In this document: piece by piece, positions 1 through 40,263 of the stretch | How the letters are laid out: the number at the start of each line of letters is the position of its first letter | How positions within the stretch are numbered: the stretch's first letter is position 1 | Origin: Snowella sp. | GTDB lineage: Bacteria > Cyanobacteriota > Cyanobacteriia > Cyanobacteriales > Microcystaceae | Reading direction: 5' to 3' | Length of the DNA stretch: 40,263 bases | Assembly (NCBI GenBank): GCA_003249095.1 | Contig: QBMS01000024.1 | Coordinates: 1 to 40,263 of the forward strand | Notes under the pieces: model-generated | Database searches by the model: none | Seen by the model: only the letters and a program-made list of their open reading frames with translations | What the model was told of the DNA's origin: nothing | Translations under genes and position numbers: made by a program

Positions 1-147
1 GATGGGGGCGATCGCCACAGGTTCGGAAGGAGTCGGTTTATTTGAAGACCAATAGGCGAGGGCAAGGGGGACAGAAGTGACGGAGACGAGGGGAATCATC
101 CACATTCCCACCTGGCTGAACAATTGTTTAACGGAATTTTTTTTCAT
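1..147 (-). CDS. Partial exported or membrane-anchored protein (N-terminus only)
   Basis: The frame opens with ATG at 147 and runs off the left edge without a stop, giving 49 residues. The N-terminus has the lysines MKKNSVK and then a hydrophobic stretch of roughly residues 14-32 (WMIPLVSVTSVPLALAYW). This looks like a signal peptide or single membrane anchor. A Pro/Ser-rich stretch follows and reads into the window edge. It is divergent from the DUF3119 gene, with about 209 bp between the starts. The family cannot be named from this fragment, and the anchor could be either cleaved or retained. Confidence 0.55.
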   Translation of the reverse strand, partial: MKKNSVKQLFSQVGMWMIPLVSVTSVPLALAYWSSNKPTPSEPVAIAPI

Positions 148-356
148 TACGGGTTCTTATAAAGTTATAGAGAAATAGAACTAAATTTTTTTTAAACAAT
201 CTTCAATTATTTTATAGCGATCGCCAATTTTTCGTTAAATCAAGGCAAAATTTCCTCCTCCGATGGACTAGAATTCCCTTACGGTTAGCGGCCCTCGTAT
301 AGTATAGATAAAATAAAGACACGATTGATGATTACTTTAGCCGCACGGGTTACACC

Positions 357-749
357 ATGACCACCACTCCTACGACTCCGATTAGCAACTCCGTTGTCGA
401 ACTGTCTCCTAGTTATACCATTCCCCTGGTTTTAGTCGGAATGGCGATCGCGCTACTTTTGGTTCAACCCTGGGCGAGTTTACCCATTGGGTTATTCGGT
501 TTGTTTTTGATGTTTCAGACCGTGACCCTGCGCCTGCAATTTACCGAAACCGATTTAGATGTTTACCGTTCTGGTCAGTTAATTCGTCGTTTTCCCTATG
601 CTGAATGGCAAAATTGGCGAATTTTTTGGGAACCCGTCCCCATTTTATTTTATTTTAAAGAAGTAAAGAGCATTCATTTTTTACCGATTATCTTTAGCCC
701 TAAAACGCTCAAAGCCTGTTTAGAAAAACATTGTCCCTACGTTCCTTAA
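357..749 (+). CDS. DUF3119-family membrane protein
   Basis: A 130-residue protein with two adjacent hydrophobic segments (about residues 20-38 and 42-58). A soluble C-terminal part follows, rich in aromatic residues (WQNWRIFWEPVPILFYFKE). Size and sequence character match the DUF3119 family, which is conserved in cyanobacteria and plastid-bearing eukaryotes and has no established function. The ATG at 357 is the first in frame, and I see no strong Shine-Dalgarno sequence. The stop is 28 nt before the DUF3086 gene, so the two are probably co-transcribed. This pairing is familiar in cyanobacteria. The family assignment is by recognition; function is unknown. Confidence 0.75.
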   Translation: MTTTPTTPISNSVVELSPSYTIPLVLVGMAIALLLVQPWASLPIGLFGLFLMFQTVTLRLQFTETDLDVYRSGQLIRRFPYAEWQNWRIFWEPVPILFYFKEVKSIHFLPIIFSPKTLKACLEKHCPYVP

Positions 750-777
750 AATTGCTTAAATCATTTATTTAATATTA

Positions 778-1977
778 ATGAATTCAGAAATCCCGTTAAA
801 TCCCAATCCTGAGCAGACTGACGAATCGACGCTCAAAATTCCGATGGAAGCGATCGCGGAATCCATCACCGATGTGGAATTCAGTGAAATGCTGGATATT
901 CCCGCTCAGGAAGAATCTCCCGTTCCCTTGGAATTGACCCTAACTGCCTTTTCGACCACAGAAGCCGCGATCATCAGTATTGAACCTGAAAATGAGCCTG
1001 AAATTAATACTGAGATTGTGGATTTAGAACAGCAAAAAGCAAGTTTAAAAAAAGAAATCCAGGCGTTGAAAGCCGAAAAAGAGCAACTTCTCAGCGAAAA
1101 AACCGTTGAAGTCCAAACCACCATCGAAAAACTGTTGAAAGAAGGATTACGGGATCTAGAACAGCGCAAACAGTCTTTAGAAGTGACCGTTGAACAATTA
1201 GAGCGTCGTCAGGAAAAAATTCGTCAGGAAATGCGGACAACCTTTGCAGGGGTTTCCCAGGATTTGGCCATACGAGTGCAGGGTTTTAAGGATTATTTAG
1301 TCGGTAGTTTACAGGATTTAGTCTCGGCGGCGGATCAATTAGAGTTAGGAAATTCCGATTCATGGAATGATTCAAAAGAGCAAGTCGCTCCCATTCCCAT
1401 CAATGTACCCAGTAATGCCAAACCCAATTTTGCTGAACAAAGCTTTGAGGAACAACGCCGACAAATCCAGCGAATTTTAGAACAATATCGCACTCGTCCC
1501 GATTATTATGGCCCGCCCTGGCAATTGCGCCGTACCTTTGAGCCGATCCATGCCGAACGGGTGCAAAACTGGTTTTTTGGCCAGGGGGGACGGGGCGTGG
1601 TGCTCACAATGGGCAGTCGTTTACAAAATATTCTGGTGGGTTCATCGATTATTGCGATAATCCATTCTCTGTACGGCGATCGCAGTCGGGCGTTGATTTT
1701 AGCGAATACTCCCGAAAGATTAGGCGAATGGCGCAGGGGATTACAGGATTGTTTAGGCATTTCTCGCGCTGACTTTGGCCCAGAACGGGGAGTCGTTTTA
1801 TTTGAATCTCCCGAAGCCTTAATCCAAAAAGCAGAACGGTTAGTGGAAGATAAACAATTACCGCTTGTGATCATTGATGAAGCCGAAGATCAGGTGAATT
1901 TAGCTCTCTTGCAGTTCCCCCTTTGGCTCGCCTTTGCTCCCGATCCCCAGAAACCTTCTAGTAATTATTATTCTTAA
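778..1977 (+). CDS. DUF3086 domain protein with coiled coil
   Basis: A 399-residue protein. The first ~85 residues are acidic and low-complexity. Residues ~85-155 form a strong predicted coiled coil (repeated LEQ/KKE/LKAEKEQL heptad-like pattern), and residues ~225-390 form a globular C-terminal domain containing FGQGGRG and a hydrophobic-strand pattern ending in LVIIDEAED. The C-terminal part matches what I know as the cyanobacterial DUF3086 domain. LVIIDEAED resembles a Walker B strand, but no convincing Walker A motif is visible, so I do not call it an NTPase. It follows the DUF3119 gene by 28 nt. Its role is unknown; coiled coil plus soluble domain suggests a scaffold or partner of the small membrane protein. 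Confidence 0.75.
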   Translation: MNSEIPLNPNPEQTDESTLKIPMEAIAESITDVEFSEMLDIPAQEESPVPLELTLTAFSTTEAAIISIEPENEPEINTEIVDLEQQKASLKKEIQALKAEKEQLLSEKTVEVQTTIEKLLKEGLRDLEQRKQSLEVTVEQLERRQEKIRQEMRTTFAGVSQDLAIRVQGFKDYLVGSLQDLVSAADQLELGNSDSWNDSKEQVAPIPINVPSNAKPNFAEQSFEEQRRQIQRILEQYRTRPDYYGPPWQLRRTFEPIHAERVQNWFFGQGGRGVVLTMGSRLQNILVGSSIIAIIHSLYGDRSRALILANTPERLGEWRRGLQDCLGISRADFGPERGVVLFESPEALIQKAERLVEDKQLPLVIIDEAEDQVNLALLQFPLWLAFAPDPQKPSSNYYS

Positions 1978-1995
1978 TTAATAATTTACAGTTTT

Positions 1996-2071
1996 CGTAG
2001 GGACATAATATATTATGTCCTTTCCCATTAGTAAAAAGATTGTTTGAGGGCGATCGCAATTCGCCCCTACG
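1996..2071. repeat. Palindromic intergenic repeat, MITE-like
   Basis: The spacer between the DUF3086 gene and plsY contains a perfect 20-nt palindrome, GGACATAATATATTATGTCC (2001-2020). It also has a second hairpin, GGGCG/CGCCC (2048-2052 with 2062-2066), around a HIP1 octamer. The whole block is bounded by the short inverted repeat CGTAGGG (1996-2002) and CCCTACG (2065-2071). Nested hairpins with inverted tips are typical of small dispersed cyanobacterial repeats. Only one copy is visible in this window, so mobility is inferred. It could also serve as a terminator for the upstream pair. Confidence 0.45.
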
Positions 2072-2119
2072 ACAAAACGATATAGATAGACTTTATTTAT
2101 TTTTTAAGTTTAATGACCT

Positions 2120-2797
2120 ATGTTTATTTCCTTTAGCCTGACTTTTTTGATAGTGTTTTTCGCCTATTTATTGGGTTCGATTCCGACGGGATATTTAGCA
2201 GGCAAATGGTTAAAAGGCATCGATATTCGAGAAGTCGGTTCGGGTTCAACAGGTGCAACCAATGTTTTAAGGAATTTGGGGAAACCTGCCGCGATCGCCG
2301 TTTTGGGTATTGATGTCTTAAAAGGAATGGCCGCTGTCGGTTTAGTTAGGGGATTTTATGAACTTGCTTCGACTGAGCTAATCCCTAGCGAGTGGAAATA
2401 TTGGTTGATATTTTTCACGGGAATTGCCGCAATTTTAGGTCATAGTAAATCGATTTTTCTAAATTTTACGGGCGGAAAATCCGTTGCCACCAGTCTAGGG
2501 GTTTTAACGGTGATGAATCCCCTCGTGGCATTAGGAGCATTCGGCAGTTTTTTAGTTATGCTAGGAATCTCTCGCATTGTTTCTCTCAGTTCGATTACAG
2601 CCGCGATCGCGGTGACTATCTTAATGATTGCCCTAAATCAGCCTCTTCCCTACCTTATCTTTGGGATTCTTGGCGGAATTTATGTGATTGCGCGTCATTC
2701 TGGGAATATCCAACGTCTATTGGCAGGAAGCGAACCCAAACTTGGTCAAAAATCGCCTGAAACTCTCGAAACCGAATCAACTTTGCCAAATACTTGA
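2120..2797 (+). CDS. plsY: Glycerol-3-phosphate acyltransferase PlsY
   Basis: A 225-residue polytopic inner-membrane enzyme that transfers an acyl group from acyl-phosphate to glycerol-3-phosphate, the first acylation step of phospholipid and glycolipid synthesis. Family motifs are clear: LLGSIPTGYLAGKW near the N-terminus, REVGSGSTGATNVLRNLGK (about residues 37-55, the glycine-rich substrate loop), and GHSKSIFLNFTGGKSVATSLG (about 111-131). Several hydrophobic helices separate these loops. The hydrophilic C-terminal ~25 residues are an ordinary variable tail. Length is slightly above the ~200 residues typical of the family. It is preceded by the palindromic repeat spacer, so probably has its own promoter. 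Confidence 0.93.
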   Translation: MFISFSLTFLIVFFAYLLGSIPTGYLAGKWLKGIDIREVGSGSTGATNVLRNLGKPAAIAVLGIDVLKGMAAVGLVRGFYELASTELIPSEWKYWLIFFTGIAAILGHSKSIFLNFTGGKSVATSLGVLTVMNPLVALGAFGSFLVMLGISRIVSLSSITAAIAVTILMIALNQPLPYLIFGILGGIYVIARHSGNIQRLLAGSEPKLGQKSPETLETESTLPNT

Positions 2798-2906
2798 AAT
2801 AACGCTAATTCTAAAAAGACCGTCAATTAATTAGCTCTTTCACAAACCCAAAATCCCAAATTATATTAAGATACACTTACTTTCTAAAGAATTGAGGAAA
2901 AACCTT

Positions 2907-2999
2907 ATGTTTAAGAAATGGACAGTTGACGATTGGATGAATCATATTCTGCTGACAGGAACCCTTCTAGGATTAGCTTATATCTGGTTTGGACACTAA
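2907..2999 (+). CDS. Small single-pass membrane protein, 30 residues, unassigned
   Basis: ATG at 2907 opens a 30-residue frame ending in TAA at 2997-2999. GAGG lies about 10 nt upstream, a reasonable ribosome binding site. The protein begins MFKKWTVDDWMNH, an amphipathic, tryptophan-rich head. One hydrophobic helix (ILLTGTLLGLAYIWFG) and a terminal His follow. This charged/Trp head plus one helix resembles small subunits of thylakoid complexes (Pet, Psb, Ndh small subunits), but I cannot match it to a named one. It lies between plsY and another small membrane protein gene. The clean RBS, Trp content and hydrophobic pattern argue for a real gene. Confidence 0.55.
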   Translation: MFKKWTVDDWMNHILLTGTLLGLAYIWFGH

Positions 3000-3066
3000 T
3001 TTTAAAGCGTTCGTCTCCAGTTTCAAGCCAATACAAATATTATCAATAAATTTAATAAATACACTT

Positions 3067-3318
3067 ATGAATTTTAAGTTAGTCTTTGCCAGTGGTATTA
3101 TTTCTTCTCTAATTGGGGCAATGATTGGCTACGGCGTGGGTCAAATCGCCCTAACTCGTAATATTAGCCAAATTCGTTCCATTCATAGTACCTATTATCA
3201 AAATTTATATGGTCGTAATTTTATCTGGATTGGGGCAGGAGCCTTCTTGGTGATGGGGATGGGACAAGAATGCCTCAGACAACTCAAGCAAGAGCAAGAC
3301 CAAAATCATGAGCGATAA
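3067..3318 (+). CDS. Small two-helix membrane protein, unknown function
   Basis: An 83-residue protein when started at ATG 3067. An in-frame TTG start at 2989 would overlap the end of the 30-residue gene and add a non-hydrophobic extension, so I prefer the ATG. Residues ~4-24 form a glycine-rich hydrophobic helix (FASGIISSLIGAMIGYGVG), and a second helix, WIGAGAFLVMGMG, lies at ~51-66. The tail is charged (RQLKQEQDQNHER). The spaced glycines in both helices suggest close helix packing or oligomerisation. It lies 67 nt downstream of the 30-residue gene on the same strand and may share its transcript. I do not recognise the family. Confidence 0.55.
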   Translation: MNFKLVFASGIISSLIGAMIGYGVGQIALTRNISQIRSIHSTYYQNLYGRNFIWIGAGAFLVMGMGQECLRQLKQEQDQNHER

Positions 3319-3385
3319 AAATTTTTCGTGTGACAATCAAAATAAATATCATGAACAATTAATATCTAGAAAAACGTAAAATTGA

Positions 3386-4093
3386 TTATTGTGCCTCTAA
3401 TTTTTTCATATTAGGTTGCCACCAGTCATACCACTGACTCCAAATGGTTTCTAAGGTTTGATATTTTTCGGCTAATAAAGCTTCATCAACATTGACAGGA
3501 ATCGGAATCGAAATCGCAGTCCATAAACAATGGGCATCAACTAAATCATTGAGTCCAGCGAACCATCCGAGAGTTCTGGGAAAACTGAAGCCGTGTTCAT
3601 ATTTATTTTTTGTAAATTGCTCCGACGTTGCGGTACTTTTACCGACGGGGTTAATACAAGCACTGAGATAAGCTCGGTTATTGTAGGACGTTAACGCATA
3701 AAAACCAGTACGGTATTGTTCTTTAATCGTTAATACGGTGGAAGCGGGAGGGGCAATGCCATGAATCATCATGAGTCGGGCAATATTTCCTTCCGCATAA
3801 TTCTCATAATGAACTTGAATATCGACGGTGTTGTTATCTTGATTGCGATACTGATAAAGATGGCCAACCGCTTTTCCTTCTGATGCTTCAATAGACTTAC
3901 TGTTGACTAATTGCCAATCAGAAAGGGGGATCTTCGCCGGAAACTGAATCGCTTTAGCGGTGGTAGCGGCTATTTTATTTTTGTCCACCGTCGGCATCAG
4001 TAAAGCTCTGCCCGTTTCTACCAATATTCCCGCCAACAACAAGGCACAGACACCGATTCTGATGGTTTGCCAACGCTTAGTGGTTAAGGTCAT
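3386..4093 (-). CDS. Cyanoexosortase A system-associated (EpsI-like) protein
   Basis: A 235-residue protein starting at ATG 4093, preceded on its strand by AAGGA at good spacing. A longer reading would run back into the exosortase gene and is unlikely. An N-terminal membrane anchor (about residues 11-30, IRIGVCALLLAGILVETGRAL) precedes a periplasmic domain with IPLSDWQLVNS, the exchange pattern VDIQVHYENYAEGN, and the late segment HCLWTAISIPI. This fits the EpsI-like proteins encoded beside exosortases. The start lies 2 nt after the exosortase stop, so translation is probably coupled. The family role is support of exosortase-dependent sorting of PEP-CTERM-type proteins; the exact biochemical role is not established. 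Confidence 0.78.
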   Translation of the reverse strand: MTLTTKRWQTIRIGVCALLLAGILVETGRALLMPTVDKNKIAATTAKAIQFPAKIPLSDWQLVNSKSIEASEGKAVGHLYQYRNQDNNTVDIQVHYENYAEGNIARLMMIHGIAPPASTVLTIKEQYRTGFYALTSYNNRAYLSACINPVGKSTATSEQFTKNKYEHGFSFPRTLGWFAGLNDLVDAHCLWTAISIPIPVNVDEALLAEKYQTLETIWSQWYDWWQPNMKKLEAQ

Positions 4094-4095
4094 GG

Positions 4096-4941
4096 TTATT
4101 TTCCTTTTTCCATTGCCGATGAAGGATTTAGATGACGAACATAGACGAACCAACAAAATATTCCGAACATGAATACAGAAACAATGGCGAATGATAAGCT
4201 GCCATCGTCACTATGCCAGTATTCAAAGGCCTTGGGCTGCTGAACATCGACGAAAAATGCTAGTAATGCAACCCGAAACGCATTGACCATAAAACCGAGG
4301 GCAACGGCGATCGCAATACAAATCACTTTTTGCCAATGACTAATGGAAATTAAGAAAAAGAAAAGTATCGCAATACAGAGCATTAAAACAATACTTTCGA
4401 CTCCAGAGCAGGCACCATAAACTTCTACTCGTCCCGTCGGAAGGGCAATAACAACTCCCTGACGAACCACATCAAACCCCACGAACCACAGCATAAACGC
4501 TGATACTTTAGCGGTCAGTAGCGGTAAATCAAATGCATTGAGAGCAATCGTCACCAGTCGTAAAAATAAGAGTAAACTTAATAGAATTATTTCTTTCCCA
4601 TAGCTCTTTAAAGACTTAAATCCAGAGGCAATTAAAATCACTCCCACTCCAGCAATCAAGGGAAATAGACGCAAGGAAGAATCCGTCGTGGTCAGATTTC
4701 TAACAATCGTTAATACCACTAAAATCATTCCCACAAAAGTCGAGGCCGTATCACTCTCTAGGATTAGTTTTTTTCGCCTATCCCAGAGCAACGAACCAAT
4801 AGTCAACCAGATAAGAGTTGCTGTGCTAAATAAATTTTCGTTCTGGGATTTATCAATTAGGGTCAAATGCAGTACAACCAGACCGCAACTGAGGGCGACC
4901 AGCCAATATTCAATTTTCTGCAATGATTTTGTCCAGTCCAT
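4096..4941 (-). CDS. Cyanoexosortase A
   Basis: A 281-residue polytopic membrane protein from ATG 4941. GAGGAG sits close upstream of this ATG, which favours it over a TTG start at 5052. It has about eight hydrophobic helices. The exosortase/archaeosortase catalytic triad is visible: Cys178 in VYGACSGVES, Arg223 in MVNAFRVALL and His243 in YWHSDDGS. Exosortases are proposed transpeptidases that process C-terminal PEP-CTERM-like sorting signals at the cytoplasmic membrane. The downstream EpsI-like gene supports the cyanoexosortase A subtype. No obvious PEP-CTERM substrate is encoded in this window, so the targets must lie elsewhere. Confidence 0.85.
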   Translation of the reverse strand: MDWTKSLQKIEYWLVALSCGLVVLHLTLIDKSQNENLFSTATLIWLTIGSLLWDRRKKLILESDTASTFVGMILVVLTIVRNLTTTDSSLRLFPLIAGVGVILIASGFKSLKSYGKEIILLSLLLFLRLVTIALNAFDLPLLTAKVSAFMLWFVGFDVVRQGVVIALPTGRVEVYGACSGVESIVLMLCIAILFFFLISISHWQKVICIAIAVALGFMVNAFRVALLAFFVDVQQPKAFEYWHSDDGSLSFAIVSVFMFGIFCWFVYVRHLNPSSAMEKGK

Positions 4942-5269
4942 TTCTCCTCGTTTATTTTCAATCGGAAAGTTTACAAAAAGATTGGTTTTCAATACTAAAA
5001 CGTAATTGACTAACCCTAGTTGCGATCGCAAGACGGCAATGCGCGATCGCAAAAAATATTATTAGGTTCCTATTCTAATCGACAAATCCCCAAAATATAG
5101 ATTATCACCTGAATCAAAGCTAGTTGAATCCTGATAAGTGACCCAAGATAGAAAAATAGCCGTCGAAGAACTTCTAGGGATTTTGTCACCACCTCAATTT
5201 TAAAAAAATCCGAAAAAAAGAATATCCTCTGCCCCATCTGCTAGACTGGGAAAGTTGTATAAAATCGCA
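4942..5269. other. Divergent spacer between cyanoexosortase and rpsB
   Basis: This AT-rich stretch lies between the divergent exosortase and rpsB genes. I see no gene in it. It contains HIP1 octamers near its left end and should hold the promoters for both directions. No single promoter stands out strongly enough to place. Confidence 0.4.
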
Positions 5270-5335
5270 CATTCAGGCTTTCGGGTGTTTCTGACACGGA
5301 AATCCACCTGAATGGAGGCTAAACCCGAATAGGAG
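5270..5335 (+). promoter_or_regulatory. Structured rpsB 5' leader, possible S2 autoregulatory element with pseudoknot
   Basis: Immediately before rpsB, CATTCAGG (5270-5277) pairs perfectly with CCTGAATG (5307-5314). Inside, TTTC (5279-5282) pairs with GAAA (5299-5302), and GTGT (5285-5288) with ACAC (5294-5297). In addition TTCGGGT (5280-5286) is perfectly complementary to ACCCGAA (5323-5329), which lies just upstream of the Shine-Dalgarno AGGAG (5331-5335). That pairing could form a pseudoknot or compete with the inner hairpin and so control ribosome access. S2 autoregulates rpsB-tsf through a structured leader in E. coli; by analogy this is a candidate S2-responsive leader. The pairings are seen; the regulation is inferred. 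Confidence 0.5.
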
Positions 5336-5344
5336 ACAATTAAT

Positions 5345-6148
5345 ATGGCCGTCGTTTCTCTCGCTGAATTGTTGGAGTCAGGAGTTCACTTTGGGCATCA
5401 AACCCGACGTTGGAACCCCCGCATGGCTCCCTACATTTACACTGCCCGTAATGGGGTACATATCATTGACTTGGTACAAACCGCCCAGTTGATCGAAGAT
5501 GCCTACGATTACGTCCGCAAATCCTCCGAACAAGGTAAACGTTTTCTCTTTATCGGAACCAAACGCCAAGCCTCTGGCATTATTGCCCAGGAAGCCCATC
5601 GTTGTGGTGCTAACTTTGTTAACCAACGCTGGTTAGGGGGAATGCTCACCAATTGGGAAACCATCCGCAATCGGGTAGAACGCCTCAAAGAGTTAGAAAA
5701 CCTAGAAAATAGTGGCGCGCTCGATCGCCGTCCCAAAAAAGAAGCTTCGGTTCTTCGTCGGGAACTGGGTAAACTGCAAAAATATCTCGGTGGGATTAAA
5801 ACCATGCGAAAAATTCCTGATGTGGTCGTCATTGTCGATCAACGTCGGGAATATAACGCTATTCAAGAATGCCAAAAATTAGGGATTCCCATCATTTCTT
5901 TGTTAGACACCAACTGTGACCCCGATGCCGTTGATATCCCCATTCCCGCTAACGACGATGCTATTCGTTCGATTAAGCTAATTTTGGGTAAATTGGCCGA
6001 CGCTATCTACGAAGGTCGTCATGGTCAACTCGCTACCGATGAGGACTATGAAGAATTTGAAGATGAATTAAGCGATGAACAAGAGTTTGTAGATGGTGAT
6101 TTCAGTGATGAAGACATCGACGACTCTGACACCAGTGAAATTGCATAA
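5345..6148 (+). CDS. rpsB: 30S ribosomal protein S2
   Basis: A 267-residue S2 protein of the small ribosomal subunit. The start is fixed by AGGAG 9 nt upstream and by the family N-terminus ([24 protein letters not shown]). Conserved segments include [37 protein letters not shown] and [18 protein letters not shown]. From about residue 232 a strongly acidic tail follows ([17 protein letters not shown] and on), so the protein is somewhat longer than E. coli S2. Such tails are common in cyanobacterial S2, and I do not regard it as foreign. It is the first gene of the rpsB-tsf operon, behind a structured leader. Confidence 0.98.
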
Positions 6149-6174
6149 TCTTTAGTGAGCTAAATTAGGATAGA

Positions 6175-6209
6175 AGTCTGTTAGGAAGAATACCTTTTCT
6201 TCCCAGACT
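6175..6209 (+). other. rpsB-tsf intercistronic hairpin
   Basis: The 115-nt gap between rpsB and tsf contains AGTCTG (6175-6180) paired with CAGACT (6204-6209), and within it GGAAGA (6184-6189) paired with TCTTCC (6198-6203). This gives 12 base pairs interrupted by a TTA bulge, with an 8-nt loop. No long T-run follows directly, so it is unlikely to be a full intrinsic terminator. It may be a processing site, a 3' stabiliser of the rpsB message or a partial attenuator that sets S2 versus EF-Ts levels. Confidence 0.6.
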
Positions 6210-6263
6210 CCCTATCTCATGTCATCATGAAATATTAAGATCAGGACATTAGGAAAAATTAAA

Positions 6264-7007
6264 ATGGCAGAAATTTCGGCAAAACTGGTAAAAGAACTCC
6301 GTGACAAAACCGGCGCTGGCATGATGGACTGCAAAAAAGCGTTAGGTGAAAATGACGGAGATATCACTAAATCCATCGAGTGGCTTCGTCAAAAAGGAAT
6401 CTCTTCTGCTGAGAAAAAAGCAGGACGTACGGCCGCAGAAGGTCTCGTACACAGTTATATCCACTTCGGCGGACGCATTGGTGTCTTAGTTGAAGTCAAC
6501 TGTGAAACGGACTTTGTGGCACGGGGTGAAAAATTCAAGGAATTGGTCAACAATATTGCGATGCAGATTGCGGCCTGCCCTAATGTGGAATTTATTAAAG
6601 TAGAAGACATTCCTGCTAGTCTTGCGGCTAAAGAAAAAGAAATCGAAATGGGTCGCGATGATTTGGGGAATAAACCTGAAAATATCAAAGAAAAAATTGT
6701 CCAAGGTCGGATTGATAAACGACTCAAGGAACTTGCTTTGGTAGAGCAACCCTTCATTAAAGATCAAAACATTACGATCGAAGAGTTGGTTAAGCGCAGT
6801 ATTGCTGAATTGGGTGAAAATATCCAAATTCGTCGCTTTATTCGTTTTAATCTGGGTGAAGGGATCGAAAAAGAGTCCCTCAGCTTTGCAGAAGAAGTTG
6901 CCGCTCAAACAGGACAAAAAGCGGTTGCTGAAGCTCCTGCTGAAGAAGTAAAAGCGAAAGAAGTTGTTCCCGAAAAATCCGAAAAAGGCGGTAAGAAGAA
7001 AAAGTAA
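6264..7007 (+). CDS. tsf: Elongation factor Ts
   Basis: A 247-residue EF-Ts, the guanine nucleotide exchange factor for EF-Tu. The N-terminal UBA-like domain has [20 protein letters not shown], and the core follows with the signature [17 protein letters not shown]. The C-terminal ~30 residues are rich in Lys, Glu and Ala and end in a lysine run. One core dimerisation repeat is present, as in short cyanobacterial EF-Ts forms rather than the ~283-residue E. coli protein. The ATG at 6264 begins the family-typical [13 protein letters not shown]. It is second in the rpsB-tsf operon and is followed by a strong intrinsic terminator. Confidence 0.97.
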
Positions 7008-7046
7008 CTAATCTAAAAAGATTATCAATCTTACCCCTACAAAAAG

Positions 7047-7087
7047 AGCAAAAGTTTAACGGTTTGTCGTTGCTTTTGCTTTTTTTT
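7047..7087 (+). terminator. Intrinsic terminator of rpsB-tsf
   Basis: AGCAAAAG (7047-7054) pairs with CTTTTGCT (7073-7080). Inner AACG (7058-7061) pairs with CGTT (7068-7071). A run of seven Ts follows (7081-7087). It sits 40 nt after the tsf stop and just before the convergent membrane-protein gene. Confidence 0.85.
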
Positions 7088-7099
7088 GCATCAATATTT

Positions 7100-7525
7100 T
7101 CAACTAAAGGGTTTGAGCCATTGTCGAGTCAGAGCAATGTCCAAACAGAAACGGGCGATCGCGAAACCAATTATTCCTTCCAATAAAACGATCGCTAAAA
7201 AAACACCATTATCTAACAGTGGATCGGTCATTTCCGCCAGTCCTCCCCCCCGTACCAGCCCAAAGGCGAGAATAGCTCCCTCCTTGAGGTGAGAATTGCT
7301 ATCCGTGCGAATAATGTAGCGATAGGTGACACCAAATAAAAAGCCACTCAACAAAGCGATCACCAATTTAATCAACGTTTCTTCGGCATTCAGACTAAAC
7401 GCCCGATTCACCAAAACCGATAAACCGTAGGTGATCCCAAAGGCTGTTCCCGCGATGCCACCCGCCTTAAGGGATTCGATCCGTTCTTTTAGCGTAATTT
7501 CCATTGACTCTGTGTTCTCAAACAT
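7100..7525 (-). CDS. Conserved four-helix membrane protein, unknown function
   Basis: A 141-residue protein from ATG 7525; another possible ATG lies at 7504. It has about four hydrophobic segments: [56 protein letters not shown] and [21 protein letters not shown]. The loops carry charged residues and Asn-Ala-Glu-Glu. The regular small-residue packing (Gly/Ala) and N-terminal Lys/Glu region look like a conserved cyanobacterial integral membrane protein, but I cannot name the family. It converges on the rpsB-tsf terminator, which may also serve it in reverse, and it is divergent from petN. Confidence 0.7.
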
Positions 7526-7593
7526 ACCCAAATAGACGTATCATAGTTTTGTTGTCGTTGAAAATTGTTAATCTTAACGTAAGGCAGTCAGCT

Positions 7594-7683
7594 ATGGATA
7601 TTTTGACATTAGGTTGGGTGAGCGTCTTGGCTTTATTTACCTGGTCTATTGCGATGGTCGTTTGGGGTCGTGACGGTTTCTAA
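7594..7683 (+). CDS. petN: Cytochrome b6f complex subunit PetN
   Basis: A 29-residue protein from ATG 7594 to TAA 7681-7683. Its sequence, starting [20 protein letters not shown] and ending VVWGRDGF, is the nearly invariant PetN, also called subunit VIII. It is a single-helix peripheral subunit of the cytochrome b6f complex in the thylakoid membrane and is needed for complex assembly or stability. The terminal Arg-Asp-Gly-Phe differs by one residue from the more usual Arg-Asn-Gly-Phe. A second tiny gene starts 2 nt after the stop. Confidence 0.96.
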
Positions 7684-7685
7684 CA

Positions 7686-7826
7686 GTGGAAACAACATTA
7701 CTAATCACACTTTTTTGGTCGGCCTTCGCTCTTTTAATTATAGTGAGCGGCGGTATTCTCTATCTCACAACTTTAGAATGGCGCGATCGCCGTCGTCAAG
7801 ATCAGGATAAAAAAATGGGGCGTTAA
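7686..7826 (+). CDS. Tiny single-pass membrane protein downstream of petN (GTG start)
   Basis: A GTG at 7686, 2 nt after the petN stop, opens a 46-residue frame ending in TAA at 7824-7826. The protein begins VETTLLITLFWSAFALLIIV, one hydrophobic helix, and continues SGGILYLTTLEWRDRRRQDQ with a strongly basic and polar tail (positive-inside topology). The only ATG is near the C-terminus, so GTG, coupled to petN termination, is the plausible start. Size and position recall small thylakoid-complex subunits, but I cannot assign it. The coding reading is supported by clean membrane-protein topology and immediate adjacency to petN. Confidence 0.6.
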   Translation: METTLLITLFWSAFALLIIVSGGILYLTTLEWRDRRRQDQDKKMGR

Positions 7827-7845
7827 ACCTTAACGTTAGTTTCTG

Positions 7846-8802
7846 ATGATAGATCTACGCTTACCTAGACGCTTAATTTTTGGTTTTCTAATCGGATTAG
7901 GGCTAATCGTTAGTTTGGTGCTGAATACTGGCTTTCTTGTCCAGGCGGCGACTTCAACGACGAGAGACCCTATTATTATGGCGGCGGGAGATATCGCTTG
8001 CGATCCCCAAAGCTCTAATTTTAACGGTGGCAAGGGAAAAAATGGCAATTGTCAGATGATGGCAACCTCTGATGTCGTTATCAAGGCGAAACCCAATGCG
8101 GTTTTGGCATTAGGGGATAATCAGTACGAAAAGGGTGAATTTGCCAATTTTCAAGCATCCTATGATCCCACCTGGGGAAGATTCAAAGCCATTACCCGTC
8201 CTGTCCCTGGGAATCATGAATATTACGGCAGTAACGCCGAAGGTTACTATCAATATTTCGGTAAGGCCGCAGGCGATCGCGATAAAGGCTATTACAGTTA
8301 CAACTTGGGAAATTGGCATTTGATTGCCCTGAACTCGAATTGTAAGGCGATCGGTGGTTGTAACGTCGGTTCTCCCCAGGAAAAATGGTTAAAAGCCGAT
8401 TTAAAAAAAAATCCGAAAGCTTGCACCCTGGCCTATTGGCACCATCCCCGCTTTTCTTCTGGAACTCACGGAAACAACAAAATCGTTGAAGACCTTTGGA
8501 AAGATTTGTACGACGCAGGGGCCGAATTAGTGCTATCGGGTCACGACCACAGTTATGAACGATTTGCGCCCCAGGGCTTAGACGAAAAGGCCGATCTTCA
8601 AAAGGGGGTTCGACAAATTGTCATCGGCAATGGCGGCAAAAATCTCTATCCCTTTAAAACGATCCGTGCTAATAGTGAAGTTCGTGATAATGAAAGCTAC
8701 GGCGTGCTGAAAGTGGCTCTCCATCCCAAAAGTTATGATTGGGAATTAATGCCGATCGCAGGGGATAGCTTTACCGATAAAGGATCAACCCCCTGCCATT
8801 AA
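7846..8802 (+). CDS. Exported metallophosphoesterase (purple acid phosphatase-like)
   Basis: A 318-residue protein with an N-terminal signal sequence (basic MIDLRLPRR, hydrophobic residues ~11-33, VQAA as a cleavage site). The calcineurin-like phosphoesterase motifs occur in order: MAAGDIAC, LALGDNQYEKG, GNHEYYG, LAYWHHPRFSSG and LVLSGHDHSYERF. These supply the two-metal site. The likely role is periplasmic or surface hydrolysis of phosphate esters; the substrate is not evident. Six cysteines suggest disulfides in an oxidising compartment. It lies 19 nt downstream of the petN-linked small gene, so it may be transcribed with it. It is not obviously a canonical PhoA, PhoX or PhoD. Confidence 0.88.
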   Translation: MIDLRLPRRLIFGFLIGLGLIVSLVLNTGFLVQAATSTTRDPIIMAAGDIACDPQSSNFNGGKGKNGNCQMMATSDVVIKAKPNAVLALGDNQYEKGEFANFQASYDPTWGRFKAITRPVPGNHEYYGSNAEGYYQYFGKAAGDRDKGYYSYNLGNWHLIALNSNCKAIGGCNVGSPQEKWLKADLKKNPKACTLAYWHHPRFSSGTHGNNKIVEDLWKDLYDAGAELVLSGHDHSYERFAPQGLDEKADLQKGVRQIVIGNGGKNLYPFKTIRANSEVRDNESYGVLKVALHPKSYDWELMPIAGDSFTDKGSTPCH

Positions 8803-8892
8803 ATGGAGATCATTCAAAAAAACTTTAATTAACTAGAATAGGTTACGCTTAAATGGCTTAAGCTGGTTGTTAGGCTTTTTTTGGTTGGACTT

Positions 8893-10440
8893 ATGGATTT
8901 TTCTAGTAACATTGCTACTCAACTAAATGCCGGGACTATTCTGCCCGAAGGTATTATTACTGTCACCCTCATCCTGGTTCTGGTGGGGGATTTAATTGTG
9001 GGACGCAGTTCTGCCCGTTGGTTGCCCTATGTCGCGATCGCGGGATTATTGGCTGCCACCGTTGCCTTAGTTTTTGGCTGGAATGCGGCTGATCCCATTA
9101 GCTTTTTAGGATCTTTTAATAGCGATAACCTGAGTATTGTTTTTAGGGGGATTATTGCCCTTTCTACTGCCGTTACCCTCTTGATGTCCGTGCGGTATGT
9201 AGAACAAACGGGAACGGCTCTAGCGGAATTTATTGCCATTATGTTAACCGCAACCCTGGGGGCGATGTTCCTCTGTTCGGCTAACGAATTGGTGATGATT
9301 TTTATTTCCTTAGAAATGCTGAGTATCTCGTCCTATCTAATGACGGGCTACATGAAGCGTGACCCTCGTTCCAATGAAGCGGCTTTAAAATATCTCCTGA
9401 TCGGAGCCTCTAGCTCGGCCATTTTTCTCTACGGACTTTCCCTTTTGTACGGTCTGTCGGGCGGCGAAACTCAATTAAGTGCGATCGCAGCCAAGTTAAC
9501 CGATGTTAGTGGCGGTCAATCACTAGGACTAGCCATTTCCCTCGTTTTTGTGGTTGCGGGGATTGCCTTTAAAATTTCCGCCGTTCCCTTCCACCAATGG
9601 ACACCCGATGTCTATGAAGGTTCTCCCACACCCGTTGTGGCGTTTCTCTCCGTTGGATCTAAGGCCGCAGGATTTGCCCTCGCCATTCGTCTATTAGTAA
9701 CCGCCTTTGCGGTCATTACCGATGAATGGAAAGTCATTTTTATGGCCCTTGCGATCCTCAGTATGGTCTTAGGAAATGTAGTGGCTCTGGCCCAAACCAG
9801 CATGAAACGGATGTTAGCCTATTCTTCCATTGGGCAAGCAGGATTTGTCATGATTGGTCTGACCGCAGGAACCGACGAGGGTTATTCCAGCATGGTGTTT
9901 TATCTGCTGATTTACCTGTTTATGAACCTGGGAGCCTTTACGGGCATTATTCTCTTTACCCTACGGACAGGATCAGACCAAATCAGTGATTATGCAGGAC
10001 TTTACCAAAAAGATCCTTTATTAACCCTTTGTTTGAGTATTTGCCTCCTTTCCTTGGGGGGGATTCCTCCCTTAGCAGGATTTTTTGGGAAAATTTACCT
10101 CTTTTGGGTTGGTTGGCAAGCAGGGCTTTATGGATTAGTCCTATTGGGTTTGTTGACCAGTGTGGTGTCGATTTATTACTACATTCGTGTGGTCAAGATG
10201 ATGGTCGTCAAAGAACCCCAGGAAATGTCTGAGGTAATCAAAAATTATCCTGAAATGCAATGGTCTTTACCTGGAATGCGTCCATTGCAGGTGGGTTTAA
10301 TTTTGACGGTGATTGCAACCTCTGTGGCGGGAATTTTAGCTAATCCCTTATTTACCTTGGCGAATGATTCGGTGACGAGTACGCCCATGTTACAGGCGGC
10401 GGCTTTATCGGCCAAGATTTCCCAGGTTCTTCCCCAATAA
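8893..10440 (+). CDS. ndhB: NAD(P)H-quinone oxidoreductase subunit 2 (NdhB)
   Basis: A 515-residue polytopic protein from ATG 8893. An in-frame TTG at 8881 would add only four residues and is less likely. NdhB is an antiporter-like membrane subunit of cyanobacterial NDH-1, which takes part in respiration, cyclic electron flow and CO2 uptake at the thylakoid. Signature segments include [76 protein letters not shown] and [14 protein letters not shown]. The catalytic-channel Glu and Lys positions are retained. Length is normal for the family. It is followed by a hairpin and T-run. Confidence 0.97.
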
Positions 10441-10467
10441 GGAAACTGTAAATTTGAAATTTTTGTT

Positions 10468-10493
10468 AGGTGGGCTGAGTCCTGCCTTTTTTT
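10468..10493 (+). terminator. Probable intrinsic terminator after ndhB
   Basis: AGGTGGG (10468-10474) can pair with CCTGCCT (10481-10487), with two G-U pairs, and a run of Ts follows. It lies 28 nt after the ndhB stop. The stem is imperfect, so confidence is moderate. Confidence 0.5.
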
Positions 10494-10692
10494 ATGGCTA
10501 AGGTTTTGGGGGATGGCGGAATTTCCTAGAATGAGGCTCGTTTCAGATAACTTTGTGATTATTGCAAAGAAATTTCAATCGCGCGCGTTTTTTTTTATCA
10601 TGAAATTTGCTGTATTAAGTCTAAAATTGAGGTGACGATTAGTCTATCGAATCTGAGCTTACCCGACATTTTATTAGAAAGTATTAGCTAAT

Positions 10693-11334
10693 GTGACTAG
10701 TGAAAAGGAAAAAAAGACAAAAATATTTCAATTGTCAGAACAAGAGCTAATCCGACCCATTTTCGATGATGCTTTTGATGTTGTGGCGATCGCTTCATCG
10801 GCGGGGGGAGTCACCGCCCTGTCAGAACTTTTAGCGGAATTGCCCTCGTCTTTTCCCTCTACTATCTTGGTTGTTCAACACCTTTCCCCCAATTATATTT
10901 CCCATTTAGCAGAGATCCTGGCACGAAAGACCCAGTTACCTGTCAAGCCAGCCGAAAATGGAGAACAAGCTCGCCCCAGCACTATTTATATTGCACCCCC
11001 CAATCAACACCTACTTATTGCCCCTGACCGAACCCTTTCCCTAACTCAAACGGAACTGGTTCATTTTCTTCGTCCTTCTGCTGATATACTTTTCAAGTCG
11101 ATAGCCGCCGCCTACGGAAAAAGGGCGATCGCCGTTGTGTTAACAGGAACAGGAAAAGATGGCGCGATGGGTGTAAAGGCTATTCATCAAACAGGCGGAA
11201 CGGTAATCGTTCAAGACCCCGAAACGGCTGAATTTAACGCCATGCCCAAAAACGCGATCGCCACAGGGAGCGTTGATTTTATTTTGCCATTACCTGAAAT
11301 TGCGGAGAAATTAATTGTCCTCGTGACACCGTAA
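10693..11334 (+). CDS. Stand-alone CheB-type methylesterase domain protein
   Basis: A 213-residue protein starting at GTG 10693; the ATG two bases upstream is out of frame and stops at once. It consists only of the CheB catalytic domain, without the receiver domain of chemotaxis CheB. The catalytic residues are visible: Ser36 in ASSAGG, His63 in VVQHLSP and Asp156 in LTGTGKDGAMG. The family segments IYIAPPNQHLLI and RPSADILFKSIA are also present. In the family this domain demethylates or deamidates glutamyl residues of chemoreceptors. No receptor or cheR lies nearby, so the substrate is unknown. An IS element begins directly after the stop. Confidence 0.87.
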   Translation: MTSEKEKKTKIFQLSEQELIRPIFDDAFDVVAIASSAGGVTALSELLAELPSSFPSTILVVQHLSPNYISHLAEILARKTQLPVKPAENGEQARPSTIYIAPPNQHLLIAPDRTLSLTQTELVHFLRPSADILFKSIAAAYGKRAIAVVLTGTGKDGAMGVKAIHQTGGTVIVQDPETAEFNAMPKNAIATGSVDFILPLPEIAEKLIVLVTP

Positions 11335-11354
11335 AAACGTGGGCAACTTGGTAG

Positions 11355-11405
11355 CCTCGCCTCTTTAGAGCGAGGTGGAAAAGTGACTCAAGCGGCTTTA
11401 GCCGC
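11355..11405. repeat. Left-end hairpins of the IS200/IS605 element
   Basis: CCTCG (11355-11359) pairs with CGAGG (11371-11375), and CTCT continues the stem with AGAG around a bulged C. A second hairpin, GCGGC (11392-11396) with GCCGC (11401-11405), has the loop TTTA. Bulged stem-loops just inside the tips are the recognition structures of IS200/IS605 TnpA. Confidence 0.65.
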
Positions 11406-11411
11406 CGTGTC

Positions 11412-11816
11412 CTAATGGTGATGTGGATCTTCAATGTACTTCTGGATAGTGGAAGCACTTACGTTCCCTGCGGTACTAAAAAAATAACTTCTACTCCAAA
11501 GACTAGGAAGCTTCAAAAGCTCTGGGAACTCCTTTCTTAAATAATGGGAAGAACGCCCCTTAAAAAGCTTAACAACCATGTGGATTGGGTCTGTAGGAGG
11601 AAATTCTACAAACAAGTGAATATGATCGGGAGCTATTTCGCAAGCCCTAATATTCCACTTTTTCTCAATAGCCAGTTCTTGCCAGATCTGGTAAAGCCTG
11701 TTTCTAATATCCCCTTTTAGAACGGGCTTTCTTCTTTTGGGGACAAAAACAAGATGAACCACAGCCAGCCCAACCGAGTGATTGTAGTGCTGATATTTAA
11801 AACTTTCTTTTCTCAT
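11412..11816 (-). CDS. tnpA: IS200/IS605 transposase TnpA (Y1 HUH)
   Basis: A 134-residue transposase starting at ATG 11816; an in-frame TTG at 11843 would add nine residues. The HUH motif is His65-Ile-His67 in APDHIHLFVEFPP, and the catalytic tyrosine is Tyr127 in STIQKYIEDP. The protein begins MRKESFKYQHYNHSVGLAVV and contains HLVFVPKRRKPVL, which is typical of the family. It cuts and rejoins single-stranded element ends at hairpin-guided sites. Length is normal and there is no frameshift, so the copy looks intact. It is divergent from tnpB. Confidence 0.93.
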   Translation of the reverse strand: MRKESFKYQHYNHSVGLAVVHLVFVPKRRKPVLKGDIRNRLYQIWQELAIEKKWNIRACEIAPDHIHLFVEFPPTDPIHMVVKLFKGRSSHYLRKEFPELLKLPSLWSRSYFFSTAGNVSASTIQKYIEDPHHH

Positions 11817-11874
11817 ACCCAACAATTCTTTTTTAAGATACAATGTTGATTAGTATATAGTAAACGACAAGCTC

Positions 11875-13125
11875 ATGTATGGATGCCAACAAGTTCTAAT
11901 TCATGCCAGCCCTGATATACAGGCTATTATTGAATACCTGTGTTCGGAGTCGAACAAAGTCTACAACTGCTCTCTTTATTATGCTCGCCAGATCTACATC
12001 AAAACTAGTCGATTAGTCGGAAGGGCGGAAATTTGCGAGGAGATGGCAAAAACCAAGAATCGGCACTTTAAGTCGATGTATGTTTCTTCTGCACAGCAAT
12101 CGTGTAACTCAGTAGCGGAAGCCCTTCGCTCTTTTCGTGAACTAATGAAGCTATGGTATCGAGGAGAACTAGAGGAAAAGCCGTCTCTCCCCAAATACCG
12201 CAAGCAAGGGCTATTCACTGTCTCATACCCAAAGAAATGGTTGAAGCTGACTGATGAGGGGATAAGAATCCCTTTGGGGAATCAGGTCAAGACATGGTTT
12301 GGGATTGCAGAAATCTTTTTGCCCATGCCATCTAATCTTGATTGGCAAAAAATCAAGGAAGTCAGAATTCTTCCTAGAAATGGATGTCTCTATACTGAAT
12401 TCGTTTATTCCGTAGAGGAAATAAAAGCTCAGTTAAGCGAAGGCCATGTTCTGGGAATTGATCATGGAATCAATAATTGGCTGACTTGCGTTTCCAACGT
12501 AGGCACTAGCTTTATTGTGGATGGTAAACATCTAAAGTCTTTGAATCAGTGGTACAACAAAAGAACATCCATTCTCAAGGAAAATCAACCTCAAGGCTTT
12601 TGTTCTAAGCAATTGGCTTCTATCACCGAAAAACGTAACAGGCAAGTCAGAGATGCTATCAACAAAGCCGCTAGGTTAGTCATTAATCATTGTCTTGACA
12701 ACCAAATTGGAACTATTGTTTTTGGATGGAACAAGCATCAAAAAGATTCTGCCAACATGGGATCTAAGACCAACCAAAAGTTTGTTCAAATCCCAACCTC
12801 CAGGCTCAAGGATCGAATTGTTCAACTGTGCGAACAATACGGTATTAAATTTATTGAAACCGAAGAGTCCTATACTTCCAAGGCTTCTTTTGTAGACTCC
12901 GATCCTTTACCCCCATACGGTGAAAAACCCGAAGGGTGGAAGGAATCGGGCAGAAGAGTTAAGCGTGGTCTGTATAGAACCGCAAACAATTGGTACATCA
13001 ACGCTGATTGCAATGGTGCGGCTAACATAATCAGAAAAGTAGCTGTAACGTTGGGGCTTGACCTCAACGGAGCAAGTAGAGGCGTATTGACTTCGCCGTT
13101 AAGAGTTCGTCTTTGGACTACTTAA
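11875..13125 (+). CDS. tnpB: TnpB, RNA-guided nuclease of IS605 family, variant active site
   Basis: A 416-residue RuvC-type protein. The first catalytic Asp is Asp196 in LGIDHGINNW and the last is Asp378 in NADCNGAANI. The usual Glu of RuvC-II is not in its normal place: that strand reads IVFGWNKHQKD, with Gly284 where Glu is expected. A candidate replacement is Glu331 in ETEESYTSKAS. The CxxC zinc-finger pairs of many TnpBs are also absent, and the segment between YTSKAS and NADCNGA has no such cysteines. This layout (YTSKASFxD) belongs to a recognisable TnpB subgroup. Characterised TnpBs cut DNA beside a target motif using an RNA made from the element's right end. Confidence 0.9.
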   Translation: MYGCQQVLIHASPDIQAIIEYLCSESNKVYNCSLYYARQIYIKTSRLVGRAEICEEMAKTKNRHFKSMYVSSAQQSCNSVAEALRSFRELMKLWYRGELEEKPSLPKYRKQGLFTVSYPKKWLKLTDEGIRIPLGNQVKTWFGIAEIFLPMPSNLDWQKIKEVRILPRNGCLYTEFVYSVEEIKAQLSEGHVLGIDHGINNWLTCVSNVGTSFIVDGKHLKSLNQWYNKRTSILKENQPQGFCSKQLASITEKRNRQVRDAINKAARLVINHCLDNQIGTIVFGWNKHQKDSANMGSKTNQKFVQIPTSRLKDRIVQLCEQYGIKFIETEESYTSKASFVDSDPLPPYGEKPEGWKESGRRVKRGLYRTANNWYINADCNGAANIIRKVAVTLGLDLNGASRGVLTSPLRVRLWTT

Positions 13126-13157
13126 GAATCCCCGTACTTCAGTGCGGGGAGTGTCAA
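13030..13157 (+). ncRNA. Predicted TnpB guide RNA scaffold (omega/reRNA) overlapping the right end
   Basis: In characterised TnpB systems the guide RNA scaffold spans the 3' end of tnpB and the right end, and the guide is the flanking DNA. Here the scaffold would cover the tnpB end and the hairpin at 13130-13149 and stop near GTGTCAA (to 13157). The guide would then begin at about 13158. The 5' boundary is a guess. This rests on position and family knowledge, not on a recognised RNA sequence. Confidence 0.3.
13130..13149. repeat. Right-end hairpin of the IS200/IS605 element
   Basis: CCCCGTAC pairs with GTGCGGGG around a TTCA loop, with one T-G pair in the stem. It starts 5 nt after the tnpB stop and is followed by AGTGTCAA. 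It is the expected TnpA recognition hairpin of the right end. Confidence 0.75.
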
Positions 13158-13401
13158 ATCCACTGGTGTAGTGACTAACTTCTTGTCAAAATTTATGGCA
13201 TAGATGAGGCAATATACATCAATAAAAAAGACTATCGTATTATTTTTTACAATTTCTTAATAAAAAAGGGGATAAGGTTAAATCTTCAATCCAAAATACG
13301 GGAATTAGTACAAATAAATTTTCTCGTCTAGGGTTGCTCTATAGACCCAAAATATGTTACAACTTTTACCGTTTATTCTCTTAAGCCAAGGAGTCACCCT
13401 A

Positions 13402-13758
13402 ATGAAAACCTCAAAAGCAACCATCATCAAACCAAATGGCTCCTTAACAGCAATGAATTCCCAGGATCTTCAAATGGAACTCACCCAATCTCTCAAACAG
13501 CCCCATACAGAATCTTTATTATTGGACATGGAAAATATTGATTTTCTCGATAGTGCAGGGTTGATGTCATTAGTTAGGGTTCTCCAATTAGCGATCGGCT
13601 TAGGTAAAAATTTCAGTCTGTGCGCTCTATCCCCTTCCGTCAGGATTATTTTTGAAGTCACTCAACTAGAAAAGAGTTTTACCATTTTTCAAGACGTAAA
13701 ATCCTATCAATCATCCTTAAACACCACTTTATCATTGGATGAATATTTAGTTGCCTAA
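13402..13758 (+). CDS. STAS-domain protein (anti-sigma factor antagonist-like)
   Basis: A 118-residue protein started at ATG 13402, preceded by AAGGAG at 13388-13393; an in-frame ATG at 13354 lacks such a site. It is a single STAS domain with the SpoIIAA-like phosphorylation segment IDFLDSAGLMSL, where Ser51 is the probable phosphate acceptor. In this family the dephosphorylated protein binds a serine kinase/anti-sigma factor in a partner-switching pathway; Ser phosphorylation breaks the interaction. No RsbW-like kinase or PP2C phosphatase gene is nearby, so its partner is unknown. It lies just downstream of the IS element. Confidence 0.85.
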   Translation: MKTSKATIIKPNGSLTAMNSQDLQMELTQSLKQPHTESLLLDMENIDFLDSAGLMSLVRVLQLAIGLGKNFSLCALSPSVRIIFEVTQLEKSFTIFQDVKSYQSSLNTTLSLDEYLVA

Positions 13759-14054
13759 ATCAGTAGATATTTGGAGTAGAATACCGTATCTTAGGTTTTG
13801 TAACTTCTATAAAAAAAACATTGTCTTCCCTCAAAAAAAGAGTCCTTTTATCTCGAAATCGTATGGATATCTTAGAATATATGTTTAGGAATATTTTTGT
13901 AAAATAGTCTGTAATTTCTATCGGACAAGATTGGTAAAAATCTTTCCCGAAATAGACTCAACTCTTTACGGATTAAGGAGTTTAGAAAAAAATCAAACAC
14001 CTTATTAGAACGTTAGTAATTGAATTTCCCAAATTATAGAATATCAAGATATAG
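13759..14054. other. Gene-free AT-rich spacer
   Basis: This spacer lies between the STAS gene and the convergent hpt gene. I see only very short frames (for example 14 codons from 13863) and no convincing gene. The right end leads into an inverted repeat that probably terminates both genes. Confidence 0.4.
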
Positions 14055-14092
14055 GGACTAAGCTCGTAACCTAAAATTACAAAGCTTAGTCC
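14055..14092. terminator. Bidirectional terminator-like inverted repeat
   Basis: GGACTAAGCT (14055-14064) is perfectly complementary to AGCTTAGTCC (14083-14092). AT-rich flanks lie on both sides, and the repeat sits between two convergent genes. The loop is 18 nt and there is no long T-run, so termination is plausible rather than certain. Confidence 0.5.
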
Positions 14093-14107
14093 TAAAATTA
14101 TTAGAAC

Positions 14108-14635
14108 TCAGTCCTTAAAATAATGAATTCCTGGTAATTGACGATACTTTTGATCCACGTCTAATCCATAGCCTAAAACAAAATAATCTGGAATCGAAAA
14201 TCCTAAATAGTCGATTTTTACTTCCCTCTGTCTGCGACTTGGTTTATCCAATAATGAGCAAAGCTTAACAGAGGCAGGCTCTTTTTGAATTAAAAGTTCT
14301 AGGGCTGTGGTAGTAGAAATTCCCGTATCGACGATATCTTCCGCCACTAGAATATGTTTTCCTCGAATATGTCTTGTGTCCACATCCAATAAAAGGGAAG
14401 CTTTCCCCGCGCTAACAGTATTTTCCCGATAACTGGACAATTGGATAAATTCGATATTATCAACGGGAGCATCGATTTCTCGAACCAAATCAGCGATAAA
14501 AATAAAAGAGCCTTTAAGAATCCCCAAAATCGTTAGAGGACAGTCTTGGTAATCTTGATTGATTTCCTTGGCTAGACGTTTAATCGTTATTGAAATTTCT
14601 TCGGGAGAAATCAATGGTGTTAGGGTTTGATTCAT
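14108..14635 (-). CDS. hpt: Hypoxanthine phosphoribosyltransferase
   Basis: A 175-residue type I phosphoribosyltransferase of purine salvage, converting hypoxanthine (and guanine) plus PRPP to IMP or GMP in the cytoplasm. The PRPP-binding loop HILVAEDIVDTGISTT is clear. TILGILKGSFIFIADLVREI, FIQLSSYREN and DYFVLGYGLDVDQKYRQLPG complete the family pattern (active-site Tyr-Arg loop and C-terminal substrate loop). Length is normal. It is convergent with the STAS gene, and upstream lies tRNA-Val. Confidence 0.95.
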   Translation of the reverse strand: MNQTLTPLISPEEISITIKRLAKEINQDYQDCPLTILGILKGSFIFIADLVREIDAPVDNIEFIQLSSYRENTVSAGKASLLLDVDTRHIRGKHILVAEDIVDTGISTTTALELLIQKEPASVKLCSLLDKPSRRQREVKIDYLGFSIPDYFVLGYGLDVDQKYRQLPGIHYFKD

Positions 14636-14801
14636 GGTGTTTAGTATTACATCAATAAAAGGAATATTAGGAGAAATGAGGTTTTAACTTTTCTAAACCT
14701 TAGTGATTCAGCCACACGAGCTTATAAATAAACAATACATAAAAGTTGTCCCTAGCATATTGCCTTGAGTGTTTAAGCTATGATATGATGACAAGTTATA
14801 A

Positions 14802-14875
14802 GGACGTATAGCTCAGTTGGTTAGAGTACATCGTTGACATCGATGGGGTCACTGGTTCGAATCCAGTTACGTCCA
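14802..14875 (+). tRNA. tRNA-Val (GAC)
   Basis: The 7-bp acceptor stem GGACGTA/TACGTCC closes the molecule. The D arm is GCTCAGTTGGTTAGAGT, the anticodon stem CATCG/CGATG holds the loop TTGACAT with anticodon GAC, and the T arm is ACTGGTTCGAATCCAGT. The discriminator is A, and the 3' CCA is not encoded. The GAC anticodon reads GUC/GUU valine codons. Confidence 0.95.
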
Positions 14876-15195
14876 TAAATCTTTAGAATATGTGACTTAA
14901 GTTAATTAAGTAAAAAGATTACTGACCCTGTCTAGGTAGGGGCTTGATTTTAGGGACAATTTTTCGATCATCCTGACTGAAACAGCGATATCAATTCAAA
15001 CAAGCAGAGTTTCTGTCCCCAACCCAACATTTTGGTAAAACCTCAAATCCCTTTTGCCCTTTAGATGACTTTAAAATTAGATAAGTTGTTAATTGTCTAA
15101 AATACATACAGACAAGGGGATTAAGCCCATTTTTACAAGACTGTCAACAGAATCATTATGCAATCTAAATTTGTGACAGCTTAGCACACTAGCAG
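14876..15195. other. Gene-free spacer between tRNA-Val and kaiC
   Basis: About 320 bp of AT-rich DNA downstream of the tRNA and beyond the 3' end of kaiC. Frames are short and broken in all readings I followed. I see no gene, and no terminator strong enough to call for either neighbour. Confidence 0.4.
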
Positions 15196-16764
15196 TTATT
15201 CATCTAGGGTTTTATCCCGCACTCCCCGAACAATGCGAGACAATTCTGATTTTTCATCCACACTAATCCGAGTGGGAGAACCACTAATAATCCGTTCATA
15301 ATTGCGGAATGAATCCTTAATGTCGGCTCCATCTTGACTAATACTATATTCACGGATGCCCTTATCGTGCCATGATCCCCGCATCTTGAAGACATTAATG
15401 GCACGGGACATTTCCCCCCGAATTTCGACGTATTGCAACATCAAAATCGTATCTGTAATAGTTGAAATATGGGATTCTGTGATGGAATGCGCCCCCATAA
15501 ATTGGTCGGTGGTATTGGTGAAAAAGCCCGTTACTTCTTCCTGTTTTGCGTAACCCGTCACCCCAATCACAAACTGACGAAAGGCATTATTGGTAACGCC
15601 TCTAGAAAGGGCAGAAAGGGAATCGATCGCGATCCGAGAAGGTTTAAATTGGGAAATTTCCGACTTAATCATTTGTAAATGATCTTCTAACCCTGTAGAT
15701 TCAGGGTAAGTACAGAGTAACTTTAATAAGCCTTTTTGCTCTAGTTCCTCAAAATCAATGCCCCAGGAAGACGCATTGCGAGACAATTGGGCGCGGGACT
15801 CTTCATAGGCAAATAAAATGGCCCGTTCTCCCTGAAAGCAACCTTCCTCCAGAAATTTACTCACTAAAAGCGTTTTACCCGTTCCCGTTGCTCCCGTTGC
15901 CAAAATGATGGAGTCGCGGAAGAAACCACCGCCACACATTTCATCCAAAGTTTTAACGCCTGATGAGACACGGGTATTGGAAGATCGTTGAGTCAACTGC
16001 ATGGCTCCTAAGGGGAAAATATTAATGCCTTCCTGGGTAATGGTAAAGGGGTATTCTCCTTTCATGTGGGTTGTTCCCCGCAATTTTAGGACTTCAACCG
16101 TACGCCGCCGCCGTTCTCCCTCTAAAACATTTCGTAAAATCACGACGTTATCGGAAACAAATTCTTCTACTCCGAATCGAGCGATGGGGCCGTATTCTTC
16201 AATGCGCTCCGTCGTCATAATGGAAGTGACTTGTAAATGTTTGAGGCGAGCCACTAATCGGAAAATTTCTCGTCTAACCACAGAAGCCGCATCGTATTGC
16301 TGAAAAACTGCTGTTACAGAATCAATGGAAACGAGTTTTGCTTTATATTTAAAAATTGCGTACTGGAGCCTTTCAATCAGAGCCGAAAGGTCAAAACTTC
16401 CTACTACCTCTTGACCATCGGGATCGGGGGAAGCGTCCAGAATAAACAGTTTTCCTTCGTCAATCAGCTTTTGTAAATCCCAACCGAAACTATGGGCATT
16501 GAGGATAATGTCATTGGGTGATTCTTCAAAGGTCACCAAAAGACCAGGACAATCAGAATGAATAATTCCATGATAAAGGAATTGAACAGCGAGGAGGGTT
16601 TTTCCCGTTCCAGAGGTTCCGCTCACGAGGGTTGTACGGCCAATGGGCAGTCCACCGTGAGTAATTTCATCAAATCCCTCAATCAAGGTATGGATTTTGC
16701 GGACTCCTCTGCGAGAACTGTCCATTTCTAATAGTTTTTGTTCGCTTTCAATCGATTCATTCAT
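15196..16764 (-). CDS. kaiC: Circadian clock ATPase/kinase KaiC
   Basis: A 522-residue protein from ATG 16764; an upstream alternative would add ten atypical residues. It has two tandem RecA-like domains. CI has Walker A GTSGTGKT (Lys55) and the paired glutamates of TFEESPND. CII has GATGTGKT and AYEESRAQ. The autophosphorylation pair Ser-Thr lies in ESHISTITDTI, equivalent to Ser431/Thr432 of S. elongatus with an offset of three. KaiC forms a hexamer whose phosphorylation cycle with KaiA and KaiB is the clock. The C-terminal tail (RIVRGVRDKTLDE) is the KaiA-binding region. It is the last gene of kaiA-kaiB-kaiC, 70 nt after kaiB. Confidence 0.98.
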   Translation of the reverse strand: MNESIESEQKLLEMDSSRRGVRKIHTLIEGFDEITHGGLPIGRTTLVSGTSGTGKTLLAVQFLYHGIIHSDCPGLLVTFEESPNDIILNAHSFGWDLQKLIDEGKLFILDASPDPDGQEVVGSFDLSALIERLQYAIFKYKAKLVSIDSVTAVFQQYDAASVVRREIFRLVARLKHLQVTSIMTTERIEEYGPIARFGVEEFVSDNVVILRNVLEGERRRRTVEVLKLRGTTHMKGEYPFTITQEGINIFPLGAMQLTQRSSNTRVSSGVKTLDEMCGGGFFRDSIILATGATGTGKTLLVSKFLEEGCFQGERAILFAYEESRAQLSRNASSWGIDFEELEQKGLLKLLCTYPESTGLEDHLQMIKSEISQFKPSRIAIDSLSALSRGVTNNAFRQFVIGVTGYAKQEEVTGFFTNTTDQFMGAHSITESHISTITDTILMLQYVEIRGEMSRAINVFKMRGSWHDKGIREYSISQDGADIKDSFRNYERIISGSPTRISVDEKSELSRIVRGVRDKTLDE

Positions 16765-16834
16765 GGTAATTTTTATCAGGTTTAAGCAAGTCAATTAATA
16801 AAAATATCAGTCAAAAAGTTTTTTACTTGGTTTA

Positions 16835-17152
16835 TTATTCAAGCTCGGCTTCTCTTTCTCGGATTTCATCATAGAGTAGATCTAGTCCAATTAATACTTT
16901 TTCTCTGTCGGAGAGATCGCCGATAATTTTGCGGACGGGGGGCGGTAAAATTTTTGCGAGGGTGGGTGTTGCCAAAATTTTGTCTTCTTCTGCCAGTTGG
17001 GGGTTTTTTAGTACATCAATTACCTTCAGGGCATATACTCCTTTAAATTCATTTTCTAGGATGGTTTTTAGGGTCTTCAAGGCTCTGACTGAATTGGGGG
17101 TGTTCCCCGCAACATATAGCTTAAGAACATAGGTTTTTTTAAGGCTCGTCAT
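16835..17152 (-). CDS. kaiB: Circadian clock protein KaiB
   Basis: A 105-residue thioredoxin-like, fold-switching protein that binds the CI ring of phosphorylated KaiC and sequesters KaiA. The highly conserved core is present: [60 protein letters not shown] and [12 protein letters not shown]. Length is that of standard KaiB (about 102 residues) with a short acidic tail. ATG 17152 matches family starts. It lies between kaiA (79 nt upstream) and kaiC on the same strand. In model cyanobacteria kaiBC also has its own promoter upstream of kaiB; I cannot place one. Confidence 0.98.
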
Positions 17153-17231
17153 TGGTGATATTCCTGAAGGTAATTTTCTGAATAATGAAGGTACTTGAGG
17201 GAAATGGTTAATATTTTATAATTTGTCTGAC

Positions 17232-18137
17232 CTAATCGGATTGGTAAAATAAATCAAAGGGAATGTCTTCCCTGGGAATGGAGCGACGATACATTTCACC
17301 GAGGTGGGCCAAAATATCGATCAGGGCCAAACGGTAATCTAGTAATATTTCATCGCTTCTTCCTTCTAGTTTGAGGCTCTGGGAAAATTGATCCATTAAC
17401 TCCATATGAATTTCTAAAATTTGAGAAACAGAAATATCAGAAAAAAACGTATGGTTCACAAATTGGTCAATCATTTGATTGAAGTTTTCATCGGGGGAAA
17501 AGTAATTGAGAATAATTTCTCGATATTCATTACTAAGCTTGGCTAGAAATTCTTTTTTTTCTCGCCGATTGAGGTTTCGGTAAAAGTAATTTGGATTTCG
17601 TTTATAGTACACGCCCAAATAGCCCAATCTTTCTTTGAGTTTATCGGCTAATCGACGTTGTTGAAGTAATAAAAAACTTCCTTGAGATCGATCTGCGGTG
17701 GTTTTGTTGAGGGAGGTTTCTATTTCAGCCAAGGTCTGATTGGGGCGGAGGTGGAGATAATGGGCGATCGCACGGTCTAGGATGACGGGAATATTTTCCC
17801 ATTCCGATTCGGGGAGTCGAATTTCTGCATTATGATACAACACCGTCGGCATCCCTGGTTTAGCTGATTGATTGATGAGGGCTTCAGGATTGGGTTCTAA
17901 AATAACAACGGGAAACAATCTGCCCTGTTCGTAGAGTTGATTAAAAAACGGAAGAATGGAGGGATCGTTAAAAATGATGAGGCAATCTATTTGCTCGGTA
18001 TTACCCGCAATAAAAGCTAGAAAGTCACTGAGTTGATTAAAACAGTTAATACGATAGCGATCGCCATTGAGCCACTCAAGCAATTTTTGGGCAATGCGAT
18101 CGGGAACGAAAAGACAAAGGGATAAGGTTGTCTGCAA
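17232..18137 (-). CDS. kaiA: Circadian clock protein KaiA
   Basis: A 301-residue protein, a little longer than the ~284 residues of S. elongatus KaiA. Residues ~1-135 are the pseudo-receiver domain (SLCLFVPDRIAQKLLEWL, IDCLIIFNDP, FPVVILEPNP), which lacks a working phospho-Asp pocket in the family. Residues ~175-300 are the C-terminal helical KaiC-activating domain (RLGYLGVYYKRNPNYFYRNL, LSNEYREIILNYF, HMELMDQFSQSLKLEGRSDE, RLALIDILAHLGEMYRRSIP). KaiA binds the KaiC tail and stimulates autophosphorylation. First gene of the clock cluster, divergent from pgm with 95 bp between starts. Confidence 0.97.
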   Translation of the reverse strand: MQTTLSLCLFVPDRIAQKLLEWLNGDRYRINCFNQLSDFLAFIAGNTEQIDCLIIFNDPSILPFFNQLYEQGRLFPVVILEPNPEALINQSAKPGMPTVLYHNAEIRLPESEWENIPVILDRAIAHYLHLRPNQTLAEIETSLNKTTADRSQGSFLLLQQRRLADKLKERLGYLGVYYKRNPNYFYRNLNRREKKEFLAKLSNEYREIILNYFSPDENFNQMIDQFVNHTFFSDISVSQILEIHMELMDQFSQSLKLEGRSDEILLDYRLALIDILAHLGEMYRRSIPREDIPFDLFYQSD

Positions 18138-18232
18138 TGGAAAAAATGACTAATTTTATCTAACTTCGGATTAACTATATATTAATGATAGCCGTTTAAC
18201 ATAGCAAATAGCCGCCTTTTAGGAAAAACATC

Positions 18233-19888
18233 ATGCCAGAAACTCTAAATCCCCTCGCAGGAAAGCTCGCCCCCGTTGAAAGTTTGATCGATGCCAGCCA
18301 ACTCCTAACTGCCTACTATTCCCTTCAGCCCAATCCTGAAAATCCCTTACAACAGGTGAGTTTTGGCACATCAGGTCATCGGGGATCATCATTGAGTGGA
18401 ACCTTTAACGAAGATCATATTCTGGCGGTTTCCCAAGCCGTTGCTGAATATCGCCACAGCCAAGGCATTAATGGCCCTCTCTTTTTAGGGATGGACAGTC
18501 ACGCCCTCTCTGCCCCCGCCCAAAAAACCGCCCTAGAAGTTCTCGCGGCCAATGGGGTAGAAGTCTATTTAACTACGGCAAAGGATTACAGCCAATTTAC
18601 GCCCACTCCTGCCGTTTCCTTCGCCATTTTGTCCTACAATCAGGGCAAAACCTCTGGACTGGCTGATGGCATTATTATTACCCCTTCCCACAACCCTCCA
18701 GGCGATGGCGGTTTTAAATATAATCCTCCCTCTGGCGGCCCTGCTGAACCTGAAATCACCAAATGGGTTCAAAATCGAGCCAATGATTTATTAAAAGAGA
18801 AAAATAATGGGGTTAAGCGGTTTACCTACGAAAGAGCATTGCAAGCTGAGACTACCCATGAGTATGATTTTGTGACCCCCTACGTTAATGATTTAGAAAA
18901 AATTATTGATCTAGACATTATTCGCGCTTCAGGAATTCGTTTAGGAGTTGATCCCCTGGGCGGATCAAATATTGCCTATTGGGAACCGATCGCGGCCCGT
19001 TATGGTTTAAATCTGACGGTCATTAATCCCAAAATTGACCCGACTTTTCGTTTTATGACCTTGGACTGGGACGGCAAAATCCGCATGGATTGTTCTTCTC
19101 CCTATGCGATGGCAAGCCTGGTGAAGATAAAAGACGATTATGATATTGCCTTCGGGAATGACACTGATTCCGACCGTCACGGTATTGTTACGCCCAGCGT
19201 CGGTTTGATGAATCCCAATCATTTTCTCTCCGTAGCCATTTGGTATTTGTTCACCCATCGTCAAGAGTGGTCGGGATTAAGCGCGATCGGCAAAACCCTC
19301 GTCAGTAGCAGCATGATTGACCGCGTGGGTAAGGAAATTGGGCGTAAAGTCTATGAAGTGCCTGTGGGCTTTAAATGGTTTGTCAATGGTCTTTTGGATG
19401 GTTCCTTTGGCTTTGGGGGAGAAGAAAGTGCAGGAGCATCCTTTTTGAAGAAAAACGGGACGGTTTGGACAACGGACAAAGACGGCATCATTATGGATTT
19501 ACTGGCCGCCGAAATTACCGCTAAAACAGGCAAAGATCCTGGTTTACATTATCAAGATCTAACCTCTCGCCTCGGCAATCCCATTTACAAACGGATTGAT
19601 GCCCCCGCGACTCCCGAACAAAAAGCCCGCCTCAGCAAACTTTCTCCCGAAGATGTTCAAGCCTCTTCCCTTGCAGGGGATGCGATCCTCGACAAAATGA
19701 CCAAGGCTCCAGGCAATCAAGCCGCGATCGGAGGATTAAAAGTAACAACAGATTCAGGTTGGTTCGCCGCTCGTCCTTCTGGGACAGAAAATGTCTATAA
19801 AATTTATGCAGAAAGCTTTAAAAACGAAGAGCATTTACAACGTATCTTCAAAGAAGCTGAAGAAATTGTCAGTGAAACCTTGAAATAA
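18233..19888 (+). CDS. pgm: Phosphoglucomutase (alpha-D-glucose phosphate-specific)
   Basis: A 551-residue cytoplasmic enzyme interconverting glucose 1-phosphate and glucose 6-phosphate, central to glycogen synthesis and breakdown. The substrate loop [17 protein letters not shown] near residues 43-59 and the catalytic phosphoserine in [13 protein letters not shown] (about residues 149-161) are clear. The metal-binding loop [13 protein letters not shown] and the sugar-binding [10 protein letters not shown] follow, and the C-terminal phosphate-binding [15 protein letters not shown] completes the four domains. Length matches the bacterial Pgm type. Divergent from the kai operon and followed by a strong terminator. 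Confidence 0.96.
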
Positions 19889-19968
19889 TTTTTCTCTTTT
19901 GTATAAGGCGATCGAGATCTTTAAAAATTGCTTTAGATCATTAAATTCTACCGAAAATTCTACAAATT

Positions 19969-19997
19969 AGGAGGAAAACAAAAATCCTCCTTTTTTT
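19969..19997 (+). terminator. Intrinsic terminator after pgm
   Basis: AGGAGGA (19969-19975) pairs perfectly with TCCTCCT (19985-19991), with a 9-nt A-rich loop and a run of seven Ts. It lies about 80 nt after the pgm stop, with the convergent gene at 20006-20542 next. Confidence 0.85.
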
Positions 19998-20005
19998 ATA
20001 AAAAA

Positions 20006-20542
20006 TTAGGGGACAGCCTTACGCATTTCCTTAAGGAGTTGGCCAATGGTCACGAAAGTTGAATTATTTTCTAACGATTGTAAAGCAGCTTCATCCGCCA
20101 AATCAATAATTTTGTTGTAAGATTCTAGGGCTTGATCAAATTTGGTAATATTAGCGGATTGATTTTTTGGCAATAAGCCATTCATGCTTAACATAAGATT
20201 GCCTACTAATTTGGGATCTGCACCTGCCAAAATAAGTTCGATAGCTGAACCAACAGCTTCTTTGTTAACACCTGTTGCATAAATAATTGCTGCAACAGAT
20301 GCTGCACTATGAACACGATTGGTAGGGCCAGTAATCAAAAATATATCTGCTTCTTGATTCGGTTTTTGAAGAGATAACTGTCGCTTAATGATCTCTGAAG
20401 CATTCATTTGATCTTCTGAAACATTTATTTTATCTAACGCTTCCGTTTTACTGTTTGATGGGAACTGAGCATAGCAAATAAAAGGAATTAATACTGAAAT
20501 GTAGACTAAAATGGATAAGATTTTTAAAATTAAAGCATTCAT
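20006..20542 (-). CDS. Exported protein of unknown function (alpha-helical)
   Basis: A 178-residue protein with a signal peptide (MNALILKILSILVYISVLIP, then FICYAQF with a likely cleavage after YA). The mature part is mostly predicted helix, with ASEIIKRQLSLQ, ASVAAIIYATG, IELILAGADPKLVGNLML and a C-terminal helix ending LLKEMRKAVP. No catalytic motif or cysteine pair is visible. I do not recognise a family. It is about 370 bp downstream of two other exported-protein genes on the same strand, which suggests but does not prove a shared role. The pgm terminator lies just beyond its 3' end. Confidence 0.7.
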   Translation of the reverse strand: MNALILKILSILVYISVLIPFICYAQFPSNSKTEALDKINVSEDQMNASEIIKRQLSLQKPNQEADIFLITGPTNRVHSAASVAAIIYATGVNKEAVGSAIELILAGADPKLVGNLMLSMNGLLPKNQSANITKFDQALESYNKIIDLADEAALQSLENNSTFVTIGQLLKEMRKAVP

Positions 20543-20911
20543 AAATTAATATAAGAATTTTGTATAATACTAATTTTTTGTCGTTTTGCTGTTAAAAAAT
20601 GTTTATGAAAAGAACTTCTTGATTCGACCAAACTATAGAGTATGAAAGCCAATAAAATCTATATTAAAGTTACTCAAATATGAAAAAGCAATACAATTAA
20701 CAAGATCTTTAATACAGCACTTATCGTGATCTTGATGTACATTTTTTCTACCAGTCTTGCTCAATAATTTTTTGATTTTCATTTGCAAGGTGTAACTGTG
20801 CAAGGTTATGTAACAATATTTTGTGAATAGATTTCTTAGAGAGTGGGAATATTGTTATTATATCCCCACAAAAACTTCTCTATGATCAGATCATAAAGAA
20901 CCATAGATTAA
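20543..20911. other. Gene-free AT-rich spacer
   Basis: A spacer between two exported-protein genes of the same strand. All frames I read are broken by frequent stops, and I see no RNA gene. It presumably contains the promoter of the downstream 178-residue gene. Confidence 0.4.
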
Positions 20912-21562
20912 TTAAGGAGCAAGTCCATATCCAACTATCACTCCGAAGACATCTAGACGAACAGGCCCATCATTTAATCCTGTGGTAGAAATGATCTCAA
21001 ACATTGCGGCATTAGCCTCTGCAAGAGTTGCAAAGCTCTCGGTTTTTCCCTTAAAAGTCAAAGTAATAGGATCGGTAGTGGTTTCAAAGTTGGCCGCCAG
21101 AATATTCGTGGTATCAACAGCAATTTGACCTAAATCTGACGAGGTAAAAGGATTGTTGAAAAGTGTGTTCTTGGTAAAATTAAGAATAAAAACATCTCCA
21201 GCACTCGTGACATTCTGTAAGACTGTTGGAGAAACAATTACCTGCCGAACACCCGTATTACCCGTGTTTCTTTTAACATTAACTGCTCCTGGTACAAAAA
21301 TTGGTATGCCACCACTGGTGATAGCCGCTCCAGGAAATCGCTTTGCTTGAGCAATGAGAAATGTGGGGCCTTGGTTAGTGATACTATTTTCATTAATTGT
21401 GAGAGGTGAAAAAACAGTTTCTTCAGAAAAAGTATCCACTCCAGAGAGTTGTTGTGTCTCAGCAACTAAAACAGTTTCTTGAAACTTCATAGGGGAAGCT
21501 TCTGCCCTAGAGATCCAGGGGGTAAATAGGGCAACAAAGAATAAAACTTTTAGACTTTTCAT
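20912..21562 (-). CDS. Exported beta-rich protein of unknown function
   Basis: A 216-residue protein with a signal peptide (MKSLKVLFFVALFTPWISRA, cleavage probably after EA or SRA). GAGG precedes ATG 21562 on its strand. The mature sequence is rich in Thr, Val, Asn and Gly with alternating hydrophobics (GVRQVIVSPTVLQNVTSAGD, FILNFTKNTLF, ITLTFKGKTESFATLAEAN), suggesting beta structure. No cysteines remain after the signal region, and no enzyme motif is visible. It lies 26 nt after the outer-membrane-like protein gene, so the two are very likely co-transcribed. I do not recognise the family. Confidence 0.72.
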   Translation of the reverse strand: MKSLKVLFFVALFTPWISRAEASPMKFQETVLVAETQQLSGVDTFSEETVFSPLTINENSITNQGPTFLIAQAKRFPGAAITSGGIPIFVPGAVNVKRNTGNTGVRQVIVSPTVLQNVTSAGDVFILNFTKNTLFNNPFTSSDLGQIAVDTTNILAANFETTTDPITLTFKGKTESFATLAEANAAMFEIISTTGLNDGPVRLDVFGVIVGYGLAP

Positions 21563-21588
21563 GATAGTGTCCTCTATAGGTGAAAAAC

Positions 21589-22902
21589 TTAATATCCACG
21601 AGGGGAAAAATTGTAACCTACATTAATACCAAACAGAAAACGGGGGCCTCCTGGGGTATTATTGGTTAGATCTATTCCCTCCATTGTTAGTGTAAGGGGA
21701 AAAGTCGGAATTGGAACATAGGACATCCCTAAATCGAGGGAAACGCCGCTCCATGCCGCTCCTACCCCTAATTGAGGGGCTAATTGTATGCCTACCCCCC
21801 CAAATATACCAACATCTGTCTGGTCGTATTGTCCCGAAGCTCCTCCCACCGTTAAAGCAAGGGGCAATGTATTAACAGGATCATCGGGTCTAAGGAAGGT
21901 ATAGCTAGTGATGGCTCCCCAATACCCTTCCTCAAGCCTGTCAGTGTAACCACCAGAATAAATTCTAATCAGATTCGTTACTCCGACGGCCATTGCAACT
22001 TGGGTTTGAGCATCATTGAATACAATTCGATGAAAATCCACATTGATTCCATTGGTTGCACCAAAATTTCTGAGGCTTTGCATATTGAAAGATACTGTCG
22101 ATCCAATTAAATTGGAAGCATTCCCTAAGCCAAAACCGAATCCTCCATAACTATCAATACGCGATCGCTCGTTTCCCGCAGTTGCCACCGATCCGCCGAT
22201 AAACAAATCTCCCCAGTTAGCGCCAAAAGCACTAAAAGTAAAGGTTAGAGAAGGCGAATAGGTTCTTGGAGGATTTACAAAAGACGAATCTAATGGATCA
22301 ATTTTTAGGTCTTTTTTTCGATCTGATAGATCTTGCGTTTGAGGAAATTCATTAGGGGGAGGTGTTGACGCGATCGCATCTTTTTGTTTAAAGAAGGGAT
22401 GAAGGGGAGTCAAAAAAGATTGCTCCTCGCCCTGAGAGAAGGAAGGTTTACGAGTATTCTGATTGATGCGGGCGATCGATTGAGATTGGTTAATCGCCTT
22501 ACGCAGTAGGTTTTGATTATTTTGTTTGGCATTAACGCGAGTGCTTCGAGACTCTAACAAACCTTCGAGGGATGTATTAAAAGACGTAAAACCTGAGTTG
22601 ACATAAAATGCGGTTTTTGTGGAGGATTCAGGGTGAAGAAATTCTATTATTTGTTTGCGTTTGTTCAATGGGGGGGGATTTTTAGCGACTGGAGCCACAA
22701 ACCGATCATCCATCCCAGTCAGTTTTTTATCCTTATCGAAGGAGATAGACATTTCACCAGCGATTTTACTGCCAAGCTCAGAATTCCCCTCACTAAAATC
22801 AACGTTTTCCCTAGGGATAGATTGAGCTTTGGTTGATTGAGATGTACCTAGATTAACAATCGTCGCAATCAGCAATAACAGTGAAAATGTCTCGTTTTTC
22901 AT
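21589..22902 (-). CDS. Exported protein with beta-barrel-like C-terminal domain
   Basis: A 437-residue protein with a signal peptide (MKNETFSLLLLIATIVNLG ... TKAQ). Residues ~30-210 are polar and probably disordered or linker-like, with many Gln, Asn, Arg and Pro. From ~215 onward the sequence is Gly- and aromatic-rich with alternating hydrophobic strands: LTFTFSAFGANWGDLFIGGS, YGGFGFGLGNASNLIGSTVS, LGVGAAWSGVSLDLGMSYVP and the end GINVGYNFSPRGY. This resembles an outer-membrane barrel, though the last residue is Tyr after Gly. First gene of a pair with the 216-residue exported protein. Function unknown; not a recognised porin with an SLH domain. Confidence 0.75.
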   Translation of the reverse strand: MKNETFSLLLLIATIVNLGTSQSTKAQSIPRENVDFSEGNSELGSKIAGEMSISFDKDKKLTGMDDRFVAPVAKNPPPLNKRKQIIEFLHPESSTKTAFYVNSGFTSFNTSLEGLLESRSTRVNAKQNNQNLLRKAINQSQSIARINQNTRKPSFSQGEEQSFLTPLHPFFKQKDAIASTPPPNEFPQTQDLSDRKKDLKIDPLDSSFVNPPRTYSPSLTFTFSAFGANWGDLFIGGSVATAGNERSRIDSYGGFGFGLGNASNLIGSTVSFNMQSLRNFGATNGINVDFHRIVFNDAQTQVAMAVGVTNLIRIYSGGYTDRLEEGYWGAITSYTFLRPDDPVNTLPLALTVGGASGQYDQTDVGIFGGVGIQLAPQLGVGAAWSGVSLDLGMSYVPIPTFPLTLTMEGIDLTNNTPGGPRFLFGINVGYNFSPRGY

Positions 22903-23712
22903 ACAAACTATTTTTTAGAAAATATTGAATTGCGTCGATAGGGTTGAAAGGTAAGTATTTTAATGAATTTTGTTAAGACTTGATGACAAACATAGGAATA
23001 ATGCTGAGTTACTAAAATGAATTATAAAAGATGCAGAAATTATACATCAAGTTGAACAATTTATACAACATATCGTGCATCATTCCAGCAATTCTCAGTA
23101 TGGCAAAAGCCTTATGCAGAAAGCAAAAACAGGCTTTCATCCTACAGAAATGAGACACCGTAAGGCGGTCGTTAAGTCAAAATTCGTCAGATGACACACA
23201 AACGGAGACAAAAATCGCATTCCAGTTGTAATTATAAACAGAATCTTAAATTTTGAAATCCTTTAACAGCAAGGGTTTGAGGCTAGAATTTTCATAATGA
23301 GAATTGCTGGCATCATTCAATAAAATTAAAAAAAAAGTAATGGCGATCGCATTGGTGAGAGATTTTGACTGGAAAGATTGGGATCGACTCAACTATGGTT
23401 AATAATCAGATATTATTTTTTTAGAACCGTAGATTCAATGCCGAAGATCTATACAGGTCGTCCAGATTAGACTAGACCTATCGCGGCTTTAGGGGACAAA
23501 GAATCAATAATTTATGCGTTTTGGTTGTTTTGAGGAAAATGGTAACGTCGCTGGACTAGGAACAGGAGCCGAATTTGCCGTACTAATCGGTAATCCAAAC
23601 TTAACCAGTAGTAACTTTACCCTAACGGCTTAGGAAAATCTCTGATTTAAAAATAGTTGAAAGGCGATCGCATTCCTATTTTTCTAAGAAGGCGATCGCG
23701 TTTTTTTGAGAA
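22903..23712. other. 810-bp gene-poor region with coding relics
   Basis: This is the longest stretch without a full gene. A stop-free frame of 57 codons runs 23021-23191 (stop 23192-23194). It contains HQVEQFIQHIVHHSSNSQYG but has no start codon at its head. An inverted repeat AAAGCCT/AGGCTTT lies around 23106-23138. Near 23514-23633 there is a likely C-terminal relic described separately. Two closely spaced GGCGATCGC motifs precede pheT's 3' end (about 23660-23700). The region looks like eroded coding DNA. Confidence 0.4.
23514..23633 (+). pseudogene. Possible C-terminal relic of a repeat-rich exported protein
   Basis: A 39-codon frame ends in TAG 23631-23633. It reads FEENGNVAGLGTGAEFAVLI and then NPNLTSSNFTLTA. 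This resembles the last residues of calcium-binding repeat (RTX-like) or related surface proteins (acidic turn, then FAVLIG-like strand and a terminal LTSSNFxLT). Upstream, another frame reads PIAALGDKESIIYA up to a stop at 23532-23534, which suggests that a frameshift separated two parts of one gene. No repeat domain is left, so the assignment is tentative. Confidence 0.35.
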
Positions 23713-26145
23713 TTAACTGCGGAGAGTAACGGGAAACTGAGAACTTAAGGCTTCTCGAATTTGATTATGAACAGGATCAACCTCACTGTCGGTTAAAGTG
23801 CGATCGCTGGCTTGATAGGCAAGACTAAAAGCCAAACTTCGCTGACCTTCTGGCACCGATTCCCCGCGATATTCATCAAATAATTCCACATTTGAGAGTA
23901 AATTTCCCCCCGATTTGCTCATGGCTTGGGCTAACTCAGCAACAGATAAACTGGTTGGAGCATAAAAAGCCAGATCCCTGGCAACGGAAGGATAGGTTGA
24001 ATAGGTCAGAAAATGGGGCGTAACCAACTCGGATTGCTTCAACTCGTCGATAATCACACTGACATTTAGCTCAAATAAATAGACCGCATTGGGTAAACCC
24101 CGCTCCTGGGATAACTGGGGATGAAGTTGGCCGAAGGTTCCTAATCCCTTACCTTTTAGCCAGAGAGAAGCGGTTCGTCCTGGATGGAAACGGACATCTT
24201 TGGCATCGGGTTGATATTCGACGCTTAAGCCTAAACGATTAAAAACGCTTTCTAAAATTCCCTTGGCTTCGTACCAACTCATTTCTGTCGCCTTGCCGCC
24301 CTTGGCCCAGAGTCCCTCAGAAACGCGATCGCCACCCATAATTCCCGCGAGGGAATCTGCTTCTTGAATGCCGTCGGTGTTTTTCCAAAAAATCCGTCCA
24401 ATTTCAAAGGCATTTAAAGCCCCATTTCCCTGGGATTGATTATATTCAAAGGCATCAATTAAACCATCGAGTAAATTGGTTCGTAGGGCTGAATATTCCG
24501 CTAACAGGGGATTGGCTAAAACTACCTCATGGCCCTGGGGTTTGACGAGAGAATATTGCACCACTTCCGTTAAACCTCCTGCCCGAAAGAGTTCTCGCAA
24601 TTGACCTTCCAGTTGATATTCCAAGGACAAGCCGCCTGGTTCGGTTTTATCGGGTAAATCGTCACAAAAATGGTCATAGCCATAGAGACGCGCTACTTCT
24701 TCGATGAGGTCAATTTCCCGTTCAATATCTCGATAACGATAGGACGGAACCGCCACACTCCAAACCTTTGGCTTTTCGGTAATCACCGTTAATTGGCAAC
24801 TTAAATCGGTGAGAATACGTTCCACATCGACCGCTTCAATTTGTCCAATGCCTGTTTCAGTTTTGATCGGGCCAAGGATTTGCTGAATGCGTTCTAATCT
24901 TAATTCAATCGATTGTTGAGATAAATCAGGTCGGTTATCGGCAATCACCTGTTCCGTGACTGTTCCTCCCGCTAATTCGGTAATTAACGCGATCGCATGA
25001 TTGAGAGCGGTTTCCAATTCCCGTAGATTAACGCCTCGTTCGTAACGGGTGGAAGATTCACTCCGCAGACTTTGACTTTTGCTAGACCGACGAATGACGA
25101 CGGAATCAAAAATAGCCGCTTCTAGAATTAAATTTTGAGTTTCGGCATGAACTTCCGTTTCCGAGCCGCCCATGACCCCCGCGATCGCCACAGGATGCTC
25201 ATTCGCGGTAATCACAAGATTTTGAGCCGTCAGCGTCCGAGTTTGTCCGTCTAGAGTCGATAAAGTTTCTTCACTGTCTGCAAAACGAACTCCCAGGGTC
25301 AAAGGTTCTTTTTGGGCAACCAATTGCGTCCGTTCTCGATCAAAAGCATGGAGCGGTTGTCCCCATTCCAACAAAATATAATTCGTGATATCCACCACAT
25401 TATTGATGGGTCGCATTCCCGCCGCTTGCAAATGGGTTTGTAGCCACTCAGGAGAGGGTTTAATCGCGACATTTTCAATCACCGTACCCACATAAACCGC
25501 ACAGGCTTTAGTCTCCGTTACGGGTCGATTGAGCTTTCCCGAACTAGATTTAACAGAAATTGGGGGGATTTCGGGTAAATGTAAACTGGCTCCCGTTAAA
25601 GCCGCCACTTCCCTGGCAATCCCCACCATACTCATGGCATCTGCCCGATTGGCCGTGGGAGTAATTTCTAAAACCACATCATCCAAACCCAACAAGGGTC
25701 GCACATCGGTTCCAAGGTTTAAATCGTCACTAAAAATATGAATGCCTTCCGACGTTTTCGTTAACCCCAACTCGGACAAAGAACAAATCATCCCTTCCGA
25801 TCGCACCCCGCGCAATTTAGCAGGACGAATTTTCAGATCAATTTTTGGTAAATACGTCCCCACCGTCGCCACAGGAACCAAAATATCCGCCCGCACATTA
25901 CTCGCGCCACAAACAATGGTGAGAATTTCGGGTTGTCCTACATCTACCTGACAAACGCTCAATTTATCTGCATTAGGATGGGCTTCACGAGCTACCACTC
26001 GCCCGACCACTACGCCCTCGGCCCATTGCCGACGATCCTCGATTTCTTCCACTTCCAACCCCGCGATCGTCAAAAGTTCCGCTAAATCGTCGGTTGAGAG
26101 GGTCAAATCGACCAATTCCTTGAGCCAGTTAACTGAAATCCGCAT
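23713..26145 (-). CDS. pheT: Phenylalanyl-tRNA synthetase beta subunit
   Basis: An 810-residue PheT, the large subunit of the alpha2-beta2 synthetase charging tRNA-Phe. Domains in order: the N-terminal tRNA-binding EMAP-like domain ([20 protein letters not shown], about residues 45-65), the B3/B4 editing domain ([22 protein letters not shown]), the B5 domain, the catalytic-like core ([33 protein letters not shown]), and the C-terminal anticodon-binding FDX-ACB domain ([13 protein letters not shown] to the end). Length matches the family. pheS is not in the window, as is common in cyanobacteria. Confidence 0.97.
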
Positions 26146-26502
26146 AATTTTAATCCGTTCTATTCGATCGCCTGATTATTGTATCGTTAGTTGTGCTAAC
26201 CTGAGAATCTAGAAGTAACCTGAGTTTTCTTCCCTAAATTTGACGTAAGATTCTTTAAAAAGATTTGTCTAATCTCTGAATCAATGTTAGATCAATCCAA
26301 TTGGTAGGGCATTATAAGTAAAGAATAGAAAATTAAAGTCTAATTCCGTCTGGCGTTGGTTAACTCTAAAAATCAACAAAGCTTAGTCTCTGGATAATAA
26401 ACAAGACTTGTTTAGATAATTGCCAATTAATTGCATTTTTCCTGAGTCGATCGCATTATCTGAGCCAATTTCTACAAAATGACCCAAATTTGGTGATATG
26501 GA
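26146..26502. other. Divergent spacer between pheT and the kinase gene
   Basis: This 357-bp AT-rich spacer separates two divergent starts and must hold promoters for both. I found no convincing small gene, RNA or clear -35/-10 pair that I could place with confidence. Confidence 0.4.
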
Positions 26503-28245
26503 ATGAGCTACTGCATCAACCCCTCCTGCCCTCACCCCAAAAATCCTAACAATGTGCAGGTTTGTCAGGCGTGCGGTGGTAAACTACGTCTCAATGGACG
26601 CTATCAAATTTTAGGGACTTTAGGGAAAGGGGGATTTGGTGCAACGTTTGCCGCCGCCGATGTCGGGATTGCTGGAACACCAATTTGTGTGGTCAAACAA
26701 CTCCGTCCTGCCACAGATGATCCTGCTGTTTTTAAAATGGCAAAGCAACTGTTTGAAAGAGAAGCTCAGACCTTGGGAAAGGTGGGAGTCCATCCCCAGA
26801 TTCCAACGCTACTAGATTATTTTGAAGAAAATCAGGAATTTTATCTGGTTCAAGAATATGTGAAAGGAAATAATCTGCACCAGGAAGTAAAAAAGAATGG
26901 CCCTTTTAGTGAAGAAGGCGTTAAACAGCTTTTAAGTGAATTATTGCCGATTTTGACTTATATTCATTCCGAAAAAGTGATTCATCGGGATATCAAGCCT
27001 GCCAATTTGATTCGCAGTCAAGCGGACAAGCGATTAGTCTTGATCGATTTTGGAGCCGTTAAAAATGATGCGAATTCGGTTCTCGCCGCCAGCAGTTCTC
27101 CCCAGACGGCTCTGACGAATTTTGCCATTGGAACCGCCGTTTTTGCCCCTCCCGAACAAATGGCCATGCGTCCCGTTTATGCCAGTGATATTTATGCCCT
27201 GGGGATGACTGCTATTTATTTGTTGACGGGTATGAGCCTTAAGGATATTGAGTGTAATCATCAGACGGGAGAAATGGATTGGCAAAAGTATGTAACGGTC
27301 AGTGATTCCTTTGCGACGGTTCTCAAAAAAATGACCGAACTTGCTATTAAGTATCGTTATAAATCGGCCGCAGATGTACTGGATGCCTTGAACGTTTTAC
27401 CTTACCAGGAAGGCATGATGCAGGGCATGATTGGTTCACCTGTGAATTCTTCCAAAGGATCGGGAGAAAATACCACGTTTAGAACGGCAGGTACGGTGGG
27501 ACGTTCTTCCTTGGATACGGGTTCAACGACTCGAATTCGGTCTAATTTTCAAGATGATCTGTCAACGGGTTCCTTAACCACCCCCCAAACCAGTCTTAGA
27601 ACTCGTGGCACCCCGTCCTCTGATACCACTCTCAATAGTTCCATTTCTAGGGCTTCCCAATCCCCCAAACAAACTTCTACTTCTATTAATCGGGGTTTAG
27701 CCCAGGGCGGTAATGGGGGAGTTGCCTATAATGTTTCGGTTCAGCCTGGTCACGGGGGAGGACGAACTTCCCATCGGCGATCGCCGAGTGATATGACCAT
27801 TGTGAATAAACCGATACAATGGACAGCTAAGGCCGTATTGGGAGCCTATGAGAATGGTCAACGGGATTTTACGGATCAATCTTTCCAAAATCTGATTTTT
27901 GGGAAAGCCTTTCTTCCTGCTATCAATTTTTATCAATCTGATTTGAGTTATGCAAATTTTCAAAATACGGATTTGACTCGTGCGGATTTCGGCAAGGCAA
28001 CCTTGGGACATACCAGCTTTAAGGATGCAAATTTGAGTGAGGCTTATTTTGGTTATGCCAATTTGGAAGGGGCAGATCTGCGCGGGGCAACGGTGGCAGG
28101 GGCAAATTTTAAATACGCCAATCTTAGGGGAGCAAATTTTTGTGGAGTAGATTTGAGTAGTGCTTTTGTTACGCCCGATCAATTGGCGACCGCTAAAACC
28201 AATTGGCGGACTGTCATGCCCAATGGGAAACGGGGTTTTCGATAG
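26503..28245 (+). CDS. spkB: Serine/threonine protein kinase with pentapeptide repeats (SpkB-type)
   Basis: A 580-residue protein. The N-terminus has the Cys-rich motif CINPSCPHPKN...CQACGG. A Hanks-type kinase domain spans ~residues 30-300: glycine loop GTLGKGGFGATF, Lys in CVVKQL, catalytic loop VIHRDIKPANLI, metal-binding LIDFGAVK, and activation-loop APPEQM. A Ser/Thr/Gly-rich linker (~310-440) precedes pentapeptide repeats at ~470-550 (ANFQNTDLTRADFGKATLGH and ADLRGATVAGANFKYANLRG). This architecture matches cyanobacterial SpkB. The N-terminal cysteines suggest a metal- or redox-linked role; SpkB has been tied to stress responses in Synechocystis. Monocistronic by position. Confidence 0.88.
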   Translation: MSYCINPSCPHPKNPNNVQVCQACGGKLRLNGRYQILGTLGKGGFGATFAAADVGIAGTPICVVKQLRPATDDPAVFKMAKQLFEREAQTLGKVGVHPQIPTLLDYFEENQEFYLVQEYVKGNNLHQEVKKNGPFSEEGVKQLLSELLPILTYIHSEKVIHRDIKPANLIRSQADKRLVLIDFGAVKNDANSVLAASSSPQTALTNFAIGTAVFAPPEQMAMRPVYASDIYALGMTAIYLLTGMSLKDIECNHQTGEMDWQKYVTVSDSFATVLKKMTELAIKYRYKSAADVLDALNVLPYQEGMMQGMIGSPVNSSKGSGENTTFRTAGTVGRSSLDTGSTTRIRSNFQDDLSTGSLTTPQTSLRTRGTPSSDTTLNSSISRASQSPKQTSTSINRGLAQGGNGGVAYNVSVQPGHGGGRTSHRRSPSDMTIVNKPIQWTAKAVLGAYENGQRDFTDQSFQNLIFGKAFLPAINFYQSDLSYANFQNTDLTRADFGKATLGHTSFKDANLSEAYFGYANLEGADLRGATVAGANFKYANLRGANFCGVDLSSAFVTPDQLATAKTNWRTVMPNGKRGFR

Positions 28246-28410
28246 GGATTGCTTTTGCTAAGGCTTTTGGTATTGATTAGAACAGCAAAAAACAGAGCGA
28301 TCGCCGAATGGCATAATTCAGTGTGATTGGGGGTTGAAGCCGACAATTAATCAGACCGAACCCCTATCGAATAACAGCTTTTTTCCGTCAATTTTCCGCT
28401 AGGCAGTCAA

Positions 28411-29238
28411 CTATTTTCCTGGAATGGGGCCTCGTCTTTGTTGCAGGTTGGTTGAATCATGTAAAAAACGATAAAAATGCTGAACAAAGGAATTCTCGGA
28501 AACCAACTCTAATTGTTTTAGGGCTTCTGTGAAGGACATTTCGGAACGATAAATTAGACGAAAGGCTTTTTTGAGTTGGGATAGATCCTCAGCACTCAAG
28601 CCTGAACGTTGTAAACCGATTAAATTCAGCGATCGCACCCTAGCAGGATTCCCTTCCACAATGGCAAAGGGCGGCACATCCCGTTCAATGCGACTCATTC
28701 CACCGACCATTGCTAAACTACCAATATGAACAAATTGATGCACCCCTAACACACCGCTAATCCTAGCCTTAGATTCAATATGAATATGGCCCGCCAAGGC
28801 CACCGAATTGGCAATAATGACCTCATTCTCAATAATGCAATTATGGGCCACGTGAGCATAGGCCATGAGTAAATTATGATCTCCCAATTGGGTGACTTCA
28901 TCCTCTCCCGTTGCTCGGTTAATGGTCACGTATTCCCGAATTTGATTATAATTACCGATTTTGACCCAACTTTCCCCCCCTTTATACTTCAAGTCCTGGG
29001 GTTCTGACCCAATAATCGCCCCTGCAAAAATTCGATTTCCTACCCCAATTTCCGTCGGCCCTTCAATGACAACATGGGCCTCAATGGAAGTATCCGCGCC
29101 AATTTTGACATTTTCGCCAATAATCGCGTAGGGGCCAATTTGAACCGTAGGATGGAGGTTAGCTAGGGGATGAATAACTGCTGTTGGATGGATCAGTGTC
29201 TTCAAAGAAGCATCTCCCGTGCGTTGGTAGGTCAGCAT
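28411..29238 (-). CDS. lpxA: Acyl-ACP-UDP-N-acetylglucosamine O-acyltransferase LpxA
   Basis: A 275-residue left-handed beta-helix enzyme for the first step of lipid A synthesis, adding a hydroxyacyl chain from ACP to UDP-GlcNAc. Hexapeptide repeats run through residues ~10-190 (IHPTAVIHPLANLHPTVQIG, IGENVKIGADTSIEAHV). The catalytic His lies in MAYAHVAHNCIIENEV, and the hinge VHIGSLAMVGGMSRIERDVP is typical. The helical C-terminal domain (GLQRSGLSAEDLSQLKKAFR) follows. Downstream of fabZ on the same strand with 176 nt between them. lpxB is not adjacent here. Confidence 0.95.
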   Translation of the reverse strand: MLTYQRTGDASLKTLIHPTAVIHPLANLHPTVQIGPYAIIGENVKIGADTSIEAHVVIEGPTEIGVGNRIFAGAIIGSEPQDLKYKGGESWVKIGNYNQIREYVTINRATGEDEVTQLGDHNLLMAYAHVAHNCIIENEVIIANSVALAGHIHIESKARISGVLGVHQFVHIGSLAMVGGMSRIERDVPPFAIVEGNPARVRSLNLIGLQRSGLSAEDLSQLKKAFRLIYRSEMSFTEALKQLELVSENSFVQHFYRFLHDSTNLQQRRGPIPGK

Positions 29239-29414
29239 TAAGGTTAGTTGATAACTTATCAGAATATATATTTAGGTATGAAGGAGGCCACAAAAGTTCC
29301 CAGCTAAATCACTAAGCATTGTAACAGTGAGGGGGTCAATCTTGGGCAATAACTGGTGATACGCGATCGCGAGGGTCATAAGCCGTTTTTTGAGAGCCTG
29401 GTTTTAATCCATGA

Positions 29415-29915
29415 TTAATCGATCAGAGAAAACAGCATCTCACCTTCACAGACCAGTTGATTATCGACCATTGTTTTACCGCGCATTTTAGCGATTCGAT
29501 TCATTTTTAAGGAAATTAATTCGACGGTCATTATTAATTGATCCCCAGGGACGACAGGACGACGAAACCTCACCCCATCAATGCCCGCAAAGGCAAAGAA
29601 TTTTCCTTTCATGCCTGGCAGTAGCGTTAAGACCACTCCCCCCACCTGGGCCATGGATTCAACAATTAACACCCCTGGCATGATTGGACGTTTGGGGATG
29701 TGACCTGGGAAAAAAGGTTCGTTAATGGTGACGTTTTTGAGACCGACTGCTTTTTTGGCAGGAACATAATCCACAATCCGATCCACTAGGGCAAAGGGAT
29801 AGCGATGGGGTAACAAGTCTTGAATCTCTAACACATCAAAGGTCGTTTGCTGAGCAGGTTCCGAACTCGCTTGATCTTCGGTTGGGGTCGTTTGGATATT
29901 AACGGCGGTAGTCAT
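29415..29915 (-). CDS. fabZ: 3-hydroxyacyl-ACP dehydratase FabZ
   Basis: A 166-residue hotdog-fold enzyme that dehydrates beta-hydroxyacyl-ACP in fatty acid synthesis and balances phospholipid against lipid A synthesis. The first ~25 residues are a polar extension. The core reads [20 protein letters not shown], then [20 protein letters not shown] with the catalytic His (PGH) and Glu (VES) positions, and [20 protein letters not shown]. Length is normal. It is grouped with lpxA as in many bacteria, although lpxC and lpxD are not in the window. Confidence 0.95.
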
Positions 29916-30162
29916 GAATTACTTATGATAAATTCTAAATCTTATAAAAATTAGGGGTAAAAACTAACAAAATTGAGAGACTGCTCTAGAAAGTTAGTCC
30001 TAGATTGTCTTTGGGACGGATTAGTTTAAATTGTCTAGGGCGTTGGGGCAAATGTCAACACGAACTGAGGGTAGGGATTGCTCTCTCCCATGAAGAGGAA
30101 TGCGATCGCCGCTCTGTTATCGGGGATCAAATTATCCAGCGATCACCTCCACCATAAATTCA

Positions 30163-30909
30163 TCACTCTGATTGCAAAAAGTTATGATAACTTTCGGTCA
30201 ACTCCTTCACCGCCGCCTCATAAAATTGTTTTCCATGCTCAGGTGTTGCCAAATCAGGATTCGATCCCATCCGACCATCGGGATAACGACGACGAAAATC
30301 CGTCGCTCCATAAATGGCATGACCCGACGCAACAGGACTAGAAAGGGGAGCCTTTTTAATGGCATCAGGATAGACAAATTGAGTTAAAGCTACCTCACTA
30401 GGGGTCGCATGACTACCTTCTTGATCGCCGTACAATTCCTTTGCTAACTGATAAACCGAACGGCCCATAAACCAATTTCCCACCTGACAACGCACCGCTT
30501 CTGCCTGGGGGATTTTCGCCATTTCTAAGTGGTAATAGGCTTCAGAAAAAGCGGCCTTGAGGGTTGCAATATTGCCGCCGTGACCATTAATAAAGAAAAA
30601 TCGGGTAAAACCCGTTTTTGTTAAACAAGTTAAATAGTCCAAAATAACCTGAATCATCGTACTAGGACGCAGACTCATACTGCCAGGAAAATTAGTATGA
30701 TGCAATGCCATGCCCACATTAATCGTCGGGGCAACCATTGCTTGCGCTTCTTCACCAACTCCTTTGGCAATAATTTCTGCACAAATGGCATCGGTTCCAA
30801 TTAACCCTGTCGGGCCGTGCTGTTCTGTTGAGCCAATGGGAATAATAATGCCTTGGGAGCTTTGTAAATATTGTTCAACTTCTGGCCAGGTGCTGAGGTG
30901 TAGGAGCAT
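30163..30909 (-). CDS. Creatininase-family amidohydrolase
   Basis: A 248-residue protein with the family's metal-binding signature: QGIIIPIGSTEQHGPTGLIG (Glu and His), GTDAICAEI (Asp), FFINGHGGNIATLK (His) and EGSHATPSEVALT (Glu). The family includes creatininase and F420/FAPy-type and mycofactocin-type hydrolases acting on cyclic amides. The cyanobacterial members are broadly conserved, and the real substrate is not known from sequence. It is the first gene upstream of fabZ on the same strand, but 247 nt of sequence separates them. The substrate should not be assumed to be creatinine. Confidence 0.88.
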   Translation of the reverse strand: MLLHLSTWPEVEQYLQSSQGIIIPIGSTEQHGPTGLIGTDAICAEIIAKGVGEEAQAMVAPTINVGMALHHTNFPGSMSLRPSTMIQVILDYLTCLTKTGFTRFFFINGHGGNIATLKAAFSEAYYHLEMAKIPQAEAVRCQVGNWFMGRSVYQLAKELYGDQEGSHATPSEVALTQFVYPDAIKKAPLSSPVASGHAIYGATDFRRRYPDGRMGSNPDLATPEHGKQFYEAAVKELTESYHNFLQSE

Positions 30910-31009
30910 TTTGGATCTATTTCCTAATAACTAATGTTTTTGGTGATTGTAACCTTAATTTTATTGGTTCTCTCTCCTCTAGAGGAATCATTGCCGATCG
31001 CGATCGCCT

Positions 31010-31028
31010 TTTAATTCCCTTTTAATGG
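31010..31028 (+). promoter_or_regulatory. Pho-box-like direct repeat upstream of the response regulator
   Basis: TTTAATTC (31010-31017) and TTTAATGG (31021-31028) are two 8-bp copies with 11-bp period, 37 nt before the regulator start. Cyanobacterial Pho boxes are described as 8-bp repeats of PyTTAAPyPy(T/A) spaced by 3 bp. The fit is partial (7 of 8 and 6 of 8 positions by my count), and only two repeats are visible. Confidence 0.35.
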
Positions 31029-31065
31029 TATATCTTGACACAGCAGCAAAAAATAGAGTGAATTT

Positions 31066-31818
31066 ATGTTATCTCTTGAAGCCCCCCAGCAGACCTCTGC
31101 TCAACCCCTAACCCAGACCCAACGGATTCTAGTCGTAGAAGACGAAGATGTCATTCGGCAAATGATCACCATTGCCCTAGAAGATGAAGGATACGAAGTG
31201 CTAGTTGCCAAAGATGGCCGAACCGCTTTATCTCTACTGGAAGAAGCCGCTAAAAATAGCAGTAATCCGCCCATTGATCTAGTAGTATTGGATCTCATGT
31301 TACCCCAGGTCAATGGCTTAGATATTTGTCGTTTATTGCGTTATCAAGGAAATATTATTCCCATTCTCATTTTGAGTGCCAAGGCCAGCGAAACCGATCG
31401 CGTCCTGGGTTTGGAAGTCGGGGCCGATGATTACCTGACTAAACCTTTTAGTATGCGGGAATTGATTGCCCGTTGTCGCGCCCTGATTCGTCGCCAAAAT
31501 TTTAGTACGGAGATCAGTTCTCCCTGTCGTAAATATCAAGATTTGACTTTATATTCCAAAGAATGTCGGGTGGTTCTGCGGGGAGAAGAAATTGCCCTAG
31601 CCCCCAAGGAATACCGCATTTTGGAACTTTTTATGAGCTATCCCAAGCGGGTTTGGTCACGGGAGCAGTTAATTGAAAATGTCTGGGGAGCGGATTTTAT
31701 GGGAGACATGAAAACCGTTGATGTTCATATTCGTTGGTTACGAGAAAAGTTAGAACTTGATCCTAGTCAGCCCCAATACATCATCACTGTGCGGGGTTTT
31801 GGTTATCGTTTTGGTTAA
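31066..31818 (+). CDS. sphR: OmpR-family response regulator, probable SphR
   Basis: A 250-residue regulator. The N-terminal receiver domain (residues ~19-135) has the acidic pair Glu25/Asp26, phospho-acceptor Asp76 in LVVLDLMLPQ, and Lys126 in DDYLTKPFSM. The C-terminal winged-helix domain (~150-250) contains LAPKEYRILELFMSYPKRVW, the recognition region VDVHIRWLREKLE and the end ITVRGFGYRFG. Sequence and the adjacent kinase fit the cyanobacterial SphS-SphR phosphate-starvation pair. The name is by recognition; other OmpR members cannot be excluded. A Pho-box-like repeat lies just upstream, possibly autoregulatory. It is followed by the kinase after 47 nt. Confidence 0.8.
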   Translation: MLSLEAPQQTSAQPLTQTQRILVVEDEDVIRQMITIALEDEGYEVLVAKDGRTALSLLEEAAKNSSNPPIDLVVLDLMLPQVNGLDICRLLRYQGNIIPILILSAKASETDRVLGLEVGADDYLTKPFSMRELIARCRALIRRQNFSTEISSPCRKYQDLTLYSKECRVVLRGEEIALAPKEYRILELFMSYPKRVWSREQLIENVWGADFMGDMKTVDVHIRWLREKLELDPSQPQYIITVRGFGYRFG

Positions 31819-31865
31819 GAGGGATTTATTTTTGCGATCCTGAATCTCCTAACACACAATTACCT

Positions 31866-33161
31866 ATGGATCTTCTAACGTTATTGATCGGAGTCGCGAT
31901 CGGCTTTGGCATTGGAGCTTGGGAACGTTTTCGCCTAAAAAATAGCCTCAGACCCCTGTTAACTGCCTTACCTGATACCTCAGACGTGGCCAACTCTCTC
32001 TCCTTGACTTCTTTGGTGCGGCGGGAAATTTTCCATTTGTCGGAACAGTGTCAACAAGCAGAATCTGAATTAACTCTCTGGAAAAGTTTATTAGACCAAG
32101 CTCCCATCAGCTATCTCTGGGTAGATGGGGAAAATAATTTGGTGCAATGCAATCAGGTTTGTCGCGATTTATTGCAAATTGACCGATGGCAGGAGGGACA
32201 ACTCCGACTTTTATTGGAATTAGTGCGTTCCTACGAATTAGACCAGTTAATCGAGCAGACTCGTCTGGAGCAGGCTGGCCAAGTTAAAGAATGGAATTTT
32301 TATCCTTTTCCTGACCCAGAAGAAAGTCCTAATCAAAGCTTGACCACAAAATCTTTAATGCTCAGAGCCTATAGCACCATTCTTCCCCAGCAACAGGTGG
32401 TGGTTTTTTTAGAAAATTTACAACCGCTAGTGGATTTATCTGTGCAACGCGATCGCGCCTTTTCTGATCTGACCCATGAGCTAAGAACGCCTTTAACGGG
32501 GATTGCTTTAGTTGCTGAAACCCTGCATGACAGATTGCAAGGGACGGAACGAAAATGGCTTGAACAAATGCTTCAGGAAGTCGATCGCCTCAAACATTTT
32601 GTCGAAAACTGGTTAGATTTAACCCAAATAAAAGAAAAATCTAGTCAATTATTACAATGTGAATCCGTCAATCTTCAGGAATTAATCTGCTCTAGTTGGC
32701 AACGTTTGGAACCTTTGGCCCAGGAAAAACAAGTTACTCTCGATTACCAATCAGAAGATAACAATCCTATTTTGATTAATGGCGATCGCGATCGCTTAAT
32801 GCAGGTATTTTTCAATTTATTTGATAATAGTTTAAAATATAGCCCTACCCAGGGAATGGTTCACGTTATTGTTAAATCTTTTCAGGAACAAGCATTATTA
32901 CAAATCAAAATCATTGATCAGGGATCGGGTTTTAATTTGATCGATTTACCCCATCTTTTTGATCGGTTATATCGGGGTGATCCTTCTCGTACCCGTCAAG
33001 GTTTAACGCAAAGTCGTCAAGGTAGCGGTTTGGGTTTAGCGATCGCCAAGGAAATCATCGAACTTCATGGTGGCAGTATTCAAGCGGAAAATGACGGCCA
33101 AACAGGAGGAGCGTGTTTAACCTTATCTTTGCCTTTAATCTCTGAAAATTCGTCCTATTAA
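31866..33161 (+). CDS. sphS: Sensor histidine kinase, probable SphS
   Basis: A 431-residue kinase. A single hydrophobic N-terminal segment (LLTLLIGVAIGFGIGAW) anchors it to the membrane without a large periplasmic loop. A PAS-like domain follows (about residues 70-190, SLLDQAPISYLWVDGENNLV). The HisKA domain has His204 in FSDLTHELRTPLTG, and the ATPase domain has VFFNLFDNSLKYSP (N box), IIDQGSGFNL (G1) and GSGLGLAIAKEII (G2). This architecture matches cyanobacterial SphS, which senses phosphate limitation with SphU/Pst. It is in one operon with the regulator, 47 nt apart. Confidence 0.82.
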   Translation: MDLLTLLIGVAIGFGIGAWERFRLKNSLRPLLTALPDTSDVANSLSLTSLVRREIFHLSEQCQQAESELTLWKSLLDQAPISYLWVDGENNLVQCNQVCRDLLQIDRWQEGQLRLLLELVRSYELDQLIEQTRLEQAGQVKEWNFYPFPDPEESPNQSLTTKSLMLRAYSTILPQQQVVVFLENLQPLVDLSVQRDRAFSDLTHELRTPLTGIALVAETLHDRLQGTERKWLEQMLQEVDRLKHFVENWLDLTQIKEKSSQLLQCESVNLQELICSSWQRLEPLAQEKQVTLDYQSEDNNPILINGDRDRLMQVFFNLFDNSLKYSPTQGMVHVIVKSFQEQALLQIKIIDQGSGFNLIDLPHLFDRLYRGDPSRTRQGLTQSRQGSGLGLAIAKEIIELHGGSIQAENDGQTGGACLTLSLPLISENSSY

Positions 33162-33225
33162 AACACCTTAACTCAGTCTTTTTTTAGCGATGTTAAAATA
33201 GAAATAAACCATTGAGGAAAAGGGT

Positions 33226-33591
33226 ATGTTTACTAAAATTCTCAATTGTCTTATTTGCACTGGATTAATCAGTTTAAGCACGGTGAATGCAGTTCAGGCG
33301 AAACCCTACTGTTTTTATCCAAATAGCAATCCAGGGGTTCATCGCAGTTTAATTATTCCGAATAACGGTCGTTATAATCGGCTTCCGTCTGTCGTTACCC
33401 CAAGAACATCAACTTACAATCCCTACTATCCCGGCTATTACAACCCCTATTATCTGCGTCCAGTTCATCCTAATCAAGAAATTATTATTAACCGCAATAA
33501 TAACGGAAATTACCAACAAAATCGCGGTTATTATGCCCCTTACGGCGATCCCGATCATCCTAGTTATCCGTACTACCGAAAAAACTATTAG
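33226..33591 (+). CDS. Small exported Tyr/Pro/Asn-rich protein
   Basis: A 121-residue protein with a signal peptide (MFTKILNCLICTGLISLSTV, cleavage near VQA-KP). GAGGAAAAGG lies just before ATG 33226. The mature part is rich in Tyr, Pro and Asn with repeated aromatic-proline motifs (NPYYPGYYNPYYLRPVHPN, YGDPDHPSYPYYRKNY). Such composition suggests a disordered, surface- or cell-wall-associated protein, but there is no recognised domain. It lies 64 nt downstream of the kinase gene and could be read through, though the strong RBS and spacing allow its own promoter. Function unknown. Confidence 0.65.
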   Translation: MFTKILNCLICTGLISLSTVNAVQAKPYCFYPNSNPGVHRSLIIPNNGRYNRLPSVVTPRTSTYNPYYPGYYNPYYLRPVHPNQEIIINRNNNGNYQQNRGYYAPYGDPDHPSYPYYRKNY

Positions 33592-33679
33592 ATCTGATAT
33601 TAAATCTGAGTGGCGATCGCGTGTTTCAGGACGATCTTTAACGTAAAAAAATTAGAGTTTTTTAAAATAATATTGAGCA

Positions 33680-34018
33680 TCAACGACCCAAAACGGTAGG
33701 AATAACGATCGCTGCCGTTGCTGCCAAAATCAAACTAAATGCCAAGTTAACCACTTGTTGAGAGGATTTTTGGTAAGTTTCTACCCGATCATTCGTTCTA
33801 GCGGTTTCCTGCTTCAAAGATTCAACATCTTCCGTAAGATGATTAATCAAAGCCTTGATTTCTGACTGTTGAGAGTCTTTTTGATAAGCTTCCACTCGCT
33901 CATTCGTCTTGGCGGTTTCTTGCTTAAGACCTTCTACATCACTCCGAATGCCTTCAACATCCACCACCAAATTATTAATCAAAGCTTTAATTTCTGCTAA
34001 TTGTTCAGAATCCGTCAT
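33680..34018 (-). CDS. Tail-anchored coiled-coil protein with internal duplication
   Basis: A 112-residue protein. Residues ~8-48 and ~51-87 form two similar coiled-coil units sharing EIKALIN, DVE, LKQETA, TN-RVE and YQK-SQQ. The second unit is a slightly shorter copy of the first. Residues ~89-109 are hydrophobic (NLAFSLILAATAAIVIPTVL), a C-terminal anchor. This layout (coiled coil plus one C-terminal helix) is common in small cyanobacterial hypotheticals and resembles the DUF1640-type arrangement, though I cannot confirm that. It is convergent with the exported-protein gene. Function unknown. Confidence 0.65.
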   Translation of the reverse strand: MTDSEQLAEIKALINNLVVDVEGIRSDVEGLKQETAKTNERVEAYQKDSQQSEIKALINHLTEDVESLKQETARTNDRVETYQKSSQQVVNLAFSLILAATAAIVIPTVLGR

Positions 34019-34174
34019 AAATCCTCTTTTTACTGATCAATAATCCCATTGTAGCAAAATCATTAACTCGTCAATTGAAGATTAATATTGTATTGTCAAT
34101 GATCACGACAAACTCTGAACGGCGATCGCCAACAACAGAAAAGATTCCAACTAAACTGTATTAACCCCAATGGT

Positions 34175-34639
34175 TTAGAGAACTTGGTGGGTGTGGGAAT
34201 GTTGTTTAACGTTATCTTCGGTACGGACGACTTTACTGGCGTTGAGTACCCGTTTGCGATCTAGGGAATAGTTAAAGTCTTGGCGCATAGTTCCGAGGGG
34301 AATATGGGTCTGGGCTTGGGGACGACTTTTATAGGTACGGAGGGTGGCTAAAACTCTTTCGACAAATTCATCGCAAAATTGGGCTTCTACGGGAAAATGT
34401 TCTGTTTTTTGGGGTTGGCCATCGACAATAATCTCGCCGATCGCGATCGCTTTTGCCCATTGAAAGGAAGTAGGAACGCCTTTAAGGATGGCTTCTAGGG
34501 CGGCGGAGGGGATGGGTTCGAGGATTTCGACTTGATGAAATTCGCCGTCTTCTTTGAGAAAGCAGGTGGATAATCCGACAACGCAATAGTCATTGGCAGT
34601 GATGTCAGGGGCGTGGGGAAAGAGGGTTGCGGTTGTCAT
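34175..34639 (-). CDS. Conserved cyanobacterial protein of unknown function
   Basis: A 154-residue protein from ATG 34639. A longer in-frame reading to 34765 would add a basic, low-complexity extension and lacks support. The core reads TANDYCVVGLSTCFLKEDGE, then VEILEPIPSAALEAILKGVP and WAKAIAIGEIIVDGQPQKTE, and the C-terminal half ends near HTHQVL. It is soluble, with no signal, membrane segment or catalytic motif that I recognise. The strict, low-redundancy sequence suggests a conserved cyanobacterial protein, but I cannot name the family. It is divergent from the restriction-modification gene and marks the left edge of the accessory island. Confidence 0.65.
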   Translation of the reverse strand: MTTATLFPHAPDITANDYCVVGLSTCFLKEDGEFHQVEILEPIPSAALEAILKGVPTSFQWAKAIAIGEIIVDGQPQKTEHFPVEAQFCDEFVERVLATLRTYKSRPQAQTHIPLGTMRQDFNYSLDRKRVLNASKVVRTEDNVKQHSHTHQVL

Positions 34640-34905
34640 AGGAGCGTTTTTAGACTGGTACTGAGAATTATTGGCGATCGCGAGGTGTACTTTTGGCGAT
34701 CGCGTCTTTGTCGATTTTAACAGTGACTTGGAGTTATTCTTTGGGTTGGTGGGGAAGGTTAACAAAGATTTATTACTTAGCCCTCTATTTTAAGAAAAAT
34801 TTAAGAAAAATGAGATTTTGGATTCTGTGGAGCAATTTCTGTGCAAAGTTTAGAACAATCCATTATTATTAATTCTATGGATTATTTTTGAGGCGGTAGG
34901 TTTTG

Positions 34906-37900
34906 ATGGAAAGCAATAGGCTAGATCCCAAAGAGGCGTTAAAAAATAAGGCTTTTGCTAAAACTAAGCCAAATGCAGAGGATTTTGAGAAGTTTAAAGT
35001 TAATCTAAGCAAGCTGATTGACCAGATTAATGAGTCTGAATCGGAGGAGTTTCATAAAAATCTGGTTTCTGATTTCCTGAAAAATACCTATTACGGCCAA
35101 CGTCATTTCATCAATACAAAAGGGCGTTATGATCTCGTGATTCACAATGAGATGGATGCCAAAAGTTCGGTTCGGGTAATTTTAGAGACGAAGAAACCGA
35201 GCGGGAATAGTGCGGAGATGCCGAGGGTGAGTGATCTCAACAAAAAGGCTGTTCAACAGTTGCTTTTATATTTTTTACAAGAAAGATTTAATCATAGGAA
35301 TTTGGACATAAAATATTTAATTGTTACTAATATTTATGAGTGGTTTATTTTTGATGCTAAGATTTTTGAAAAATTATTTGCTGAAGATCGAGAGTTAGTT
35401 CGGAAATTCACTGATTTTGAAAAAGGGCAATTGAGCGGTGATAAAACCGTTTTTTTTCATAAGGAAATTGCGAAACCTGCGATCGCATCTGTCATTGATC
35501 AAATTAAGTTTACCTATTTTGATCTTCGAGATTATCAAAGCCAGGAATTAGGCAAGGGGCTTAAGCCCCTTGTTTCCGTGAGTAAGCCCCTTATTATTGA
35601 TAGAGATAAAGAGCAGAAACTAATCGATCTCTATAAATTATTTTCTCCTGGTTATTTATTGAAGTTACCGTTTGCGAATGATAGTAATTCTTTAAATAAG
35701 CCGTTTTATAATGAGTTACTTTATATTATCGGTTTGACGGAAACAAAAGAAGGCGGCAAGAAGTTGATCGGGCGGCCCAAGGAGGGCGATCGCCATAGGG
35801 GTTCTTTAATTGAAAATGCGATTCATCAGTTGGATAGTTTGGGTAAAATTTCTCAATTAAGGAAGCCTGAAGAGTTTGGGGAAAATGATCCAGACAAATT
35901 ATTTAATGTGGCGTTGCGGTTAGCGATTACTTGGATTAATCGAGTATTATTTCTGAAGTTATTGGAGGCGCAGTTAATTAAATATCATCGTGGGGATCAG
36001 GCTTTTTCATTTTTAAATTTAACGAAGGTGAAGGATTATCATGATCTGAATCGTTTATTTTTTGATGTTTTGGCAAGGGAGCAGGAGAAACGGGAGGCAA
36101 AGGTCGGGGCGATTTTTTCTAATGTGCCTTATTTGAATAGTTCGTTGTTTGAGCCGACGGATATTGAGCAACAAACGATTGTGATTAGTAATCTCAGAAA
36201 TGAGAGTTTACCGATTTTTGGGGCGACGGTTTTAGCGGATGGTCAGGGTAAACGGCGATCGGGTGAGTTGAATGCTTTGGAATATTTGTTTGCGTTTTTG
36301 GATGCCTATGATTTTAGTAGTGATGGGTCGGAAGATGATCAGGAAGATAGCGAGAAGTTAATTAATGCGTCAGTTTTGGGGTTGATTTTTGAGAAGATTA
36401 ATGGTTATAAGGACGGTTCTTTTTATACGCCTAGTTTTATTACGATGTATATGTGTCGGGAGACGATTCGGCGGGCGGTAGTACAAAAGTTTAATGAGGT
36501 TAAGGGTTGGAATTGTGAAAATCTGGATCAATTATATGAAAAAATTACGGATAAAAGAGAGGCAAATCTTATTATTAACAGTCTCAAAATTTGTGATCCT
36601 GCGGTGGGTTCGGGTCATTTTTTGGTTTCGGCTCTGAATGAGATGATTGCGATTAAGAGTGAGTTGAAAGTTTTAGGCGATCGCGCTGGTAAGTCGTTAA
36701 GGGATTATGAGGTTAGGGTGCAGAATGATAAGTTGGTTGTGCGGGATGATGAGGGTAAGTTATTTGAATATTTTCCGAAAAATAAAGAGAAACAGCGAGT
36801 ACAAGAGGCTCTTTTTCATGAAAAGCAAACGATTATTGAGGGTTGTTTGTTTGGGGTGGATATTAATCCTAATTCGGTAATTATTTGTCGGTTGCGGTTA
36901 TGGATTGAGCTTTTAAAAAATGCTTATTACAGGGCAGATGGAAATCTCGAAACGTTGCCGAATATTGATATTAATATTAAGTGTGGTAATTCGTTGATTA
37001 GTCGGTTTGCGTTGGATGTGGATGTTAAGCAGGTTTTAAAGAAGCATAACTTTACTATTGAGCAGTATCGGAATGCGGTGCAAACTTATCGTAATGCGGT
37101 GAGTAAGGAACAGAAGCAAGAAATGGAGCGTTTAATTAGGGATATTAAGGGTAGTTTTACGATGACGTTACAGGGGATTGATCCGAATAAGACTAAGCTC
37201 AGAAATTTGGAGGGTGAGCTTTATCAATTGGAAAATCAGGTTTTGTTATTTGAGGAGTCGGCTAAGGAGAAAAAGGCACGGGAGAAGAAGATTAATAAGT
37301 TGAATAATGAGATTGATAAGTTAAGGGCGGAGATTGAGGATATTGAAAGTGGGAAAATTTATGAGAATGCTTTGGAATGGCGGTTTGAATTTCCTGAAGT
37401 TTTGAATGATAAAGGTGATTTTATTGGATTTGATATTGTAATTGGAAACCCTCCTTATGGAGTTAAATTCAATGTTAAAGAAAAAGCACTTTTTTTGAGT
37501 CGATACAACTCAATAGATGATATTTATACAATTTTTATCGAACAAGGAGAAAAAATATCTAAAAAATCAGGATTTATATCATTAATTGTTCCAATATCTT
37601 GGTTAACAGGCGAATCATATTTTTCAACACGAAGTAACATTCTTGAAAATCTGAATCTTGATGTAGGAATAACTTTACCTTACAATATTTTTATAGATGC
37701 TTATGTAGATACTGGAATTTATTTATTTTCTAAAAATAAAAATACAGTTGCGTATGTATATGAATTTGGAATAAAAGAAAAAATAGATTACAGTATTCTT
37801 ACAAATCTAAAATTTTTAACGCTTTATAAATCTGAATGGTCTGATACTGAGAATTTGAAAATAGTTTTTAATCCAGTATCAAGATTACTTAACAACAAGA

Positions 37901-38550
37901 TAAATTCTTTTAATACCAAATTTGAAGATATTACAGATTCAGGAAGAGGAATTTTAGCTAATCCAGAGGATTATTCTAAACATCAATTAAATAATCAATA
38001 TGAGAATATTTTCATAGGAAAATTAGATAGATACTATATTGACAATAAAGACTTTCAATGTATTAAATATGGTGAAAATTTAAGAGAAAAACCTGCTTCA
38101 TTTGATTTTTTTATGGGTGAGAGAATTTTAGTAAGAAGAATTGTCAATAGACAACTCCGAATTATGGCAACGCTTACAGATGAAAGGTTTGTAACTAAAA
38201 AAGACATTTATACTTTTAAGTCTAATAACAAAAATTTTCCTATAAAATATTTACTGGCTGTTATTAATTCAACACTTATTTCCTTTATAAAAACTACAGG
38301 TTCAACATCAGCTAAGAAAGATGATTTTACACAACTTACTTTAAATGATATAAGACAATTAAGAATTCCTGAAGTCAATTCAAGACAGATAAAAAGTTTT
38401 GAAAATTTAGTTGATCAAATTCTCACAGCTAAAAAATTCGATCCAAAAGCTGATACAACCGCCTTAGAAAAAGCGATCGATCAACTCGTTTATCAACTTT
38501 ATGGATTAACAGAAGAAGAGATTAAAATAGTAGAAGGAGAAAAAAAATAA
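34906..38550 (+). CDS. Single-chain restriction-modification enzyme (Type IIG-like, Eco57I-class)
   Basis: A 1214-residue protein from ATG 34906, with an in-frame TTG one codon upstream. The N-terminal PD-(D/E)xK nuclease has Asp76 in GRYDLVIHN and Glu94-Thr-Lys96 in VILETKKPSG. A long helical spacer follows. The methyltransferase has motif I DPAVGSGHF (Asp564-Phe572) and motif IV NPPYG (Asn848-Tyr851), an N6-adenine methylase signature. A coiled-coil insert lies at ~745-810. The C-terminal ~350 residues (from about 37,430) form the target-recognition and tail region, clearly more AT-rich than the front. The likely role is phage and plasmid restriction with self-methylation. No separate methylase or specificity gene is seen. 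Confidence 0.9.
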   Translation: MESNRLDPKEALKNKAFAKTKPNAEDFEKFKVNLSKLIDQINESESEEFHKNLVSDFLKNTYYGQRHFINTKGRYDLVIHNEMDAKSSVRVILETKKPSGNSAEMPRVSDLNKKAVQQLLLYFLQERFNHRNLDIKYLIVTNIYEWFIFDAKIFEKLFAEDRELVRKFTDFEKGQLSGDKTVFFHKEIAKPAIASVIDQIKFTYFDLRDYQSQELGKGLKPLVSVSKPLIIDRDKEQKLIDLYKLFSPGYLLKLPFANDSNSLNKPFYNELLYIIGLTETKEGGKKLIGRPKEGDRHRGSLIENAIHQLDSLGKISQLRKPEEFGENDPDKLFNVALRLAITWINRVLFLKLLEAQLIKYHRGDQAFSFLNLTKVKDYHDLNRLFFDVLAREQEKREAKVGAIFSNVPYLNSSLFEPTDIEQQTIVISNLRNESLPIFGATVLADGQGKRRSGELNALEYLFAFLDAYDFSSDGSEDDQEDSEKLINASVLGLIFEKINGYKDGSFYTPSFITMYMCRETIRRAVVQKFNEVKGWNCENLDQLYEKITDKREANLIINSLKICDPAVGSGHFLVSALNEMIAIKSELKVLGDRAGKSLRDYEVRVQNDKLVVRDDEGKLFEYFPKNKEKQRVQEALFHEKQTIIEGCLFGVDINPNSVIICRLRLWIELLKNAYYRADGNLETLPNIDINIKCGNSLISRFALDVDVKQVLKKHNFTIEQYRNAVQTYRNAVSKEQKQEMERLIRDIKGSFTMTLQGIDPNKTKLRNLEGELYQLENQVLLFEESAKEKKAREKKINKLNNEIDKLRAEIEDIESGKIYENALEWRFEFPEVLNDKGDFIGFDIVIGNPPYGVKFNVKEKALFLSRYNSIDDIYTIFIEQGEKISKKSGFISLIVPISWLTGESYFSTRSNILENLNLDVGITLPYNIFIDAYVDTGIYLFSKNKNTVAYVYEFGIKEKIDYSILTNLKFLTLYKSEWSDTENLKIVFNPVSRLLNNKINSFNTKFEDITDSGRGILANPEDYSKHQLNNQYENIFIGKLDRYYIDNKDFQCIKYGENLREKPASFDFFMGERILVRRIVNRQLRIMATLTDERFVTKKDIYTFKSNNKNFPIKYLLAVINSTLISFIKTTGSTSAKKDDFTQLTLNDIRQLRIPEVNSRQIKSFENLVDQILTAKKFDPKADTTALEKAIDQLVYQLYGLTEEEIKIVEGEKK
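35553..35592 (+). repeat. Palindromic element inside the restriction-modification gene
   Basis: CAAGGGGCTTAAGCCCCTTG (35553-35572) is a perfect 20-nt palindrome in the coding frame, and its half AAGCCCCTT recurs at 35584-35592. It encodes the local motif GLKPL and KPLI (about residues 216-229), a repeat-like KPL pair. Its GC-rich block stands out in an AT-rich gene, which suggests a small palindromic insertion that kept the frame open. Confidence 0.5.
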
Positions 38551-38628
38551 CCCCAAAATTAGTGATAAATATTTGAAAGATAATTATTGACTATTTTGAT
38601 TAATTGCGATCAGATTGCATTTTTAAAC

Positions 38629-38634
38629 TATAAT
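38629..38634 (+). promoter_or_regulatory. Candidate -10 box for the toxin-antitoxin operon
   Basis: TATAAT lies 32 nt before the antitoxin ATG in a very AT-rich spacer of 115 nt. No good -35 hexamer is visible at 17 nt spacing, so this is only a candidate. Confidence 0.35.
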
Positions 38635-38665
38635 TTAAAAATATAAACCTACTGCACAAAATAAA

Positions 38666-38929
38666 ATGTTATCCATTAATCTAGATCGAGAAACAGAAAG
38701 CTACTTAGCGGAAATAATTGCCCAAGAGAATACTAGCTCAGAAGAAATCTTAAAAAAGCTAATTTATCAACATTGGCAAACTCTAAAACCCCGCCAAACC
38801 CTAGCCCAAAGACGAGGAAACCCTCCTAAACATTTATTACAAAATGCAGCTTCTGATACATCATTACGAGAAAATCGTAAAAAGATTGTTTCAGAATATA
38901 TCCAAAACCGCCACCAGAAACATAATTAA
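38666..38929 (+). CDS. VapB-type antitoxin
   Basis: An 87-residue small protein. The first ~45 residues (MLSINLDRETESYLAEIIAQ through SSEEILKKLIYQHW) look like a ribbon-helix-helix DNA-binding unit, and the C-terminal half (GNPPKHLLQNAASDTSLREN) is a likely toxin-wrapping tail. The TAA stop shares its last base with the toxin ATG (38929), the typical translationally coupled antitoxin-toxin order. In such pairs the antitoxin represses its own operon and blocks the PIN toxin. The exact family of the antitoxin is not fixed by sequence. Confidence 0.75.
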   Translation: MLSINLDRETESYLAEIIAQENTSSEEILKKLIYQHWQTLKPRQTLAQRRGNPPKHLLQNAASDTSLRENRKKIVSEYIQNRHQKHN

Positions 38930-39357
38930 TGAAAGACTATCCCCCAATTATTTTGACAGATAGTAGTATTTTATTTGCCTACTATAGTCAACAAGATAAT
39001 TATCATAAATTAGTTTGTAACTTCTTTGAACAATGTTCAAGTGAACTAATTACTACAACAGCTTGTATTACCGAAGTAATGTACCTTTTGAATAGAGATT
39101 ATCGAACACAAAATGAATTTCTCCAAGATCTAGCTCAAAAGCTTTATCGATCTATTCCCCTAATATCAGAAGATTTTATCCGCATTAAAGAATTAAATGA
39201 ACAATATGCTGATTTACCAGGTGATTTTGCTGATTTATCTTTAATCGCTATCTCTGAAAGACTCAATATTTCTGCAATAGTCACATTAGATGGTGATTTT
39301 GATATTTACCGACGTTATCGAAAACAACCTTTTGCAAGAGTCTATTTAGATCCATAA
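38929..39357 (+). CDS. PIN-domain toxin, VapC-type ribonuclease
   Basis: A 142-residue PIN domain with the expected acidic residues: Asp11 in IILTDSSILFAYY, Glu49 in ACITEVMYLLN, Asp99/Asp102 in PGDFADLSLIA and Asp123 in VTLDGDFDIYR. PIN toxins are metal-dependent endoribonucleases that cut tRNA or rRNA when free of antitoxin. Length is normal. It starts on the last base of the antitoxin stop codon, so the two are coupled. All catalytic positions are intact, so the toxin is probably functional. Confidence 0.88.
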   Translation: MKDYPPIILTDSSILFAYYSQQDNYHKLVCNFFEQCSSELITTTACITEVMYLLNRDYRTQNEFLQDLAQKLYRSIPLISEDFIRIKELNEQYADLPGDFADLSLIAISERLNISAIVTLDGDFDIYRRYRKQPFARVYLDP

Positions 39358-39407
39358 AACTGAGAAGCAATAGTTACAATAAATATCATTTCAGAAAAAC
39401 CCCGATA

Positions 39408-39701
39408 ATGAGAATCATCGCTCGAAGTACACTAAGAGAGTATTGGCAAAAACATCCTGATACAGAGCAACCTCTAAAAGCATGGTTTGATGATACATCT
39501 CGTGCCAACTGGAAAACTCCATCAGAAATCAGAGACAATTATGCAAATGCAAGTATTATTGCGAATAATCGCGTAGTTTTTAACATTAAAGGGAATAATC
39601 ATCGCCTAATTGTTCAGATACGTTACGATATTAGTATTGTTTTTATTCGCTTTATCGGGACTCATCAAGAATACGATAAAATAGATGCAACAACTGTTTA
39701 A
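39408..39701 (+). CDS. HigB-type mRNA interferase toxin
   Basis: A 97-residue protein of the HigB toxin family. It begins MRIIARSTLREYWQKHPDTE, continues FDDTSRANWKTPSEIRDNYA and ends with the family's strand and tail (VFNIKGNNHRLIVQIRYD, VFIRFIGTHQEYDKIDATTV). HigB toxins cut mRNA at the ribosome. The toxin precedes its partner, as in higBA operons (reverse of vapBC). It lies 50 nt after the PIN toxin. Sequence looks complete. Confidence 0.88.
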   Translation: MRIIARSTLREYWQKHPDTEQPLKAWFDDTSRANWKTPSEIRDNYANASIIANNRVVFNIKGNNHRLIVQIRYDISIVFIRFIGTHQEYDKIDATTV

Positions 39702-39715
39702 GGAGATTTAATTTT

Positions 39716-40015
39716 ATGAATTTAAAACCAATTAAAAACGAAAAAGATTATCAATTAGCAATCAAAGAAATTGAACGATTATTTGATATTCAAAATAATA
39801 CAGAGGAATTAGAAAAATTAGACATTTTAACAACCTTGGTGGAAGCTTATGAAAAAGACAACTATCCGATTGAACCACCATCTCCTATCGCCTCGATTTT
39901 ATATTATTTAGAAAGTCGTAATCAAGGAATTTCTGTATTTATCGAAAATTTAAAATGTCAGGGAGTTAGTGAAGAAATTATTAATACGGCATTAAATGCA
40001 ATGACTCAATCGTAA
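39716..40015 (+). CDS. HigA-like partner of HigB without an obvious helix-turn-helix
   Basis: A 99-residue protein starting 14 nt after higB, preceded by AAGGAG, so clearly coupled. The N-terminal half (LKPIKNEKDYQLAIKEIERL, then LDILTTLVEAYEKDNYPIEP) matches the N-terminal part of HigA-family antitoxins of this HigB type. Those antitoxins normally continue into a helix-turn-helix with a KDL-type turn after a segment such as PIxAI. Here PIASILYYLESRNQGISVFI leads instead into a short helix pair and ends. No neighbouring frame restores a helix-turn-helix. It may still neutralise the toxin but might not bind DNA in the usual way. Confidence 0.72.
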   Translation: MNLKPIKNEKDYQLAIKEIERLFDIQNNTEELEKLDILTTLVEAYEKDNYPIEPPSPIASILYYLESRNQGISVFIENLKCQGVSEEIINTALNAMTQS

Positions 40016-40021
40016 ATTTAA

Positions 40022-40204
40022 AAAGACGAGCTGAAAATTATTATTGCTCAAAAATCCGATCCAAAAGCTGATACAACCACCTTAGAAAAAGAAATCGATC
40101 AACTAGTTTACAAACTTTATAACCTCATCCATAAAGAAATAAAAATCATCCACCCCGAATTTAACCTAACCGAACAAGAATATCAAGCAATTACAATAGA
40201 ATAA
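40022..40204 (+). pseudogene. Decayed C-terminal copy of a restriction-modification enzyme
   Basis: An open stretch with no start codon follows an in-frame stop at 40019-40021 and ends at TAA 40202-40204. It reads AQKSDPKADTTTLEKEIDQL and VYKLYNLIHKEIKII. This matches the end of the 34906-38550 enzyme (KKFDPKADTTALEKAIDQLV, YQLYGLTEEEIKIV). At DNA level, 40046-40120 matches 38428-38502 in 67 of 75 positions by eye, with no gaps. It then continues to a different tail (HPEFNLTEQEYQAITIE), so it likely came from a related, not identical, enzyme gene. Confidence 0.75.
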
Positions 40205-40263
40205 AACCTTGGCACTGGTGTAGTTTGATTAAAGGCGAAAAAAGGTATGGTGTAAGGCTTAGA

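Follow-up and report, generated by a model that had tools for sequence, protein, structure and literature searches.

Integrons consist of small gene units, each with one copy of the repeat that serves exchange, and toxin-antitoxin (TA) modules are known among their cassettes. SCC elements, which are large and have ccr recombinases and short site repeats, insert at the 3' end of rlmH and restore the end of that gene. For restriction-modification (RM) genes, insertion with long target duplication was reportedly described by Nobusato et al. in 2000, the direct repeats being tens to hundreds of bp long.

The pneumococcal tvr locus, a type I RM system (SpnIV), has tail end repeats of about 70 bp and is shuffled via circles under the guidance of direct repeats; the locus-encoded recombinase TvrR shuffles the hsdS specificity genes, and TA homologues within the locus restrain this (PMC6265443). 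In Microcystis aeruginosa PCC 7806, the MaOC1 TA module has two direct repeats of 152 bp on its flanks (PMC7935541). No description of TA arrays fenced by RM gene tails, as analyzed here, was found among the literature listings searched.

The locus in the Snowella window

The window is the whole stretch of DNA that was analyzed (40,263 nt, contig QBMS01000024.1 of Snowella sp.). The initial annotation had noted a 75-bp stretch repeated at about 89% identity, and this was borne out by manual count, with 8 mismatches (89%) between 38428-38502 and 40046-40120; the full direct repeat comprises 86 nt (38417-38502 and 40035-40120, 86% identical, spacing 1618). A search of the same genome using 38417-38550 as the query found two places only, the second copy with E = 1.2e-22. 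The description of the repeat as a restriction-enzyme tail was likewise correct, copy 1 being the 3' end of the RM gene at 34903-38550 and copy 2 an orphan. This gene (+ strand, as are the other genes and the tails of this locus) anchors the array and encodes 1215 aa with the Pfam arrangement DUF7149-DUF7814-Eco57I methylase-TaqI_C. It is type IIG-like, with an Eco57I-type methylase (PF07669, E = 2.1e-28) and the TaqI_C specificity domain (PF12950, E = 5.3e-11) on a single polypeptide; DUF7149 and DUF7814 are domains without assigned function, and the match to PD-(D/E)XK_9 (PDDEXK_9) was weak and below the cut-off (E = 0.0062). Tail 1 comprises a left half and core (38417-38502), which lie within the RM gene and include a conserved LE-x-x-IDxLVYxLY segment, and a right half (38503-38550) with a short end, GLTEEEIKIVEGEKK, followed by the stop codon and classified as S-type by DNA profile.

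The four small genes between the copies agree with the TA genes claimed for this interval. A putative antitoxin (38666-38929, 87 aa, no Pfam or NCBIfam match) overlaps with its stop codon the start of a VapC-like PIN-domain toxin (38929-39357, 142 aa; PF01850, E = 9.4e-11), and a HigB toxin (39408-39701, 97 aa; HigB_toxin, PF09907, E = 4.2e-32) is followed by its putative antitoxin (39716-40015, 99 aa), which has no family match above the cut-off and a match to Antiterm below it (E = 0.098). The toxins were predicted from family matches and the antitoxins from position alone; a toxin domain of known family (PIN, HigB_toxin) beside a small partner gene is the arrangement of a type II TA module.

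Tail 2, the orphan (40022-40204), has a long L-type right end (...IIHPEFNLTEQEYQAITIE, then the stop codon TAA at 40202-40204); its frame contains no ATG and is preceded by an in-frame stop immediately 5' at 40019-40021. The L-type end is that carried by the RM gene heading a nine-tail array in a relative (L188). The stretch 40035-40209 is 77% identical to the tail of that gene over 175 bp, and three DNA stretches of the window RM gene are 71-80% identical to the L188 RM gene. The contig and the window both stop at 40263, behind tail 2, and the right end of the array is concealed by a multicopy repeat (40209-40263) that lies outside it. The same repeat of about 55 bp also ends seven other contigs of the genome (G000); it had been suspected to be an insertion sequence, and a copy in G004 sits beside ordinary-looking ORFs. 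The window locus is probably a short member of the array type found in relatives.

Arrays of tails in related genomes

In relatives, RM genes or what remains of them head arrays with as many as nine tails, at most eight of them additional copies (five tails in L102, nine in L188, the array of strain FACHB-1998), the repeated tail being the last ~25-60 codons of the RM gene. The array-bearing relatives are mostly of one genus, probably Pseudanabaena, and serial tails were present in 17 of the 38 genomes in the family of G517. An array scan covered 24 loci, 22 of which had at least two tails (L243 had none and L249 one). The main set consisted of 20 arrays with 68 intervals in 16 genomes, the window and L227 being left out; a single genus contributed 18 of these arrays, which are therefore not independent. 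In most cases one module of two genes, usually a TA module, lies between successive tails. Exactly two ORFs were present in 57 of the 68 intervals, one in 9, and three in 2; counted separately, a toxin-type Pfam family was present in 57 of the 68, TA enrichment being judged on these 68 intervals alone, and the remaining 11 contained either a lone antitoxin-like ORF (6) or the unassigned family F8 (5).

Modules and tails are closely packed, with a median of 5 bp from the last ORF stop to the next tail and of 40 bp (quartiles 8 and 56) from a tail to the first start codon behind it. The latter distance favors a function of the tails themselves, for instance in translational coupling or in expressing the TA operon that follows, the arrangement being a by-product. 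Such a function is very unlikely to be the explanation, given that some tails have in-frame stops (L118, L102), that the window orphan is without a start codon, and that last tails without a subsequent module occur, e.g. the complete last tail of L235 with no module visible behind it.

The initial annotation had also suggested two RM genes, one of them deleted to its tail, which in general form means a tandem series of RM genes separated by TA modules, all RM genes except the first having decayed to tails. Tandem RM copies were indeed found (L108, L109, L128), and RM genes with a deleted middle retain the N-terminus and the tail (L110, L114, L127, L235, L237, L242). However, none of the 70 inter-tail intervals gave an RM-profile match (E 0.01, filters off), the last stop codon lies a few bp from the tail as given above, and decay does not predict the linkage described in the next section. 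The suggestion therefore fails as a general origin, though it may hold for the window taken by itself, and decay of tandem genes is extremely unlikely to account for the arrays.

The intervals draw on a pool of about ten modules, mostly TA, in shuffled order. The 48 adjacencies between modules included 40 distinct ones, each module type had 4-7 different predecessors (the RM gene or first position counted as one), and the same modules were found in many orders across genomes and chromosomal sites. The relatives thus have arrays of exchangeable cassettes with one site per cassette; the window has one interval. Cassettes are also held in common by distant cyanobacteria. L122 and L112 have 412 bp in common at 95%, beginning inside a tail, and both ends of an 806-bp duplication in L188 lie inside tails. 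YafQ matches in the 38 genomes comprised 6 at >=89% identity, all within arrays, and 11 at 56-79%, all outside.

Separate insertion of each TA module into the RM gene end with long target duplication, by which the resident tail would be copied without any exchange, was considered as well. Most orphan tails are whole on the right side but lack part of the left, the pattern expected of a duplicated target, and tandem tails free of cargo are known (L185, L160). Against this, the same pairs of module and tail half recur in differing orders, genomes, and sites, and this explanation of the arrays is regarded as quite improbable, although such insertion may be the route by which new cassettes arise. 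The right half was missing from 13 of 22 last tails vs 3 of 70 other tails, and this truncation is not as simple insertion into an intact tail would predict; like the complete last tail of L235, it counts against the cassette exchange favored below.

Alternative cassettes and empty sites, which the initial annotation had proposed to look for, were both found in genera other than that of the window, in that arrays differ between relatives and empty sites exist. In genus g6, 11 genomes contain the downstream core gene; the RM-plus-array island was present in 3 of these and absent from 8. In pairwise comparison, none of the three islands had a specificity region alignable with that of another; the specificity region varies among strains at one site, yet it lies outside the array.

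The best 80 of at least 495 candidate loci were surveyed for a second tail, which was on the same strand in 17 and on the opposite strand in 3, the other 60 having one tail or none. Among the 17 same-strand loci in these best 80 of at least 495, four had tails spaced <=300 bp apart (L142, L160, L184, L185) and in three the second tail seemed to belong to another copy of the RM gene or to what was left of one (L140, L156, L186). Pfam was applied to inter-tail ORFs of seven of the ten remaining loci (L152, L163, L168, L183, L188, L195, L209), the other three being L141, L158, and L194. Repeated tails were also found in Bacteroidota, Chloroflexota, and Nitrospirota, and cargo outside the cyanobacteria was more mixed (HNH, DUF3800, unknown); these tails hint that the device, or a convergent counterpart of it, extends far outside that group. 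A tblastn search of a plasmid collection with tail 2 gave a single distant match, within an N-6 DNA methylase gene of a Parabacteroides plasmid.

Linkage of tail ends to the following module

The type of the right end of a tail matched the module downstream in all 65 scorable intervals (25/0 and 0/40 in the table of right-half type vs downstream module), whatever preceded it and with the C-terminus of the RM gene itself included, the threshold for calling a right half intact having been chosen after the typing scan had been viewed. These were 65 of 70 intervals, the window, L227, and three intervals in which the right half was truncated (L240.4, L241.1, L245.1) being dropped; the latter three contain modules D, B, and B and were called L-type from the left part only, a call that, if accepted as it stands, would make them exceptions to the rule. 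The modules of the window are absent from the typed pool. The S/L grouping was noticed before its test, and the mutual-information test is independent of the grouping; the mutual information between right half and downstream module was attained in 0 of 10,000 shuffles. The control paired each module with the tail that follows it (54 intervals); here 7019 of 10,000 shuffles attained the value, i.e. there was no link. It follows from this linkage that part of the C-terminus of the restriction enzyme is inherited with the toxin gene behind it and not with the enzyme.

Identity across the core was linked to the predecessor left of about -40 and to the successor right of +5 (73 tails, those with the anchor motif found). 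A strict single crossover point with site-specific cutting, with the left boundary TTAGARARAG seen in L102, L105, and g6, was rejected since left boundaries vary by cassette in the larger set. Core identity was 0.776 within arrays vs 0.745 for pairs that shared nothing (60 cores, likewise those with the anchor motif), a difference attained in 43 of 5000 shuffles. This excess of similarity among cores of one array is slight and makes no strong case for recombination inside arrays, and within-array homogenization of the core as a strong effect was discarded.

Cassette exchange and comparison with known systems

Recombination at the tails that moves cassettes, the other proposal of the initial annotation, is strongly supported by the relatives, through the shuffled cassettes and the right-half linkage. 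We consider it probable that the locus type is an array of TA cassettes on a type IIG-like RM gene, exchanged at the shared tail core, with homologous recombination as the likeliest motor. Since the right-half type tracks the following module throughout, the unit runs from the right half of one tail through the TA module to the left half of the following tail, and its entry and movement would most likely occur by crossover in the ~50-bp core common to all tails through ordinary homologous recombination. The front of the cassette would supply a whole in-frame 3' end for the RM gene, and insertion next to this gene would replace its last ~15-30 residues and leave it unbroken; the RM gene would survive each insertion because every cassette restores the gene end. 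In the window, the right half of tail 1 would have been contributed by the adjoining cassette, which would leave the S-type end on the RM gene, two TA modules in the interval, and a displaced L-type tail downstream. The presence of two TA modules with no tail in between counts against this reading.

A site-specific recombinase acting in trans could instead use the tails as attachment sites, as the integron integrase uses attC or TvrR the tail end repeats. The arrays have an integron-like anatomy, an adjacent gene would be unnecessary for action in trans, and tyrosine recombinases were present somewhere in all 12 array-bearing genomes searched. However, searches of these 12 genomes for three families (integron integrase, tyrosine recombinase, and resolvase) detected no such gene near an array, and none of the latter two within ~100 kb as far as the contigs extend. 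The nearest tyrosine recombinases on the same contig were at ~105 kb (G540) and ~131 kb (G527), 8 of the 12 genomes had none on the array contig, and the resolvase model had no match in 5 of the 12, the reach of these searches being restricted by fragmented assemblies. The IntI model TIGR02249 exceeded the cut-off in 4 of the 12, on other contigs except in G540 (same contig, ~0.49 Mb away), and did not exceed it in G000, G530, G542, G527, G544, G052, G054, and G058, some of whose contigs are short. No attC-like single-strand fold was found in 8 strands. Each window tail was folded as both strands, and three tails of L188 and one of L102 as the bottom strand; z ranged from -1.92 to +0.79, and its minimum, for the bottom strand of tail 1, was equalled by 6 of 200 shuffles. 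The linkage also shifts over ~45 bp, with no single crossover point. A recombinase in trans is therefore considered unlikely, and membership of the integrons was rejected, there being no adjacent IntI and no attC-like hairpin.

With exchange by homologous recombination as the preferred reading, we lean slightly toward the view that type IIG-like RM genes are the docking platforms of an integron counterpart that works without a recombinase. TA cassettes with a spare RM 3' end would be acquired, lost, and rearranged through homologous recombination at this shared end, each insertion rewriting the C-terminus of the enzyme and stacking addiction modules behind it. This bears on two open questions, the clustering of RM and TA genes and the mobility of TA modules without transposase or integrase, and offers a concrete, testable route in which a shared gene end is the exchange site. 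With up to eight modules per array in one genus, the arrays are natural replicates for rates of cassette gain and loss.

Among the known systems, long target duplication also places mobile genes between direct repeats of tens to hundreds of bp, but involves no array, no tie to the 3' end of one gene, and no exchangeable pool. SCC insertion restores the 3' end of the target gene, as proposed here for the RM gene, but the elements are large and have ccr recombinases and short site repeats. MaOC1 is likewise a cyanobacterial TA module between two direct repeats, but these lie outside the neighboring gene and contain inverted repeats, and the sections of its report that were consulted mention no RM gene and no array. 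The tvr locus has in common with the arrays an RM locus, tail repeats, and TA homologues within the locus, whereas here the TA modules themselves act as cassettes and follow a type IIG-like RM gene, and a linked recombinase was not found. In the 12 genomes, the tyrosine recombinase and resolvase models placed no recombinase within the locus, where a tvr/ivr-type locus would have one, and the inter-tail ORFs belong mostly to TA families, not to the specificity domains that are shuffled there. The integron resembles the arrays in having small units with one exchange repeat copy apiece; here, in contrast, no linked integrase or attC-like fold was found, the repeat consists of coding sequence from the 3' end of an RM gene, and this gene is itself the platform.

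The tail repeat and its relatives

The direct repeat claimed by the initial annotation is real: 38417-38502 and 40035-40120 match at 86% over 86 nt with a spacing of 1618 bp in the repeat comparison, and copy 1, used as a query against its whole own genome, found these two sites only. Copy 1 (38417-38502) is the 3' end, or tail, of a 1215-aa restriction-modification (RM) gene with DUF7149, DUF7814, Eco57I, and TaqI_C domains (Pfam), and copy 2 belongs to an orphan frame without a start codon (40022-40204). Between the copies lie, as the annotation had also stated, toxin-antitoxin (TA) genes, namely a PIN toxin and a HigB toxin with one small partner each; a family search gave no match above the cut-off for either partner. 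The contig ends with the window, and its last stretch (40209-40263) is a multicopy repeat of about 55 bp, at which seven other contigs of the same genome also end and of which genome G004 holds diverged copies.

Past their common part, tail 1 has a short end (...GLTEEEIKIVEGEKK, S-type) and tail 2 a long one (...IIHPEFNLTEQEYQAITIE, L-type), so that the window reads RM gene, S-type end, two TA modules, and L-type orphan tail. Both end types occur on related RM genes, since the end was L-type in 11 and S-like in 5 of the 16 full-frame RM genes compared from genus g6. Three stretches of the window RM gene have 71-80% DNA identity to the RM gene heading locus L188 (Pseudanabaena sp. FACHB-1998, NZ_JACJQA010000022.1), whose own tail aligns with tail 2 at 77% over 175 bp; on these alignments, the window's RM lineage may have carried tail 2 first and acquired tail 1 later.

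A tail profile was searched against 34 fetched loci as well as the window region; several relatives have orphan tails following an RM gene, and in L102 the tails number five. Surveys found tail matches in at least 107 of 388 genomes of the order and in 52 of 194 genomes of the phylum, many of them in both cases being ends of long RM frames. Among the best 80 of at least 495 candidate loci in named genomes, a second tail lay on the same strand in 17 and on the opposite strand in 3; L188, one of these, has nine tails with TA modules between them. Within the family of genome G517, 20 of 38 genomes had tail matches, which in 17 of these stood in series on one contig. Cargo-free tandem tails in units of 123 bp and about 295 bp were seen in L185 (Chloroflexi, 5990-6480) and L160 (Bacteroidetes, 5990-6500), respectively, and are possibly seeds or empty forms of such arrays.

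The cassette unit

DNA profiles of the L- and S-type tails were applied to 24 loci (20 from the family of G517, L127 of G517 itself, L118, L227, and the window). Two or more tails were found in 22 of the 24, giving 70 intervals between neighbouring tails. RM-body matches over several hundred positions preceded the first tail in 11 of 22 loci and the others had an N-terminal or tail remnant only, or nothing; the array thus appears to be anchored on the RM gene, which is often decayed. ORFs were counted after exclusion of the window and L227, in 20 arrays from 16 genomes. The 68 remaining intervals held two ORFs in 57 cases, one in 9, and three in 2, with a median length of 650 bp and a median of 5 bp from the last stop codon to the next tail. 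The 137 ORFs gave 23 families with at least two members and about ten modules. The window interval, at 1501 bp with two modules, is unlike the usual interval of its relatives, and neither module is in the typed pool; the window is very probably a short member of this kind of array.

Linkage was assessed in all 65 intervals in which the upstream tail kept its right half and the module was typed. Modules A-D stood behind an S-type tail in 25 of 25 cases and modules E-J behind an L-type tail in 40 of 40, and the mutual information between upstream tail type and module was reached in none of 10,000 shuffles. The downstream tail showed no link with the module (54 intervals; 7019 of 10,000 shuffles reached the observed value). 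First intervals, in which the RM gene itself supplies the tail, obey the same rule. Three intervals whose upstream tail lacks the right half were excluded; these tails were called L-type from the left part alone and precede modules B, B, and D. Each module had four to seven different predecessors, and 40 of 48 module adjacencies were distinct, with one triple recurring.

Position by position within the tails, identity to the left of about -40 tracks the module in front and to the right of +5 the module behind; the stretch in between tracks neither. The right half was absent from 13 of 22 last tails (L232, L233, L236, L238-L242, L245, L247, L250, L251, and L118, all with a left half in the profile match) versus 3 of 70 others, as expected if the right half belongs to the module behind it. 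L233 retains the extreme right end beyond a deletion. Past the truncated last tails, the DNA differs from array to array, except in L239 and L251. Tail-type linkage, the identity switch, and right-half loss together show that the unit consists of right half, TA module, and left half, with exchange falling within the common core of the tail.

Cargo and strain variation

Pfam matches between tails comprised PIN, RelE, YafQ, PemK/MazF, HicA, HicB-like, BrnT, and ParE, together with nucleotidyltransferase and HEPN, DUF433 and DUF5615, DUF6883 and DUF4926, DUF2283, and RHH; several small partner ORFs in the relatives had no match in the Pfam search. A family with a toxin-type match, judged on its representative, was present in 57 of the 68 intervals (20 arrays); the others held a lone antitoxin-like ORF (6) or family F8 (5), which stood beside a nucleotidyltransferase-like ORF in two cases. 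The RM profile matched in none of the 70 intervals, which excludes tandem RM genes decayed to tails, the initial annotation's option of two RM genes with one deleted to its tail, as a general origin. Non-cyanobacterial cargo, for which few genes were tested, included BrnT and ParE (Nitrospirota), HNH, DUF3800, and unknown proteins. In L168 (Bacteroidetes MAG, 6140-9085), an RM gene stands in front of two 251-aa genes that look alike. A tail immediately precedes each of the two, and an HNH gene separates them; this cargo is not obviously TA. Recombination at cassette edges seems to yield chimeric antitoxins: in g6 (L227), a DUF433 antitoxin carries a fused RelB-like N-terminus (MKAVKAMATINEQGQ...), and in L188 the two are separate ORFs.

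An 806-bp block of RelBE and tail parts is duplicated in L188 (96%) with both ends within tails, and L122 and L112 have 412 bp in common at 95%, starting within a tail. Cassettes of L188 reappear, differently ordered, in L118, L127, and the g6 island. YafQ gave 17 matches in 38 genomes, of which the six at 89% identity or more were all in arrays and the other 11 (56-79%) lay where no tail was listed. At L122 (5051-5870, genome G325), a TA cassette lies between two tails, with a Mob-type relaxase gene close by; the locus showed no RM body, which hints at a cassette having been transferred on its own.

Alternative cassettes and empty sites, the check proposed initially, were both found in other genera: besides the varying order, an RM-plus-array island beside core gene CIA30 (present in 11 of 12 g6 genomes) occurs in three of the 11 and is absent from eight, the flanks being 251-368 bp apart in seven and enclosing about 3.9 kb of other DNA in G050. 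Identity among the three islands is 94-98% in the alignments that flank the RM specificity region. The specificity region itself gave no alignment in any of the three pairs; to its right, alignment restarts at the tail, and the cassette parts differ by insertions and deletions. At this one chromosomal site, the same RM gene thus has three non-aligning specificity regions (L227, 7406-8574; L228, 7149-8247; L229, 2490-3492). Upstream of it, L227 has a repeat family of about 200 bp (2706-4968; 81-98% alike) and L228 short copies of the RM N-terminus. By eye, several cassette-tail junctions and truncation points in L188, L127, L118, L236, L238, and L250 fall at GCGATCGC, the cyanobacterial HIP1 octamer, and this site is possibly prone to joining.

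Mechanism and known systems

Homologous recombination within the tail core, by which cassettes would be exchanged, is the simplest account, because the crossover is a zone rather than a point and no integron integrase, tyrosine recombinase, or resolvase was linked to the arrays in 12 genomes. Contrary to it, cores from the same array are only slightly more similar than cores from different arrays, and the truncated last tails are unlike the prediction of insertion into an intact tail; the main rival is a recombinase acting in trans. The initial proposal that recombination at the tails moves cassettes is strongly supported by the relatives, as core exchange of shuffled cassettes, with homologous recombination as its presumed motor. 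The array model itself appears highly probable, and overall confidence is somewhat lower because we infer the motor.

Among the papers listed from the open-licence PMC literature, no title or abstract opening described RM-tail TA arrays, and on this basis the array kind was rated as new; if any repeat-bounded cassette array counts as one kind, it would be a variant. A Microcystis TA module between 152-bp repeats is described (PMC7935541). The arrays work like an integron, but tests for a linked integrase and for attC were both negative. The pneumococcal tvr locus (PMC6265443) likewise combines an RM gene with tail repeats and TA homologues; unlike in the arrays described here, specificity genes are what is shuffled there, by a recombinase of the locus itself.
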